A DNA stretch of 64,000 bases, taken from positions 1 through 64,000 of the forward strand of contig NZ_BDIR01000003.1 of NCBI RefSeq assembly GCF_001895145.1, read 5' to 3'. The DNA is from Arcobacter sp. LA11. Lineage in GTDB: Bacteria; Campylobacterota; Campylobacteria; Campylobacterales; Arcobacteraceae. The position numbers and the translations under genes were made by a program. Numbering within the stretch: the stretch's first letter is position 1; every line of letters begins with the position of its first letter. Positions 1 to 64,000 of the stretch are shown piece by piece. Under the pieces are notes generated by a model. That model was not told where the DNA came from. It did no database searches and saw only the letters and a program-made list of their open reading frames with translations.

Positions 1-1856
1 ATTTTCTCCTTCTCAACAGTAGAAATATGATTAAACTTAATATTCTCATTTAAATCATTCCCTATAGTTAAAACAGAATCATTTGCTACAGTCTCTTCTT
101 TGTCATTATCTATTATAGTCTTAGAATTATTCTCTATATGACTATACTTATCATTTAAGGCATGAAATGAAAGGTCTTTTTGTGCTCTTAAAGATAGTAG
201 TTCATCTCCTCTTTTATCTTCAAAGGCTAGTTCGTTATATCCTACTTTATCTTCATATTGTGGCATGGAGTTTGTTTTTATAAAAGATTTTGTTTTCTCT
301 TTTGGCAGGTTATATGGATTTTTATTTTCATTATTATGAAGTGTTCCTATTATAATTGGACAATCAGGATCACCATTTATAAAAGATACTATTACTTCTT
401 GATTTACTCTTGGTAAGAATTGTGTTCCATATCCATTTCCTGAGTGTAGGTTTGATAGTCTTAGATAACAAGATGTTGTTTGGTTCTCTTCAAAGTGGAA
501 CAGTACTCTTATTCTTCCTTGGTCATCTACATCTATTGTATTATCATAATCTTTTGTATTAGGATTTCCATTTGATACTCTTGCAGTTAGAACTGAGTTT
601 ATTCTTGGTTTTTTAGTAGTAACTGGTGGTTTATATGTTATATCTTTTGGTATGGCTGTAAATTCTACTTCATATTGTAGTTTATGTTTTTCTTGATCAT
701 TTATACTTTGTTTATATTCATCTAGGGCATTTGGAAAGAAGCCTTCATATTTTACTTCTAGTATGATGGTATCTATTTTTTTATTTGCTCTTTCATCTTC
801 TAATTCTATACATAGGCAATCTTGTATATTTAGTTCTTCAGATGTTCCTTCTATTATATTTGATGTTACATACTCTTTTTGAGAGTCTATTTTTGTATAT
901 CTATTTAAGTCTTTATAGTATGATTCATCTAGTAGGTTTAGTTTATCTCTTAGATTATATCTTTTTATATCAGATCTTAGTTGTGAGGTACTTTGGTTAT
1001 CTAGTACAGAGCTTGTTATATTTGAGCCACTTTGTGTTTTATATTCTAAGCTTGGTTTATCTTTATCATAGTAGTCTTCTATATGATGAGATGAGGCAAA
1101 CTTTTTACTATGGTTAAAGTTACAAGTTGAAGAGTATGTATGTACTGTTACGTGTTCATTTAATTCACATAGTGTTAGGGTATATGGATTATTTGAAGAG
1201 TAATCAATAATTAAGGAGTATCCTTCTTCTTCACAAAGCATAAGTATAAAGTCTAAATCACTTTGATTATATTGGGTTGTATATTCTCTTACTGGGGCTG
1301 TTATTAAATCTAGTTTTACATCTATTTTTAGGTTTAGTAGTTGGTTATATCTTCCTATTATTTCTGTTATTATATCACTTGTTTTTTTATCATGGTATAT
1401 TTCATATCTATTATTTAATCCAAGGTAATGGATGGGAGATACTACTTCTATTTGGTATAGGTGTTTTCTTGAAACTATACTGTCTTCACTTGCTTTAAAG
1501 ATTTTACCGAAGATTGATTTTTTTACTACTGGGTTTATTTGGTCTTGAAGTACTAATTCTATATCTGTATCAACAATATCTTCTATATTTATAAAGTCAT
1601 CACTTACGAAGGTTATTGTGAATTTATATGGGGTATTTACACTACTTTGTCCAGATAGTTTATAAACACTAAAAGAACCATCTAATATTCCTAGTCCTAG
1701 TATTTCATTTGGTTTATAGTTTAGTAGTTTTAGTCTTGCTGTTATGTCTTGATTTATTTCACGTCTTAACTCTTTTAAGTTTAAGGCGTTTGATAGCTCA
1801 TCTATACTTTCTTCGATATTTCTTTTATCTAGCTTTTTTATTAGTTCTTCTGACAA
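1..1856 (-). CDS. vgrG: VgrG spike protein of the T6SS (TssI), C-terminus outside window
   Basis: Forms the trimeric spike tip that sits on the Hcp tube and is fired out with it. I read this frame by hand: 618 complete codons without a stop, running off the left edge. The N-terminal two thirds look like the phage gp27-like region. From about residue 440 come gp5-like OB signatures: DDQGRIRVLFHF, then GYGTQFLPRVNQEVIVSFINGDP, which are typical of VgrG. The only usual start codon in the open frame is TTG at 1856, preceded by AAAGG seven bases away; no ATG or GTG is available upstream. Last gene of the visible T6SS run, separated from hcp by a strong hairpin. Any C-terminal effector domain would lie outside the window. 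Confidence 0.93.
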   Translation of the reverse strand, partial: MSEELIKKLDKRNIEESIDELSNALNLKELRREINQDITARLKLLNYKPNEILGLGILDGSFSVYKLSGQSSVNTPYKFTITFVSDDFINIEDIVDTDIELVLQDQINPVVKKSIFGKIFKASEDSIVSRKHLYQIEVVSPIHYLGLNNRYEIYHDKKTSDIITEIIGRYNQLLNLKIDVKLDLITAPVREYTTQYNQSDLDFILMLCEEEGYSLIIDYSSNNPYTLTLCELNEHVTVHTYSSTCNFNHSKKFASSHHIEDYYDKDKPSLEYKTQSGSNITSSVLDNQSTSQLRSDIKRYNLRDKLNLLDESYYKDLNRYTKIDSQKEYVTSNIIEGTSEELNIQDCLCIELEDERANKKIDTIILEVKYEGFFPNALDEYKQSINDQEKHKLQYEVEFTAIPKDITYKPPVTTKKPRINSVLTARVSNGNPNTKDYDNTIDVDDQGRIRVLFHFEENQTTSCYLRLSNLHSGNGYGTQFLPRVNQEVIVSFINGDPDCPIIIGTLHNNENKNPYNLPKEKTKSFIKTNSMPQYEDKVGYNELAFEDKRGDELLSLRAQKDLSFHALNDKYSHIENNSKTIIDNDKEETVANDSVLTIGNDLNENIKFNHISTVEKEK

Positions 1857-1935
1857 TCTTTGGCCTTTACTTTTCTGTATAGAATTTATTGTAAAGACAA
1901 CGGTTTGAAAGTAATATTTACAATAAATTAAAAGA

Positions 1936-1969
1936 TTAATGGTATATGAAATAAATCATATACCATTAA
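1936..1969 (-). terminator. Hairpin between hcp and vgrG, probable terminator or attenuator
   Basis: Perfect inverted repeat with 14-base arms (1936-1949 and 1956-1969) around a 6-base loop. Read on the minus strand it lies just after the hcp stop and is followed by a T-rich stretch (CTTTTAATTTATTG). It could end most hcp transcripts while letting some continue into vgrG, which would suit the large excess of Hcp over VgrG in T6SS. The stem is A/T rich, so its strength is uncertain. Confidence 0.7.
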
Positions 1970-1984
1970 AGTGAAAGGTTTAAA

Positions 1985-2509
1985 CTAAGCGTTTAATCCT
2001 ACACCCATTCTCCAATCATCTTCACCAGATGTACTTGCAGCTTCATGTCTCCAAGTAATTTTTCTATAAGCAAAAGATACTTTTTCTAATGGAGCAACTT
2101 GACTTTTTGCAATACCTTCTTCATTATCCATGAAAGCATCAATATCAACGATTACTGCATCTTCTAATACAATAGAAAAGTAATGCTCAGGTTTACCAGC
2201 ATAACTAGTTCTGTACCATTTTAATTCTACTTCTGTTAAAGTTTCACCTTTAGTTAATGCATTATAAAGAAGAGGTGAACATTTATCAAAAATTTTTGAA
2301 ATAACTAGTGGCTCATGAACTCTTTGTCCTGATGGTTGACCTGATTGTGGATCTCTTGGAATATTAATATTATGAGAGAAACCTTTAATTAATGCTTCAT
2401 TCTCATGACCTTTTTGGTAAGAGTTTCCAACAGATTCTGGAGTAAATGTACCTTCAGTAATTAAACCTTGTGTACTACCTTTGATTGAAATAAATATTGG
2501 GTTGTTCAT
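1985..2509 (-). CDS. hcp: Hcp, T6SS tube protein (TssD)
   Basis: Forms the hexameric rings stacked into the inner tube that the contracting sheath expels; also a carrier of small effectors. The 174-residue length and the sequence are typical of the Hcp family: a start like MNNPIFISIKGSTQG, a central HEPLVISKIFDKCSPLL and LEDAVIVDID. No signal peptide, as expected. The ATG has a good AAAGGAAC ribosome site. It lies 79 bases after ppkA and is followed by a strong hairpin, so it may be partly transcribed on its own; I see no convincing consensus promoter in the gap. Confidence 0.97.
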   Translation of the reverse strand: MNNPIFISIKGSTQGLITEGTFTPESVGNSYQKGHENEALIKGFSHNINIPRDPQSGQPSGQRVHEPLVISKIFDKCSPLLYNALTKGETLTEVELKWYRTSYAGKPEHYFSIVLEDAVIVDIDAFMDNEEGIAKSQVAPLEKVSFAYRKITWRHEAASTSGEDDWRMGVGLNA

Positions 2510-2588
2510 TTTGTTCCTTTTTTTGAATTGTGTTATTTTAACAAAAGAAAAATAAAATAATAATAAAGATTAGAAATTTTTTATTTTA

Positions 2589-3458
2589 TTATTTAAAAAA
2601 ATTTAAAAACCTTTGTGGAAGCACCCTTTTATGGGGATTTATATCTAAAGAATTTTTAAACCATCTTCTGAAAACAAATGGAATATTAGATAAATCATAT
2701 GCATATTTATTATTTTTGATTTCATCTAAAGAATTTTTATTAAATAAAGACTTACAATTATAGATTTCATACATTACACAAGCAAGGGAAAATATATCTG
2801 ATTGTTTATTTGGTTTTTCTCCTTGGAGAATTTCTGGTGCAGAATATTTTGGATTATAAGCTTTTACTTTACTATATTCAAGAGTGATTTCTTTATTTTT
2901 ATTTGTATCTTGAGAAATTCCAAAATCAAATAAAGATATGAACTCTTTATTTATCATTATATTTGAAGGGTTTATATCTGCATGTACTATATTTTGTGAG
3001 TGAATATGATGGATTGTATTTAAAAGAGTTTTAAAAAGTTGATTTTTAAAATCCTTATTCATGCTAATTATAGGGACTTCTGATAAGATACTACCTTTTA
3101 GATATTCTAATACTACATATGGAATATTTGATTCTTCATCTATTCCAAAATCTAATGCTTTTACAATATTATCATGATTTAATCTTTTTAGAAAAGAGTA
3201 TTCTGAATATACAAATGCTGCAATATCTTTATTTTTTTGTAATTTATTAGAAGGTATTTTAATAACTATATTAGATGGTTCATTGAAATAATCACAATAG
3301 ATATCTGTAGCACTATAAACGGTACTTAATCCACCCTTCCCTATTTCATCACCTAAATAATACCTGTTATTTAGTAGTGAAATGTTGGATTTTATTTTTT
3401 TAAGTTTTTTCTTAAAACTTTTTTTTGAAATTTCAGTTATGATATTTTTTTCTTTCAT
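2589..3458 (-). CDS. ppkA: PpkA-like Ser/Thr kinase of the T6SS
   Basis: Eukaryotic-type protein kinase, by context the kinase of the T6SS threonine-phosphorylation pathway whose usual target is the FHA protein. Visible motifs are the glycine loop GKGGLS (40-45), the ATP-binding Lys67 in VIK, the catalytic loop HADINPSN (159-166) with Asp161, DFG (178-180) and APE (207-209). The residue before the catalytic Asp is Ala, so it is a non-RD kinase. At 289 residues with no membrane segment it is only the kinase domain; the Pseudomonas PpkA is far longer, with a transmembrane and a periplasmic part. Its start overlaps the pppA stop by four bases (ATGA). Confidence 0.9.
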   Translation of the reverse strand: MKEKNIITEISKKSFKKKLKKIKSNISLLNNRYYLGDEIGKGGLSTVYSATDIYCDYFNEPSNIVIKIPSNKLQKNKDIAAFVYSEYSFLKRLNHDNIVKALDFGIDEESNIPYVVLEYLKGSILSEVPIISMNKDFKNQLFKTLLNTIHHIHSQNIVHADINPSNIMINKEFISLFDFGISQDTNKNKEITLEYSKVKAYNPKYSAPEILQGEKPNKQSDIFSLACVMYEIYNCKSLFNKNSLDEIKNNKYAYDLSNIPFVFRRWFKNSLDINPHKRVLPQRFLNFFK

Positions 3459-4132
3459 TTATTACCAACTAAAATTGCAGTTATATTATCATCAGCTTTT
3501 GTAGAAAGGACACTTAGCCTTAATCTTTCCATACCTTTTTCTAAAGTTTCATCTTCAAGAGCGGATTTTATTATTTTACTTGAAACATTATCGTACAATC
3601 CATCACTACACAATAAGAATGCATCATTTTTCTTTGCAATAAATCTAGTTGTTTCTACAAATAAGTTTCCAGGAGCAGATATGGCAGAAGTTAAAACTTT
3701 ACGATATCCATATAAGTCATTAATTTCAACTGAATGGTCTTTAGTTACTGTACTTAAAATATTATCTCTTAAATTATAACATCTACTATCTCCAGAGTGT
3801 ATACATACACCCTTTTCTCCTTCTATAAAAAGTAGAATTATAGTAGTTCCTATTGTTATATTTTCTCCTAGTTTTTCAACTTTGTTTTTTAATATGGCAT
3901 GAATTTTTTCTATTTGTTTATTCATTATAAATATTTTATTTTCAAAGTCACCACTCATTTGCATTTCTTCAAAAATATCAGTAACTAGATGACTTGCAAA
4001 GTTTCCTTCTGCATGTCCACCCATTCCATCACATACAATCCATAAACCTCTTTCGTCACTTGCGTAAAATGAGTCCTCATTTACTTTTCTGATATGACCT
4101 GGATGAGTAAATGTAAAACTTTTATATATCAT
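3455..4132 (-). CDS. pppA: PppA-like PP2C phosphatase of the T6SS
   Basis: PP2C-family Mn/Mg-dependent Ser/Thr phosphatase, expected to reverse PpkA phosphorylation and switch the T6SS off. The metal-binding motifs are intact: NED (18-20), CDGMGGHAEG (34-43), GDSR in the middle, SDGLYD and a terminal DDNITAI. The 225-residue length fits the compact T6SS type. It is cytosolic, with no signal or membrane segment. Its ATG overlaps the tssM stop (TAATG) and its stop overlaps ppkA by four bases, so kinase, phosphatase and TssM are translationally coupled. Confidence 0.93.
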   Translation of the reverse strand: MIYKSFTFTHPGHIRKVNEDSFYASDERGLWIVCDGMGGHAEGNFASHLVTDIFEEMQMSGDFENKIFIMNKQIEKIHAILKNKVEKLGENITIGTTIILLFIEGEKGVCIHSGDSRCYNLRDNILSTVTKDHSVEINDLYGYRKVLTSAISAPGNLFVETTRFIAKKNDAFLLCSDGLYDNVSSKIIKSALEDETLEKGMERLRLSVLSTKADDNITAILVGNK

Positions 4133-7100
4133 TATAAATTCTCACTTAAATAGAAATTTGATAGCGCATTATATTTTTTTAATATCCTAGTAATAGAACC
4201 TTTTAAATAAAATGAACCGCTATATTCATCTTGGTCATATTTTAGAATTACTGAATCTGCACTTGACGATTGTTTATTAAATTTATCAAGTAGCTTAAAT
4301 AATGCCCATTCATTGTCTAGATAGTTTTCAACAACAGGATTATTTGTTAAATCATATAAATTAAACTTAACAACTGTGTTTAAACTTTGTGCAGGCCAAA
4401 TGATTTTTTTACTTTTTATTGGTCCATGCTCATATAGGATATTATCATCATCATAAGATAGTTCCATTGTTGCTAGATTACTTCCAAGTACATGTGGTTT
4501 AATTGAGGCAACAAAACCTAATGAACCATTATTTTTGAAGAAAACTTTTTTTAATTTATGGGCATTTAGTATAGCTTGCATATAACTTTTTTGAATATTC
4601 ATCATATTTCCATCTATATTTTTTAAGTTATAGGCATTTGCATTTGCCTGTATTCTTACAAAATTTGAGATATAATTTTTATGAAAGGTATCAAGTATTC
4701 CATCTTTTTTAAAGAAGTCACTAAAGTCTTCAAGTTTTATATAATTGTTAGCTTCTTTGTTTGCAATTGGATATTTGTTTTTAATTCTTTCATTATAAAA
4801 AGATAAAACATCTTCTTTATATTTAATATTTACATATGATTTAGCATATTTTAATATTAATCTCCAGTTTGTTATTAATATTTGTCTATACCATTTTTTT
4901 ACATGTATTGGTAATGAATTTAACGGTACAACCATTGGTCTTGTTTTTCCACTTATTCTATCAGTAACAATTTTAAATGAATCATATTTTGGAGTAACAG
5001 CACCGTTTATTGAAGTCATTGTTTGGTATGTTTTATTCAATTTATTAACAGCATTTTTTAGAATATTTGATGGTTGTTCATTTTCATCTAACAGACTATT
5101 ATACTCTTTGAAAAAGTTTCTAAGGTTTTTAATACTTGTATTATCTACTGTTTTATCAACAGAGCTTAAAGCTTTTTTAGCAACAGCTCTACCAATTTGT
5201 CCTGGTGCAACAGTTGCTACAACCGCATTTGTAATTTTACTATCTTTTTTTGATTTCATTTTAAACTGTTCTGCTGGAGAGTAAAGGTTTGTATGTTCTT
5301 TTAATGCTCTTAAAACTGATATTATAGGAGAATCTGCTGAACTCAATATTGATAGTTGATTTGTTAATGATGAGATTCTATTTTGTGAAGGAATTCTTAA
5401 TTTGGTTAATGCAGTATTCCAATATTTTTTATAATCTGCAAAATAGAAACTTAATACTTTTTTATAATTATTGTTTATTTCAACAACACTTAAGTCGGTT
5501 CTTTTCCCAATTACCCAATTGTTTAAAAGTATTTCTTTTGTTAGGTTCCTACCGTCTTTAATCATTATTGAATAACCAGTTTTAGTGAAGAATCCAGGTA
5601 TTACATAATCATTGCCTTTAAATGAAGATATATTACTACCCAGAACATGAGAAAAACTAAAGTCTTTTAAGTTCATTTGTTCAGCTTTATTTTTTAAGCC
5701 TCTATAAGTTAATGCTTCACTACCAAGTTTTGTTAATCTATTTCTAGCAATTTTTAATGTAGATTTGTTTAATTCATATGGTTCAAATCCATATTCTAAT
5801 ATATTTTTCCAATGATAGTTTAGGCCTTTTTGAATAACAGGAGTATTAGGAAAAATTTTTGCCCAATCTTCAGCCATATAGTTTGACAGATATTCAGAAT
5901 CTCTTCTTTTTAAATTTTCAAGCATTACATATGCTTTTGTATTATCCCAAGTTTTATCAAAACTATTTAAATTTAATCTCATTTTCTTTTCTATATGATT
6001 CGCAACTCTAGGTAATAATAAAGTTTTTAAGTCATCATAATAAATTTCTTGAATTTTTGTTTTTCTATCTTCTGTTTTATAGAAAAGAAGTTTCCAAAAA
6101 TCATCTGTAGTATTTTTTGCATTGTATTGTTTGATTTTTTCTAAATCATTCAATACTTCAAGAATGTGTGAGAAGTCATCTTCTGGTAATACTTTACTCT
6201 TTTTATTATTGTAAATTTGATAACTATTTTCTAATTTGTTTAATATATCATTATGAATAATAAAGTCTCTTACAATAAAGATACTAAAGAATAATACAAT
6301 TAAAAAAGATAAAGAGTATGATATAACTTGGTTTCTTTTTATCTTTTTCTTGTAGTTATCATCCATTTTTATAATTTCTGCTTCAGGGAAAATAATATCA
6401 TTTAGAAGTCTTTTTATAAACAGTCCTTTTGTATTTCTTGAGACTTCTAATTTATCTTCTGGAACTAATGCATGGTGGTTATCTTCACAAGGTACACTAG
6501 TGAAATAAATACCTCTAAGCATTAAAGGTTTTCTATATCTTGTTTGTGCAAAACATATATCTACAAAAAGATTGGTTTTTTCAAATAATTCTGAAAAATT
6601 TTCACAAAACATAAATATTTTAGTTCTATACTCTTCTTCCCATTCATAATGCATTCTATCTAATACTGAACTATTTAATCTTTTTAATAAATCTTCTAGT
6701 TGTGGTTTTACAATAGTTGTGTCGATATTTGTATTTTCATGGTCAAAGGTAATACCTAATATTTCATTTTTTTCTTCTTCTGTTAAATTTGAGAAATATT
6801 CATTAAATCCTTCAATCTTATCACTTTTTGTAATGATTAAATAAATGGGGATACTTGACATAAAAGATTTAGAAAGTTCATCAAATCTATCTCTTAAATC
6901 TTTTCCATATTGTTCTAACTCTTTTTCTGTTTTATCAACTAACGTATCCACACTTATTGTAAGAATAATACCATTTATAGGTCTTCTCCATCTTTTTTTA
7001 GTAAATAAATTTAAAAAAGATTTCCAAATAACTGGATCTTCAGGGTTTTGTTTTAATTCAATATAATTACCTGGCATATCTATAAAAACTGAGTGTTCTG

Positions 7101-7611
7101 CAAAATACCATTGGAAAGATTTAGTACTGTCCTCTTCTACTACAACTCTATTATCATAATTTACATTTAGAGGGAAATCTAGTCCTGAAGACTCAAGTAA
7201 AGTTGTTTTTCCTTCAGAGTTATTCCCTACTACAAGATACCATGGTAACTCGTATTTAGCTTTTCTTTTACTTTTGTATAAAGATGATTTTTTTATAACT
7301 TTTATTGCTTCTGAGAATTTTGTTTTTAGTTCTTTTATTTTCTCTGCTATTACTTTTTTGTGTTCTTCTTGTAACTCTCTTTGTTCTTTTTTTTCTTTTA
7401 AAATATCTTGTGTTTCTTCTTTTTTAAAAAGTAAAACAAGAAGTATAATTATTACTGTACCAAAAAATATACTAAATGAAATGAGAAGTCTAAAGTTTAG
7501 TTCTTCAAATGATTTAAAAAAGAATGGCGTTACAAAAATTACTAATAGAGATAAAATAAGAGCAATACTTAAAAGCCAGAAATTTAATGATTTAAATATT
7601 GGTTTTTTCAT
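4132..7611 (-). CDS. tssM: TssM (IcmF), inner-membrane component of the T6SS membrane complex
   Basis: Spans the inner membrane and periplasm and, with TssL and TssJ, forms the trans-envelope channel. The 1159-residue length is normal. Two membrane helices lie near the N-terminus (about 10-31 and 42-63), a cytoplasmic NTPase-like domain follows with a Walker A at 129-137 (GNNSEGKTT), and a third helix sits near residue 435-455. The rest is the large periplasmic part. A Walker motif is not conserved in every TssM, and here it is intact. The ATG overlaps the tssL stop as TAATG. Confidence 0.96.
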   Translation of the reverse strand: MKKPIFKSLNFWLLSIALILSLLVIFVTPFFFKSFEELNFRLLISFSIFFGTVIIILLVLLFKKEETQDILKEKKEQRELQEEHKKVIAEKIKELKTKFSEAIKVIKKSSLYKSKRKAKYELPWYLVVGNNSEGKTTLLESSGLDFPLNVNYDNRVVVEEDSTKSFQWYFAEHSVFIDMPGNYIELKQNPEDPVIWKSFLNLFTKKRWRRPINGIILTISVDTLVDKTEKELEQYGKDLRDRFDELSKSFMSSIPIYLIITKSDKIEGFNEYFSNLTEEEKNEILGITFDHENTNIDTTIVKPQLEDLLKRLNSSVLDRMHYEWEEEYRTKIFMFCENFSELFEKTNLFVDICFAQTRYRKPLMLRGIYFTSVPCEDNHHALVPEDKLEVSRNTKGLFIKRLLNDIIFPEAEIIKMDDNYKKKIKRNQVISYSLSFLIVLFFSIFIVRDFIIHNDILNKLENSYQIYNNKKSKVLPEDDFSHILEVLNDLEKIKQYNAKNTTDDFWKLLFYKTEDRKTKIQEIYYDDLKTLLLPRVANHIEKKMRLNLNSFDKTWDNTKAYVMLENLKRRDSEYLSNYMAEDWAKIFPNTPVIQKGLNYHWKNILEYGFEPYELNKSTLKIARNRLTKLGSEALTYRGLKNKAEQMNLKDFSFSHVLGSNISSFKGNDYVIPGFFTKTGYSIMIKDGRNLTKEILLNNWVIGKRTDLSVVEINNNYKKVLSFYFADYKKYWNTALTKLRIPSQNRISSLTNQLSILSSADSPIISVLRALKEHTNLYSPAEQFKMKSKKDSKITNAVVATVAPGQIGRAVAKKALSSVDKTVDNTSIKNLRNFFKEYNSLLDENEQPSNILKNAVNKLNKTYQTMTSINGAVTPKYDSFKIVTDRISGKTRPMVVPLNSLPIHVKKWYRQILITNWRLILKYAKSYVNIKYKEDVLSFYNERIKNKYPIANKEANNYIKLEDFSDFFKKDGILDTFHKNYISNFVRIQANANAYNLKNIDGNMMNIQKSYMQAILNAHKLKKVFFKNNGSLGFVASIKPHVLGSNLATMELSYDDDNILYEHGPIKSKKIIWPAQSLNTVVKFNLYDLTNNPVVENYLDNEWALFKLLDKFNKQSSSADSVILKYDQDEYSGSFYLKGSITRILKKYNALSNFYLSENL

Positions 7612-8468
7612 TAGTTACTCTCCTCTAAATCACTTATTTGAAAGGCTTTATAGTCTTTACTTAATAAGTTTATAAATTCTTCATCTTGTTGATGTAAGCT
7701 AAAAGTTAAACTAGAATAAACTATAAGTAACAAAGTGAAAATACTAAGTATTAACATTGGATAAGATATTTTATTAAATAGTCTATATTTGTCTTTTGAT
7801 GGTTCTTGTGTTGTATAAAATGTCAAAGGATCTCGTCCTTGCACAATTTTGATTTGTCTAAATAGACCGTCTTTTATATTATTAAGCTCTATTTGTCCTC
7901 TGTCTATAACTCTGTATTTCCCTTCAAATCCCAATGCCATACAAATATACATAAGTTCAAGTATGTGTATATATTTAGCAGGTACTTTTAAAAATTTATC
8001 AAGCAGATGGAAAAAATTTTCTCCTCCATATGTTTCATTATGAAAAATACTAAGTAAGCTGTTATTTGACCAGTTGTTATCTTTACCTAAATGAGTGGAG
8101 TTAAGTAATTCATCTGTAAAAGTACATAAAACATATCTAGTAACTAATATTTCATTTTCCTCAATACCATATTTACTAGCAGTTTCATTATATAGATTTA
8201 TTTTTGCTACTAATTCTTCTCTTGCTTCATACATATTATCTTTGTCTAAACTTTTTTGAAATTGAATCACAGCTCTTAAAAGTGGAGAAGCAGCAGTTAT
8301 GAAAGGGTTGAAACTAATTTCATATTCGCTCGCTTTTTTAATAGGTCTTCTTTTGAATACACTTTTTTGTTTTTTATAATCTTCAATAGTACTTTTTTGC
8401 TGATGATTAAAATTTGTTAATGAATCATTACTTTGATTATGTGATATTAAAATAGTTTTGTTATTCAT
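7611..8468 (-). CDS. tssL: TssL (DotU/IcmH), inner-membrane T6SS component
   Basis: Partner of TssM that anchors the baseplate to the inner membrane. It has the cytoplasmic DotU domain (signature FNPFITAASPLLRAV near the N-terminus) and one C-terminal membrane helix (KISYPMLILSIFTLLLIVYS); no OmpA-like peptidoglycan-binding extension. A TTG at 8486 also opens the frame and overlaps the tssK stop, but I prefer the ATG at 8468 because GAGAG lies just before it at proper spacing. That gives 285 residues. Confidence 0.94.
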   Translation of the reverse strand: MNNKTILISHNQSNDSLTNFNHQQKSTIEDYKKQKSVFKRRPIKKASEYEISFNPFITAASPLLRAVIQFQKSLDKDNMYEAREELVAKINLYNETASKYGIEENEILVTRYVLCTFTDELLNSTHLGKDNNWSNNSLLSIFHNETYGGENFFHLLDKFLKVPAKYIHILELMYICMALGFEGKYRVIDRGQIELNNIKDGLFRQIKIVQGRDPLTFYTTQEPSKDKYRLFNKISYPMLILSIFTLLLIVYSSLTFSLHQQDEEFINLLSKDYKAFQISDLEESN

Positions 8469-8482
8469 ATTTCTCTCTATTA

Positions 8483-9814
8483 TCAATTATTTTTAATTGC
8501 CCATAATGCATAGTTAACATTAGGGAGTTTAGATGATAAGTGAAATGCAAATCCTGCAGATTTCAATAACTCTTTTTTATTTTTTCCACTTAGTTCTAAT
8601 TTAAAGTAAAGATGATTGATTCTGTATGGAATCTCTTTTGGTGGATTTGATAAAGGTTTAATTTTAAATCCAACAAGATGATAGTTTACAAGGTTTTTAA
8701 TAGTTTCAATAGTACCTATTTTAAGGCTTGTAACTAAAATCTCTTTTATCTTTTCTGCTGATAAGTCTGCATTTACAGAGAAAATAAAAGAAGAGTTTTC
8801 AATAAGTTCTTTATCTTTTAAAGGAACAATATAGATACCATATTTTCTCTCTTCAACAGGAAGAGAAATGCTATTTTGTTCAAGAACCATAGTAAGCATT
8901 GATTTAAGTTCCTCTAAAATATCTTCAAAACTTGTTGTTTGATTAAAATGATCATAATTGAATTGTTTTAATAATCTTTTCTCTTTTTTCATAAAAATAG
9001 CTAGTTCTCCAGCTAAGATTGTAAGTTCTCTAAAGAGTTCATCTGGATGAATTTTGTCTTGAGTTAATAAAAAGTGAAAACTACTATTGTATTTATTTAA
9101 TACTTGTAGCATAAGATAATCACCCAGCTCAGAAGCTTGCAAAACAGAATCACTTACTTTTTGAGCAAGCTTTTCCGCCCTATAAGATAACATACTTGTC
9201 AACTCGTTTATTTTTGATAATAGATATTTAGATGAATTTAAATGCATATATGAGGGAACAAAAGTTTCATCTAAAGAGACTATTCCACTATTAGAAACAT
9301 TTCCAATTTTTGCAATTTGTATATTTATATAACTATCGCTTAATTGATCTTCTAGTTGTAATTTAAAATTATGTTGTGCTACAGATAAATCACTGTTACT
9401 TACTTCTCCTGTATTTGTATTTGGAATATTTGGAATGGTTTTAGACTTATATCTAGTAAGTAAATTTTTATGTTCTTCAAAATGTACTTCATCACTATTT
9501 TTTATATTAATAGGTAAAGATAAATAAACATATTTATTCATATCTGAAGTATTAATATCTAAAGATAAAGTATATGAGTCTTTTGAGTTAATATTAAATA
9601 ATGTTCCGTCTGGCATAATCCCTGAGGCACTTTCAATAATAATCTTACTAGTACTTAATAGATGTTCGTTAACTTTAAACTCGAAAAAACCCCAGTTGTT
9701 TTGTCTTGATTGATATGTTCTTGTCATTAATTCATAGTTATAATAACGATCATTTTGTTGAAAGTGTTGTGGTCTTATAAAAAGACCTTCTCTCCAAATT
9801 ACTTTATTTTCCAT
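8483..9814 (-). CDS. tssK: TssK, T6SS baseplate-to-membrane adaptor
   Basis: Trimeric adaptor linking the baseplate to TssL and TssM. The 443-residue length and opening (VIWREGLFIRPQHFQQNDRY) match the TssK/ImpJ/VasE family closely. Soluble, no signal peptide. The ATG overlaps the tssJ stop as TAATG, and tssL follows immediately. The tssJ-tssK-tssL order is the common one for T6SS loci, so both sequence and context support the call. Confidence 0.96.
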   Translation of the reverse strand: MENKVIWREGLFIRPQHFQQNDRYYNYELMTRTYQSRQNNWGFFEFKVNEHLLSTSKIIIESASGIMPDGTLFNINSKDSYTLSLDINTSDMNKYVYLSLPINIKNSDEVHFEEHKNLLTRYKSKTIPNIPNTNTGEVSNSDLSVAQHNFKLQLEDQLSDSYINIQIAKIGNVSNSGIVSLDETFVPSYMHLNSSKYLLSKINELTSMLSYRAEKLAQKVSDSVLQASELGDYLMLQVLNKYNSSFHFLLTQDKIHPDELFRELTILAGELAIFMKKEKRLLKQFNYDHFNQTTSFEDILEELKSMLTMVLEQNSISLPVEERKYGIYIVPLKDKELIENSSFIFSVNADLSAEKIKEILVTSLKIGTIETIKNLVNYHLVGFKIKPLSNPPKEIPYRINHLYFKLELSGKNKKELLKSAGFAFHLSSKLPNVNYALWAIKNN

Positions 9815-10269
9815 TATTGAGCTCTTTTTATGCTAAATTTTTCAATTTCTAACTCTGCTTCATTGAAACTTTCTTGTTGTAAGTTAATTACATGTCTCCA
9901 AGAATTTTTGTTTTCAATATTTCTAAATTTGCCAATTACACCTAAAAATTTAGCTCTTTTGTCAAAGGCAATTTTATATGTTTGCTCCTGTTGTGGAGTA
10001 ATAATATGTTTTGTTTGAGAAATTAAATCAGAATTTAATTTTTTACCAGATTTATCTAGAAGTTTCCAGAAATCATATTTTAAAAATTTTTCTGCTGATT
10101 CTAATTCATAGAAAGTTAACATCAAAGGTGAAGATACATCATCTAAGTCTGGGTTTAAATCTTTTGATGATTTAATTACTAATTCAAGGTGTGTAGGTTT
10201 ATTAGAACAACCACTTATAAAAAAAGTTATAAGAATAATTGTAAATAGCGTTTTTAGTAATAGTTTCAT
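9814..10269 (-). CDS. tssJ: TssJ, outer-membrane lipoprotein of the T6SS
   Basis: Outer-membrane lipoprotein that caps the TssJLM complex by binding the periplasmic tip of TssM. The N-terminus is a signal peptide with lipobox ISGC (18-21), so the mature protein starts at Cys21. The 151-residue length and the position directly before tssK fit the TssJ/VasD family. The sequence is weakly conserved in this family, so the call leans on lipobox, size and position. Confidence 0.92.
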   Translation of the reverse strand: MKLLLKTLFTIILITFFISGCSNKPTHLELVIKSSKDLNPDLDDVSSPLMLTFYELESAEKFLKYDFWKLLDKSGKKLNSDLISQTKHIITPQQEQTYKIAFDKRAKFLGVIGKFRNIENKNSWRHVINLQQESFNEAELEIEKFSIKRAQ

Positions 10270-10279
10270 TTTTTTTCCT

Positions 10280-11677
10280 TTATATTGAAGTCAGTTTTAT
10301 ACTGTACAAAATATTGTTATACTCATTTGAAAAGTCTTTTTCAATTAAGTTTATACCAAAGTCTGGGTCTTCATTTAACTTTTTAAACATATTATTATAT
10401 GCATCCCACATTTGATACTTTTTAGGCATCAAGGCATTTAATTCACCATTTGTTTCAAAATTGTGTTCTAAACTTTTTGGTGAAAATTTTAAAACGGCAA
10501 TATTGATAAGGTTTTTACTTGATCTATGCAATGCGATATTATGAATATCTAATTCTGTAAAAGATTTTTTTACAGCTTCAGAAATTTTTATGTCATTTTC
10601 ATTTTTATTATCTAAGAGATTAAGTGCATGTTGTCCCATCTTTACTGGATTAGCATCCGTTTGTGGGTTATTGTTGTTTGCTATTAATAAATCATTTTTG
10701 ATTTTTTCTTTTGTATTTAAAGAATTTTTTAGTCCATCTAAACAGTTTATTACAATATCAGAAATTTCTGTAAGAATAAAATCTCTTTCTTCTTGATTTA
10801 GAGAGCTAAGCTCAATACCTAATTTTTTTTCTATAATAGAAATACTATGTTCAGTTTCTTCTTTTGTTAGGATAGGTTTTTTTTCTACTGTATTTATTTC
10901 TTTAGAAACAGTTTTCTCTTCTAATATTTCTTCTTTCTCAATTATTATTTCAGTTATATCTTCTTGTTTAGTTTCTGTTTTAACTTCTAGAGGTTCTTCA
11001 ATTACTTCTTGAAAATTTTGAATATTGATATGTTCATTTAATGGATCAGAGAATGATCTATCATCAACAAGTTCTGTGTCCATTATCGTTGTTTCAATAT
11101 CATTAAATGGATTTAACTCTTTTTCTTTAAAATCTTCATTATCTTTGAACATATTCATTACACTTGAATTGAAGTCTTCATCATCATCATCATCTGGAAT
11201 AATAAAAGAGTTATCCATTACATTAGAGTCTTCTAATATAAAATCATCTAAAAAGTCGTCATCATTAGGTATAAGTTGGTTATTAGATACAGAATTACTT
11301 ATAGATGTATTTTGGGCTGAAAAGTCATTACTAATGATATCTTCTTGAGAATAGTCATTATCAATAAATCTAGCTTGTATTTCATAGTCACCAATAATAA
11401 ATATATCTGTAGAATTGATTTTTATAGATATATTTTTAGGTAACTTCTTATATGGATATTTTAAGAAAGTTCCATTTGTACTATGGTCTTTGATAAAATA
11501 AATTCCATCTTTATACTCAACTGTTGCGTGATTACTTGATATATAGTTATTACTATCGTTTAGAGACCAATCAACGTCATCTGACCTTCCTATTGAACCG
11601 CTTGTCATATTAAAATGGTAATTCCTTTTTACAGGTACATCTTTCCCATTTTTTATTATGTCAAATATTAATTTCAT
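10280..11677 (-). CDS. tagH: TagH/Fha, FHA-domain T6SS regulator
   Basis: Phosphothreonine-reading scaffold, the likely target of PpkA and PppA. The N-terminal FHA domain shows GR at 30-31, SSNH at 47-50 and STNGT at 66-70, which are the phosphopeptide-binding residues. A long acidic Asp/Glu/Ser-rich linker follows (about 110-290), then a C-terminal domain of roughly 170 residues that fits the TagH type. At 465 residues it is a full-length member. It sits between a 43-residue lipoprotein gene and tssJ with short gaps, so it is co-transcribed. Confidence 0.93.
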   Translation of the reverse strand: MKLIFDIIKNGKDVPVKRNYHFNMTSGSIGRSDDVDWSLNDSNNYISSNHATVEYKDGIYFIKDHSTNGTFLKYPYKKLPKNISIKINSTDIFIIGDYEIQARFIDNDYSQEDIISNDFSAQNTSISNSVSNNQLIPNDDDFLDDFILEDSNVMDNSFIIPDDDDDEDFNSSVMNMFKDNEDFKEKELNPFNDIETTIMDTELVDDRSFSDPLNEHINIQNFQEVIEEPLEVKTETKQEDITEIIIEKEEILEEKTVSKEINTVEKKPILTKEETEHSISIIEKKLGIELSSLNQEERDFILTEISDIVINCLDGLKNSLNTKEKIKNDLLIANNNNPQTDANPVKMGQHALNLLDNKNENDIKISEAVKKSFTELDIHNIALHRSSKNLINIAVLKFSPKSLEHNFETNGELNALMPKKYQMWDAYNNMFKKLNEDPDFGINLIEKDFSNEYNNILYSIKLTSI

Positions 11678-11680
11678 TAA

Positions 11681-11812
11681 TTATTGACCTTTTAATGATT
11701 TTACTTCTGGTTTAACCTGATATAGAGGCTTGTAAGTTTCGTTAAAACTTGCACATCCGGCAAAAGATAAAACGATTAGAATATTTGTTAAAAATAAAAG
11801 TTTTTTTAGCAT
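11681..11812 (-). CDS. 43-residue lipoprotein inside the T6SS operon, unknown role
   Basis: Short gene I read by hand between clpV and tagH. It encodes a hydrophobic signal sequence ending in a lipobox FAGC, so the mature peptide is only about 24 residues: CASFNETYKPLYQVKPEVKS plus four more. A GAGAAAAA ribosome site precedes the ATG. The gaps are 8 bases to clpV upstream and 3 bases to tagH downstream, which argues for a real operon member. I do not recognise a family. It could help place the complex in the outer membrane or simply be an uncharacterised accessory lipoprotein. Confidence 0.72.
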   Translation of the reverse strand: MLKKLLFLTNILIVLSFAGCASFNETYKPLYQVKPEVKSLKGQ

Positions 11813-11820
11813 TTTTTCTC

Positions 11821-14376
11821 CTAATTATGTGTTATTGAAATTTCATTTTGTTCAGTAATAGCTAAATCAATCGAAGTGATCTTTGTACCATTAATACTTG
11901 CATTTAAAATATATTTAGAAAGTTTAGGCATGATATTTGTATTTATAATTAAATCAATATTTCTAGCTCCTGTATCAACTGTATTGGATAATGAGACAAT
12001 ATAGTCAAGTAAAGAGTCTTGAATATTTAAGCTAATTTCTTTTTTATTTAATTGTTTTTGAATAGTTTTTAATTTTAATTTTGCAATATCTTTTAATGCC
12101 TCGTCTTTTAAATTAAAATAAGGAATTACATTCATCCTTCCTAATAATGCGGGTTGAAGATAGTTTGATAATATTGGAGTAATTTCCTTTGTCATATCTT
12201 CTAATTTTATTTCATCATTTGAAGTACACATATTTGTAATCTCTTCTGTTGCAAGATTTGAAGTCATGATAATAATTGTATTTTTAAAATCAATCACTCT
12301 TCCTTCTCCATCATTTGCAACACCTTTATCAAATATCTGATAAAAAAGATTTAAGATATCAGGATGTGCTTTTTCTATTTCATCTAAAAGTACTACTGAG
12401 TATGGTTTTACTCTAACAGGATCAGTTAATTGTCCACCATCTCCGTATCCTACATATCCTGGTGGTGAACCAATTAATCTTGATACTGTATGTTTTTCTT
12501 GAAATTCTGTCATATTTATAGTAGTAATAAATCTTTCTCCACCATACATTAAATCAGCAATAGCTAGTGCAGTTTCTGTTTTCCCTACACCACTAGGACC
12601 CACTAATAAAAAAACTCCTGCTGGTGAATTCTCATTTTTAAGTCCAGAAATTGAGATTTGTAAAAATGTATTTATATATGAAATAGCCTCATCTTGACCA
12701 ATAACTCTGTCTTTCATTTTTTCTTCAAGTTCCATAACAGTTTTTATTTGTTCTTGAACCATATCTCCTAAAGGTATTCCTGTCCATGATGAAATAACTT
12801 CTGCTACTTGTTCTTTAGTAACATTCTTATAGATATAAGAACCCTGTTCTTGTAGTTTACTTAATTCTATATTTAATATTTTCAATTCATCTTTGTCATC
12901 TTCATTGGCTTTAATTTTTTCTAATAACTCTTTTTGTTTATCCCAGTTTTCTTTAATATCTAAAACATTTGTTTCTATTGCTTTGATTTCATCTTCAAGT
13001 GTAGTAATTCTTTTTGAATAATCTTTGATTAGGTTATCATCATCTCTTTTTAGATAGTCAATTTCTCTTTGTTTTTCAATAATTTCAGTATTTAGTTTTT
13101 GTAAAGCATAAGGAGTATTAGTTTTACTAATTTTTACATTTGCACAAGCTGTATCTAAAACATCAATAGCCTTATCTGGCAATTGTCTACCTGTAATATA
13201 TCTTGCAGATAATATTGCAGCTGAAGTTAAAGCTTCATCTTCTATATAAACATTATGAACTTGTTCATATTTATTTGCTATTCCTCTTAATATAGTAACT
13301 GCTTGTTCAATTGTTGGTTCAAGAAGATTGATTTTCTGGAATCTTCTAGATAATGCTGGGTCTTTTTCAAAATACTTTCTATATTCAAGCCATGTTGTAG
13401 CAGCAATTGTTCTTAATTCTCCCCTTGCAAGGGCTGGTTTTAGCAAGTTTGCTGCGTCTCCACCACCTTCATTTCCCCCTGCTCCAATAAGAGTATGGGC
13501 TTCATCAATAAAAAGAATAATAAATTGAGTACTTGCTTGTATCTCTTTTATTACAGCTTGTAATCTTCTTTCAAATTCTCCTTTTACACTAGCACCTGCT
13601 TGTAAAGCACCTAAATCTAAAGATAGGATTTGTGCTTCATATAGATGGTCAGGAACTTCTTTATTTATTATTTTAAGAGCAAGACCTTCAACTACTGCTG
13701 TTTTACCAACACCAGCTTCTCCCACTAAGATAGGATTATTTTTTCTTCTTCTTAATAATATATCAACTGCTTGTTTTATTTCACTATCTCTACATAATAC
13801 AGGGTCAATTTTTCCCTCTTTTGCTAAGTTTGTTAAGTTTGTTGTATATTTTTCTAGCTCTGAACCTTGAGAAACTTTTTTGTTATTGTTATTTTCACTG
13901 CTTAATTTTTCAATTGCTTGATCATTTAATCCTATAATTAACTCTTTTGCTTCTTCAAATTTAATATTTCTTAAAAGCTTAAAGTATGCAGTGTTTCCAT
14001 ATTTGATTTCATTATCAAAAAGAGATAGGATTAAAGCAGATTCGCTTATTTCATTTGATGCTAGAGATACTCTTGCTATTACATAAGATTCTTCTAACCA
14101 TTGAACTAATAGTGTAGAAAAGATTGGGTTTGTACTTTCTGTTGCTGTAAGTTTTGTACTTGCTTGTAAAGTATTAAAAACTTCTTGGGCATCAATTTTA
14201 TAATGCTCTAATACTGTATTAAAAATACTTGTATTATTTTCTAACATAGCATATAGAATATCTTCAATTAATATTTCATTTCCACCCCGTGAAATACATC
14301 TTTGTGCTGATTGTTCTAAATATTTTTTTGTATTTATATCTAAAGAATTAATCATTTCTTTTAATTCTAATTTCAT
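11821..14376 (-). CDS. clpV: ClpV (TssH), AAA+ ATPase recycling the T6SS sheath
   Basis: Hexameric unfoldase that disassembles the contracted TssB-TssC sheath. It has an N-terminal Clp domain, a first AAA+ module with Walker A GEAGVGKT (219-226), a coiled-coil middle domain, and a second AAA+ module with GPSGVGKT near residue 600 and the conserved GSPPGYVGYG loop. The frame is open further upstream, but the ATG at 14376 is the start: it overlaps the tssG stop as TAATG and has an AAGGAAA site. That gives 851 residues. Confidence 0.97.
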   Translation of the reverse strand: MKLELKEMINSLDINTKKYLEQSAQRCISRGGNEILIEDILYAMLENNTSIFNTVLEHYKIDAQEVFNTLQASTKLTATESTNPIFSTLLVQWLEESYVIARVSLASNEISESALILSLFDNEIKYGNTAYFKLLRNIKFEEAKELIIGLNDQAIEKLSSENNNNKKVSQGSELEKYTTNLTNLAKEGKIDPVLCRDSEIKQAVDILLRRRKNNPILVGEAGVGKTAVVEGLALKIINKEVPDHLYEAQILSLDLGALQAGASVKGEFERRLQAVIKEIQASTQFIILFIDEAHTLIGAGGNEGGGDAANLLKPALARGELRTIAATTWLEYRKYFEKDPALSRRFQKINLLEPTIEQAVTILRGIANKYEQVHNVYIEDEALTSAAILSARYITGRQLPDKAIDVLDTACANVKISKTNTPYALQKLNTEIIEKQREIDYLKRDDDNLIKDYSKRITTLEDEIKAIETNVLDIKENWDKQKELLEKIKANEDDKDELKILNIELSKLQEQGSYIYKNVTKEQVAEVISSWTGIPLGDMVQEQIKTVMELEEKMKDRVIGQDEAISYINTFLQISISGLKNENSPAGVFLLVGPSGVGKTETALAIADLMYGGERFITTINMTEFQEKHTVSRLIGSPPGYVGYGDGGQLTDPVRVKPYSVVLLDEIEKAHPDILNLFYQIFDKGVANDGEGRVIDFKNTIIIMTSNLATEEITNMCTSNDEIKLEDMTKEITPILSNYLQPALLGRMNVIPYFNLKDEALKDIAKLKLKTIQKQLNKKEISLNIQDSLLDYIVSLSNTVDTGARNIDLIINTNIMPKLSKYILNASINGTKITSIDLAITEQNEISITHN

Positions 14377-15368
14377 TATTTTCCTTTTTGTGCAATGATT
14401 ATGTTTTCGTCGTAGAGAGAATCCCCTATCCAACTGTTAACACCTAAATATGTTTTTTCATTTTTATTTAAAATTAATTTCTTTTTATTCTCTTTTTTTA
14501 TTTCAAAACAAACATCATGTTCTAATGGTTCATTTAAAGAAAAAGAAATTAAATCATTTAATTCTTTCATTTTTTTACCTAAAACACTGTATTTAATTAA
14601 GTCATCATCTTTTGCATCTTTTAGTAAAACTCTAAACTTTGCATTTTTACTAACAATTGACTCTCCTATTAAAAAATCAGAACCTAAAGATATATTTGCA
14701 TTTCCTAATGATGAATATTGCCAAGATGGAATATCGTATTTACTAGGGATACATTGAATTATTTCAATATCATTATGAGATAAGTAGTGTCTAATCACCG
14801 CTTTTAATGTACCCGCTGATTTATGTTTCATACTCAAAATACCAATATATGGTATTAGTTTTCGTAAGTCTAAAGATGAGTTACCGACATTTATATTTGA
14901 ATATAAACCTAAAAAAGAGAGAATATATTTTGAAAACTTATCTCTTAAGTCATATCTATATTGAATATAATATCGGTGTTTTTTCCAAATAGGGAAAACA
15001 AAACGTTGTAAGTGATGATTAAATAGATTTAAAAAATCATGTAAAATTTTGTCTGAATCTACGCTATCTAAAATCATCTCAGTAAAATGTGATGGCATAG
15101 GCGATGAACTACCAAAGATTCCTAGAAAGTTTAATGTTAGTTCAACTTTTACTTCATTATTAATTTCAATAAAGTTTATATTATCAATTTCTGTTTTTTG
15201 GAAAGCTAAACTTGGGTTAGCTTGAAAGATTATCAAATCATATAATTTTTCATGTTTCTTTTGTGGATATATTTTTTTTAGGTATGCACAGACAATTCTT
15301 ATTGATTGAGGTAGAGTATAATTAAAAGTTGATTCTTTGATTCTTTTATTTATAGTTTCTATATTCAT
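14376..15368 (-). CDS. tssG: TssG, T6SS baseplate wedge protein
   Basis: Baseplate component that works with TssF, TssE and TssK. Family signatures visible include the N-terminal region before SLAFQKTEI, then FLGIFGSSSPMPSHFTE, which closely fits the conserved LGLYGxxSPLPxHYTE type motif. 330 residues, a usual length. It sits directly after tssF (10-base gap) and overlaps clpV by one base, the standard E-F-G order. Confidence 0.95.
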   Translation of the reverse strand: MNIETINKRIKESTFNYTLPQSIRIVCAYLKKIYPQKKHEKLYDLIIFQANPSLAFQKTEIDNINFIEINNEVKVELTLNFLGIFGSSSPMPSHFTEMILDSVDSDKILHDFLNLFNHHLQRFVFPIWKKHRYYIQYRYDLRDKFSKYILSFLGLYSNINVGNSSLDLRKLIPYIGILSMKHKSAGTLKAVIRHYLSHNDIEIIQCIPSKYDIPSWQYSSLGNANISLGSDFLIGESIVSKNAKFRVLLKDAKDDDLIKYSVLGKKMKELNDLISFSLNEPLEHDVCFEIKKENKKKLILNKNEKTYLGVNSWIGDSLYDENIIIAQKGK

Positions 15369-15378
15369 GATTTATCTA

Positions 15379-17151
15379 CTATATTAAATTTTGAGAACCA
15401 AGTTTTGCTGGCCATTCATATATCTCTTTATTTTGCATATCTACAGTTAGCTTATGAAAAGAATTTATATTACTATATAAAGCAAGGAACTCATTAAGTA
15501 TTGAACAAAATAAGTATGCTTCTCCTACACATGAAAACTTATTAGGATCAATTTTTAATGAGACATGAATCCCTCTAATTGGTAACCCTTTATCAATCAT
15601 TTCACAAGTTTTATATGAAATATCTTCTAGTCCTTTTAAATTCATAATAGTTTTTTCTTTTTGTTTTATATTAAAAGCACCATAAAAATCGTAAGTTTCA
15701 AGAATTGTTCTAAATGATTTTATATTATCAAGAGAAAGATAGTTTAAGGACATATTAGAAATGATTCTCCATAAAAAATCACCTGCAATTGGTGGTGGAT
15801 AACTAACAGATGGAATAGTAATATTTTTAAATGAGAGGTTTTCACTATTTGATAATGCATTTGCAACACATATATCACCTAAAAGTAAAGTTGAAGGTAA
15901 ATCCCTGTTTGTACATAATATTTTTACAGAAACAGTTGCATTTGTTTTTATAAGACTATTTTGTGTATCTGTAGATGCAAATCTTAGATAAGTATTTGTT
16001 CTTTCTCCATCAATTGATAATTTTATTCTTGAAGAATAATATTCGTTGTCATCATCTAAATGTTCAAAAGATTCAAAAGGTAAGTAATCTTGGTAGATAT
16101 TTTTACTGGGAATCCATCCTCTAACTTTTTCTATTGAAAATATTTCACTATGATTTTTATCTAGTTCTGAAGGGACTATTAAAAATTCGTCTTGTTCTTG
16201 GTTTTTTCTAATAGGAACAGTATCCGTTTCAAATAAGTTGATTATTGGTGTACAATATAAAGAAAAATGTTCTTTTTTTAAAGTTTCTGCATGTATAAAT
16301 CGTTTTGAGAAATGAATTTTTATTGTAAAACTTCTACTTTTTGATAAAATTTCATCTGAAATATCAGATATTTTATTTAAATTCATAACATCAACAAATA
16401 AATACTTGTCTTTAAAACAAAAAAACTCTTGAAGTAATATATATCCATCAAAAACATTTAATGGATATGGTGTCATTGTTTCTAATGAATTAAAACCAAC
16501 TGGCATAATAGATTTTTTATCTATATGAAAATCACTGATAGACTTATCCTCTTCATCTTCTAAAGAAATTTCAATCTCTTCAATATAGTTTGTCAAAAAT
16601 AGATATAAGTCTTGGGCAATAAATTTTGAACCACTTAAATACATTCTTAAATTATTGAAAACTAAGTCAGCTAATGTACCTGAAGTTGTCATATTCATTT
16701 TTAGTTCAAGTGAACTTTTTTTACCATGAATGAAATAATTAACATCTGCTAATTCAAGGGGCATAACGATTGTATCATAGGTAGTTCTAAATTTACATTG
16801 TAGAGAATCAGAGTTATTTTTACTTAATACTTCAGTATCTTTTTTAATTTTTATATTATTTACAGAATTTTTTATTGGTGAATATTGAATAATACTATAC
16901 GAGGGTATAGGTCTTATATAGTTTGGCCATAAAAGTTGTACTAAAGTATGTGCAACTTCAGGAAGTTCTTGGTCAAGTTGTTGCTTTAGTCTTCCTGTTA
17001 AAAAAGAAAAACCTTCTAGTAATCTTTCTACATCAGGGTCTTGTCCTTCTTTAGAAAGATAAGTAGATAGTCCAGGATTTTTTTTAGAAAATTCTGCTCC
17101 AAATGTACGTAAAGAAGTTAGTTCCTCTTTGTAATAGTCGTTAAATGCCAT
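15379..17151 (-). CDS. tssF: TssF, T6SS baseplate wedge protein
   Basis: Baseplate wedge subunit, two copies per TssG. The N-terminus carries the typical stretch YYKEELTSLRTFGAEFSKKN followed by a GQDPDVERLLEGFSFLTGRL-like region that identifies the family. At 590 residues it is full length. It overlaps the end of tssE by 11 bases and lies 10 bases from tssG, so the three baseplate genes are read as a unit. Confidence 0.96.
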   Translation of the reverse strand: MAFNDYYKEELTSLRTFGAEFSKKNPGLSTYLSKEGQDPDVERLLEGFSFLTGRLKQQLDQELPEVAHTLVQLLWPNYIRPIPSYSIIQYSPIKNSVNNIKIKKDTEVLSKNNSDSLQCKFRTTYDTIVMPLELADVNYFIHGKKSSLELKMNMTTSGTLADLVFNNLRMYLSGSKFIAQDLYLFLTNYIEEIEISLEDEEDKSISDFHIDKKSIMPVGFNSLETMTPYPLNVFDGYILLQEFFCFKDKYLFVDVMNLNKISDISDEILSKSRSFTIKIHFSKRFIHAETLKKEHFSLYCTPIINLFETDTVPIRKNQEQDEFLIVPSELDKNHSEIFSIEKVRGWIPSKNIYQDYLPFESFEHLDDDNEYYSSRIKLSIDGERTNTYLRFASTDTQNSLIKTNATVSVKILCTNRDLPSTLLLGDICVANALSNSENLSFKNITIPSVSYPPPIAGDFLWRIISNMSLNYLSLDNIKSFRTILETYDFYGAFNIKQKEKTIMNLKGLEDISYKTCEMIDKGLPIRGIHVSLKIDPNKFSCVGEAYLFCSILNEFLALYSNINSFHKLTVDMQNKEIYEWPAKLGSQNLI

Positions 17152-17557
17152 CTTTATATATTTTCACTTTTCCATTTTTTAATAAATCTGCTTTAAAATT
17201 TATTTTTTTACTTTTCCCATTTACAACAAGATAACCTTCAATAAATATATTCATTTGATTTAAGGTAAGCTTTTCTCTTGAAACCCCTACTTTTGTTTTG
17301 TAAAGTCTTGGTTCATATTTCTTAATACAAATTTCAGAATGTTGCTCTATCATTTCAATAGAATCTTTCATACTCAAATTTATATTATTTAAATCAGGTC
17401 GACCATAGTCTTTTGCAATCTCTGCACTTCCCGCATTTGTAGAGAATATACGTGAAAGATTATTAGCAATAGAGGCATAAACTGCCTCTTCATTGCTTGT
17501 AAAATCTTTATCGTTTAATTCTTGAGATAATCTTTCAAATAGACTTCCTTTATACAT
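17141..17557 (-). CDS. tssE: TssE, gp25-like T6SS baseplate protein
   Basis: Small baseplate protein homologous to phage T4 gp25, which starts sheath assembly. 138 residues. Typical features are the SLFERLSQEL start, the DYGRPDLNN segment near residue 65-73, and the EPRLYKTKV stretch that resembles the conserved EPRL motif of gp25-like proteins. It lies 4 bases from tssC, which is the usual neighbour, and overlaps tssF by 11 bases. Confidence 0.93.
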   Translation of the reverse strand: MYKGSLFERLSQELNDKDFTSNEEAVYASIANNLSRIFSTNAGSAEIAKDYGRPDLNNINLSMKDSIEMIEQHSEICIKKYEPRLYKTKVGVSREKLTLNQMNIFIEGYLVVNGKSKKINFKADLLKNGKVKIYKDGI

Positions 17558-17561
17558 AAAC

Positions 17562-19040
17562 CTATTCTTTATCTAGTTTTCCAACTAATGATAATTCAAA
17601 GCTTGCACCCATATATTTAAAGTGAGGTCTTAACGAAATTTTAACTTTATACCAACCTGGATCATCAGCAACATCTTCAACTACTATTGCAATATCCTTA
17701 AATGGTCTTTTACTTCTGATTTCAGCACTTGGATTTTCTTGATTTGCAACGTATTGTTTAGCCCATTTATTTAATTCTCTCTCTAAATCTGCTCTTTCTC
17801 TCCAAGAACCAATATGTTCTCTTTGTAATACTTTGATATAGTGAGACATTCTTGTAATAGCAAAAAGGTATGGTAATTGAGTTCCTAATTTATAATTTAA
17901 TTGTGCTTCATTACCTTCTGGAGTATTAGGGAATATTTTTGGTTCTTGTGCTGAAGTTGCAGCAAAGAATGCAGCAGAATTACTACCTTTTCTCATAATT
18001 AAAGGAATAAACCCTTGCTCAGACAATTCAAATTCTCGTCTGTCTGATACAAGAACTTCTGTAGGGATTTTCATTTCAATATCACCCATACTTTCAAAAG
18101 TATGTACAGGTAAATCTCTTACTTCACCACCAGATTTTGGCCCAATGATATTTGTACACCATCTAAAGTTTGCGAAACTGTCAGTTAATTTACTTGCAAA
18201 TGGATAAATAGTATTTCCCCATAAGTAATTTTCATGATCTTTTGATACATTTTCTTTATAAACAAAATTTGAAATAGGATTGTCTTCTGGATCATAAGGA
18301 GCTCTTAGTAAAAATCTTGGAAGTGTTAACCCTACATATCTAGAGTCTTCATTTTTTCTAAATCCTCTCCATGCAGCAAATTGAGGTGAACTCATAACAT
18401 CTTCGATATCTTTTAAGTCAGGTAATCCTTCAAAGCTTTTTAAACCAAAGAATTTTGGACCAGCTGCTGCAATAAATGGAGCATGACTCATAGCTGAAAT
18501 TGAAGCTACTTTGTTTAAAAATTTGATATCTACATTAGATGGAGATAATTCGTAATCTGCAATAATTGTACCTACTGGTTCTCCACCAAATTGACCGTAA
18601 CCACTTGTATATACATGTTTATACAATCCTGTTTGTGTAATATCTAAACTCTCTTCAAAATCTTCCATTAAGTCTTCTTTAGAAACATTAATAATTTCCA
18701 TTAGGATATTTTGTCTAAAGTCTGTTCTTTCTACAAGCATGTATAGTCCACGCCATTTTGATTCTAAAGATTGGAAATTCTCATGATGTAATATTTCATC
18801 CATTTGTGCAGAAATTTTTTCATCTATTTCAGCAATCATTTTATCAATAATTGATTTATTTACTTTTTCATCTTCATTGTCTGATTTAATAAGTTCTTCT
18901 ATTAGAGCGCCTACTCCTGATTTTACTACACCATATGTATCGTCTTCTTGAGTAAGACTTGTTTGCGCTACAATACTATCTAGTAGACTAAGTTGTTCTA
19001 AATCAGTCATATTTTGAGCTATTGATTCTTCTGTTGACAT
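17562..19040 (-). CDS. tssC: TssC, large subunit of the T6SS contractile sheath
   Basis: With TssB forms the sheath whose contraction drives the Hcp tube outward. The 492-residue length and many family signatures are present: ESKWRGLYMLVE near residue 90, DYELSPSNVDIKFL, ISAMSHAPFIAAAGP, PRFLLRAPY and the conserved C-terminal WYKVKISLRPHFKYMGASFEL. It is cytosolic. An AAGGAAGT-type ribosome site lies before the ATG. It follows tssB by 18 bases, the invariable B-C order. Confidence 0.98.
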   Translation of the reverse strand: MSTEESIAQNMTDLEQLSLLDSIVAQTSLTQEDDTYGVVKSGVGALIEELIKSDNEDEKVNKSIIDKMIAEIDEKISAQMDEILHHENFQSLESKWRGLYMLVERTDFRQNILMEIINVSKEDLMEDFEESLDITQTGLYKHVYTSGYGQFGGEPVGTIIADYELSPSNVDIKFLNKVASISAMSHAPFIAAAGPKFFGLKSFEGLPDLKDIEDVMSSPQFAAWRGFRKNEDSRYVGLTLPRFLLRAPYDPEDNPISNFVYKENVSKDHENYLWGNTIYPFASKLTDSFANFRWCTNIIGPKSGGEVRDLPVHTFESMGDIEMKIPTEVLVSDRREFELSEQGFIPLIMRKGSNSAAFFAATSAQEPKIFPNTPEGNEAQLNYKLGTQLPYLFAITRMSHYIKVLQREHIGSWRERADLERELNKWAKQYVANQENPSAEIRSKRPFKDIAIVVEDVADDPGWYKVKISLRPHFKYMGASFELSLVGKLDKE

Positions 19041-19058
19041 AAACTTCCTTTATAAATT

Positions 19059-19547
19059 TTATTCTTTAGAACTTAAATTTAGTTCTGACATTAATGCATC
19101 TCTTTCTTCTTTAGATGAAATTGCATTTTCTATTGCTTTTCTAAATGCTGGAACATTACCTAATGGACCTTTTAGTGCCATAAGTGATTGTCTTAATTCC
19201 ATTAAAACTTTCATTTCTGGAACATTTTCAACAATTTTTTCTGGTGAAAAATCTTTAATACTATTAATATTTAAGTCAACATTTAAAGATGAATCTTCAT
19301 CATCAATTAATTTATTATCAACATTAAAAGAAACAGATAGATTTTGACCTTTTAAAACGTCATTAAAATTACTTTTATCAATTTTAATAGCTTTTCTATC
19401 TTCTACAGGAACTTTTTCTTCATTTGGGTTATAATCTCCTAATAAAGTAACCTTATATGGTATTTCTACATCTTCTTCCATATCTCCAGTTGCTGGTTTA
19501 TATGTAACGTTAATTCTTTCTTTTGGTGACTCTGATTGTTTATTCAT
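19059..19547 (-). CDS. tssB: TssB, small subunit of the T6SS contractile sheath
   Basis: Partner of TssC in the sheath; its C-terminal helix is what ClpV and TssC recognise in studied systems. 162 residues, the normal length. The start (KERINVTYKPATGDMEEDVE) and the LKVLMELRQ-like segment are characteristic. It sits 8 bases from tssA and 18 bases from tssC. Confidence 0.97.
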   Translation of the reverse strand: MNKQSESPKERINVTYKPATGDMEEDVEIPYKVTLLGDYNPNEEKVPVEDRKAIKIDKSNFNDVLKGQNLSVSFNVDNKLIDDEDSSLNVDLNINSIKDFSPEKIVENVPEMKVLMELRQSLMALKGPLGNVPAFRKAIENAISSKEERDALMSELNLSSKE

Positions 19548-19555
19548 TATTTCTC

Positions 19556-21097
19556 CTAATTTATTTTAATTTCAAATGCACTATTGATATCAGTTTTACA
19601 AAGATTTTTATAAATTAAATCTAATTTATCGCTATGGATATCAATACTAGAAAAAGAAGTAAGAAGTAGATTGTAAACTTTTGATGCAAGTTTTGGGTTC
19701 CATTCATTTAAATGAAACTTTTCTATATCTTTTTCTAGTTCTTCTAATAATGCTAATGCAATTTCTTTTTTATTAAATTCAATTGCAAGTTCTGCATGAT
19801 GTAACCTCCAATTAAATTTTTCTTCTGTATTTGATGAACTATAATATTTTTGATTTAATAAATTCATAGCTTCTTTTATTTTATTGTCATTTGCAAGTTC
19901 ATAGATAATAGATAAAAGCTCTTCATTATCGTCTATGGTTTCTTCTTTATCAGTATTATCTGATGATTCTTCTTTCGATGTTAGTTCTTCTTGTATCCAT
20001 TTTTTTGCTTTTTTAGAGGCAAAAGGAGTATTATCTACAAAATGTAAATCTAAGATGCCATTATTTGTTTTTAAAAAACTAATAAGTGTATTTTTAATTT
20101 CTTTGGCTTCATTATAATTTTTTGTTTTTTCTAAAATATTATATGAATATAAATGTCCATCAATCCAAAAAGGTGATACTTCAAGTATCTCCTCTGCTAG
20201 GTAAAAAGCATCATCGTATTCTTTGTTTTTATATAGATTTTCTAATTCATCTAGCTCTAATTCTGAAGGAGGATGAAGAAAAGTTTTATTGTTTTCAGAA
20301 TTTGGTAAACCTTCTGTATCAAGCCATGTAAATAGTCTTGTAATTCTAAGTGCTTTTAGATTTGATATATTTTGTTTTCTATAATAATTTGTAAGCAAAG
20401 AACCGCTCTTTTTAAAGCTTCTTAGTACTTTTATTGCATCAGATTCATTGTTAATTTCTACTATTTCATTATTTATTTTATTGTTGATAGGCTGATTATT
20501 TTTTTGATTTTTTAAAGGTGTTTTTTCTTCTTTTTCTTTTATTTCTTTTTCTTTTGAAATTTGTATGTTTTTTTCTTTTATTAAATCTTCTAAAAATTGA
20601 ATAATTTTTCTAAAATTATTATTTTCAGATTCTAAATGTATATTAATATTCTTATTTAGACTTTTAAAGAGTTCTAGAAATTCTAATTCATTTGTTATAG
20701 TTTTTTTAGAGTTTTCATTTGCAAGTATATCGTTAGTTAATGTATCTTCTAACCAAGAAAAGATATTTGTTTTTGCTTTTTTTGATTTTGGATAAATACT
20801 TTTTTCAAATTTTTCCAAAAGTTTATTATAGATAAGAATTCCATTTTTAAGGCCTTTCCAAGAGTCGTTTCTCCATAAACCATAAGTTAACCATGATGCA
20901 ATTTTTAAATCTTTACTTTCAGAAATCAAAAATTGTTCAGAATTTTTTACAACAATTTTCCAATCAGTACTTCCATCTTGAGTTACACTATTAGTTTTAT
21001 CTACTTCTTGTTCTATTAATAAAAAGGAATCTTCATATTTGCAGTCTTCGCCGCATGGCAAACTACTGGTAAACTCTTTTAATATCAAATCGTGCAA
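19556..21097 (-). CDS. tssA: TssA, T6SS assembly cap/chaperone, first gene of the locus
   Basis: Directs priming and polymerisation of the tube and sheath. The N-terminal ImpA domain is clear (SLPCGEDCKYEDSF near residue 12, then DWKIV and GLWRNDSWKGLKNGI). A charged, Lys/Asn-rich linker lies around residues 180-215 and a TssA C-terminal helical domain follows, ending with a segment like NEWNPKLASKVYNLLL. 513 residues. The start is TTG at 21097 with AAGG nine bases upstream; no ATG is available near. Being the first gene, it should carry the operon promoter in the 310-base gap upstream. Confidence 0.93.
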   Translation of the reverse strand: MHDLILKEFTSSLPCGEDCKYEDSFLLIEQEVDKTNSVTQDGSTDWKIVVKNSEQFLISESKDLKIASWLTYGLWRNDSWKGLKNGILIYNKLLEKFEKSIYPKSKKAKTNIFSWLEDTLTNDILANENSKKTITNELEFLELFKSLNKNINIHLESENNNFRKIIQFLEDLIKEKNIQISKEKEIKEKEEKTPLKNQKNNQPINNKINNEIVEINNESDAIKVLRSFKKSGSLLTNYYRKQNISNLKALRITRLFTWLDTEGLPNSENNKTFLHPPSELELDELENLYKNKEYDDAFYLAEEILEVSPFWIDGHLYSYNILEKTKNYNEAKEIKNTLISFLKTNNGILDLHFVDNTPFASKKAKKWIQEELTSKEESSDNTDKEETIDDNEELLSIIYELANDNKIKEAMNLLNQKYYSSSNTEEKFNWRLHHAELAIEFNKKEIALALLEELEKDIEKFHLNEWNPKLASKVYNLLLTSFSSIDIHSDKLDLIYKNLCKTDINSAFEIKIN

Positions 21098-21407
21098 ATT
21101 TAAAAACCTTATTTTTATACAAATTTATTATTTAAAAATGATAATATTTATTACCAATAGTGCGTATTCTATCTTTTTATTTTTTAAATCAACTTTAAAA
21201 GTTTATTAAAATATTATAAATCTATTTCTATATTTATTATAAGTATATATATTGGTTTGTTATTAAAATTAGCTCTTCTTAAATTATTTTTATATAGAAT
21301 GCATAAAAATATTTATAAAATAATAGTTATCTGAATTTATTATAAAAATTAATTAAGGATAAAAGGTTATAATTTATTTTATTATTCAAAATGGGAGACT
21401 TTAAATT
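21098..21407. other. Divergent AT-rich intergenic region between the T6SS operon and an NlpC-like gene
   Basis: About 310 bases with no gene I can support. It must hold the promoter of the 21-kb T6SS run (minus) and that of the lipoprotein gene (plus). It is extremely A/T rich, so many TATAAT-like hexamers occur and none can be chosen for tssA. I looked for a sigma-54 signature (TGGCAC-N5-TTGC) on both strands and found none. Confidence 0.5.
21368..21373 (+). promoter_or_regulatory. Possible -10 box of the NlpC-like lipoprotein gene
   Basis: Perfect TATAAT, 34 bases before the ATG at 21408. No matching -35 is visible at 17 bases (AAAATT there), which is common in Campylobacterota promoters. 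In DNA this A/T rich a chance match is quite possible, so confidence is low. Confidence 0.35.
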
Positions 21408-21908
21408 ATGAAAAAAGAAATTATATCATTATTTGCAGTTATTGCTTTATTCTCTGGCTGTGAGCATGTAAATCAACCTCAAACAGCCACTAACAATACT
21501 GAAATAGAGAAAAAAGAAGTTGTTCAAGAATCAACAAATGTTGCCTTAGATATGAAAAAAGAATTAGCTGAATTTTACAATATTTGGAAAAATACAAAAT
21601 ATAAAGCTGGTGGAACTAATAAAAGAGGAATTGATTCTGCTGCTTTGACTCAATTATTTTTTAAAGATAGATTAGATCTTAATATTCCAAGAAGAGCATA
21701 TCAGCAATCTAGAGCAGGGATAAAAGTAAATAAACAAGATTTAGAAATGGGTGATATTATTATATTAAAGAGAAAAAAAGAATTTTATACTGGAGTATAT
21801 ATGGGGGAAAATGAATTTATTCATTCTTCATTTAAAGGTGTAAAAATTGAAAAACTAGATAAGTCACCATATAAAAATATTTATCATTCTGCAAGACGAG
21901 TATTTTAA
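21408..21908 (+). CDS. MepS-like NlpC/P60 lipoprotein lacking catalytic Cys and His
   Basis: Exported lipoprotein: signal peptide with lipobox FSGC (15-18). The rest aligns with the NlpC/P60 domain of the MepS (Spr) type: YKAGGTNKRGIDSAAL (65-80), an IPRRAYQQ stretch and GVYMGENEFIHSS (129-141). In active enzymes the motif reads GIDCSG; here Ser77 takes the Cys place. The HVG histidine is Tyr127 (YTG). Only the third residue, His139, remains. It is therefore probably not a peptidoglycan hydrolase, and may bind wall or regulate another enzyme. 166 residues. It is divergent from the T6SS operon, but a functional link is only a guess. Confidence 0.85.
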   Translation: MKKEIISLFAVIALFSGCEHVNQPQTATNNTEIEKKEVVQESTNVALDMKKELAEFYNIWKNTKYKAGGTNKRGIDSAALTQLFFKDRLDLNIPRRAYQQSRAGIKVNKQDLEMGDIIILKRKKEFYTGVYMGENEFIHSSFKGVKIEKLDKSPYKNIYHSARRVF

Positions 21909-21966
21909 AATATTTATAAACTTATAAAATCTAAATTATGTTAAAATTCTTTTTTAAAGGGAATAA

Positions 21967-23022
21967 ATGAGATATGATTTAGATTTTTGTAATAGTTTTG
22001 ATAAAACGCTTCTTTTTTGGATTGAAAGATTTGTTAGAAATAAACTAACTACGCTTTCAAACTCAAATGTAAATGATAAGGATAAACTGGCTTCTATTAT
22101 TCAGTCTTTAGTTAAGGGAACAAACTCTATTGATGAATTAAAAGTATTAGTTAAAGAAGCAAGAAACATTGGATTAAGTGGAATAAATACATATTTTAAC
22201 CCCCTATTAAAATTATACAAATTTTTGAAAAATCTAGGGCTAGCATCTATGAAAGAGATAGATGAAGAGCTACTTAGTGATTTCTTAGCAAGTGAAACTA
22301 GTGGTTTATCAGATGCTACTAAAAAAAATCATAGAATAGCTTTACTTGCCCTCTTTTCATATATTGATAAACAAAATGAAAACTTAGATGGGAATTCTTA
22401 TCTTTTTAAAATTGAATTAAAAAACTGGGGAGGATTACGAGGCAATTCTGGCTCAAAACTTCCTGCTTATATGAATAAAGAAGAAATTAATAAATTCTTA
22501 TATGCAATTGATACATTTGAATTTTCTTCTGAAACAATTTATAGAAATAGATTAATTATAAAAATGATAATTTATACAGGTATTAGAGTATCTGAAATTT
22601 TAAATTTGAAAATAAAAGATATATATAAAGAGGAAGATATATATATTTTACAAGTAAAAGGAAAAGGTAATAAGCCAAGAGTTGCGATGATTAAATCTAA
22701 AATTATTGAAATTGATTTACAAAATTGGTTAAGTCAAAGACTTTGTAATAATGACTTACTTGTCTGTAATAAAAAAGGAAATAGATTAACGCAAGCATAT
22801 GTAAGTAGAATAGTTGAGCAAATACTAATAAGTGCAGGAATTAGAAAAGAGAAAAATGGTGCACATATGTTAAGACATAGTTTTGCAACTTTACTTTACC
22901 AGAAGCATCATGACCTTATACTTGTACAAGAAGCTTTAGGTCATGCTGATATAAATACTTCGAGAATTTATACTCATTTTGATAAAGATAGATTGAGAGC
23001 CACTACTAATTTAATGAATTAG
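21967..23022 (+). CDS. xerH: XerH tyrosine recombinase (chromosome dimer resolution)
   Basis: Site-specific recombinase acting at the dif-like site, the single-recombinase type found in Helicobacter and Campylobacter. The C-terminal catalytic domain shows the Arg in TGIRVSEIL, the HMLRHSFATL box (His and Arg), LGHADINTS with the second His, and the nucleophile Tyr in SRIYTHF. The N-terminal core-binding domain and 351-residue length match XerH better than the shorter XerC/D. A single gene with AAAGGGAATAA as ribosome site. I could not identify its dif site by eye. Confidence 0.92.
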   Translation: MRYDLDFCNSFDKTLLFWIERFVRNKLTTLSNSNVNDKDKLASIIQSLVKGTNSIDELKVLVKEARNIGLSGINTYFNPLLKLYKFLKNLGLASMKEIDEELLSDFLASETSGLSDATKKNHRIALLALFSYIDKQNENLDGNSYLFKIELKNWGGLRGNSGSKLPAYMNKEEINKFLYAIDTFEFSSETIYRNRLIIKMIIYTGIRVSEILNLKIKDIYKEEDIYILQVKGKGNKPRVAMIKSKIIEIDLQNWLSQRLCNNDLLVCNKKGNRLTQAYVSRIVEQILISAGIRKEKNGAHMLRHSFATLLYQKHHDLILVQEALGHADINTSRIYTHFDKDRLRATTNLMN

Positions 23023-23031
23023 TTTTACAAT

Positions 23032-23310
23032 TTACCAAAGAGAACCTGTCTCTAAATCATCTGTTATAGAATCTTCAATTTCTAAATAAACTTCTTCATC
23101 ATAATCTATATATAATGAATAGTCTCCAATACAAAGACTATTTTGAATATTTCTTTTATTTAAGTAAGCATCTTCATTTCCATTGGAAAGATCTGATAAA
23201 TAGTATTCAACCATTGATGGTGCCATACTGTTTATCACATTGTCTAAAGAATCAAAACAATTGACACCAAAAGTTGAATACAAAGAAGTTTTGTTTAAAA
23301 GTAAAACCAT
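23032..23310 (-). CDS. Unknown acidic 92-residue protein
   Basis: Not recognised. A soluble acidic protein with no signal or membrane helix. It has two Cys (around 18 and 61) and an acidic C-terminal half with a stretch DYDEEVYLEIEDSITDDLE. It starts 3 bases after the stop of a coiled-coil gene and the two probably form one unit. It converges with xerH, whose stop is 9 bases away. Tight spacing and good codon context support it as real. Confidence 0.7.
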   Translation of the reverse strand: MVLLLNKTSLYSTFGVNCFDSLDNVINSMAPSMVEYYLSDLSNGNEDAYLNKRNIQNSLCIGDYSLYIDYDEEVYLEIEDSITDDLETGSLW

Positions 23311-23313
23311 TTA

Positions 23314-23808
23314 CTAATTATTAAATCCATTTAGTAATGAAGCCATTCTATTCAAATCTATTTTATTTTCAGAAGAATCATTTTCTGATGAAGGTTTTTC
23401 ATCAGTATTTACAATGATTTCTTCAATAGATTCTCTAGCTTCTGATTTTGAATGCTCATCTACTTTTTCTTGTTCATTTTTTTTACTATCTTCTGTTATA
23501 TCATTTTTCTCTTTTTTTATAGGACTTGGTTCATTTTTTTTACTTAAAAGTCCTTCTATCTTACTTAACATAGAATTGATATTTGATGAATCTTTTTCTG
23601 TATTGTCTTGAAGAATATTTACATTATCTTCTAAATCTCTTTTTTCAGATTCAATATCATCTATTTTAGCTTTTAGTTCACTATTTTCATTATTTAGTTT
23701 ATCATTATCATTTTGCAGTTCATCATATGAGTTTTGAAGTATTTCATATGCATTTATTAACTTTTCTAAAGCTTCATTTAGTTTATTTATAGTTTCTGCG
23801 TTTGTCAT
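23314..23808 (-). CDS. Coiled-coil protein, unknown role
   Basis: 164 residues. The first about 95 form a clear coiled coil with leucines in heptad spacing and many Asn/Asp/Glu/Lys (NSYDELQNDNDKLNNENSEL as example). A charged, probably disordered Lys/Glu/Ser-rich part follows, then a short conserved-looking tail LNRMASLLNGFN. No membrane segment. Such proteins often serve as cytoskeletal or division scaffolds (ZapB-like), but I see no specific match. It is followed by the 92-residue gene with a 3-base gap. Confidence 0.72.
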   Translation of the reverse strand: MTNAETINKLNEALEKLINAYEILQNSYDELQNDNDKLNNENSELKAKIDDIESEKRDLEDNVNILQDNTEKDSSNINSMLSKIEGLLSKKNEPSPIKKEKNDITEDSKKNEQEKVDEHSKSEARESIEEIIVNTDEKPSSENDSSENKIDLNRMASLLNGFNN

Positions 23809-23863
23809 TAGTTTAGGTCCTTAAAATTATCATATATTATTAGAAACGTTATTATTGCAAAAT

Positions 23864-25834
23864 TTAGCTAATAATTCCATCAATCTTAAGTAAAGAGTCA
23901 ACACTTGGGTTTCTTGAAGCTAATTCAAAAAATAGTTTATCCATATCTTTTGAACCACCATTTTTAAGTATGGTATCTTTATATTTTATTGCTAACTCTT
24001 TATTTAATACTTTTCCTGAATCAATAAACATATAAAAGGCATCTGCACTAAGCACTTCTGCCCATTTGTATGAGTAATATCCAGCTGCATAACCTCCTGC
24101 AAATATATGAGAAAATCCATTTTGGAATTTATTATATTTTGGTGGCTTTATTACTGCATATTCCTCTCTAATACCATCAAGTAACTTTTGAACTTCTTCT
24201 TCACTTGTATATAGTTTTTGATGTAATTTAAAATCAAATAATGCAAACTCTACTTGTCTTAACATCGATAGTGACGATTGAAAGTTTTTTGCTTTAATAA
24301 TTCTATCAATTGCTTCATCACTTAATACCTCTTGTGTTTCATAATGTTTTGCAAATAGTTTTAGAACTTCTTTGTCATATGCAAAATATTCTAAGAATTG
24401 TGATGGAAATTCTACTACATCCCAAGCAACACCAGAAATACCACTAACCATAGCTTCTGGAACTTTACTTAATAAATGATGTAAGGCGTGACCCATTTCA
24501 TGAAATAATGTCACAACATCACCATGTCTTAATAGTGAAGGAGTTGTATCATTTGATTGAGGAACATTACATACTATATATGCAGTTGGAAGATTTTCAT
24601 TTCCTTCATTATCTATATAGTGAGAATGCCAGTTATTCATCCAAGCACCCCCTCTTTTTTCTTTTCTAGCTTCCATATCTATAAAGATTCTAGCAATAGT
24701 TTTTTCATTTTCACTAATATCATAAACTTTTACTTTTTTATCATCCCAAGATTTGGCATCTGTTTTTGTAAATTTGATATTAAATACTTCATTTAAAAAA
24801 TCAAAGAAACCATTTAATACAGAGTTTTGTTCGAAGTATGGTCTATAAAACTCTTCATCTAAGTCATACTTTTCTTTTTTTAGTTTTTCGCTGTAATATC
24901 CTAAATCAAAACTTTTGATATCTTTTAATTCATCTTTTAAGGCATACTCTCTTACTTCTTCAAGTTCTTCTTTTGCTCTGGTCTTTCCTTTAGAAGCTAA
25001 TTCTTCAAGAAAAGCTACAACATCTTCTTCATTTTTTGCCATTTTAGTCTCAAGTGAATACTCAGCATAATTATCAAAACCTAAGATTTTGACCATTTCA
25101 TCTTTTAGTTTTAATATTTCTTCAATAATCTTTCCATTTTCTGGAGCTCTAGTACAATAGGCTTTATAAATCTCTTCTCTTTTTTCTCTATTTGTACCAT
25201 ATGTAATATATGCTAAATAAGATGGCATTTGTAAAGTAAACTTATATTTAGTTTTTCCATCCTCTTCATATGAAGCAAGTTCTAAATCTGATTTAGGAAT
25301 TTCTTTTACATCTTCAAAATCTTCAATTATCATTTCAAAAGCATTTGTTGCATTTAATATGTTTTGTGAAAACTTATGAGATAACTCACTAAGCTTTAGA
25401 TTTAACTCTTTTAGTATTTCTTTTTTTTCGTTATTTAAATGACAACCACTTAATTTGAAGTCTCTTACCTCATTTTCTAATACTTTTTTTTGTATACCAT
25501 TTAAAGATATTTTAGTGTTATCTTGTATATCTTTTAAAGATCTATAAATATTATCATTTTGACTTATCTCAGTTTCGTAATTAGAGATTAAAGGAAGACA
25601 CTCTTCATACACTTTTTGCGTTATTTCTGAATTCTTAACTGAGTCTATATGAAAGATAGGTGTAACAAAATCACTGATGCTCTCCCCTATTTCTTCAAAT
25701 GGCTTTACAAAATTTTTGTAAGTCTTTTCTTCTATTTCTAATAGTTCATCTATTTTTTCTTTACTACTTGTTAAAAGTGTTTCTAAATCATTTTTACTAT
25801 TTTCTAAATTATCTAAATTAAATTCTTTAAACAT
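23864..25834 (-). CDS. prlC: M3-family oligopeptidase (oligopeptidase A / PrlC type)
   Basis: Cytosolic zinc metallopeptidase that breaks down short peptides. The zinc site HEMGH is at 445-449, with the third ligand Glu in the following VSGISGVAWDVVEFPSQFLE segment, and the M3 substrate-binding stretch FAGGYAAGYYSYKWAEVLSA lies near residue 580. 656 residues, within range for OpdA/PrlC rather than the shorter PepF. No signal peptide. It is followed after 24 bases (upstream on this strand) by prmC, so the two may be co-transcribed. Confidence 0.92.
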   Translation of the reverse strand: MFKEFNLDNLENSKNDLETLLTSSKEKIDELLEIEEKTYKNFVKPFEEIGESISDFVTPIFHIDSVKNSEITQKVYEECLPLISNYETEISQNDNIYRSLKDIQDNTKISLNGIQKKVLENEVRDFKLSGCHLNNEKKEILKELNLKLSELSHKFSQNILNATNAFEMIIEDFEDVKEIPKSDLELASYEEDGKTKYKFTLQMPSYLAYITYGTNREKREEIYKAYCTRAPENGKIIEEILKLKDEMVKILGFDNYAEYSLETKMAKNEEDVVAFLEELASKGKTRAKEELEEVREYALKDELKDIKSFDLGYYSEKLKKEKYDLDEEFYRPYFEQNSVLNGFFDFLNEVFNIKFTKTDAKSWDDKKVKVYDISENEKTIARIFIDMEARKEKRGGAWMNNWHSHYIDNEGNENLPTAYIVCNVPQSNDTTPSLLRHGDVVTLFHEMGHALHHLLSKVPEAMVSGISGVAWDVVEFPSQFLEYFAYDKEVLKLFAKHYETQEVLSDEAIDRIIKAKNFQSSLSMLRQVEFALFDFKLHQKLYTSEEEVQKLLDGIREEYAVIKPPKYNKFQNGFSHIFAGGYAAGYYSYKWAEVLSADAFYMFIDSGKVLNKELAIKYKDTILKNGGSKDMDKLFFELASRNPSVDSLLKIDGIIS

Positions 25835-25858
25835 ATATATTCCTTTTCTATTTATTGT

Positions 25859-26686
25859 TTATTTTTTAAATTGTACTGTAAAGCCTCTATCAAATTTTTC
25901 ATAGTCTTGATAAAAACTGTATTCTTTTACCTCAAAAGATTTTAAATAGTCTTCTAAAGGTTTCTTTTGGTCATAACCCATTTCACAAAGTAAATAAGGT
26001 ATTTCTTTTTCATTTGTATCTTTTATGATATCTTTTAATAATTCATCACCAATATTTCCACCAAAAAGAGCATTTGATGGTTCAAACTTTACATTAGGAG
26101 GAAGTTTGTAATCATCTGCTATATATGGAGGGTTAGAGATAGTCATATGAATATCTGTTTCAGGCACATTCTCATATAGGTTAGAAAGCCTAAACTCTAT
26201 TTTATCTTCAACCTTATGCTTCTTTGCATTTTCTCGTGCAAGTTCTAGGGCTTTTTCGTTTATATCAACTGCAATGATTTTTACATTTTTAAGTAATAAT
26301 GCAAGCATCACAGAGATAATACCGCTTCCTGTACCAATTTCTATTATATTGATTGTTTCTTTTTTGTCTTTGAAAATTTCAATTGCATTATCAATCAAAA
26401 GCTCAGTTTCAGGTCTAGGTATTAAAACACCCTCTTTTACTAAAAAAGTCTCTCCATAAAAAGAGGCTTTGTTAATAAGGTATTCCATTGGATAGTTTGT
26501 TGCTCTTTTATTTACTAGTTTTTCTAGTTCTTTTATTTGAGTAAACTCAGCATTTGCATTTAAATGAAGCCAGATAACATTCTTGTCTAATATGTGACCT
26601 ATCATCATCTCTACTTCTTTTGCGGGTATATGAGTTACTAATTTTAGTTTTTGTGAATATGTTCTTACACAATCTTTTATTGTCAT
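25859..26686 (-). CDS. prmC: PrmC, methyltransferase for release-factor glutamine
   Basis: S-adenosylmethionine-dependent enzyme that methylates the Gln of the GGQ motif in peptide release factors RF1 and RF2. It has the SAM loop IIEIGTGSGIISVML near residue 115 and the hallmark NPPY (in ISNPPYIAD). The N-terminal helical domain contains the IPRPETELL segment seen in PrmC. 275 residues. First gene of a prmC-prlC pair. Confidence 0.95.
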   Translation of the reverse strand: MTIKDCVRTYSQKLKLVTHIPAKEVEMMIGHILDKNVIWLHLNANAEFTQIKELEKLVNKRATNYPMEYLINKASFYGETFLVKEGVLIPRPETELLIDNAIEIFKDKKETINIIEIGTGSGIISVMLALLLKNVKIIAVDINEKALELARENAKKHKVEDKIEFRLSNLYENVPETDIHMTISNPPYIADDYKLPPNVKFEPSNALFGGNIGDELLKDIIKDTNEKEIPYLLCEMGYDQKKPLEDYLKSFEVKEYSFYQDYEKFDRGFTVQFKK

Positions 26687-26880
26687 ATAATTTATTTCCT
26701 TTAATAAAAGCAGATATTATAGTAAAGCTTTGACTAATATATGATAAATTTATCAAATATTTTATATTCTTGTTAAGTTTTATTTGGTATAAAATATATG
26801 AGATAATTATATTATATGTTTGTGTATCAAAGATCTTAGATTATAAATATGTTTAATAATTAGTAAAGGATAAGAAAAAG

Positions 26881-27555
26881 ATGGAGTTAAAAGATAAAAT
26901 AAGTATTGGGATTTCTGTTGGGGCATTAGTAGTTGCATTATTATCCCTTTCTTTGTCAGGTATTATTTATCTGAAAGAAAGTAAAGAAGACTTATTAATT
27001 AAATTTTCAAATCATCACTTTGGATACAAAGTTCCAATATTGAAGGGATATGGTAATAAATATCCAGCAATAATTCCATTAAGATGGAATTGTTTAATTG
27101 TTAACAATGGTAAAATACCTGTAACTATATCAAATATCAAAACAATCCAAATCTCATCAGATTTTCCCCTTGAACACTCTAACGTTTCATCAAGTTTTAT
27201 AGATAGTAAAAATAAGAATATTTCAACTCCTTTGACATTGCAACCAGGCGAAGCAAAAACTATGAAATACGTAACTACAATTCTTTTGACACCAGAAATT
27301 TATAATCATATTAAAGATAAGTATCCAATAGGTACGAAAGTATTGTCGCACAAATTAAAAGCATATTTATTTAGTAAAGGTGTTGATTTTTATGGAAACA
27401 AAGTTAAACAAACAATATTTTCGGATGGTACAAAATTAATTACATATCCAATCGATATTAAACAAGGAAAGCAACAAATATTTGTTATGAAAGTAACTAC
27501 ATCAAGAGCTAATACTTTTAGTATAATGTTTTCACAATATCAGCAATTTGATTAA
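26881..27555 (+). CDS. Membrane-anchored protein of unknown function
   Basis: Not recognised. One N-terminal membrane helix (about residues 9-31), then about 190 residues, probably outside the cytoplasm. The second half of the domain reads like a beta-rich module (LIVNNGKIPVTISNIKTIQI, LQPGEAKTMKYVTTILL), a pattern often seen in immunoglobulin-like folds. An AAAGGATAAG ribosome site precedes the ATG. It stands alone on the plus strand between prmC and hemW, both on the minus strand. It could be a lineage-specific gene. Confidence 0.72.
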   Translation: MELKDKISIGISVGALVVALLSLSLSGIIYLKESKEDLLIKFSNHHFGYKVPILKGYGNKYPAIIPLRWNCLIVNNGKIPVTISNIKTIQISSDFPLEHSNVSSSFIDSKNKNISTPLTLQPGEAKTMKYVTTILLTPEIYNHIKDKYPIGTKVLSHKLKAYLFSKGVDFYGNKVKQTIFSDGTKLITYPIDIKQGKQQIFVMKVTTSRANTFSIMFSQYQQFD

Positions 27556-27561
27556 TAAAAG

Positions 27562-27596
27562 AATAGTTTTTAATTTTAATTATTAAAAATTCTATT
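27562..27596. terminator. Bidirectional hairpin between two converging genes
   Basis: Arms TTTTTAAT (27567-27574) and ATTAAAAA (27582-27589) extended outward by AATAG and CTATT with a two-base bulge. It lies between the stop of the unknown membrane protein gene and the hemW stop, which it overlaps. The T-runs sit within the stem, so either strand could use it. Confidence 0.55.
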
Positions 27597-28659
27597 ACTC
27601 CAAAACATAAAGTGCTAACTCATCAGCTAATAAAAAGTTCTTATTAATAATTGTTGTATCGTTTTGAAATAGTTTCTTTTCTTTTACTAAATGACCGACT
27701 TTTTCTAGCTCTTTTTTAGTAAATAATGATTTATCTACTCCTAAAGAGCATCTAAAACCTAAAAGTACTTGTTCTACTTTTTTATCTTCTTTACTTATCT
27801 CTTCATAGTCGTATTTTGTTGGGGTTTGTATATACTCTTCTATACTTTTATTTGGATAATATCTTTGATTATCTATAAAACCTACCGCTCCTGCACCAAC
27901 TCCTAGATAGTTTTTATGTTGCCAATATCCGTAGTTGTGTTTTGATTCTTCCTCTTTTGATTTAGAGAAGTTTGATATCTCATATTGGTTAAAATCATTT
28001 TTCTTTAAGTACTCAAATAGTTTATATGATAACTCTTCATCATCTATTTTTATTTTTGTATTATTAAAGAATTTTGTACCTTCTTCTAGTGTTAAAGAAT
28101 AGGCACTTATATGAGTTACAGGAAGAGAAAAAATAGTATCAAAATCTTCTTTTATACTCTTTAATGTATCTCCTTCAACTCCATAAATTATATCGCAGTT
28201 AATCCTATTAAAACCTATACAATCAGCATTTTGTATAGCATTTATAGCCCCTTTACTGTTATGCGCACGATTTAGTTTTTTTAGCTTTTCATCATCAAAA
28301 CTTTGTACTCCAAAGCTTATACGATTTACACCTAAATCTTTCATTCCTTGAAGCCAATCTTTTGTAGCTGAATTTGGATTACTTTCACTTGTTATTTCAC
28401 AGTTTTCTGACAAATATGGGTTTAATATATCAAACACTTCTTTATAGAGTTCTACTTTTACTGTACTAGGAGTCCCTCCTCCTATGAAAACAGTATTAAG
28501 CTTTTCATTATTTTGTAAGTTTTTGTTTAAGTCAAATTTTAATTGTTTTTTTAAGGCTTCCATATATTGTTTTTTTAAATGAAACTTATCTGTATAGGTG
28601 TTGAAAGCACAATAGTAACATTTGCTATCACAAAAGGGTATATGTATATATAAAAGCAA
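27595..28659 (-). CDS. hemW: HemW, radical SAM heme chaperone
   Basis: HemN-like protein now known as a heme-binding chaperone for respiratory enzymes. The radical SAM cluster motif near residue 10 is PFCDSKCYYCAF, that is CX3CX2C followed by Phe rather than the fourth Cys of true HemN; this is the HemW pattern. FIGGGTPS and the SFGVQSFDDEKL segment fit the family. 354 residues. It is a single gene, divergent from rppH. Confidence 0.92.
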   Translation of the reverse strand: MLLYIHIPFCDSKCYYCAFNTYTDKFHLKKQYMEALKKQLKFDLNKNLQNNEKLNTVFIGGGTPSTVKVELYKEVFDILNPYLSENCEITSESNPNSATKDWLQGMKDLGVNRISFGVQSFDDEKLKKLNRAHNSKGAINAIQNADCIGFNRINCDIIYGVEGDTLKSIKEDFDTIFSLPVTHISAYSLTLEEGTKFFNNTKIKIDDEELSYKLFEYLKKNDFNQYEISNFSKSKEEESKHNYGYWQHKNYLGVGAGAVGFIDNQRYYPNKSIEEYIQTPTKYDYEEISKEDKKVEQVLLGFRCSLGVDKSLFTKKELEKVGHLVKEKKLFQNDTTIINKNFLLADELALYVLE

Positions 28660-28714
28660 TTTTTAATCCTAAGTTTATTATAATATCAGGCTAATTATAA
28701 GGGAATTATTATTT

Positions 28715-29212
28715 ATGACTGATAAAGAAATAAAAGAAAACAGTAAAGAAAAGAAAAATTATAGACCAAATGTAGCGGCTATTGTATTATCAGCAAAATA
28801 CCCTGAAAAATGTGAGATTTTTATTGCTTCAAGAACTGATGTAGAAAATGCATGGCAATTCCCTCAAGGTGGAATTGATGATGGAGAAAGTGCAAATGAA
28901 GCTTTATATAGAGAACTTGAAGAAGAAATTGGTACAAGAGAAATAGAGATAATTGCTGAATATCCAGAATGGGTAAGTTATGACTTTCCCCCTGCTATTG
29001 CAAAAAAAATGTATCCATTTGATGGGCAAATACAAAAATATTATTTGGTTAAATTAAAAAAAGGTGCAAAAGTTAATATAAATACTGAAATACCTGAGTT
29101 CAGTGAGTATAAGTTTGTACCTACAAAAAATATTTATGATTATATTACTTTTTTTAAGAGAACAGTATATAAACAAGTATTGAAATATTTTAGAAATGAA
29201 GGTTTTATTTAA
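28715..29212 (+). CDS. rppH: RppH, RNA pyrophosphohydrolase
   Basis: Removes pyrophosphate from the 5' end of mRNA, starting decay; also able to hydrolyse dinucleoside polyphosphates. It has a complete Nudix box (GGIDDGESANEALYRELEEE then IG, about 51-72) and the WQFPQGG lead-in typical of RppH. 165 residues. It begins a plus-strand run; lysC follows 16 bases later. In Helicobacter and Campylobacter nudH/rppH is also next to lysC, as I recall. Confidence 0.95.
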   Translation: MTDKEIKENSKEKKNYRPNVAAIVLSAKYPEKCEIFIASRTDVENAWQFPQGGIDDGESANEALYRELEEEIGTREIEIIAEYPEWVSYDFPPAIAKKMYPFDGQIQKYYLVKLKKGAKVNINTEIPEFSEYKFVPTKNIYDYITFFKRTVYKQVLKYFRNEGFI

Positions 29213-29228
29213 AAGGTAAAGAAGAAGA

Positions 29229-30440
29229 ATGTTAAAAGTTTTAAAATTTGGTGGTACAAGTGTTGGTACACTTGAAAGAATTCAAAATGTTGCAAATATT
29301 ATAAAAGATATAAGAGATGAAGGTCATGATGTAATAGCTGTAGTTTCAGCTATGAGTGGTGAAACAAATAAATTAATCGAATATGCTGAAAATTTTTCAA
29401 AAGCTCCAATAGCTAATGAAATGGATATGTTATTAAGTTCTGGTGAAAGAGTTACATCAGCTTTGCTTTCTATAGCTTTAAATGAACAAGGTTATAAAGC
29501 TACTTCTATGAGTGGTAGAGAAGCTGGGATTGTTACTGATAATGCTCATACAAAAGCTAGGATTGAATCAATTGATACAACAAATATGAAAAATGCTATT
29601 TCTGATGGTAAGGTTATTATTGTTGCTGGGTTTCAGGGGATAACAGAAGGTTCAGGCAGAGTCTCAACTTTAGGTCGTGGAGGTTCTGATTTAACTGCTG
29701 TTGCAATTGCTGGAGCAATAAAAGCAGATGTTTGTGAAATATATACAGATGTTGATGGTATTTATACAACAGACCCAAGGATTGAACCTAAAGCAAAAAA
29801 ATTAGAAAAAATATCATATGATGAGATGTTAGAACTAGCTTCATTAGGAGCAAAAGTTTTACAAAATAGATCTGTTGAAATGGCGAAAAAATTAAATGTA
29901 AATTTAGTATCTAGAAGCAGCTTTACGCCAGAAGTTGAAGGTACGTTAATAACTAAGGAAGAGAATATTATGGAAAAACCAGTTGTAAGTGGTATTGCAT
30001 TAGATAAAAATCAAGTAAGAGTTGGTATGTATGGAGTAACTGATAGACCAGGTATTGCTTCATTAATTTTTACAGCATTAGCAGATGCAAATATTAATGT
30101 AGATATGATTGTACAAACTGTGGGTGTAGATGGTAAAACTGATTTAGACTTTACAATTCCAACTACTGATTGGGAAATATGTAAAGATGTAATGGAAAAC
30201 TTCAAGAGTGATGCTGAAAATATTGATTACAATGAAGCAATTTGTAAAGTTTCAATAGTAGGTGTGGGAATGAAATCTCATACTGGGGTTGCTTCTAAAG
30301 CATTTACAGCTTTAGCTAAAGAAAATATTAATATAAGAATTATCTCTACTTCAGAAATTAAAGTATCTATGATAATAGAAGAAAAATATGCAGAGCTTGC
30401 AGTTCGTTCACTTCATGATGCTTATAACTTGGATCAATAG
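29229..30440 (+). CDS. lysC: Aspartate kinase
   Basis: First step of the aspartate pathway to lysine, threonine and methionine, and of meso-diaminopimelate for cell wall. The N-terminal KFGGTSVG (6-13) and the GRGGSDLTA motif (about 149-157) identify the kinase domain. Two ACT domains fill the C-terminal 150 residues, where lysine or threonine would give feedback control. 403 residues, full length. An AAAGAAGAAG ribosome site lies upstream. Confidence 0.97.
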   Translation: MLKVLKFGGTSVGTLERIQNVANIIKDIRDEGHDVIAVVSAMSGETNKLIEYAENFSKAPIANEMDMLLSSGERVTSALLSIALNEQGYKATSMSGREAGIVTDNAHTKARIESIDTTNMKNAISDGKVIIVAGFQGITEGSGRVSTLGRGGSDLTAVAIAGAIKADVCEIYTDVDGIYTTDPRIEPKAKKLEKISYDEMLELASLGAKVLQNRSVEMAKKLNVNLVSRSSFTPEVEGTLITKEENIMEKPVVSGIALDKNQVRVGMYGVTDRPGIASLIFTALADANINVDMIVQTVGVDGKTDLDFTIPTTDWEICKDVMENFKSDAENIDYNEAICKVSIVGVGMKSHTGVASKAFTALAKENINIRIISTSEIKVSMIIEEKYAELAVRSLHDAYNLDQ

Positions 30441-30442
30441 AC

Positions 30443-30994
30443 GTGCAAGAATTTTTAAACTGGACAGTAGATACAATCAGGGAAGATAGATTAATTTCTC
30501 CTTGGTTAGAAGAAAAAAAATATGAATGGGTTCCTTTAGTATCTAAATCAGTGGTGAATCTTTTTGATAAAGGGTGTTCTGTTCTTATTATTACAGATAG
30601 TGATAGAGATTGGTTTTTAAAATATATTATGACAAATATTAATTCTCAAAAGCAAAACCGTCCTTTTTTACCTTTTTATAACTTTAAATCATTCTATAAA
30701 GACTTAGATGATTTTAAAACAGAAGATGATATCAATTTTATAAAAGATATGTTAAATATTTCTTTTCCAAATGGTTATTGTTTTTGGTATATTGGAAAAA
30801 GTAATGATACTAGAGCAACTTTACCAAAATTTGCTAAGAATTCGTTTCTTTGGATATTTGATGAAGAAGTTCAAGATGCATTTAATTTAAAAAACAGTGA
30901 TGAAGCATTGGATATGAAGTTACTTCAAATGTTTAGACTTTATAATAAAACATTAAGTGCAGCACTTTTTGCAGAGATTAACGTAGAACACTAA
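30443..30994 (+). CDS. hobA: HobA, DnaA-binding initiator of replication
   Basis: Structural homologue of DiaA found in Campylobacterota; it tetramerises and arranges DnaA at the origin. 183 residues opening with FLNWTVDTIREDRLISPWLE and containing LIITDSDRDWF, as in HobA. The GTG start lies two bases after the lysC stop, and its last base is shared with the holB ATG (TAATG). The lysC-hobA-holB-folP order matches what is known in Helicobacter. Confidence 0.93.
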   Translation: MQEFLNWTVDTIREDRLISPWLEEKKYEWVPLVSKSVVNLFDKGCSVLIITDSDRDWFLKYIMTNINSQKQNRPFLPFYNFKSFYKDLDDFKTEDDINFIKDMLNISFPNGYCFWYIGKSNDTRATLPKFAKNSFLWIFDEEVQDAFNLKNSDEALDMKLLQMFRLYNKTLSAALFAEINVEH

Positions 30995-31626
30995 TGAATA
31001 TTACAAAAATTGAATCTTCTTATATTTTGATTGTAAATAGTATTGATGATACTTTAAATTCTTTGTTGCCTCATTATTCAAAACATAATGTGAGGATAAT
31101 TAGAAATGAAGAAAAAGATGAATTTTTATTAGCACAAGCAAATGCTGTAACTAAAGAAGCTTACATTTCATCAAATGAAAAAAAGTATATTATTCTTTGT
31201 GGAAAAACATTCAGAAAAGAGGCTCAGAACTCTTTACTTAAAATACTAGAAGAACCACCTTCTAATATTGTTTTTATAATTATTACAAATTCAAAATCAG
31301 CAATATTACCTACAATTTTTTCAAGAATTCCACATAAATTTTTTAGAAAAGATATTAATAGAAAAAGTATAGGTTTAGATATCCTGAAGCTTGATTTAAA
31401 AGATGTATATGCTTTTTTAAAAGATAATCAAAGAATTACAAAAAATGATGCAAAAGAGATTGTCGAATCTATTCTTTTTAAGGTAAACTCACAAAAAGTA
31501 AAACTAACACAAAATGAATTAGATGTATTTTCTAAATCAATTAAATTATTAGAACTAAATTCTCGACCTATAAATGTATTAACAACTTTATTACTTACAC
31601 TTTTAAATAGGAAAAAAACTATTTAA
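30994..31626 (+). CDS. holB: DNA polymerase III delta' subunit (short Campylobacterota form)
   Basis: Clamp-loader subunit. 210 residues: the AAA+ core with LLKILEEPPSNIVFIIIT and the SR finger motif IFSRIP, but without the collar domain size seen in E. coli HolB (about 330). Short delta' proteins are normal in this phylum. No full Walker A is present, as usual for delta'. It overlaps hobA by one base and folP begins one base after its stop. Confidence 0.9.
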   Translation: MNITKIESSYILIVNSIDDTLNSLLPHYSKHNVRIIRNEEKDEFLLAQANAVTKEAYISSNEKKYIILCGKTFRKEAQNSLLKILEEPPSNIVFIIITNSKSAILPTIFSRIPHKFFRKDINRKSIGLDILKLDLKDVYAFLKDNQRITKNDAKEIVESILFKVNSQKVKLTQNELDVFSKSIKLLELNSRPINVLTTLLLTLLNRKKTI

Positions 31627-31627
31627 T

Positions 31628-32446
31628 ATGGATATTTCTACAAATTATCAAACAAAGATAATGGGTGTTATAAATGCCAATGAAGACTCTTTTTTTAAAG
31701 AAAGTAGATTTGAAGGTGCTTTTGCTATTTCTAGAATAGAGCAAATGATTAATGATGGGGCTAATATTATTGATATTGGAGGTGTTTCTAGCAGACCTGG
31801 AAGTGTTTCTGTCTCTTCTGATGAAGAACTTTTTAGAGTAAAACCTATAATAGATTCAATATATGAACAAAGACTTTATGACAAAACTGAATTTTCTTTA
31901 GATTCTTATGATCCTTTTGTTTTAAAGTATGCATTAGATAGAGGTTTTAAAATTGTTAATGATATTACAGGCTTATCAAATGATGAAGTATGTAAAATTG
32001 CCTCTTATTATAATGCAAAAGTTGTAATAATGCATATGCAAAATAATCCTAACAATATGCAAAAAAAACCTGAATACAATGATGTTGTATTGGATATTGA
32101 TAATTTTTTTAAAGAAAGAATTAAAAAAGCTAAATCATTTGGTTTAGAAGAAATTATACTAGATGTTGGAATTGGATTTGGAAAGACTCTTACTCATAAC
32201 TTAAAATTACTAAAAAATTTAGATTATTTTAAACATTTTGGATGTGAACTATTAATTGGAGCAAGTAGGAAATCTATGATAGATATGATCTCTCCCTCTT
32301 CTATAGAAGAAAGACTTCCTGGTACTTTAGCAATTCATTTAGCATCTATTGAAAATGGAGCTTCGATAATAAGATGTCATGATGTTAAAGAACATAATCA
32401 AGCTATAAAAGTACAAGAAGCTATAAAAAGAGCTGAAATACTATAA
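31628..32446 (+). CDS. folP: Dihydropteroate synthase
   Basis: Joins p-aminobenzoate to pterin pyrophosphate in folate synthesis; the sulfonamide target. Signatures: IMGVINANEDSF near residue 11 (the family's MGIxNxTPDSF loop, here with NE for TP), GANIIDIGGVSSRPG, and the C-terminal LIGASRKSMI and IRCHDVKEH. 272 residues. Last gene of the lysC run; its stop lies within a palindrome shared with the converging tyrA. Confidence 0.95.
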   Translation: MDISTNYQTKIMGVINANEDSFFKESRFEGAFAISRIEQMINDGANIIDIGGVSSRPGSVSVSSDEELFRVKPIIDSIYEQRLYDKTEFSLDSYDPFVLKYALDRGFKIVNDITGLSNDEVCKIASYYNAKVVIMHMQNNPNNMQKKPEYNDVVLDIDNFFKERIKKAKSFGLEEIILDVGIGFGKTLTHNLKLLKNLDYFKHFGCELLIGASRKSMIDMISPSSIEERLPGTLAIHLASIENGASIIRCHDVKEHNQAIKVQEAIKRAEIL

Positions 32447-32461
32447 TATTATAGTATTTCA
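32434..32461. terminator. 28-bp perfect palindrome shared by the ends of folP and tyrA
   Basis: TGAAATACTATAAT is followed directly by its reverse complement. Both genes end with the same bases GAAATACTATAA, so each finishes in Glu-Ile-Leu-stop from opposite strands. As RNA it could form a 12-bp stem with a 4-base loop in either direction. No long T-run follows, so termination strength is uncertain. Confidence 0.6.
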
Positions 32462-33279
32462 TGTAGTGTATTTGCTTTTTTCATCCAGTTTTTTAACTCT
32501 TCATAATCTTCTTTTTCAACCATTTCTCTGACTTTATTCATGTGTATTTCAAAAAGGTCTATAGATTCTAAAAGGTTATTTCTATTTTGTCTAAAGATAT
32601 CTGTCCACATATCTGGACTTGATTTTGCTACCCTACTCATATCTTTAAATCCACCTGCTGCTAGTGCTATAATTGATTTTGGGTCTTCATGATTCATTAC
32701 AGTGTTTGCAAGTGAATATGAAATTGCATGGGGTAAATGAGACATATAACAAGCATGAATATCATGTTCATGAGAATCCATAAATATTATTCTCATTCCA
32801 ATTTCTTGAAAAATATTTATAGTTCGGTTTTTATGCAGTTCATCATTGTCTTCTAAATTACATAATACAACAGCATTTCCTTCATATAAACCATCAATTG
32901 CAGCTTTTGGACCAAACTTTTCTGTACCTGTCATTGGATGTGCTGCAACAAAATTTTTTCTTATCTCTTTTGGAATATTTTTTACTATTATTTCTTTTGT
33001 CGACCCCATATCTAATATAGTTGTATCTGGTGATATTCCAATTAAATCATCCATCATATCTAATATTGAGTCAACTGGAATAGCTAAAATAACGATATCT
33101 GATTTCTTTTTTAAATCCTCTAGACTCATTAATTCATCTACTAAATTTAACTCTTCTATTTCTTTTATTGTTTTTGGTGTTCTTGCATAGCCATATATTT
33201 TATTTACAATTCCATATTTTTTTACTGCTTTTGCAAAAGAACCACCCATAAGTCCAAGACCTACAATACCTATATTCAA
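32449..33279 (-). CDS. tyrA: Prephenate dehydrogenase
   Basis: Converts prephenate to 4-hydroxyphenylpyruvate with NAD+ for tyrosine. The N-terminal Rossmann loop is GIVGLGLMGGSFAKA (3-17). The AAHPMTGTEKFGPKAA segment and HAISYSLANT are typical of TyrA. 276 residues, without a fused chorismate mutase or ACT domain. Single gene, converging with folP and divergent from bamA. Confidence 0.95.
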   Translation of the reverse strand: MNIGIVGLGLMGGSFAKAVKKYGIVNKIYGYARTPKTIKEIEELNLVDELMSLEDLKKKSDIVILAIPVDSILDMMDDLIGISPDTTILDMGSTKEIIVKNIPKEIRKNFVAAHPMTGTEKFGPKAAIDGLYEGNAVVLCNLEDNDELHKNRTINIFQEIGMRIIFMDSHEHDIHACYMSHLPHAISYSLANTVMNHEDPKSIIALAAGGFKDMSRVAKSSPDMWTDIFRQNRNNLLESIDLFEIHMNKVREMVEKEDYEELKNWMKKANTLHEIL

Positions 33280-33388
33280 ATTTTTAACCTTTAATAATTT
33301 TTTTAAAGATATGATTATATCTTAAACCTCCTATAAACTTTATTTAGATATATTATTTAGCTTTAATTATAATTTTATAAGGATTACT

Positions 33389-35644
33389 GTGAAAAATAAA
33401 AGTATCTTATTATCCGTAGCTTTAGCTTCGTTACTTCAAGCTGAGCAAATTACATCTATTGAATATGTTAATTTAACAAAAATTTCGTCTACTATTGCCA
33501 ACGAAACACTTGATATGAACGTTGGACAAGAATTAGATATTGATAAAATCAATAAAGCTATTAAAAATTTTTATAAATTCAATTATTTTGATGATATTGT
33601 GGTAAATAGTAATAATGGAAAACTTCAAATTGTTTTTGATGAAAAGCCTTCAATAGCAAATGTTGATATTGTTGGTTATAAATCAAGAGAAGATGATATT
33701 GAAATATTAAAAAAACAAATTGGTATGAATAGAGGTACGCTATATTCTGCTAAAAGAGTAAAAAAAGCTAAAGAAGAGCTTTTAAATGATCTTGAGCGAG
33801 CTGGATATATCAATTCTGTCGTTGAAGTTGATATTGAAAATTTAAATGAAGATGCAGTTTCAGTTACTTTTAATGTAAATAAAGGTGATGAAATTGTTAT
33901 TAAAAATGTTAACTATTTTGGTTCAAAAAATTTAGAACAAAGCGATTTTGAACAAGTCACTGCAAACAAAGAAGAAGAATTTGCTTCTTGGTTTATTACT
34001 CAAAATGGTGGAGAGTTAGATGGTGAGCAATTAAAATATGATAGTCAGAGAATAAGAGATTTATATTTAGAACATGGATATTTAGATGCAAAAATTGAAA
34101 ACCCTTTTGTGGAAGTTGATTTTTCATCAAATCAAGCAGAACTAGATTTTTATATTGAAGAAGGTAGGCAATATCAAACTAATTCAATTACAATTTATGT
34201 AAACTCTGAAATTATAGATCCAAAAGAAATTTATCCAGAATTATTATTACGAAAAGATAGAGTTTTTAATGTTAAAAAATTAAGAAAAGATTCAAAGTAT
34301 ATTAAAACATTAATTTCAGACTTAGGGTATGCTTTTACTCAAGTACAATATGATATTAAAAAAGATGAAAAAAATGGAACAGCGGATGTTATATTTAATG
34401 TAGTTCCTGGAGATAAAGTATATATTAGAGATGTTAAAATTTCGGGTAATACTAGAACTTTAGATAGAGTAATTAGAAGAAATGTTTACTTAGCTCCTGG
34501 AGATTTATTTAATTTAACTGATCTTAATGATTCAAAATCAAAATTAAAAAGAAGTGGATATTTTGAAGATGTTAGATTAGAACAAAAAAGAATTAGTGCA
34601 GATAAAATGGATCTTATTGTAAAAGTTAGAGAAGCTTCCACTGGTAACATTACACTTGGTGGTGGATATGGGTCTTATGATAAAGTAATGGTTAGTGGAT
34701 CGATCGTTGATAAAAATATTTTTGGTTCAGGTCTTACTTTGGGTCTTTCAGCTGATTTATCAGCACGTAAATCAGATTTTTCTTTAACACTTAAAAACCC
34801 TTCAATTAGAGATAGCAAGTTTCATGGAGATATAGATATTCATAGTGGAACTAATGAAATTAATAATGAAGTGTATGATTTAGAAAAGGAAACAAAAGGT
34901 TTTTCTGTTGGGATAGGTAGAGAAATTTTTAGAAACTTAAAAGTTGGTGCTAGATATAAACTTGATTTCATACAAGAGAGATATGAATATGATGAAGATG
35001 AAGTTGATACAAGTACTGGAGGTCCATACTATACAGACCAAGAATATATAACAAGTTCTATTACTCCATATATCAATTTTGATAATACAGATGATTATTA
35101 TACTCCAAGAAGTGGTTTTAAAATTGGGTCTTCTTTAGAGTTTGCTGGTATTGGAGGAGATTCAAAATATTTAAAAAGTTCTTCATCTCTTAAATATTTT
35201 TATTCTTTAAATAAATTATATGATTTAGATTGGATTTTAAGATACAAGTTACAAGCTAAATTTTTAGTTGACAATGGACAAATTAATCAAGGGGACTCTT
35301 TATATTTGGGTGGTCCAAAATCTTTAAGAGGTTTTAAATCTTTTGCTTTTGGACCAAATAGAGATGATGGTATTGTTGAAGAACCTTATAAAGCTATGGC
35401 GGCAACATCAGTAGAATTAAGTTTTCCTTTATCTGAAGCTGCAAAAATGAGATGGGGAGCTTTTTATGATTATGGAGCAATTGGAAAAGATAATATAGAT
35501 GATATTCAAAGATCGAGTGTTGGTGCTCTTTTTGAATGGGTTTCTCCTTTTGGACCAATTCAGTTAATCTATGCCTTACCTCTTGATGATGAAGAAGACG
35601 ATGATACTTCAAATTTCGAATTTTCTTTAGGGTCTAGTTTTTAA
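33389..35644 (+). CDS. bamA: BamA, outer-membrane protein assembly factor
   Basis: Central barrel of the BAM complex, which inserts beta-barrel proteins in the outer membrane. An N-terminal signal peptide (about 17 residues) is followed by POTRA repeats to roughly residue 420 and a 16-stranded barrel. The barrel carries the GPxxLRGF box (GGPKSLRGFKSFAFGP) and a closing WVSPFGPIQLIYALPL segment. The last residue is Phe, as required for barrel insertion. 751 residues. The start is GTG with AAGGA 5 bases upstream. Confidence 0.96.
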   Translation: MKNKSILLSVALASLLQAEQITSIEYVNLTKISSTIANETLDMNVGQELDIDKINKAIKNFYKFNYFDDIVVNSNNGKLQIVFDEKPSIANVDIVGYKSREDDIEILKKQIGMNRGTLYSAKRVKKAKEELLNDLERAGYINSVVEVDIENLNEDAVSVTFNVNKGDEIVIKNVNYFGSKNLEQSDFEQVTANKEEEFASWFITQNGGELDGEQLKYDSQRIRDLYLEHGYLDAKIENPFVEVDFSSNQAELDFYIEEGRQYQTNSITIYVNSEIIDPKEIYPELLLRKDRVFNVKKLRKDSKYIKTLISDLGYAFTQVQYDIKKDEKNGTADVIFNVVPGDKVYIRDVKISGNTRTLDRVIRRNVYLAPGDLFNLTDLNDSKSKLKRSGYFEDVRLEQKRISADKMDLIVKVREASTGNITLGGGYGSYDKVMVSGSIVDKNIFGSGLTLGLSADLSARKSDFSLTLKNPSIRDSKFHGDIDIHSGTNEINNEVYDLEKETKGFSVGIGREIFRNLKVGARYKLDFIQERYEYDEDEVDTSTGGPYYTDQEYITSSITPYINFDNTDDYYTPRSGFKIGSSLEFAGIGGDSKYLKSSSSLKYFYSLNKLYDLDWILRYKLQAKFLVDNGQINQGDSLYLGGPKSLRGFKSFAFGPNRDDGIVEEPYKAMAATSVELSFPLSEAAKMRWGAFYDYGAIGKDNIDDIQRSSVGALFEWVSPFGPIQLIYALPLDDEEDDDTSNFEFSLGSSF

Positions 35645-35646
35645 TC

Positions 35647-36717
35647 ATGGTTAAAAGAATGGATATAACAAATAGAAGAATAACAAATCAAGAAGCACTT
35701 GATTTAATTCAAAATGCTTCTTTAGTTGAATTAGGTGAATTAGCAACGAAGAAAAAAGAAATACTTCACCCTAAAAAAGTTACTTCATTTGTAGTTGATA
35801 GAAATATCAATTATACTAATGTATGTTGGGTTGATTGTAAGTTTTGTGCTTTTTATAGACATGGAAGAGATGAGGATTCATATGTTTTAAAGTTCGATGA
35901 AATAGATCAGAAGATTGAAGAGCTTTTAGCTATTGGAGGAACTCAAATCTTAATGCAAGGTGGTGTTCATCCTAAACTTAAAATTGATTATTATGAAGAA
36001 CTAGTATCTCATATTCATACAAAGTTTCCTCAAATTACTTTACACTCTTTTTCTGCTATTGAAATCTCATATATTGCCCGAGTATCTAAAATTACAAAAC
36101 TTGAAGTTTTAAAAAGATTACAAGCAAAAGGTTTAAGTTCAATTCCAGGTGCTGGGGCTGAAATTTTAAGTAATAGAGTAAGAGATATAATTGCTCCAAA
36201 GAAAATGGATGCAGAAGAGTGGCTTGAAATCCATAGATTAGCTCATTCAATTGGTATGAAGACAACTGCTACTATGATGTTTGGTACAGTTGAAACAGAT
36301 GAGGAAATTATTGAACATTGGGAAATGATTAGAAAACTTCAAGATGAAACAGGTGGTTTTAGAGCATTTATTATGTGGTCATTTCAAAGTGAAAATACAA
36401 AATTAAAAGAAGAAATTCCAGATTTAAAACCACAATCTTCAAATAGGTATCTAAGATTACTTGCAGTTGCACGATTATATTTAGATAACTTTAAAAATAT
36501 GCAGAGTTCTTGGGTAACACAAGGAAGCTATATCGGACAAATGGCTTTAAAATTTGGTGCAAATGATTTAGGAAGTACAATGATGGAAGAGAATGTAGTT
36601 GCAGCAGCAGGAGCTTCAAATTGTATGAATCAAGATGAAATGATAGAACTAATTCGTGATGTTGGAGAAAATCCAGCAAAAAGAAATACTGCATATGAGA
36701 TATTAGAAAGGTTTTAA
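35647..36717 (+). CDS. mqnC: MqnC, dehypoxanthine futalosine cyclase
   Basis: Radical SAM enzyme of the futalosine route to menaquinone, the route used in Campylobacterota. The cluster motif CWVDCKFCAFYR has the CX3CX2C spacing (about residues 58-65). ILMQGGVHPKLKIDYYE and SIPGAGAEILSNRVRD are family signatures. 356 residues. It begins two bases after the bamA stop. An ATG 12 bases in (MDITNRR) is an alternative start. Confidence 0.95.
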   Translation: MVKRMDITNRRITNQEALDLIQNASLVELGELATKKKEILHPKKVTSFVVDRNINYTNVCWVDCKFCAFYRHGRDEDSYVLKFDEIDQKIEELLAIGGTQILMQGGVHPKLKIDYYEELVSHIHTKFPQITLHSFSAIEISYIARVSKITKLEVLKRLQAKGLSSIPGAGAEILSNRVRDIIAPKKMDAEEWLEIHRLAHSIGMKTTATMMFGTVETDEEIIEHWEMIRKLQDETGGFRAFIMWSFQSENTKLKEEIPDLKPQSSNRYLRLLAVARLYLDNFKNMQSSWVTQGSYIGQMALKFGANDLGSTMMEENVVAAAGASNCMNQDEMIELIRDVGENPAKRNTAYEILERF

Positions 36718-36723
36718 TATCCG

Positions 36724-38019
36724 ATGAAAAAAGAAACTCTCAAATCAATATTAATATTATTATGTTTACAAGGATTTTTAATGGCTGCTTCAATAAAGCA
36801 TGAAGAAATAAATGGTATAAAAGTTCCAGTTGTTTTTGAAAAAGATACAAATTTACCTATTTTAAATTTACAATTAATTTTTAAAAACTCAGGATATATA
36901 CAAGATAAGGAAAAAAGTGGTGCGGCTTCAATTTCAGCAAAACTTTTAAATGAAGGGACTAAAAAGTTAGGTTCTACAAAGTTTGCACAAAAGTTAGAAA
37001 ACTCAGCTATATCTTTACATACAAGTACTGGGTTTGAAACATTCGTCATTGAATTATCTTCTTTAAAAGATGTTCATGAAAAAGGTTTAAAACTTTTAAC
37101 AGAGTTATTAGAAGACCCAAATTATGATGAAAAAACTTTAGAAAAGATAAAAACTATACAAATAGGTTCTTTAAAAAGAAAAGAAAATGATTTTGATCAT
37201 ATTGCAAGTAAGAACTTAAAAAAACTTATTTTTAAAAATACACCATTAGAAAATCCTTCTTCTGGCTCAATTGAATCAATTTCAAAATTAAAAATAAATG
37301 ATATTGAAAAGTTTTTAGATACTACTCTTGATTTAAATAATTTAATTGTTGTTGCAGGAGGAGATTTTGAATATGATGAGTTAATTTCAAAAGTAAAAAA
37401 GATAATAAAAGTATTAAATTCTAAAAAGAAAAATAAATTAGCAAATATTATAGTTAATGATGAATCAAAAACTAACACTATATTAAAAGAGACTCAGCAA
37501 GCATACGTTTATTTTGGTAGTCCCTTTAATGTTAAAGTTAATGACAAAGATTCTTATATGGCAAAAGTAGCTTCTTTTATTTTAGGTGGGAGTGGTTTTG
37601 GTTCTAGACTTATGGAAGAAATCCGAGTTAAGAGAGGTTTAGCTTATTCTGCTTATGGATATGTATCTCAAAATAAATCTCATTCTTTTTTTACAGGTTA
37701 TTTACAAACTAAACTAGAAACTGCTGATGAAGCAAAAGAATTAGTTATCTCAATAATTAATAATTTTGTAAAAAAAGGTGTAACAAAAGAAGAATTACAA
37801 TCTGCAAAAAACTTTTTACTTGGAAGTGAACCTTTAAGAACAGAAACATTATCTCAAAGATTAAATAGAGCTTTTACTCTTTATTATAGAGGTTTAGAAC
37901 AAAATCATTCACTAAAAGAGTTAGAAAAAATAGAGAATCTTAAACTTGAAGATTTGAACAATTATATAAAATCTCATAAAGAGATTAAAAAATTATCATT
38001 TTCAATAGTAAGGAAATAG
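36724..38019 (+). CDS. M16-family (zinc protease fold) protein without the HxxEH zinc site
   Basis: Exported protein with signal peptide (about 1-22), 431 residues, two M16 half-domains. Where active M16 enzymes have HFLEH, this sequence has SISAK (69-73 in [13 protein letters not shown]), so all three zinc-site residues are absent. The C-terminal half keeps the [11 protein letters not shown] stretch of the Arg-Tyr substrate site. It resembles the so-called PqqE/zinc protease proteins of Helicobacter and Campylobacter, which I recall also lack the motif. It is probably a periplasmic binding or chaperone protein. It lies 6 bases after mqnC and one base before gltX. Confidence 0.88.
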
Positions 38020-38020
38020 T

Positions 38021-39298
38021 TTGTTAAGATTTGCACCAAGTCCAATATCAGATATGTCTATAAATAACCTTAGAGTTGCTATTTTTAATTATATATTATC
38101 AAAACAACTAAATGAACAGCTTTTAATAAGAATAGAAGATATAGATAAAGAAAATAATATCGAAGGTAAAGATAAAGAAATATTAGAGATATTAAGTCTT
38201 TTTTCTATTGACTATTCACATGTTGTATATCAAAGTGAAAATTTAAAATATCATCAAAAGCTTGCTATGCAACTTATGTCAAAAAAGAAAGCATTCTCAT
38301 GTTTTTGTGGAGATGATAAATTAAATGAATTAAAAGATGAAGCCAAAAAAAATGGAAAACCTTTTAAATATGATGGTTTTTGCGAAACTTTATCTGATGA
38401 AACAGTTTTAAATGTAAATGCACCTTTTACAGTTAGAATGAAAAAACCTGAGCAAAATATTAAATTTGTAGATGGATTAAAAGGTGATTTTGATTATACA
38501 CCTTTAGATATTGATTCTTTTATTATTTTAAAACATGATAAAACTCCTACATATGATTATGCATGTGCAGTTGATGATATGCTTTATGATATCTCAACAG
38601 TAATAAGAGATGAAAAATATACTTCAAATACTCCAAAACAAATTTATGTAAGAGATACCTTAAACTATAGTAAAAATATTGATTATATCCATTTACCAAC
38701 AATATTAGATGGACAAGATGATAAAAATTTTGTAAAATGGTTTATAGATGAAGGATTTTTACCGAGTGCAATTGCAAATTATTTAGTACTTCTTGGAAAT
38801 AAAACTCCAAATGAAATTTTCTCTTTAGAAGAAGCTATAGAATGGTTTGATATAAAAAAATTATCAAAAAATTCTGTAACATTTGATATGGATAAATTAA
38901 AGTTTATAAATAAAAAGCATATTTTAACTATGGATGAAATGAGATTATCAAAAATTTTAGGTTTTGCTGATATGGATATTGGGAAGTTAGGAAAAATATT
39001 CTTAGAAGACTCTAGTACGATAAAAGAGATAAAGTTAAAAATAGATTTAGTTTTTATTCCAAAGTCTACTTGTGAAGGTTTTGAAGAAGAGTTTGTTGAA
39101 TTAAAACTTTGTATGCAAGATGCGCCATTTTTTGATAATTTCAATCAGCTTGAAAACTTTATTACTGAAAAAACAGGTTTAAAAGGAGAAAATCTTCTTA
39201 AACCCTTAACATATATTTTAACAGGAAGTAATAATAATGTTAATCTTTCTGATATTTATCCCTTAATTAAAAACTACCTAGGAGAAATTGTAAAATGA
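38021..39298 (+). CDS. gltX: Glutamyl-tRNA synthetase-like protein with degraded active-site motifs
   Basis: Over its whole 425 residues this follows the bacterial GluRS fold: RFAPSP at 3-8, [51 protein letters not shown], and [15 protein letters not shown]. Yet the catalytic motifs are changed. HIGH/HIGN is SINN (13-16), RIEDTD is RIEDID (37-42), RGEDH is RDEKY (196-200), and no KMSKR is present in [13 protein letters not shown] (228-240). It probably cannot make aminoacyl-tRNA. Start is TTG at 38021, one base after the M16 stop. It overlaps yggT by four bases. A pseudoenzyme is more likely than a dying gene, as the frame is intact. Confidence 0.85.
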
Positions 39299-39573
39299 TA
39301 GATGCATTTTTAGGTTCAATATTTACTGTAATTCTTGCAGTAGTTTCATTATATAAATGGGTTATTATTATTTCTGCCCTATTGTCATGGGTTAAACCCG
39401 ATCCTTATAATCCTATTGTTCAAATGCTTTACAGATTAACAGAACCTGCTTATGCATTTGTTAGAAGATTTATTCCTACAGTATTTGGAGGGATAGATTT
39501 AGCTCCTTTAATTATTATTTTTGCATTGATTTTCCTTGAAACATTTTTAGGAAGATTATTCATAGGAATGTAA
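39295..39573 (+). CDS. yggT: YggT-family membrane protein
   Basis: 92-residue inner-membrane protein with two hydrophobic segments (about 5-27 and 66-90) around a conserved middle: [24 protein letters not shown] and RRFIP, which define the YggT family. Function is not settled; links to osmotic tolerance and cell division are reported for relatives. It overlaps gltX by four bases (ATGA) and precedes the slt-like gene by 6 bases, the same order as I recall in Campylobacter jejuni. Confidence 0.93.
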
Positions 39574-39579
39574 TTTTAA

Positions 39580-41040
39580 ATGAAGCATTTAATATTTTTA
39601 TTAGCATGTATATTTTTATTAAATGCTCAAGAAATAGAAAAAGAAGAAAATCAAACTGAACTTACATTTGATTGGCTTTTAACTTTAAATAAAGGGATAA
39701 AAAGAGATTTTTATGTAAATGAGTATCTTCAAAAAGATATTTCTTCAGAAGATTCTTTAAAAGCTTTATCTTTAGTTGATAATTTAACAAATGAAATGTT
39801 TTTTAATTTTGCAAAAGCCTTTAAACATGATGAAACTTTAGCCGTTGCACAATGTATGCAAATGGATACTAGATATTTAGTCGATTCTTATGCTGATTGT
39901 ATTGTTATTGGATTATCTTTAGAAGAGGCTACTACTTTATCTTCTATTGATATTGATTTAATTGTGCAAAAAACAAGAGAAAAGTACCCTACTTTTGTAA
40001 AAAAATTAAAAGTCATTTCTTCTTCGATTCCTTTTACAAAACTTATAATATCAAAGAAAGATGATTTTTATGATATCTATTTAAATGTAGATAGTAATTT
40101 TAGAACTAAATATTTTAATTATAAATTGCCTAAAAGAACTTTTTTAAAGATATTTATAGATAAAAATAAGTTTGATAAATTTATAGCTATTTCTTTAACA
40201 AATGAAAAACTAAAAAAAGTTCATAATTCATTGTTAGAAGTGGATGATTCTTTATTAAATCATAACTCTTCTTTTTTATTGGCTTTAAATTCTTTGAATG
40301 ATAATAATTTAAATAGTGCTTACATCTATTTAGAAAATGCAATATCTAAAACAAAAGATAAAAAGACAATAGATAAATATTTATTTTGGAAATATTATAT
40401 TACAAAAGATGAAGATATTTTAGAAAACTTATCTAATAGTATTAATTTGAATTTATATTCTACTTTAGCAAATGAACTATTAGCAAAACCTTTGCTTGAC
40501 GATAGTTTTCTAGAGAGTTTAGACCCTTTTGATATTTTAACAAATGATTATGATTCTAGTAGAATTGCCTTGCTTTATGCTATTGCAAAAATAAAGTCAA
40601 AATTTGATGCAAATAAAATTTCAAAAAATTTTGAAGTAGGAATTATGCAACTTAAAACTTCTTTACTTAGAACTATTTCTACAAATTTAAATGAAAGGTA
40701 TAGTTCTTTTAGTCAATTTAATATGGAAAATAGTATAAAGTATGCAAATATTCATTTAAACAACTTAGAGAATTTATTTAAAGACCCAATATATTTATTT
40801 CTTGCATATGAAGGAAATATTAAACTTTTGAATAAATCAAAAGAAAATATATTTAAAAGTGATGATTTATTTAAATCTTTACAAAAGCTTGAATATGTTT
40901 CTAATATAGAAAAAGAGTATTTAAAAGATTTTATTCTTTATTACTATTATTTTTATAATAAGTTAACAAAAAAAGAGAAGTTAACTTTATCCTCTATTTT
41001 TGAAAATCAATTAGAACTTGACCAAAAGTTGAATGACTAA
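39580..41040 (+). CDS. Lytic transglycosylase-like (Slt) protein without the catalytic Glu
   Basis: Exported protein (signal peptide about 1-16), 486 residues, in the position of slt after yggT. The N-terminal part is a helical superhelix like the Slt U-domain. The SLT-like domain lies near residues 330-450: KSKFDANKIS (339-348) where active enzymes have ES.F.P, then VGIMQLKTS (353-361) as in GLMQIMP. The catalytic Glu is Lys339, and the later AYNGG/AYNAG motif is AYEGN. Cell-wall cleavage is therefore unlikely; wall binding or a structural role could remain. The identification rests on position plus the GIMQL and LFKDP landmarks. Confidence 0.75.
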   Translation: MKHLIFLLACIFLLNAQEIEKEENQTELTFDWLLTLNKGIKRDFYVNEYLQKDISSEDSLKALSLVDNLTNEMFFNFAKAFKHDETLAVAQCMQMDTRYLVDSYADCIVIGLSLEEATTLSSIDIDLIVQKTREKYPTFVKKLKVISSSIPFTKLIISKKDDFYDIYLNVDSNFRTKYFNYKLPKRTFLKIFIDKNKFDKFIAISLTNEKLKKVHNSLLEVDDSLLNHNSSFLLALNSLNDNNLNSAYIYLENAISKTKDKKTIDKYLFWKYYITKDEDILENLSNSINLNLYSTLANELLAKPLLDDSFLESLDPFDILTNDYDSSRIALLYAIAKIKSKFDANKISKNFEVGIMQLKTSLLRTISTNLNERYSSFSQFNMENSIKYANIHLNNLENLFKDPIYLFLAYEGNIKLLNKSKENIFKSDDLFKSLQKLEYVSNIEKEYLKDFILYYYYFYNKLTKKEKLTLSSIFENQLELDQKLND

Positions 41041-41485
41041 GTTTTAAGTTTAATGATTTCACCTCTTCTTCTTTTTTATTAAAGTGTACTAAATAGTAAT
41101 TAGCCCAACTATTTTTTAAAGGTATACTTTCTACTAATTTTGATTTATTATCTAGTTTTACAATACTTGTAGCTATTTCATTGTTTAAAAAAACTTTATA
41201 ACCATTTTCTGTCAAGTCATGCTTATCTTTATTAACTAAGTGTATACCTATAATAAAACTATTAAGTTTTTCTGTTTGATATTTTTTATCAATTTTATTT
41301 AAATATGTAGCAAATAACTGTGCTTTAGTCTCATTTTTATAGTTTAAGTCTCTTTTTTTAGTATATTGTATGGCATTTGCACTTAGTGGGTCTTCTTGAA
41401 AATAATTTAAAGCACTAGTTTTTGGTCCACAACCTGTAAAAAGTATTAAAAATAGTAAAGAAGATAGAAAATAAAATTTATTCAT
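40994..41485 (-). CDS. Lipoprotein of unknown function
   Basis: 163 residues with a signal peptide and lipobox LFTGC (Cys at 19). The mature part is 144 residues, rich in Lys/Asn, and appears beta-rich in its second half (FIIGIHLVNKD, YKVFLNNE). No known family. Its 3' end overlaps the end of the slt-like gene on the other strand by 47 bases. A lipoprotein gene at this spot next to mobB is, as I recall, also present in Campylobacter jejuni. Confidence 0.8.
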   Translation of the reverse strand: MNKFYFLSSLLFLILFTGCGPKTSALNYFQEDPLSANAIQYTKKRDLNYKNETKAQLFATYLNKIDKKYQTEKLNSFIIGIHLVNKDKHDLTENGYKVFLNNEIATSIVKLDNKSKLVESIPLKNSWANYYLVHFNKKEEEVKSLNLKLSHSTFGQVLIDFQK

Positions 41486-41562
41486 AAATTGTTCCTAAGT
41501 GATAATAATGTGGCATTTTACACTAAACTTTCTTTAACTATCTTTTGGATAAAATCTGCGCT

Positions 41563-42066
41563 ATGAATAAGAAATATAAAAAATTAGCAATTGCTTTTAG
41601 CGGTCCTTCAAATAGTGGAAAAACTACACTTGTTGCCAAGGTATCTAATATACTACAAGATAATGGTTATAAGGTATGTATTATCAAACATGATCCTAAA
41701 GATAAAGCACGATTTGATAAACCGGGAAAAGATAGTGATAAGTTTACTCAAACAGGTGCAGATGTTGCAGTAGTTAGTCCTACAAGAACTACTTTGTTTA
41801 AACAAGCGACTTCTACAGTTGATGAAATGATTGAATTATTCGGTGACTTTGATTATCTTCTTGTTGAAGGTCTTAAGACGTTACCTCTTCCAAGAATTTC
41901 AATCTTTAGAAACAGATTAGATAGAACATATTATCCCGTAACGGATGCAATTGCACATGATGAAACAATTGATAGTAGTGAAATACCATCAGATATTGAT
42001 AAGTTAGATTTAAATAATCCAGAAGAAGTTATTTCGTGGATTGAAAAAAATGCAAAGAGAGTTTAA
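41563..42066 (+). CDS. mobB: MobB, molybdopterin-guanine dinucleotide adaptor GTPase
   Basis: P-loop GTPase that helps MobA make molybdenum guanine dinucleotide cofactor. Walker A is [12 protein letters not shown], then [21 protein letters not shown], the typical MobB histidine-containing segment, and LLVEGLK for Walker B. The frame could also open at a TTG at 41545, but I choose the ATG at 41563 because its protein starts with [14 protein letters not shown], the usual MobB length (167 residues). Its stop is one base from fbp with a TAATG overlap. Confidence 0.93.
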
Positions 42067-42914
42067 TGAAAGATATTATTAAAGCTATTGAAGATGCTAG
42101 TATTAGGATTAAAGATTTAATTGAAACTGGCGATACTGGTAAAAGTGAAAATGAAAATTCAACTGGTGATACTCAGTTAAAACTTGACATAGCAAGTGAT
42201 GAAATAATTGAAGAGATATTTGCAAAGATTCCGTCAATTAAAGCAATTGTTAGTGAAGAGCAAGAAGCAATTGTTGATTTAAATGATAATGGAGAGTATT
42301 TAATTGCTTATGATCCTTTAGATGGTTCATCTTTAGTTGATGTTAACTTATCAGTAGGTTCTATTTACGGTATATACAAAGATGAATTTAATGCTCAAAA
42401 TATTATAGCTTCTGTCTATGTAGTATTTGGCCCTAGAGTTGAAATGGTAGTTGCACTTGATAATTGTGTAAAAATGTATAGATTATTAGCAGGAGAGTTT
42501 AAATATATTCAAGATATTAAATTAAATGCTAAAGGTAAATTAAATGCTCCAGGTTCAACGCAAAACTGTTGGGCTCCTTATCATAAGACTATGATTGATG
42601 ATATTTTTAATGATGGATATAGATTAAGATACTCAGGTGGAATGGTTCCTGATTTACATCAAATATTACTAAAAGGTGGAGGACTATTCTCTTATCCTGG
42701 AACTACAGATAGACCAAAAGGTAAATTAAGACAACTATTTGAAGTATTTCCTTTTGCATTAACTTATGAATTTGCAAATGGTGGGGCAATTGATGGATTA
42801 AAAAGAGTTTTAGAAGTTGAAACTACTCATATTCATGATACTACACCGTGTTTTTTTGGTTCAAATGAAGAAATTAATAGAGTATTAGAAGTTTATAAGA
42901 ATAATGCAAGATAG
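42066..42914 (+). CDS. fbp: Class I fructose-1,6-bisphosphatase
   Basis: Gluconeogenic phosphatase. Metal and phosphate motifs are present: SEEQEAI near 61, [11 protein letters not shown] near 80 and the later [13 protein letters not shown] and ATP/AMP-independent family stretch [17 protein letters not shown]. 282 residues. This fits with PEP carboxykinase and oxaloacetate decarboxylase in the same window, i.e. growth on organic acids. Overlaps mobB by one base and the next small gene by 11 bases. Confidence 0.96.
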
Positions 42915-43104
42915 TCAAAAACAAGATGAATGGGATATAAAGCTTGATGTTAAGCTTGAAGAACTAAAAAAATGTCAACAATCATTTTCTTTAGATTCAT
43001 GTAATCCTTGTGAAAAGTTTTTTGATTGTGAACTTAGAAAGAATTATGTAAAAGCTGTTTATGAGTCTATGAGTAAGGGCTCTGGCGGTGGATTCGAATT
43101 TTAA
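42904..43104 (+). CDS. Small four-cysteine protein, unknown role
   Basis: 66 residues with four Cys: [21 protein letters not shown] (24, 33, 36 and 42). The spacing CX8CX2CX5C suggests a metal or iron-sulfur site. The tail ends SGGGFEF. It overlaps fbp by 11 bases and lies 23 bases before metG; a small gene at this place between fbp and metG is, I recall, conserved in Campylobacter. No signal peptide. Confidence 0.8.
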
Positions 43105-43127
43105 TTATATTATTATAGAGGTAAAAG

Positions 43128-45080
43128 ATGGAAGAAACTTGTAAAAATGTTTATATTACAACACCAATTTATTATGTAAATGATGTGGCCCATATAGGTC
43201 ATGCTTATACAACAATTATTGCTGATATGTTAGCGAGATATTCAAGACTAACAGGGTCAAAAACATTTTTCTTAACAGGAACAGATGAGCACGGACAAAA
43301 AATTGCTCAAAGTGCTGAACAAAGAGGAAGAACAGCCCAAGAATATGCAGATGAAGTATCTGGTAAATTTAGAAAATTATGGGATGATTTTGATATTACA
43401 TATGATAAGTTTATAAGAACTACAGATGAAGAACATAAAATAGGTGTACAAAAAGCATTTGAAATCATGCATAGTAAAGGTGATATTTATAAAGGTGATT
43501 ATGAAGGTTTTTATTGTGTATCGTGTGAAACATTTTTTACTGAGAAACAATTAATTGATGAGCAATTTTGTCCTGATTGTGGAAAGCCTACAAATATTGT
43601 AAAAGAAGAAAGCTATTTCTTTAAATTATCTGCTTATGAAGATAAATTAATCAAATGGTATGAAGAAAATGAAGACTGTATTTTACCAAGAGCAAAGAAA
43701 AATGAAATTGTAAATTTTGTTAAAGGTGGTTTAAGAGATTTATCTATTTCAAGAACATCTTTTGATTGGGGAGTTAAACTTCCTGAATCAATGAATGAAC
43801 CAAAGCATGTTATGTATGTATGGTTAGATGCTTTAATGAACTATATTACGGCCTTAGGATATGGAAAAGATGAAGAAAATATGGATTTCTGGCCTGCAAC
43901 ATCTCATCTTGTAGGTAAAGATATTTTAAGATTCCATTCTATTTATTGGCCAGCATTTTTAATGTCTTTAGATTTACCTCTTCCTAAACATATAGCAGCA
44001 CATGGTTGGTGGACAAGAGATGGTGAAAAAATGTCTAAATCAAAAGGAAATGTAGTAAATCCTAAAGAGATTGCCGATGCGTATGGACTTGATGCATTTA
44101 GATATTTTATGCTTAGAGAAGTGCCTTTTGGACAAGATGGTGACTTTTCTCAAAAAGCTTTAATGGATAGAATTAATTCAGATTTAGGAAATGATTTAGG
44201 AAATTTATTAAATCGAATTTCTGGTATGTCTGGAAAATATTTTGATTTTAAAGTGACTTCAAAAGATGTAGAAAAGTTCCATAAAAAAGAACTTTCTGAA
44301 GTAGAAGCTATTTTAGAAAATATAGAAGAATATTTATATAAAATGCAAATCAATAGATATCTAGAAGATATTTGGAAAGTATTAACTATTGCAAATAAAG
44401 CAATTGGTGATTATGAACCTTGGGCTAAGATGAAAGAAGGCAAAGAAAATGAAGCTATGGCTTTAGTTGCTTTGATTACTAATATTATGGCAAGAGTTTC
44501 ATTGTTATTAGATTCTGTAATGCCAGAAAAAATTGCAAAAATTGCTGAATCTATAGGTTTAAAAATAAATACAGAGAACTATAATAAAATATTAAAAAAT
44601 AAAGAACTATTAGCAGATACAACTATTACAAAAGTTGAACAACTATTTCCTAGAATTGAAGAAGTTTTATTAGAACAAGCAAAACCTACAGAAGTATCAA
44701 AATCTGAAGCGGAAAAGAAAAGTGAAGCTAAAAAAGTTGAAGAAGAACCAGATAACTTAATTACTATTGACAAGTTTTTTGAAACAACATTAAAAATAGG
44801 AACAATTGTAGAAGCTGAAGAAGTTCCAAAATCAAAAAAACTATTGAAATTACAAGTTGATGTTGGGGAAGAAAAAAATAGACAAATTCTTGCAGGGATA
44901 AAAGAGTTTTATAATTCTGCAGATTTAGTAGGAACACAAGCTTGTGTTGTAGCAAATTTAAAACCTGCAAAATTAATGGGTATGTTGAGTGAAGGTATGC
45001 TTATGGCTGCTCGAGATGAAAATGGTTTATCTTTAATTAGACCAGAAGCTCCAAAAAAATCAGGTACTAAAATAAGCTAG
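43128..45080 (+). CDS. metG: Methionyl-tRNA synthetase
   Basis: Charges tRNA-Met. HIGH is intact at 22-25 and KMSKSKGN is present near residue 300. A zinc-knuckle insert shows CVSC and CPDC (around 127-148). The anticodon domain carries an NNLGNLLNR-like motif, here DLGNDLGNLLNRI. A C-terminal OB-fold tRNA-binding domain (ETTLKIGTIVEAEEVPKS onward) is joined by a Lys/Glu-rich linker. 650 residues. AGAGGTAAAAG ribosome site. Full active enzyme, in contrast to the nearby gltX. Confidence 0.97.
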   Translation: MEETCKNVYITTPIYYVNDVAHIGHAYTTIIADMLARYSRLTGSKTFFLTGTDEHGQKIAQSAEQRGRTAQEYADEVSGKFRKLWDDFDITYDKFIRTTDEEHKIGVQKAFEIMHSKGDIYKGDYEGFYCVSCETFFTEKQLIDEQFCPDCGKPTNIVKEESYFFKLSAYEDKLIKWYEENEDCILPRAKKNEIVNFVKGGLRDLSISRTSFDWGVKLPESMNEPKHVMYVWLDALMNYITALGYGKDEENMDFWPATSHLVGKDILRFHSIYWPAFLMSLDLPLPKHIAAHGWWTRDGEKMSKSKGNVVNPKEIADAYGLDAFRYFMLREVPFGQDGDFSQKALMDRINSDLGNDLGNLLNRISGMSGKYFDFKVTSKDVEKFHKKELSEVEAILENIEEYLYKMQINRYLEDIWKVLTIANKAIGDYEPWAKMKEGKENEAMALVALITNIMARVSLLLDSVMPEKIAKIAESIGLKINTENYNKILKNKELLADTTITKVEQLFPRIEEVLLEQAKPTEVSKSEAEKKSEAKKVEEEPDNLITIDKFFETTLKIGTIVEAEEVPKSKKLLKLQVDVGEEKNRQILAGIKEFYNSADLVGTQACVVANLKPAKLMGMLSEGMLMAARDENGLSLIRPEAPKKSGTKIS

Positions 45081-46078
45081 TGCAAATAACATCGATTCTA
45101 GATATCATAGATGGAAGATTATTAAATCATCCATCTATTTCTTTTATATACTCTATTAAAACTAATCCTAAAAAAATAAAAGAAGGCGATTTATTTATTG
45201 TTCAAGATGAAGATGATATTCCTCTTGCCATTGAAAATGGAGCCTTTGCTTTAGTTGTAAATAAAAAAATAGAAGATATCCCTGATAATGAAATTGCATG
45301 GGTATATGTAGAATATATTGAAGAAACAATTATTAAGTTAGTAAGATATTTATTGTCAAATATTAGATTGACTGCTTTTTATTGTAATAGTGTATCTTAT
45401 GAATTATTTAATATTTTAAGAAAACCAACTGTTCATACAAATATTAAAATTATTCCTAATAACTTATCAAAATTTTTTAAACTATTAGATGATATTGAAG
45501 AAAATGATACAATAATTTGTTCTAATCAAAAACTACTTGATGATATTTATCCTATCAATTTTAATTTTAATACAAAAGAGTATGATATTAACAATTTAAT
45601 AGAACACTCTATTTTTGAGACTACTTTTAGTCATAAAGATAGATATTTTTCAAAACTTAAAATTTCAAGTTTATATTTGACTGAATTTTTAGATGTTTAT
45701 AGTTATTTAGGATATGACGCAGATTTAAACAAATTAAAAAAATTCCATAGTTTAAAACCAATTTTTGTAGATAAATTGATTAATCATACCGAGTTTGGTA
45801 GAACAGATAAGTTTTTAATAGCTCAAGATAAAGATGATTTACTTCAAAAAGAAGTTAATTATTTAACAAATAAATATAAATATGCAAAAGTATTGTATTT
45901 GACTACAAAAGATATTGATGACAACAGGGATATAGACTATATTTTTATTAATTCCCTAGAAGAATTGAAAGAGTTTTTAAAAAAGGTTCAATTTAATGCT
46001 GTCTATTTTATTGGTGTATCTTATGATGAACTTTATGAACAAGTTTCTAAACAGAACAATGAACCTTCTTTAATATAA
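45080..46078 (+). CDS. MurF-like protein lacking an ATP-binding site
   Basis: The N-terminal 90 residues resemble the UDP-sugar-binding domain of MurE/MurF ligases: SIKTNPKKIKEGDLFIV and AIENGAFALVV. The following part has no GxxGKT/S ATP loop, which Mur ligases need, so it should not ligate. 332 residues, cytosolic. The GTG start at 45080 overlaps the metG stop by one base. A similar gene next to metG exists, as I recall, in Campylobacter. Its real role is unknown. Confidence 0.78.
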   Translation: MQITSILDIIDGRLLNHPSISFIYSIKTNPKKIKEGDLFIVQDEDDIPLAIENGAFALVVNKKIEDIPDNEIAWVYVEYIEETIIKLVRYLLSNIRLTAFYCNSVSYELFNILRKPTVHTNIKIIPNNLSKFFKLLDDIEENDTIICSNQKLLDDIYPINFNFNTKEYDINNLIEHSIFETTFSHKDRYFSKLKISSLYLTEFLDVYSYLGYDADLNKLKKFHSLKPIFVDKLINHTEFGRTDKFLIAQDKDDLLQKEVNYLTNKYKYAKVLYLTTKDIDDNRDIDYIFINSLEELKEFLKKVQFNAVYFIGVSYDELYEQVSKQNNEPSLI

Positions 46079-46081
46079 AAA

Positions 46082-46738
46082 TTAATATATCATTCCAAAA
46101 GAACTTACCACTTTACCTACAATAGTTACTTCACTTTTATCTAATATTTGAATTGGATAATCTTTATTATCAGATATAACATCAAGTTGTCCATCTGCTC
46201 TTCTTTGAATTCTTTTTACAAATAAACCATGATTAGTAGTAAACGCATATATTCCATCTCTTGCTACATCTTTTTTTGTCTTATCTATAAAGATAATATT
46301 ATCACTATTTAATGTTGGCTCCATAGAATCCCCAATGACATTTATAGCATCAATATTTTTTAGATTTTCCTTACCACCTAACATACTTATAAAATATGGA
46401 GGAACCTCCATTGATTCGGCACTATCACTATTTTCATAGGCACCACCTCCTGCACTAACACTAACCTCAGGATAGTATCTAATCCAATATTTATCAGTAG
46501 AATCTACTAAAGAACCTGGGTTTTGATTGTATAGTAACCAGTTAATTGATATTTTTTTCTTTGCACAGAAGTCTAAAATATTAGAAAAAGGTATTTTCCC
46601 TCTATTCTTCATAGTTGCAAAATTTACTTGGCTTAAGTCTAAAGCAGTTGCAACATCCTTATCAAAAACTTTTCCATCTTTACCATCTTGGCTTAATATA
46701 TCTTTGAGTTTTTCTATAATTTCACTTACGATTAACAT
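46082..46738 (-). CDS. S24-family (CI/LexA-like) transcriptional repressor
   Basis: N-terminal phage CI-type helix-turn-helix (about 20-70, DKDVATALDLSQVNFATMKNR) followed by an S24 peptidase domain with Ser138 in IGDSMEP and Lys175 in LFVKRI. An Ala96-Gly97 pair in SVSAGGG lies where LexA and CI are self-cleaved, so RecA-triggered cleavage is possible. 218 residues. A strong AAAGGAG ribosome site. An inverted repeat overlaps its own -35 box, suggesting self-repression. It converges with the MurF-like gene; no phage genes are nearby. Confidence 0.88.
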   Translation of the reverse strand: MLIVSEIIEKLKDILSQDGKDGKVFDKDVATALDLSQVNFATMKNRGKIPFSNILDFCAKKKISINWLLYNQNPGSLVDSTDKYWIRYYPEVSVSAGGGAYENSDSAESMEVPPYFISMLGGKENLKNIDAINVIGDSMEPTLNSDNIIFIDKTKKDVARDGIYAFTTNHGLFVKRIQRRADGQLDVISDNKDYPIQILDKSEVTIVGKVVSSFGMIY

Positions 46739-46756
46739 TTTAACTCCTTTAAACTA

Positions 46757-46785
46757 ATTATATTACAAAATGCAATATTTTTCAA
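46757..46785 (-). promoter_or_regulatory. Promoter of the S24 repressor gene
   Basis: On the minus strand, TTGAAA (46785-46780), a 17-base spacer and a perfect TATAAT (46762-46757), 19 bases before the ATG. The -35 box lies in one arm of the inverted repeat at 46777-46799. Confidence 0.7.
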
Positions 46786-46799
46786 GTGTTTTGAAAAAT
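46777..46799. promoter_or_regulatory. Candidate operator of the S24 repressor
   Basis: Perfect inverted repeat: 9-base arms ATTTTTCAA and TTGAAAAAT around GTGTT, 23 bases in all. It covers the -35 box of the repressor gene, so repressor bound here would block its own transcription. The arms are A/T rich, so chance cannot be excluded. Confidence 0.55.
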
Positions 46800-46841
46800 T
46801 TATATAAAATTTGACATATATTTATTCAAAAAGGATATAAA

Positions 46842-46937
46842 ATGGCACAACAAATTGAGAAAGCAACAAGCAATGTAATGAAAATGTTAGAGAAAGTTGA
46901 TAATTTTTTACTTGAATTTGGAACTAAAATATTATAA
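46842..46937 (+). CDS. Possible 31-residue helical peptide
   Basis: Short frame with an AAAGGA site six to seven bases before the ATG. The peptide (MAQQIEKATSNVMKMLEKVD then NFLLEFGTKIL) would form one amphipathic helix. It lies between the S24 gene and oadG, divergent from the repressor and just beyond its operator, so it may be under its control. No family recognised. A TTGACA at 46811 is too near the ATG to drive it unless the transcript starts elsewhere. Could be a non-gene. Confidence 0.4.
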   Translation: MAQQIEKATSNVMKMLEKVDNFLLEFGTKIL

Positions 46938-47059
46938 ATAGCAACAAAAAAGCAAAATTCCTAAATTTATAAAAAATTGAGATAAAAATAAATTCTACTA
47001 AAGCAAAGTTTCTATAAAATTAGATTACTAATTACACGATGGTAACCACGGGGAGTAAT

Positions 47060-47296
47060 ATGGAAACAAATTTAATTGCCGAAGCAGGAAAATTTATGGC
47101 ACTAGGGATGGGAATAGTATTCTTATTTTTGGTTGTTATGATTTTTGCTCTAAAACTACAAGCAAAGCTTATTGGAAAATATTTTCCTGAAAAGAAAGTA
47201 TCACCTAATAAACCTGCTGTAAGTGCTTCAAACAACACTGCAAAAATGGCTGCAATTGTAGCTGCTGTACAACATCACAAAAATCTAAAAGGTTAA
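47060..47296 (+). CDS. oadG: OadG, gamma subunit of Na+-pumping oxaloacetate decarboxylase
   Basis: Small membrane subunit that holds the complex together. It has one hydrophobic helix (LGMGIVFLFLVVMIFALKLQA) and a basic, Ala/Pro-rich tail ending AAIVAAVQHHKNLKG, the usual OadG ending. The start is the ATG at 47060, with GGGGAG five bases upstream, rather than the ATG at 47039. That gives 78 residues. First gene of oadG-oadA-oadB-pckA. Confidence 0.9.
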   Translation: METNLIAEAGKFMALGMGIVFLFLVVMIFALKLQAKLIGKYFPEKKVSPNKPAVSASNNTAKMAAIVAAVQHHKNLKG

Positions 47297-47301
47297 TTTA
47301 A

Positions 47302-49113
47302 ATGGCTAAAAAATATATTGATGTCATGGATACTACTTTTAGAGATGGATTTCAATCTGTCTTTGGAGGTAGAGTTTTAATGGATGATTTCTTTCCAGCT
47401 GTAGAAGCTGCGAAAGATGCTGGGATAACTCACTTTGAGTTTGGTGGAGGAGCAAGATTTCAATCTTTATTCTTCTACTTACAAGAAAATGCTTTTGAGA
47501 TGATGGACAGATTTAGAGAAATCGTAGGTCCTGACGCTAACTTACAAACACTAGCAAGAGGAATTAACACTGTTATGTTAGATACTGGTTCAAGAGAATT
47601 AGTTGAAATGCATGCTAAAATGTTTGCAAAACATGGTGTTACAACAATTAGAAACTTTGATGCATTAAATGATGTTCAGAATTTAGAATATTCTGCAGAA
47701 TGTATTAAAAAGTATGGATTGAATCATGAAGTAGTAGTTACTTTAATGGATTTACCACCAGGATGTGAAGGTGCACATGATGTTCCTTTTTATGAAAAAA
47801 CATTAAGACAAATTCTTGATAGTGGAGTTCCACATGATTCTATTTGTTTTAAAGATGCCTCAGGTACTTCTTCTCCACAAAAAGTTTTTGATACTATTAA
47901 GATGGCAAGAAAACTAGTTGGTGAAGATACACATATTAGATTACATACTCATGAAACAGCTGGGGTATCTGTTGCATGTTATCTTGCTGCATTAGATGCT
48001 GGAGCAGATGGTATTGATTTAGCTGCTGATCCAGTTTCAGGTGGAACTTCTCAACCAGATATTTTAACTATGATGCATGCTGTAAAAGGTATGAATTATG
48101 ATTTAGGTGGTTTAGAAATTGAAAAAGTTTTAAAATATCAAGAAGTTTTAAAACATCAATTAAAAGATTATTTTATGCCACCAGAGGCAACACAGGTATC
48201 TCCATTAATTCCTTTCTCACCTATGCCAGGTGGAGCTTTAACTGCTAATACTCAAATGATGAGAGATAATGGTACTTTAGATAAGTTCCCTGAAGTAATT
48301 AAAGCTATGAGAGAAGTAGTTGAAAGAGGTGGTTATGGAACTTCTGTAACTCCTGTATCTCAATTTTATTGGCAACAAGCATATGCAAACGTTATGTTTG
48401 GACCTTGGAAGCAAATTGCACCAGGTTATGGAAAAATGGTACTTGGATATTTTGGTAAAACTCCAGTAGAACCAGATTCTGAGATTGTTTCTTTAGCTGC
48501 AGAAAAGTTAAAGCTAGAACCAACTACTGAAAATCCATTAGATATTGCAGATAGAGATGAAAAGAAAACAATGTCTTATTGGGAAAATAGATTAAAAGAT
48601 GAAAATATTGAAACAACAGAAGAAAATATTTTTATAGCTGCTGCTTGTGATGAAAAAGGTATTGCTTTCTTAAAAGGTGATGGACCTTTAAGTGTAAGAA
48701 AATCTAATGATTCAACTTGTGAAAATGATAAAGAATGTAATTTAGGAGAAAATAAAGGTATGAGTAACGCAACTGGAAACTACACAGTAGTTGTAGATGG
48801 ACAAAAATTTAATGTAACTGTAGCAGAAGGAAATGCTGATATTCAAGTAACACCTGTAGCAGATGCAGCACCAGCTGCAGCTTCAAGTGCCCCTGCTGGT
48901 GGAGCAGAAATTCCTGCTACTGTTGCGGGTAATCTTTGGAAAATGAATGTAAAAGTTGGAGATAAAGTTGAAAAAGGTGACGTAGTTGCTATTTTAGAAG
49001 CTATGAAAATGGAAATTGATGTTGAAGCTCCTTGTTCTGGTACAGTTTCAGCTATTTTAGTTAATCCAAGTGATGCAGTTGAAGAAGGTCAAGCTTTAGC
49101 TACTATTAGCTAG
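47302..49113 (+). CDS. oadA: OadA, biotin-carrying alpha subunit of oxaloacetate decarboxylase (or pyruvate carboxylase B)
   Basis: Carboxyltransferase that moves CO2 between oxaloacetate and biotin. The N-terminal barrel shows DTTFRDGFQSVFGG (10-23), and metal-binding RLHTHETAG. An Ala/Pro linker leads to the biotinyl domain with EAMKM at 566-570 (biotin on Lys569). 603 residues. The alpha subunit also looks like PycB; neighbours oadG and oadB favour the Na+-pumping decarboxylase. Confidence 0.93.
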   Translation: MAKKYIDVMDTTFRDGFQSVFGGRVLMDDFFPAVEAAKDAGITHFEFGGGARFQSLFFYLQENAFEMMDRFREIVGPDANLQTLARGINTVMLDTGSRELVEMHAKMFAKHGVTTIRNFDALNDVQNLEYSAECIKKYGLNHEVVVTLMDLPPGCEGAHDVPFYEKTLRQILDSGVPHDSICFKDASGTSSPQKVFDTIKMARKLVGEDTHIRLHTHETAGVSVACYLAALDAGADGIDLAADPVSGGTSQPDILTMMHAVKGMNYDLGGLEIEKVLKYQEVLKHQLKDYFMPPEATQVSPLIPFSPMPGGALTANTQMMRDNGTLDKFPEVIKAMREVVERGGYGTSVTPVSQFYWQQAYANVMFGPWKQIAPGYGKMVLGYFGKTPVEPDSEIVSLAAEKLKLEPTTENPLDIADRDEKKTMSYWENRLKDENIETTEENIFIAAACDEKGIAFLKGDGPLSVRKSNDSTCENDKECNLGENKGMSNATGNYTVVVDGQKFNVTVAEGNADIQVTPVADAAPAAASSAPAGGAEIPATVAGNLWKMNVKVGDKVEKGDVVAILEAMKMEIDVEAPCSGTVSAILVNPSDAVEEGQALATIS

Positions 49114-49145
49114 TTAGATGAAATTAGGAATTCGGAGAATAATTA

Positions 49146-50465
49146 ATGAATAAAAAACTAATGGCATCAATGCTAATTATATTTTTTGCAATTTTTAGTT
49201 TAAATGCTTTTGCTTCAAGTAGTGCAGCAGAACCAATTAATACTGAGACTAAAGAATATGAATCAAAATCATTAGGCCAACTATTAAAGTCTTTTTATGA
49301 GACAACAGGTATTTATGCCTTTACAAATCCAAGAGACACGGTTATGACAGCTGAAGCTCACGCTGAAGATGCAAGACCTATGACTACATTCGAACAAACA
49401 TGGGGAAGATTAATCATGTTTATCGTGTGTTTAACTCTATTTTATTTAGCAATTGCTAAAGGATTTGAACCGTTATTACTTATGCCAATAGCATTTGGTG
49501 GTATTTTAGCTAATATTCCACTTGCTGGGATTGGTGGAGAAACGGGAATGCTTGGTATTATTTATAATATGGGTATTGCCAATGGATTTTTTCCTTTACT
49601 TATCTTTATGGGTGTTGGGGCAATGACAGATTTTACACCGTTACTTGCAAATCCTAAATCAGCAATTCTAGGTGGAGCTGCACAATTTGGAATCTTTGGT
49701 TCTTTAGTAGGTGCAGTTGCTATTGGATTTGATTTACAATCTGCATCAGCTATATCTATTATTGGTGGAGCTGATGGACCAACATCAATTTTTATTGCAA
49801 ATAGACTTGCCCCTGAATTATTAGGTGCAATTGCTGTTGCAGCTTATTCTTATATGGCCTTAGTTCCAGTTATTCAACCTCCAATTATGAGAGCATTAAC
49901 AACTGAAGCTGAAAGAAAAATTAAAATGCCAAAATTAAGAAAGGTTAACAAACTAGAAAACTTAATGTTACCGATTGTTATTTTATTCTTAGCAATTTTA
50001 TTTTTACCAGAATCTACTCCTCTTATTGGAGCTTTTGCTTTAGGTAATTTCTTTAAGCAATCAGGTGCAGTTGAAAGACTTTCTGATACTATGCAGAATT
50101 CATTAATCAATATTGTAACTATTTTCCTAGGATTAGGAGTTGGTTCAAAGCTAGCAGCTGATAAATTTTTAGTTGTAGATACTTTAGGTATTATGATTAT
50201 TGGTCTATTAGCATTCTCAGCAGGTACTGCAGCAGGTGTTATTATGGCAAAAATTATGAATAAGTTTGCATCAGAAGAAAACAAGATTAATCCACTTATC
50301 GGTGCAGCTGGGGTATCAGCGGTTCCTATGGCAGCAAGAGTTGTGAGTAAAGTTGGACAAGAGTATGACAAATCAAATGTGTTATTAATGCATGCGATGG
50401 GTCCAAATGTTGCTGGAGTTATCGGTTCTGCCGTTGCTGCTGGTGTACTTTTATCAATATTTTAA
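49146..50465 (+). CDS. oadB: OadB, membrane beta subunit of Na+-pumping decarboxylase
   Basis: Decarboxylates carboxybiotin and pumps Na+ out. Typical OadB motifs: [35 protein letters not shown] around residue 205, and the C-terminal [14 protein letters not shown] and [18 protein letters not shown]. About nine or more membrane helices. 439 residues with about 90 extra at the N-terminus, including a signal-like helix, compared with the shortest relatives. The ribosome site is CGGAGAATA. Confidence 0.95.
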
Positions 50466-50490
50466 TTAAATTAGTAGGGAATATAAAAAA

Positions 50491-52068
50491 ATGTCTGAAA
50501 TTAAAGACTCACTTGGCCTAGAAAATGTAGGTACAGTGTACAGAAATCTAGATGTAGATACATTAATTCAACATGCAGTTGAAAATGAAGGTGCAAAAGT
50601 ATCTTCAACTGGTGCACTTATGATTGATACTGGTATTTTTACTGGTAGAAGTCCTAAAGATAAATTTTTTGTTAATCAAGATCCATCAAATAAGTATATT
50701 GCTTGGGGAGATATTAATAGAAAAGTTTCAAAAGATGTATATGAAGATTTAGAAATTACATCTAAAAAACAATTAAGTAACAAAGATTTATATGTTACTG
50801 ATGTATATTGTGGTGCATCTTTAGATAGTAGAAAATCTGTTAGATTTATTACTGAAGTTGCATGGCAGGCTAACTTTATTCAGAATATGTTTATTGTTCC
50901 AAAAGAAGAAGATTTAGAAAACTTCGAACCAGAGTTTACAATTTATAATGCTTGTAAAACTGTAGATATGGCTTATGCAAGTCATAAACTGCATTCAGAA
51001 GTTTATGTTGTATTTAATGTAGAAGATAATACAGCTCTTATTGGTGGTACTTGGTATGCTGGTGAGATGAAAAAAGGTGTTTTCTCTATGATGAATTATT
51101 GGTTACCTTTAGAAGGTAAGTTAGCAATGCATTGTTCAGCAAACATTGGTAAAGATGGAGATACGGCTCTATTCTTTGGTCTTTCGGGAACAGGGAAAAC
51201 TACACTTTCTACTGATCCAAACAGGTCATTAATTGGTGATGATGAGCATGGTTGGGATGATAATGGAATCTTCAATTTTGAAGGTGGATGTTATGCAAAA
51301 GTAATTAACCTTGATGGTGAATCTGAACCAGATATTTTTAATGCTATTAAAAAAGGTGCAATATTAGAAAATGTTGTTGCTGATGAAAATGGTGTTGTTG
51401 ATTATACAGATGGTTCAAAAACTGAAAATACAAGGGTTTCTTATCCTTTAGATCATATTCCAAATCATACTCCAGATATGAAAGGTGGTCATCCAACAAA
51501 TATCATCTTTTTATGTGCTGATGCCTTTGGTGTTTTACCTCCTGTTGCTAAATTATCTAAACAGCAAGCAATGTATTACTTTTTAAGTGGTTATACTGCA
51601 AAAGTTGCGGGAACTGAAAGAGGAATTACTGAACCAGTAGCTACATTCTCTTCTTGTTTTGGTGAAGCATTTTTACCGTTAAATCCGACAGTTTATGCTT
51701 CTTTACTTGGAGAAAAAATTGATAAACACAATGTAAATGTTTATTTAGTTAATACTGGATGGACTGGTGGTCCTTACGGTGTTGGTTCAAGAATGAGTAT
51801 AAAAAATACAAGAGCTTGTATTAATGGAATCTTAGATGGTTCTATTAATGGTTCTGAGTTTGAAAAATTACCTGTATTTAATCTTCAGATACCAAAAACA
51901 TTAAATGGTGTTGAGACTTCTGTATTAAACCCAAGAAATACTTGGGAAGATAAAGATGCATATGATGAAACTTCTCAGAAGTTAGCTAGTATGTATATTA
52001 AAAACTTTAAAAAGTATTTAACTTTAGAAAGTGATTATGACTTTACATCAGCAGGGCCTAAACTATAA
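50491..52068 (+). CDS. pckA: ATP-dependent PEP carboxykinase
   Basis: Converts oxaloacetate to phosphoenolpyruvate. The kinase P-loop [13 protein letters not shown] lies near residue 230-242, with the lead-in [16 protein letters not shown], substrate-binding [10 protein letters not shown] near 50, and [19 protein letters not shown]. 525 residues. Last gene of the oad run, ended by a clear rho-independent terminator. With OadGAB it controls the fate of oxaloacetate. Confidence 0.97.
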
Positions 52069-52086
52069 AATTCAATAGTTTTAAAT

Positions 52087-52120
52087 AAAAAAAGGAGTGA
52101 AGAAATTCACTCCTTTTTTT
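52087..52120 (+). terminator. Rho-independent terminator after pckA
   Basis: Stem GGAGTGAA (52094-52101), loop GAAA, and TTCACTCC (52106-52113), followed by seven T. Seven A precede the stem, so it can also work for transcripts from the right (ribBA). Confidence 0.93.
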
Positions 52121-52171
52121 ATTTTGATAATAAACTATTAAGATAGTTTAAAACTACCCTACTCTAGATTT

Positions 52172-53203
52172 TTAACATTCTATTTGTATTTCTTCAATTA
52201 TTTCCAGACCAAAACCATTAAGTCCAACAAATGAATGTTTCCCTCCACTTGTCATTAATTTAATTTTCTTTACATTAAGAGTATTTAATATTTGTGCTCC
52301 AATACCATAATCTCTTTGAGATTCTTTATGTGCCATATCTTCATTTAAAAATATTAATAATCCGCCTTTTGATTGTAAGAAGTTGATTGTTTTTAACATT
52401 GAATGAAGTTTTTCATCGTTTAAAAATAATTTGATATCAGGAATTACTGTATGAAACTTTACATGTGTAACCTCTGAATGCTTACCAAATTGTATTGCTG
52501 TATGAATATGTCCAATATGATCTTTAAACTCTTTTTTTATTACATTTGTTCCAAAGAATTTATTATCAACACTTGAAATTTCATTTACTAAGTTTTCATG
52601 AGATAGTCGATATTCTACCAAATCAGATATATAAATTTGTTTTAGATTATGTTTTTGAGCAAAAATATCTAAATCATCACGTCTTGCCATTGTTCCATCT
52701 TCTTTCATAATTTCACAAATAACTGCTTCTCCATTTAATCCTGCTAGTTTACATAAATCAACAGAACCTTCTGTGTGTCCAGTTCTAACCAAAACACCAC
52801 CATCTTTTGCAATTAACGGAAATATATGTCCTGGACGTACTAATTCTTGTGCTTTTGAGATTGGATTTGCTAAAATTTTAATGGTATCATCTCTCTCACC
52901 TGCACTAATTCCAGTTGCAGCATCTGCGGCATCAACAGAAACAGTAAATGCAGTCTCGTATGAGGATGTATTAGATGCAACCATTGGATTTAATTCTAAT
53001 TTATCTGCTGTTTCTTTCGTAACAGATACACAAACTAAACCTTTTGCATGTGTAACCATAAAATTAACTTTTTCTGGTGTACTTAAAGGTGCTGCATAAA
53101 CTAAATCACCTTCATTTTCCCTATCTTCATCATCAAGCATAATAACCATATTGCCTTTTTGAATTTCTTCAATTGCTTCTTTTACTCTTTGTATTGCATT
53201 CAT
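52172..53203 (-). CDS. ribB: RibBA-type protein, active RibB domain with degraded GTP cyclohydrolase II domain
   Basis: 3,4-dihydroxy-2-butanone-4-phosphate synthase for riboflavin. The N-terminal domain has DDEDRENEGDL (about 24-34) and HTEGSVDLCKLAG, both active-site stretches. The C-terminal half has the outline of GTP cyclohydrolase II but lacks the three zinc Cys and the EGRGIG motif; it keeps RDYGIGAQIL. Such hybrids are normal in Helicobacter and Campylobacter, which carry a separate RibA. The ATG at 53203 (MNAIQRV) is the start, as the longer frame has a non-conserved lead. 343 residues. Confidence 0.9.
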   Translation of the reverse strand: MNAIQRVKEAIEEIQKGNMVIMLDDEDRENEGDLVYAAPLSTPEKVNFMVTHAKGLVCVSVTKETADKLELNPMVASNTSSYETAFTVSVDAADAATGISAGERDDTIKILANPISKAQELVRPGHIFPLIAKDGGVLVRTGHTEGSVDLCKLAGLNGEAVICEIMKEDGTMARRDDLDIFAQKHNLKQIYISDLVEYRLSHENLVNEISSVDNKFFGTNVIKKEFKDHIGHIHTAIQFGKHSEVTHVKFHTVIPDIKLFLNDEKLHSMLKTINFLQSKGGLLIFLNEDMAHKESQRDYGIGAQILNTLNVKKIKLMTSGGKHSFVGLNGFGLEIIEEIQIEC

Positions 53204-53277
53204 TTTTCTACTTTTTAATAATTTTTTTAGTATTTGAGATATTATATCGAAAATTTGTAAATTTATTCCAAAAACCC

Positions 53278-53306
53278 TTGACAAGATATACATTTTTTAC
53301 TATAAT
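53278..53306 (+). promoter_or_regulatory. Consensus sigma-70 promoter of the tRNA cluster
   Basis: Perfect TTGACA (53278-53283), 17-base spacer, perfect TATAAT (53301-53306). Transcription should begin near 53313, about 11 bases before tRNA-Gln. This is the best promoter in the window. Confidence 0.9.
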
Positions 53307-53323
53307 TTCGGCACTTAAATTGT

Positions 53324-53398
53324 TGGGGTATCGCCAAGTGGTAAGGCAACGGCTTTTGGTGCCGTCATTCGTAGGTTCGAATCCTACTACCCCATCCA
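53324..53398 (+). tRNA. tRNA-Gln (TTG)
   Basis: Full cloverleaf with encoded CCA; acceptor TGGGGTA pairs with TACCCCA, anticodon TTG at 53356-53358 in loop TTTTGGT. First gene of a four-tRNA cluster. Confidence 0.95.
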
Positions 53399-53415
53399 TT
53401 TTAAGTATCACCGGA

Positions 53416-53492
<77 letters not shown>

Positions 53493-53512
53493 ATCAAAGT
53501 ATGATGTCTTAT

Positions 53513-53589
53513 GTCAAGGTAGCTCAGCTGGCTAGAGCGCTGGTCTCATAAGCCGGAGGTCGAGAGTTCAAGTCTCTCTCTTGACACCA
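53513..53589 (+). tRNA. tRNA-Met (CAT), elongator type
   Basis: Cloverleaf with anticodon CAT at 53547-53549 in loop CTCATAA and encoded CCA. It lacks the initiator marks. A CAT anticodon could also be lysidine-modified tRNA-Ile2, which I cannot rule out by eye. Confidence 0.88.
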
Positions 53590-53675
53590 TACTTTCTTGA
53601 TCATCTTGATCAAAAACTCATAAAATAATTTTTCATTATGTTTTTAAATCAAAGTGTAAGATTATTTTGTTGTGT

Positions 53676-53752
53676 GCTGATGTAGCTCAGTTGGCTAGAG
53701 CAGCTGATTTGTAATCAGCAGGTCGGGGGTTCAACTCCCTTCATCAGCTCCA
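53676..53752 (+). tRNA. tRNA-Thr (TGT)
   Basis: Anticodon TGT at 53710-53712 in loop TTTGTAA, stem GCTGA/TCAGC, acceptor GCTGATG with TCATCAGC, CCA encoded. It is 86 bases beyond the third tRNA and likely in the same transcript. Confidence 0.95.
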
Positions 53753-53849
53753 TTTGCGAAATAAAAATGAAATAGAACAAATTAATAAATTTGAATATGT
53801 TTTTTCTTGTATAAATCTCTTAACTCTTTATCGTTCTATTTCTTTTTTA

Positions 53850-54161
53850 TTAAAAAAAACTTTTATATGTATGTGCAGGGACTTTTCTCAAAAAGAAAAT
53901 TATTTTATATGGCTTTTTATCAATCTTTACAGTTGTTTCTTTTTTTAGGAAGGGAAATCTTTTTGTTTTAATTATATTGTTTTTTTTATTCATTAAATGA
54001 AAGCTATATAAACCACATTTATTTCTGCTATTACTAATGCAAGATATTTTTGCTTCTTTTTTTTCTGTATCATACTGAACTTGTAAATCAATTGTATAAC
54101 TTACGGGATGAGCATTTATATACAAAGTTATACATAATAGACTTAATAGTATTTTTTTCAT
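53850..54161 (-). CDS. Small secreted protein, last gene of the NicO module
   Basis: 103 residues. Signal peptide then a mature start after INA that would expose an N-terminal His (HPVSYTIDL). Two Cys lie in the middle (ISCISNSRNKCGLY). The start is ATG at 54161, overlapping the DUF1007-like stop as ATGA; a longer frame from 54179 exists but the overlap favours the shorter one. Unknown family. The protein may bind metal by its N-terminal His, by analogy with its upstream neighbour. Confidence 0.7.
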   Translation of the reverse strand: MKKILLSLLCITLYINAHPVSYTIDLQVQYDTEKKEAKISCISNSRNKCGLYSFHLMNKKNNIIKTKRFPFLKKETTVKIDKKPYKIIFFLRKVPAHTYKSFF

Positions 54162-54643
54162 TTTGTTACTCCTATACAATAATCATATTCACTTTTTTGT
54201 ACTTCAAGTTTTTTCGCAGAGCTTATTTCAATCAATTTATATGCCATATATAATTTTTCATCAATAGTACACATAGTAAAGACATTATTTAATTTTATAT
54301 CTATATCAAAAGAAAGACTAATTCTTTTATCATTGTTTTGGTTTATTTGAATATTTTTTGGCTCAATTTTTATTTCATCTTCTAATGTTAGAAAAATATT
54401 ATAATTATTTTCTTTTAATTTGGAAAAATGTGTTTTAATGAAAGCATTTTTCTCATTTTTATCAAAAATTTTGTTTTTATTTTTATCAAAGTCAAACAAT
54501 AATACCCTTGAATTTAATCTATCAAAAATCCATTCATTTTTTATTTTATCTTCTTTTATTATGATTTTTGAATCTAGAAAGAAGTGGGGATGAGCATAGA
54601 TTATTTCTATACAAATAAAAAAAATTAAAAATATTTTTTTCAT
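54158..54643 (-). CDS. DUF1007-family secreted protein
   Basis: 161 residues with signal peptide (about 1-16). The mature end HPHFFLDSKI is the DUF1007 signature, with His at or near the new N-terminus. An EF-hand-like stretch (DFDKNKNKIFDKNE, about 52-65) suggests calcium or other metal binding. DUF1007 genes commonly lie beside NicO-type transporters and are presumed to feed metal to them. It overlaps both neighbours by four bases (ATGA). Confidence 0.85.
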   Translation of the reverse strand: MKKIFLIFFICIEIIYAHPHFFLDSKIIIKEDKIKNEWIFDRLNSRVLLFDFDKNKNKIFDKNEKNAFIKTHFSKLKENNYNIFLTLEDEIKIEPKNIQINQNNDKRISLSFDIDIKLNNVFTMCTIDEKLYMAYKLIEISSAKKLEVQKSEYDYCIGVTK

Positions 54644-55368
54644 ACTAATAAAAATACTCCTAATATAAATAACAAAATTATCGCTGAATAAGTTAACAAA
54701 TTCATATAGACTTTATAATTTTGATATCTAGAATTTTTAACTTGTGTAGCCACAATTGCTGCAACTGATATGGTAATTCCCATACCTATACTCATAGCAA
54801 CGGCACTTAATATTCCTAAAGAAATGTAGCCTAATATCATAGAGAATAGAACAATAGTCATTACTCCTGGACAAGGTACAATGCCAATTGAAAATGTTAC
54901 TGCAAATAAATTTTTAGTTTGAAGTCGTTGAATCTTTTCTTCTTCATTTTTATCTGTTATTACTTCATATAACAAATATAATGCAATAAAAATAATAAAT
55001 ATTGCTGATATTTTATACATATTTGTATTTATTTCTTGAAAATGTTTTGTAATAGAGTTTTGAAGAAATATATATAATAGTCCTGTAATACAAAGTGCAG
55101 AGAAAGTATGGATAATAGAGGTTAAAAAACCTGCTTTAAAAGCTTCTTTGATTTTTGCTTCTTTAGCTAAAAAGTAACTTGCAATTACTAACTTTCCATG
55201 TCCAGGACCTAAGGCGTGAACTAAGCCGTAAATAAAAGAAACAGCTAATATGTAGAAAAAAATAATAGATTCACCCATTTCTAATCTATCAAAATAATTA
55301 GATATTTTAATATTTAATATTTGTTGTGTCTGGACAACAAAATTTAAGAAACTCTGATATATACTCAT
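54640..55368 (-). CDS. NicO-type nickel/cobalt membrane transporter
   Basis: 242-residue inner-membrane protein with about six helices. The signature VHALGPGHGKLVIASYFL (about residues 50-67) and IVPCPGVMTIVL identify the NicO (RcnA-like) family. Direction of transport is not set by sequence; relatives both import and export Ni or Co. It overlaps the diheme lipoprotein and the DUF1007 gene by four bases each (ATGA). First helix group begins near residue 33. Confidence 0.9.
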   Translation of the reverse strand: MSIYQSFLNFVVQTQQILNIKISNYFDRLEMGESIIFFYILAVSFIYGLVHALGPGHGKLVIASYFLAKEAKIKEAFKAGFLTSIIHTFSALCITGLLYIFLQNSITKHFQEINTNMYKISAIFIIFIALYLLYEVITDKNEEEKIQRLQTKNLFAVTFSIGIVPCPGVMTIVLFSMILGYISLGILSAVAMSIGMGITISVAAIVATQVKNSRYQNYKVYMNLLTYSAIILLFILGVFLLV

Positions 55369-57122
55369 TTTTCAACTATCTTTTGCAAATGTGTCATTTG
55401 ACCTGGTTTAATAATTTTATGAACGTTATTAGTAGGTTTTATGTGTGGATCTCGTCCATAGATAAAACTTTGTTCTTCAACAATTATTTTATATGCTTTG
55501 TTAAGTTCTAATGCTCTTTTAGAAGTTGGTAGAATTAAATATGATATATCTTTTCTGATTTTATCAAGTTCTTTTTCTTTAAATTTCCATTTTTGTTCTA
55601 TTATTTTATTTGGGTTCTCTAATTTAGATATTAAATCTTTTTCTATATTTTTTTTATTCGTTTCCCAATTTTTAATAAAAAATTTGTCTACTATTTCTTT
55701 ATTCATTCTGAATTCATCACCTGCACTATTCTCTTTTAAATACTTAACATATTCTGTTTCATCATTTAAAAGTTTTTTATCAGCGATATTTCTAATTCCT
55801 TTTTGTGTCCAATGATACCAGCCATAAGCAAGATTATTTTTTTCGAATTTTCTTTTGAAAACAAAAGTTGAGTCTGTAATTGCTCCTATATTACTATGGC
55901 AACCCATACAAAATACAGTTTCTTCATAATTTTGTGGTCTTAAATTACCATTTATATCTTCAATAAAACCTTGATAGTACCATCCTCTTTTATTACTAAG
56001 TCCTGTTTCCATATTGCCAACATATATATCTGTTCTATCAGGAAAATCGCGTTTCTCTTTTAATTCAGCAAATCCTAAATTTGATAGTTGTGAGTATGTA
56101 TTCCAATTGGTTTTTTTACCATATCTTAGCTCCTTCATTCGTGAAGACATTTTAATATTTTTATTCTCATCTATATCAATATATCTTACTGAATGGATAA
56201 ATTCTGTGCCTACAGGGTATAAGCCAGGTGCTATTTTTTCAATATTATCTATTTGAAGTTTCTTTGCTTCACCTACATATGACATGGAAAAATTCTTTTG
56301 TTTCATAGTTTTCATATCAAGCGTTGGTTTTTTCCAATTAAATACAATTTTTGAACTTATATCAATTTTTCCATTTTGATTAAGGTCTACACCAAAATCT
56401 TTTTCATTTACTTTTTCAATATTAATATCTTTTTGTTTTATTAGTGATTCTATTATCGAGAGATTTATTTTATAAATTTCTTTATCAAACTCTCCCTTTT
56501 CATTATTTTGATAAACTTTTGAAAGTCTTATTAAAACATCATCAGTACTTCCATTTGTTGGCCAAAATGTTCCTAAGAAAGGATAGTATGCAAATGCTCT
56601 CCATCCTGTGTACTCTCCTTTTGAATTTTTATCAAAGCCTTCTTCATCAAAATTAAAATGTACATCTGGAATATAACCATCCCATTTCCCATTATTATTA
56701 AAATCCCATTCTTTTGATAAGTTTTTTAATTTAGACTCTAGAATAATTTTATTATTTGAATCTTTATAGTTATTTTCTCTTATGTAGTTTAAAATTGCTA
56801 TATCATCAATTTTTGATACTTCTTTAGTTCTATCTTTAAAAAGATTAATCCATGGGTTTTTTAATGCTATTTCAGGAAAATCATATGCTTCTTGTAAATC
56901 TTCATCCTGCATAGTAAAATTAGGAATTTTATTTTTTGTATGACAAGAATAACATGGATTGTGTAGTATATTTTTATTTAGTTCATTTTCTGTTTTTGTA
57001 TAACATTGACTTGAAATATAGGCAGTTTTATTATATAGCTTCTTAGTTTTTAAATCTATTGAACAGGCAGATGTAGTTAAAAGTAATATTAAAAGTATTT
57101 GTTTATAGTCTGTATTTTTCAT
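55365..57122 (-). CDS. Diheme c-type cytochrome lipoprotein, unknown role
   Basis: 585 residues. The N-terminus is a signal peptide with lipobox TSAC (17-20). Two c-type heme sites, CYSCH (57-61) and CMGCH (405-409), lie far apart. Calcium-loop-like segments occur at DFNNNGKWDG (140-149) and DLNQNGKID (246-254). No family I can name; it is not a short cytochrome, nor a CcpA peroxidase by motif. It starts a four-gene unit with NicO, overlapping it by four bases, which hints at redox-linked metal handling in the periplasm. Confidence 0.85.
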   Translation of the reverse strand: MKNTDYKQILLILLLTTSACSIDLKTKKLYNKTAYISSQCYTKTENELNKNILHNPCYSCHTKNKIPNFTMQDEDLQEAYDFPEIALKNPWINLFKDRTKEVSKIDDIAILNYIRENNYKDSNNKIILESKLKNLSKEWDFNNNGKWDGYIPDVHFNFDEEGFDKNSKGEYTGWRAFAYYPFLGTFWPTNGSTDDVLIRLSKVYQNNEKGEFDKEIYKINLSIIESLIKQKDINIEKVNEKDFGVDLNQNGKIDISSKIVFNWKKPTLDMKTMKQKNFSMSYVGEAKKLQIDNIEKIAPGLYPVGTEFIHSVRYIDIDENKNIKMSSRMKELRYGKKTNWNTYSQLSNLGFAELKEKRDFPDRTDIYVGNMETGLSNKRGWYYQGFIEDINGNLRPQNYEETVFCMGCHSNIGAITDSTFVFKRKFEKNNLAYGWYHWTQKGIRNIADKKLLNDETEYVKYLKENSAGDEFRMNKEIVDKFFIKNWETNKKNIEKDLISKLENPNKIIEQKWKFKEKELDKIRKDISYLILPTSKRALELNKAYKIIVEEQSFIYGRDPHIKPTNNVHKIIKPGQMTHLQKIVEK

Positions 57123-57152
57123 TTATAATCCATTGTTTAATGAGTGTGATGA

Positions 57153-57199
57153 ATTATAAAATTGTTTAGTTACATTATGATAACAAGAAAGGTTATCAT
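57153..57199 (-). promoter_or_regulatory. Promoter -10 box and inverted-repeat operator before the diheme-NicO module
   Basis: On the minus strand TATAAT at 57158-57153 lies 30 bases before the diheme ATG. An inverted repeat ATGATAAC-N7-GTTATCAT (57177-57199) covers the -35 region. The half-sites resemble those of Fur-type regulators (GATAAT-like), but I cannot assign a regulator. It might also serve as terminator of the histidine kinase gene. Confidence 0.45.
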
Positions 57200-57230
57200 T
57201 AATATCATAAGTTTTTAATAGTTTAGCTTT

Positions 57231-59120
57231 TTATTCACTTTTTATTTTTTTAGAAAGTGGAATTTCTATTATAATCTTTGCCCCTACTTTACTATTTTTA
57301 ATTTTAATTTTTCCATTTAGTTTTGTTTCAATAATTAATCTTGAAATATAGAGGCCTAATCCTGTACCTTCTTTACTTTTTTTAGTTGTAAAATACATAT
57401 CAAAGACTTTATTTATAATTTCTTCTTTTATTCCTCCCGCATTATCTTCTATTTGTACAATAATATTTCTTTTATCTTTTTCTATTGATATCTCAATATT
57501 TTTATAGTTTGATGTTTTTTCACATAAAGCATCTTTTGCATTGATAAGTATATTTAGAATGACTTGTGAAAACTCACTTGGATAACCAAGAATCGGATAT
57601 ATTTCACTTTTTCTATTTACTTTAATATTAATATGATTATATGTTAAACTCATATCTATAATATTAATTGCGTTATCTATATAATCAGAGGCATTAAATA
57701 CTTCTTTTTTCCTATTTGGTTCAAAGAAGTTAGAAAAGTCATCAATGGTTGTAGACATATATTTAAGAAGTTCATTACCATTTTTAATTCTTGTATTCAT
57801 ATATTCTTTAGTTAACTCATCAAAGTTGTAAGAAGCTTCTAAGTTCATAAATATTCCACCTAATTGAGAAAGTGGTTGTCTCCATTGGTGTGCTATATGT
57901 GCAATCATTTCTCCCATCATTGCAAGTTTTGACTGCTGCATTAGTAAATATTCGTTATCAAGCCTTTTCTTTATCTCTTTGTCAACCTCTTCTTGTAATA
58001 AGTTTTTTTCTTTTTCATGGATAGTTACATCTTTAAATATGATTTTTATATAGTTGTTATTTAAGTTTTTTGATAAAGTTCCTGATAATTCATAAGAGGA
58101 ATCTCCTATTTTTATTATTGTATTTGTCAATATACTTTTATTTTGAAAGCTTTTATAGATTTTTTTCCAATCTTTTTTCCCAAAAATAGAAGTTACTTTT
58201 CTATCTAATAAATTATCACCAAATATTGTTTTTGCTTTATTGTTCATCCAATATAATATTTGTTCTTTTTCATTATCAAAAATCTCGATTATAGCTTCTG
58301 GTAAAAAATTCATTATTTCTTGAGCATGCTTTATTTTATTTTGGAGTATTCTTGAATAATTTCCTTTTATATGTTTAAGAATATCTCTATTTGTAAGAAT
58401 ATTTACTACGTTATTCTTTTTATCTAAAACTACAACTCTTCTAATATTTTTTAATTTCATAATATCTATTACATTTGTTACTAGTTCATTTGAATTAACT
58501 GTAATAATTGGTTTATTCATATATTCTTCAATATTTGATTTTAAATTTATCTCTTTAAATGTGATATTTAGGATGTCTTTTTCTGTAATAATACCAACTT
58601 GGTGGTTGTTTTTAGTGACTACAATAGAACCTACTCTATGCTCTTGCATTAATATTAATGTATCATAGATAGTAGAACTTACATCTATTGTTAAAACCTT
58701 TTTATTTGTTTTTACAATATCGTTTATTTTTAAGTCAACTTTATAAACATCTTCTTCTAAGTATTCAAATAAGTTTTCTTGGGTTACAACTCCTGTATAC
58801 TCGTCTTTTTTATTAACTAAAACTATTCTACGTATATTATTTTTACTTAGAATATCAAAAGCAATATCTATTGGACGGTTTTGATTAACTGTAATAACTT
58901 TTTTTTGTCCAATTTTATATACTGGAGTGTCTAAATTTATTTTATTTTTTAAAATATTTACAATATCACTCTCTGTTAATATTCCAATTGGTTTGTTTTT
59001 TTTAATTAATATAGCACAACCATTTTTATTTTTTATCATTATAGACATTGTTTCTTTTATTGATGCGTCATGTTTTACCTGGAATGTATGCTGGTTCTTT
59101 ATATCTTTTAAATTGTTCAT
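57231..59120 (-). CDS. Sensor histidine kinase with four CBS domains and a PAS-like domain
   Basis: 629 residues, no membrane helix. Order: four CBS domains (about 8-62, 70-122, 135-190, 198-250), a PAS-like domain (about 270-365), HisKA with phospho-acceptor His411 in MIAHIAHQWRQPLS, and an ATPase domain with NILINAKDAL, DNAGGI and GTGLGLYISR. CBS pairs usually bind AMP, ADP, ATP or SAM, so it probably senses a soluble signal. It starts one base after the response-regulator stop, which follows the arginine kinase by 20 bases. Confidence 0.9.
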   Translation of the reverse strand: MNNLKDIKNQHTFQVKHDASIKETMSIMIKNKNGCAILIKKNKPIGILTESDIVNILKNKINLDTPVYKIGQKKVITVNQNRPIDIAFDILSKNNIRRIVLVNKKDEYTGVVTQENLFEYLEEDVYKVDLKINDIVKTNKKVLTIDVSSTIYDTLILMQEHRVGSIVVTKNNHQVGIITEKDILNITFKEINLKSNIEEYMNKPIITVNSNELVTNVIDIMKLKNIRRVVVLDKKNNVVNILTNRDILKHIKGNYSRILQNKIKHAQEIMNFLPEAIIEIFDNEKEQILYWMNNKAKTIFGDNLLDRKVTSIFGKKDWKKIYKSFQNKSILTNTIIKIGDSSYELSGTLSKNLNNNYIKIIFKDVTIHEKEKNLLQEEVDKEIKKRLDNEYLLMQQSKLAMMGEMIAHIAHQWRQPLSQLGGIFMNLEASYNFDELTKEYMNTRIKNGNELLKYMSTTIDDFSNFFEPNRKKEVFNASDYIDNAINIIDMSLTYNHINIKVNRKSEIYPILGYPSEFSQVILNILINAKDALCEKTSNYKNIEISIEKDKRNIIVQIEDNAGGIKEEIINKVFDMYFTTKKSKEGTGLGLYISRLIIETKLNGKIKIKNSKVGAKIIIEIPLSKKIKSE

Positions 59121-59121
59121 T

Positions 59122-59835
59122 TTAATCTGTTCTTACGCAAAGTTTATATCCTACACCACTGATATTTTTGAGAATTTTACTATATGTTTTATTTCTTATA
59201 TTTCTAATTTGACTTCGTATTGCATCTTCTGTCATTATATCATCAGGCCAAATTTGAGTTTCTATTACTTCATAAGTAATTGTTTCATTTTTTTTATTTA
59301 TAAAAAATTCTAACAATTGGATTTCTTTTTTTCTTAGTAGAATAATAGAGTTATCTTTTTTATTAAGTATATTTTTTTCTGTATGTTGATAGATAAAGCC
59401 CTCTCCTAAGTCAATTAAAGTAGGAAGTGAGCTATTTTTATCTAATTCTAATATTGCTTTTTGTGTAGCACTAAAAAGATCCGTTCCTGTTACTGGTTTA
59501 ACTAAATATCTTGTTAAATCTAATTCTACAGCTTGAACCATAAATTCTTTGTTTGTGTAAGCTGTAGTCATAATAATTCTAGTTTTTGAATCCTCTTTTC
59601 TAATTAAAGATGCAAAGTCAATACCATTCATTCCTGGCAAGTTTATATCTAAGAGAATAATATTTGGTTTGTATATTTTATAAAGGTCTAAGGCTTCTTC
59701 ACAGTTGTCAGAAACATATATTTTTTTAAAAAATCTATTTAAGTACTCTACAATATGTTTTCTAACGTCTAATTCATCTTCAACATATAATACTGTACAG
59801 TATTTCATTTTATTAATTAATTCTTTTTTATCCAT
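59122..59835 (-). CDS. Response regulator with winged-helix DNA-binding domain
   Basis: 237 residues. Receiver domain with VEDE (18-21), phospho-acceptor Asp63 in LLDINLPG, TTAY and Lys113 in VKP. The C-terminus is an OmpR/PhoB-type winged helix (QLLEFFINKKNETITYEVIE, IRSQIRNIRNKT, GVGYKL). It lies between the arginine kinase and the CBS histidine kinase in one run, so it is surely their partner; target genes are unknown, perhaps the run itself. Confidence 0.93.
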   Translation of the reverse strand: MDKKELINKMKYCTVLYVEDELDVRKHIVEYLNRFFKKIYVSDNCEEALDLYKIYKPNIILLDINLPGMNGIDFASLIRKEDSKTRIIMTTAYTNKEFMVQAVELDLTRYLVKPVTGTDLFSATQKAILELDKNSSLPTLIDLGEGFIYQHTEKNILNKKDNSIILLRKKEIQLLEFFINKKNETITYEVIETQIWPDDIMTEDAIRSQIRNIRNKTYSKILKNISGVGYKLCVRTD

Positions 59836-59855
59836 TTATTTCATTTCAATATATA

Positions 59856-60905
59856 TTATTTATTTTCTAATTCTTTTTCTATTTTTATGAGTTCAACTAC
59901 TCCATCATACATATCTTGAACACATTGTACTTCTGTTACTCCAAGTCTTCTTTTATTACTAATATCATAAACTCCACCAACACTTTCTGAGTGTTCTCCA
60001 TGGATACCTCTAATTTGTAAATGAAAATTATCAGTAATATTTTTAAATCTATTCATATCTTCAGATAAGTTTGGAAGTTTTATATGAACACTTGCTCTCA
60101 TAGCTGTACCTAAGTTAGTTGGACAACTTGTAATATATCCTAAATGGTCATTATAAGAAAATTGTATCTTTTCTTCTATTTTTTTTATTGCAGTGGTTAA
60201 TCTTTCAAAAACCTCTTTTATATCTCCACCTTCTTGCATAGATATAATTCTTAACTGGTCTTCTTCATTTACCCAAACTAAAAATGTTTTTTCATCATTA
60301 TGAAATATACCTCTTCCCGATGGCCAATCTCTATTTAATCCAGCAGCTTCTAAAAATCTATCTCCTGCTTTAAATAAAAAATGATCTGAAATAAGTTGTT
60401 TCTTTATATTTTCAGGCATTCCATCTAAAGGATAATAAGTCCCTTTTAAATCATCATTTAGTGAATTTAAAGCATTAGATGCATCATTTTCTATTTTTTC
60501 TCTTTGTTCTTTAGTTATAGCAGGTCCTAAAGGAATATTTGCAAAGTTACGTCCAACTCTAATTCTTGTTGAAAGTATATATTTACCTTCTTCGTCTGGA
60601 TTTGGAGCATTTAAGTCATTAGGATTTAGATTACTAGTATGTTTATCTTCTTTAGAAAAACCATGATAATCTTCAATTATTGGATCAAATAATAAATTAA
60701 AAGTTGTATATGATTCAATATCTCCTGCATAAACACCTATTCCACTATCTAAGTTTACAACACCAGATAAAATTGCATTTTCTAAAGTAAAATTATTTGC
60801 TGTTTTCTTCTCATTTAACTTAGAATACACATCTTGAGTTAAATATTTTGATAACAATGATTTACAAGTTTTTGGAAACTCAGGACAAGTAGTGATTTTA
60901 TTCAT
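59856..60905 (-). CDS. Arginine kinase (phosphagen kinase)
   Basis: Transfers phosphate between ATP and arginine, forming the energy store phosphoarginine. 349 residues against about 356 in animals. All key parts are visible: GS region GVVNLDSGIGVYAGD (48-62), phosphate-binding STRIRVGR (112-119), NEED with Glu215, catalytic CPTNLGT (Cys261 to Thr267), RASVHIKLP, and RGIHGEHSES with Glu304 in the mobile loop. Animal-like identity is striking. Bacterial phosphagen kinases are rare and probably came by transfer. It heads a run with a two-component system. Confidence 0.97.
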   Translation of the reverse strand: MNKITTCPEFPKTCKSLLSKYLTQDVYSKLNEKKTANNFTLENAILSGVVNLDSGIGVYAGDIESYTTFNLLFDPIIEDYHGFSKEDKHTSNLNPNDLNAPNPDEEGKYILSTRIRVGRNFANIPLGPAITKEQREKIENDASNALNSLNDDLKGTYYPLDGMPENIKKQLISDHFLFKAGDRFLEAAGLNRDWPSGRGIFHNDEKTFLVWVNEEDQLRIISMQEGGDIKEVFERLTTAIKKIEEKIQFSYNDHLGYITSCPTNLGTAMRASVHIKLPNLSEDMNRFKNITDNFHLQIRGIHGEHSESVGGVYDISNKRRLGVTEVQCVQDMYDGVVELIKIEKELENK

Positions 60906-61089
60906 TTTTTTTCCTTATATTTATATTATATTCTTTTAAATTTTTATTTAATTTAATATTTCGTAAATATTTATAATATTTTAGAAATATTTAGTTTTTA
61001 TTTTATTATAAAAAAATGTATATAAAAGGGAATAGAAATAAGATATTCTTTGATATTATTAAAAAATAAATATATAAAAGGAGAATTTT

Positions 61090-61353
61090 ATGAAAAGAGT
61101 ATTATTTCTTTTTATGATTTTTATTACTACATATGCAAATGCAATAAGTTGGTCTCAATTAAAAAGTTGGGGAAATAAAGATATAGAACCAGATGTAAAA
61201 TATAATATAGAAACAGAAGGTTATAATGTAAGAGTGTACGAGTTTACACCTCTTAGTGATCCAGGAAGTACATGTATAATGACATTTACTAATGAAAAAA
61301 TGGGAATGTTTTGTTTTAATAAATCAAAAGATGCGGTAAAAAGAGATAAGTAA
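61090..61353 (+). CDS. Small secreted protein, unknown
   Basis: 87 residues with signal peptide (about 1-19, cleavage after ANA). The mature part is about 68 residues with two Cys (TCIMTF and MFCFN) that could form a disulfide. AAAGGAGAA is a very good ribosome site. It stands alone, divergent from the arginine kinase. Family not recognised. Confidence 0.75.
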   Translation: MKRVLFLFMIFITTYANAISWSQLKSWGNKDIEPDVKYNIETEGYNVRVYEFTPLSDPGSTCIMTFTNEKMGMFCFNKSKDAVKRDK

Positions 61354-61364
61354 CTAAATGTTAC

Positions 61365-61532
61365 TTACTCTGTTGCATTATGAATTGCTTTCTTTGTTGA
61401 TTTATAAGCTTTAGATGTTCCTTCTTTAGTTGCATCCCAGGCATCTGAAGAATCTTGTTTTACACCTTTCCAAGTTGCACAACCACTTAAAACAAATATT
61501 GATACTATTAGTGTTAATAAAATAGATTTCAT
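61365..61532 (-). CDS. 55-residue small lipoprotein (entericidin-like in size)
   Basis: Read by hand. Signal peptide with lipobox LSGC (15-18), mature peptide about 38 residues that is Lys/Ala/Thr-rich (DAWDATKEGTSKAYKSTKKA). The layout resembles entericidin-type small lipoproteins, but I see no firm match. A GGAAGAAAA ribosome site precedes the ATG. It ends 11 bases from the stop of the secreted protein gene, with which it converges. Confidence 0.7.
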   Translation of the reverse strand: MKSILLTLIVSIFVLSGCATWKGVKQDSSDAWDATKEGTSKAYKSTKKAIHNATE

Positions 61533-61630
61533 TTTTCTTCCTATTAAATAGATTAAATTTGTATTATTTTACAAAAATCAAGTATATATTTTACTTTAAT
61601 AAAGAGGAGAAATTGTGTAGTTGTATAGTT

Positions 61631-61654
61631 AAAGTAAGGCAAAAGCCCTACTTT
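61631..61654 (-). terminator. Hairpin after glyS
   Basis: Arms aaagtaaggc and gccctacttt around AAAA, one mismatch, located five bases past the glyS stop. No long T-run follows on the minus strand, so it is a moderate terminator candidate. Confidence 0.5.
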
Positions 61655-61658
61655 TAGT

Positions 61659-63671
61659 TTATATAGTAATTTCTTTGATATCTGCTATATTTTTAAATTC
61701 TTGGTAAACTAAACCAATTGTATTTTTTCTATTTGTTTTTATTTCTTCATTTTCATGATTTACAAATACATTATTGAAAAAATTATCAAGCTCAGGTTTT
61801 AAACCAAATAATGCTTCTAATTCTTCATCATATGAAGAGTATTCTTTTGAAGTAATTGTAGTGTATTTGTTAAATAAATCTTTTTCTTCTTTATCTTCAA
61901 ATAAAGATTCATTTACATTAAGTTTAGAGTTTGTATCTAAATCTTTAATAATATTTGCAACTCTTTTAAATGTAGTACTATATTCTTTAAAATCATCACT
62001 TAAAACAACAGGGTTTAGTGCGCATAACTTCTTAGAAACTTGATATATATCTGTTTCTCCTGAACCTAATACAGCTTTTAGAACAGATGGGTTTACATCA
62101 AAAATTTTAAATAATCTTTCATTAAAAAACTCTACTAATTTTGATTTATCTAATCCTTTGTATGAATCAGCTAATGCATCAATGATTTTTTCTAAATCAA
62201 CTGGAAGTTTGTGTTCCATTGCAATTTTAACTATACCAGCTGCTGCTCGTCTAAGTCCAAAAGGATCTTTTGAACCGCTTGGAATTTTACCTACAGAGAA
62301 TAATCCCATTAAATTATCTAATTTATATGAAAGTGCAATAATACTAGAAAACTTACTTGATGGTAATTCAGAGTCTTCTCCATCTGGTAAATATTGTTCT
62401 TTAATTGCAGTATATAAATTTATATCTTCTCCTGCAAGTTTTGCATAGTAATATCCCATCAGACCTTGTAACTCTGTAAATTCATAAACCATTTCTGACA
62501 TTAAGTCTGCTTTACTCAACATTACAGCTTTTTCTACAAGTTCTTTTTCTTTTATATCAAAAATGTCTGCTAAGTAAGAGGCAATTTTTGCTTCTCTTTC
62601 ACATTTTTCATACATAGAACCAAGACCTTCTACAAATACTAATTTTTTAAGATCTTCATTTGAAAGACCATTCTTGATATCATTTTTATAGAAAAACATA
62701 CCATCTGCAAGTCTTGGTCTTAATACTTTTTCATTTCCAGCAATTATGTGTGTAAAGTCTTCAGTTTTAGAGTTTGAAACAACAATAAAGTTATTTGTTA
62801 ACTTATCATTTTTATAAACTGCAAAATATCTTTGATGTTCTTTCATCGATGTTACAATAACTTCTTCTGGTAATTCTAAAAACTCTTCATCAAATTTTCC
62901 AATTAATGCCGTAGGATACTCAGTTATTGCTACTACTTCTTCAAGTAATTCAGTATCAATTTCAATTTTTACACCATTATTTTCTTCAATACTTTTCATT
63001 TGATTTAGAATAAGGTTTCGTCTATCATCTGGATAAAGGATAACTCCGTTATCTTTTAATTTATCAAAATAAGTACTAGAGTCAAAAGTAAAAGGTTCAT
63101 ATGAAACCATTCTATGAGCAAAGGCTTTATTAGATGATTTTACTCCATATAATTGGGCATCAACGATTTCCTCACCTAGTAAAATAGCTAAACTTCTAAT
63201 AGGTCTAATAAAACTATCAGTTCGGCAAGCCCATCTCATTGATTTACCAAAATTTAAAGAGTTGATAAATTCATTTACCATTTCGTTTAATAAATCTTTT
63301 GAATCAGTTCCTTTTACTTCTTTTTTAAAGTAAAGAACTTCACCTCTTCCTTGATCAATTCTATCAAGTTGAGATACATCAACTCCACATTTTTTAGCGA
63401 AACCTAATGCAGCTCCTGTTGGTTCGTTATCTTTAAAAGCAATTTTTACAGGTGCTCCAAATTGTTCTTGGATAGAGTCTTCTTGTTTTACTTGAAAATC
63501 TTTATGCCATAATACTAATCTTCGAGGAGTATAGAAAAAATCAAAATCACATAGTAATCTATTTTTTTCTAAAATATCAGCCCACTTCTTCTCAATATTC
63601 GGAAGTTCTTTTAAAAATGGAATGGCTGGTAATTCTTCTACTCCAATCTCTATTAATAATGGTTTATTCAT
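61659..63671 (-). CDS. glyS: Glycyl-tRNA synthetase beta subunit
   Basis: Beta subunit of the alpha2-beta2 GlyRS. 670 residues. The start is the family signature LLIEIGVEELPAIPF, then FYTPRRLVLW, and mid-protein VLRPRLADGMFFYKND and KDPFGLRRAAAGIVKI are all typical. The alpha subunit (glyQ) is not in the window. It overlaps a small membrane protein gene by 8 bases. Confidence 0.97.
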   Translation of the reverse strand: MNKPLLIEIGVEELPAIPFLKELPNIEKKWADILEKNRLLCDFDFFYTPRRLVLWHKDFQVKQEDSIQEQFGAPVKIAFKDNEPTGAALGFAKKCGVDVSQLDRIDQGRGEVLYFKKEVKGTDSKDLLNEMVNEFINSLNFGKSMRWACRTDSFIRPIRSLAILLGEEIVDAQLYGVKSSNKAFAHRMVSYEPFTFDSSTYFDKLKDNGVILYPDDRRNLILNQMKSIEENNGVKIEIDTELLEEVVAITEYPTALIGKFDEEFLELPEEVIVTSMKEHQRYFAVYKNDKLTNNFIVVSNSKTEDFTHIIAGNEKVLRPRLADGMFFYKNDIKNGLSNEDLKKLVFVEGLGSMYEKCEREAKIASYLADIFDIKEKELVEKAVMLSKADLMSEMVYEFTELQGLMGYYYAKLAGEDINLYTAIKEQYLPDGEDSELPSSKFSSIIALSYKLDNLMGLFSVGKIPSGSKDPFGLRRAAAGIVKIAMEHKLPVDLEKIIDALADSYKGLDKSKLVEFFNERLFKIFDVNPSVLKAVLGSGETDIYQVSKKLCALNPVVLSDDFKEYSTTFKRVANIIKDLDTNSKLNVNESLFEDKEEKDLFNKYTTITSKEYSSYDEELEALFGLKPELDNFFNNVFVNHENEEIKTNRKNTIGLVYQEFKNIADIKEITI

Positions 63672-63819
63672 CTACTTTTTCCTTATTAGCCTTTTGTTTT
63701 TCTATCTCTTCTAATTTATCTGTATGTTTTTTTATTTGTTGTTTATTAAAACCTCTAATAAACATAAATACCATAAAGACAAATAATACTGTTACAATAA
63801 CATCTAAAATTTCTTTCAT
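63664..63819 (-). CDS. 51-residue single-helix membrane protein
   Basis: Read by hand: one N-terminal membrane helix (MKEILDVIVTVLFVFMVFMF) followed by a short charged coil (KKHTDKLEEIEKQKANKEK). The stop lies within the first codons of glyS (8-base overlap), so the two are probably coupled. I do not recognise it. The ATG has no strong ribosome site I can point to. Confidence 0.6.
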   Translation of the reverse strand: MKEILDVIVTVLFVFMVFMFIRGFNKQQIKKHTDKLEEIEKQKANKEKVDE

Positions 63820-63864
63820 ATTTAATCCAATATTCTTTATAAAAGTTGATATTTTATCTAAAAA

Positions 63865-64000
63865 TCACTTATTTTCCATTAAATCAAGAAGATTTGAATT
63901 GTTGTCAAAACTTTTTATTTTAAATAAATCTTCTTTATTTACGTGACATTCTTTACATGTAACTAACTGTTGGTGTTCATTTATTTCAGTTTTTATAAGT
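63865..64000 (-). CDS. C-terminal end of a protein with a CxxCH heme-type motif (start outside window)
   Basis: About 45 residues before the stop, open to the window edge: LIKTEINEHQQLVTCKECHV then a Lys/Asp-rich tail. CKECH could be a c-type heme site. The remainder lies to the right, so the family is unknown. It is 45 bases upstream of the small membrane protein gene on the same strand. Confidence 0.55.
   Translation of the reverse strand, partial: LIKTEINEHQQLVTCKECHVNKEDLFKIKSFDNNSNLLDLMENK

Follow-up and report, generated by a model that had tools for sequence, protein, structure and literature searches.

The window analysed here is a stretch of 64,000 nucleotides from Arcobacter sp. 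LA11 (contig NZ_BDIR01000003.1, positions 1 to 64,000). A gene for a phosphagen kinase (AK) is followed by genes for a response regulator (RR) and a sensor histidine kinase (HK), and the open reading frames, strand and spacing of this single run, as given in an earlier note on the same DNA, were confirmed (Table 1). With RR and HK located downstream of AK and no terminator found in the 20-nt gap, the three genes are probably co-transcribed in this strain and would thus share control at the AK promoter.

Table 1. Features of the AK-RR-HK locus (positions in the window).
Feature	Positions	Strand	Basis
AK (predicted arginine kinase, phosphagen kinase, 349 aa)	59856-60905	minus	Pfam PF02807 + PF00217, PDB matches, residues
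RR (OmpR/PhoB-type response regulator, 237 aa)	59122-59835	minus	Pfam, ortholog alignment, residues
HK (apparently soluble sensor histidine kinase, 629 aa)	57231-59120	minus	Pfam, model, no TM stretch
AK-RR gap, 20 nt	59836-59855	minus	length too small for terminator; none found
RR-HK gap, 1 nt	59121	minus	
Candidate RR site and AK promoter	60999-61034	minus	PWM score

In AK, both the N-terminal (PF02807, 94.9 bits at a cut-off of 25.7, 3.9e-27) and the C-terminal ATP:guanido phosphotransferase domain (PF00217, 277 bits at a cut-off of 22.4, 9.9e-83) are recognized by Pfam, the catalytic residues R114, R116, E215, R219, C261, R270, R299 and E304 are all found within the expected motifs, and the top PDB matches are named arginine kinases. 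By these features, the protein is a two-domain phosphagen kinase and predicted to be an arginine kinase. The protein-arginine kinase McsB, which has the C-terminal catalytic domain in common with AK, was considered as well and rejected, since McsB does not possess the N-terminal domain present here and the scores of AK are far below the McsB equivalog cut-offs (149.9 versus 500 and 161.4 versus 385 bits). The distribution of AK is patchy, with occurrence in 21 of 104 genomes of the family and three of 16 of the genus, and in many different gene contexts. Bacterial arginine kinases have been reported from Desulfotalea, Myxococcus, Moritella and Sulfurovum, and their origin is debated (PMC6429109). 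The enzymes from Desulfotalea psychrophila, Myxococcus xanthus and Sulfurovum reviewed there are of the same two-domain family as AK, show the same catalytic motifs and are likewise patchily distributed in bacteria. In contrast to these known enzymes, for which neither a regulator nor an argB partner was found described, the AK of the window is associated with a conserved regulatory site and conserved neighbours. In the open-access literature, no description was found of a regulator of AK, of an AK encoded together with argB or of the HK treated here, a silence that is weak evidence, as the search covered open-access papers only.

The response regulator is composed of Response_reg and Trans_reg_C domains (Pfam), and shows the receiver residues E19/D20, the phospho-acceptor D63, T91 and K113 as well as a winged-helix output domain; a helix with the sequence AIR(S/A)QIRN is kept in nearly all orthologues. 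HK starts with four CBS matches (3.7e-38, about residues 1-255), continues with a PAS-like segment deduced from the secondary structure of the model (about residues 265-365) and proceeds to an H-box (AHIAHQWRQP) with His411 as phospho-accepting residue and an HATPase_c domain. Hence, the Pfam results agree with the domains that the earlier note had assigned to all three proteins. The PAS-like segment, the second argB present in most clusters and the wider regulon, the latter two treated below, are additional to that note. With no 19-residue stretch above a KD value of 1.02, compared to 2.77 in the neighbouring NicO membrane protein, HK looks cytosolic, as had also been proposed before. H411 together with HATPase_c in HK and D63 together with Trans_reg_C in the adjacent RR identify the pair as a two-component system; no NCBIfam equivalog cut-off was reached. 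RR adjoins HK in 22 of 25 HK loci, the exceptions being G318, where RR is beyond the contig edge, G677, where HK is at the contig start, and G553 (G numbers denote compared genomes). The combination of receiver and winged helix is that of OmpR/PhoB systems; unlike in these, the sensor appears to be soluble and bears four CBS domains, and the cargo consists of AK/argB2 or of c-di-GMP genes.

Among PDB structures, the CBS array of HK most resembles AMP-bound SSO3205, MJ1225 and AMPK gamma, and the predicted structure aligns by Foldseek to 3ddj and MJ1225 with TMt values of 0.80 and 0.76, respectively, the model being of moderate quality (overall pLDDT of 66, mostly 65-86 in the CBS stretch) and built from two sequences. 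As in AMPK gamma and its archaeal homologues MJ1225 and SSO3205, four CBS domains are thus predicted to form an array of like fold. In contrast to AMPK gamma, PAS-like and histidine-kinase domains are joined to this array, which would act via a response regulator upon binding of a putative ligand. Aspartate is found at three of the four ribose-binding positions (D52, D182 and D246), with N116 at CBS2. Among the HK orthologues, the CBS3 motif TEKD and the CBS4 motif T(N/D)RD are near-invariant, whereas the corresponding positions in CBS1 and CBS2 vary. The matches to adenylate sensors and the near-invariant CBS3 and CBS4 motifs make adenylate sensing by HK plausible, the fold by itself being weak evidence for a ligand, since a resemblance to AMPK gamma tends to be seen for any protein with four CBS domains. 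The ligands bound by CBS domains are diverse. Recognition of a non-adenylate compound, such as SAM, another nucleotide or a metal, with an unchanged output at AK is consistent with this versatility and with the variable CBS1 and CBS2 positions, but runs against the nearest folds being adenylate sensors and against the conservation of TEKD and T(N/D)RD; it is rather unlikely, while retaining an appreciable share of the probability. As this alternative differs from the preferred reading solely in the ligand, both overlap in everything else.

Altogether, four families of the order yielded 25 full-length HK orthologues, and 14 of these, the window included, have a same-strand AK within about 2.5 kb. 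This number rises to 16 when counting two probable cases, G553, in which a contig end interrupts the cluster within a small ORF (o98), and G578, in which the HK part and the argB-o98-AK part are 8.3 kb apart. The usual same-strand order elsewhere is RR-HK-argB-o98-AK, where argB encodes N-acetylglutamate kinase (NAGK) and o98 about 70-98 aa without a significant Pfam match. A contiguous (RR-)HK-argB-o98-AK arrangement is present in G653 (locus L082), G690, G619, G649, G680, G318, G513, G514, G516 (AK cut by the contig start in the tblastn map), G535 and G557. G648 shows RR-HK-AK without argB, in G677 argB-o98-AK follows 2.5 kb after HK with two genes between, and G595 possesses argB-o98-AK away from the system. 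An initial view drawn from the first family, that the pairing is unique to the window genome, was given up in the light of loci L082 and L108 and then of wider searches. The earlier note had suggested looking for arginine kinases close to CBS-histidine kinases in other Campylobacterota and had tied its reading to the pairing not being unique; the pairing recurs in several families, which supports AK and the CBS two-component system as a recurring unit.

This linkage is not obligatory in either direction. Many AKs occur in genomes not encoding the CBS two-component system, and, considering the HK owners other than G696, G666 and G641, AK was not found in the assemblies of G007, G048, G139, G059 and G549, where in the case of G007 the absence could reflect an assembly gap, as the contig ends inside RR. 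As these five HK owners without AK show, the system is not exclusive to AK. In family f6, a close full-length HK orthologue is found in 10 of 175 genomes, nine of which also encode AK compared to 58 of all 175. Since the compared genomes are related to each other, the counts given throughout are not independent. Within the family of the window genome, an HK orthologue was found in four further genomes (G007, G048, G139 and G059), all of them without AK, leaving the window genome as the only one with both genes linked. As this genome shows 97 HATPase_c and 86 receiver matches, an AK next to some two-component gene is unremarkable, and a chance landing of AK next to any of these roughly 97 histidine kinases would be in line with this density, with the patchy occurrence of AK in many contexts and with the linkage being seen in no other genome of the family. 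Against such a coincidence, however, an HK of the very same family is a recurrent neighbour of AK elsewhere, and the promoter evidence described below points in the same direction.

Ten cluster genomes possess two argB genes, the cluster-borne one being the second copy. In the tree, the cluster-borne copies form a clade separate from the housekeeping argB, with the single argB of G059 falling within the cluster clade. Solely the housekeeping argB is present in G007, G001, G013, G048, G549 and the window genome, in the latter not near AK. The argB-o98 pair usually separating HK and AK is not found in the window, and o98 was detected neither there nor in 400 kb more. The NAGK enzymes of Pseudomonas aeruginosa and Thermotoga maritima are arginine-sensitive. 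The idea that cluster argB has been freed from arginine feedback was dropped as unsupported, with the N-terminal helix being kept and the closest relatives being precisely these two enzymes. In the trees, the AK of the window belongs to an Arcobacteraceae clade (support 100/99) together with AKs not linked to the system, and its HK groups with unlinked Arcobacteraceae HKs. Since each protein groups with unlinked relatives, the linkage in the window, with its different gene order, probably arose separately from that in other families; alternatively, linkage may have been lost in the relatives.

Upstream of the AK operon, a 36-bp motif consisting of an 11-bp direct repeat and a -10 box was found. 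The consensus before cluster argB is CATTTCAC..C.CTTACATTTCTTTT...TACAAT; its two half-sites are spaced by 11 bp and precede a -10-like box. Promoters of OmpR/PhoB-type activators, such as those with a Pho-box, are built from a spaced direct repeat followed by a -10 box, and the 11-bp-spaced repeat just upstream of the -10 box corresponds to this layout. A matrix was trained on 16 loci, holding out the window and G648, with leave-one-out scoring. In each of the 17 tested genomes that possess the system, the sequence before the AK operon scored at least 12.3 bits, the held-out G648 and window sites reaching 30.0 and 13.4 bits, respectively. In contrast, AK upstream regions of genomes without the system did not exceed 3.6 bits, except for G613 (24.3 bits), which possesses a related short-form system with a shorter HK. 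Hence, the motif is present in 17 of 17 versus one of 69 genomes (Fisher p = 4.5e-17, a value uncorrected for the relatedness of the genomes).

In the window, the half-sites TTCCCT (61027-61032) and ATACAT (61016-61021) are 11 bp apart and followed by the -10-like TAAAAT (61000-61005), placing the site on the correct strand 93 nt before the AK start codon; a transcript start is predicted near 60993. The site is weaker than most, with a poor first half-site; this unusual half-site ATTCCCTTTT recurs in sites adjacent to the short-form systems found in G614 and G617. Nevertheless, none of the other strand-positions of the window, about 128,000 in total, scores higher, and among 926,530 positions covering 464 kb of its genome the site comes second, the single higher one (14.7 bits) being antisense inside an ORF and counted as chance. 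Other window matches at +6598 and -29163 and a match at L303 -17273 are inside ORFs and were set aside as chance. In the 464-kb region, the score of the window site was not attained by any of 300 column-permuted matrices. A consensus promoter scan around the locus was uninformative (30 matches versus 34 expected). The recurrence of AK with this HK family across families and the common promoter motif thus argue against chance, and with the AK promoter giving the best score of the window despite being left out of training, a mere coincidental adjacency is highly improbable. Regarding the targets, the earlier note had named either the phosphoarginine store or the downstream metal/heme genes. The former is retained, as the conserved linkage and an AK-promoter site tracking the system indicate that RR probably tunes the phosphoarginine-forming enzyme. 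The latter finds no support; no motif site was found before these genes (P460-like, NicO, DUF1007) when scanning the window and the 464-kb region, and they are present in none of the orthologous clusters.

The conserved promoter element is a candidate binding site of RR, which we infer from its structure and from its occurrence. In the system-less genomes G128, G129 and G481, the motif is absent before the argB-AK operons, whereas G595 shows it before an AK operon not linked to the system, so the motif follows the regulator and not the gene. Moreover, in genomes lacking AK or in addition to AK, it stands next to the system before other genes: in G048 before a CheY/CheX/GGDEF-EAL/RR/HK operon and a cytidylyltransferase gene, in G139 before RR itself, in G059 and G666 before GGDEF operons and in G549 and G578 before a cytidylyltransferase-aminotransferase operon. 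This distribution bears on a reading in which the argB/AK operon has simply inherited the motif as its promoter, with another factor or none binding to it, and in which the cluster spread as a block by transfer. Gene blocks can indeed move together, and the clusters of families f6 and f7 have a common argB clade and gene order; the lack of the motif at argB-AK operons without the system, its position before unrelated genes beside the system and its occurrence in front of an AK without argB in G648 and the window, however, make simple inheritance quite improbable.

By the same sites before c-di-GMP and cytidylyltransferase genes near the system, the predicted regulon is wider than AK, with a leaning to c-di-GMP and surface sugars. 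The system might even be a general energy or lifestyle regulator with AK as one passenger without special link, to which the GGDEF, GGDEF-EAL, CheY, cytidylyltransferase and aminotransferase operons preceded by the motif in G048, G139, G059, G549, G578 and G666 would correspond. Yet no other gene is found next to the system as often as AK (14-16 of 25, across four families), and wherever a tested genome has both, the motif precedes AK, even if unlinked as in G595. A passenger role of AK is therefore considered unlikely.

Instead, we regard it as probable that the locus represents an energy-responsive regulon unit, in which the CBS-bearing HK reads likely adenylates and RR activates AK via the direct repeat. 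With its AMPK-gamma-like array of four CBS domains, the soluble HK would perceive an intracellular ligand, most likely adenylates, and, judging from the conserved residues and the pairing, phosphorylate the adjacent OmpR-type RR. The latter would then bind the 11-bp direct repeat just upstream of the -10 box and activate AK, either as a single gene upstream of RR-HK as found here, or as argB2-small ORF-AK downstream as in most relatives. AK is expected to interconvert ATP/arginine and ADP/phosphoarginine, forming phosphoarginine from arginine at ample ATP and giving ATP back at times of shortage, and the extra argB, where present, might raise the arginine supply. A probable single AK-RR-HK transcript in the window genome would place the sensor itself under the control of the unit, and in relatives RR might further target c-di-GMP and surface-sugar genes. 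The response may take either direction, the store being built at high ATP or as depletion threatens.

Most bacterial carriers of arginine kinase are known from sequence alone. The shared switch before AK, found almost only in sensor-bearing genomes, indicates that the Campylobacterota carriers probably regulate their phosphagen store from the energy state. More tentatively, and with doubt slightly prevailing, the system might be a bacterial counterpart of AMPK signalling, with the CBS-HK reading adenylate charge and, via a DNA site of its own, setting how large the phosphoarginine store becomes (through AK, often joined by a dedicated kinase of arginine biosynthesis), along with c-di-GMP and surface functions. 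If true, no regulatory system for a bacterial phosphagen would have been described before this one, and the AMPK-gamma architecture would be seen to serve as histidine-kinase input. In any case, the conserved regulator, the predicted operator and the dedicated argB offer testable handles on the signal for phosphoarginine storage and on the functions accompanying it.

Downstream of the gene for the soluble histidine kinase (HK) with four CBS domains, a perfect inverted repeat resembles an operator more than it does a terminator, since no T run follows it. The three genes beyond it likely constitute a metal-transport operon, and relatives of the first, P460-like one are present in 8 of the 16 genomes of the genus.

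Features of the Arcobacter sp. LA11 window and of compared locus L178
Feature	Coordinates	Description
Inverted repeat	57177-57199	ATGATAAC-N7-GTTATCAT; 8-bp arms, perfect; between HK and P460-like gene
P460-like (weak match), NicO and DUF1007 genes	53850-57122	Ends overlapping
o98 small protein	L178:3515-3775, plus relatives	Between argB and arginine kinase (AK)

The o98 proteins share a conserved QCEAII-type motif and, further along, an aromatic W motif; a comparison with Pfam gave no match. In loci L189-L194, shorter HKs (about 375 aa) with fewer CBS domains are accompanied by a close response regulator, and at several of these loci the same motif as in the AK promoter lies upstream of adjoining genes.

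In G059 (L290), a genome lacking AK, the sole N-acetylglutamate kinase gene (argB) falls into the AK-associated clade, possibly reflecting AK loss after argB replacement. Genomes G613 (L205, L232) and G492 each possess two AK-type genes about 40% alike, in G613 arranged in tandem. AKs 65-69% identical to that of strain LA11 are also found in bins labelled Chlorobi and Lysobacterales (L100, L102), owing either to transfer of the gene or to contigs assigned to the wrong bin. In Poseidonibacter and its relatives (genus g6; L053, L064, L078, L112, L115), proA and a small ABM-domain gene directly precede AK, and this neighbourhood is a further arginine/proline-related setting for the enzyme.
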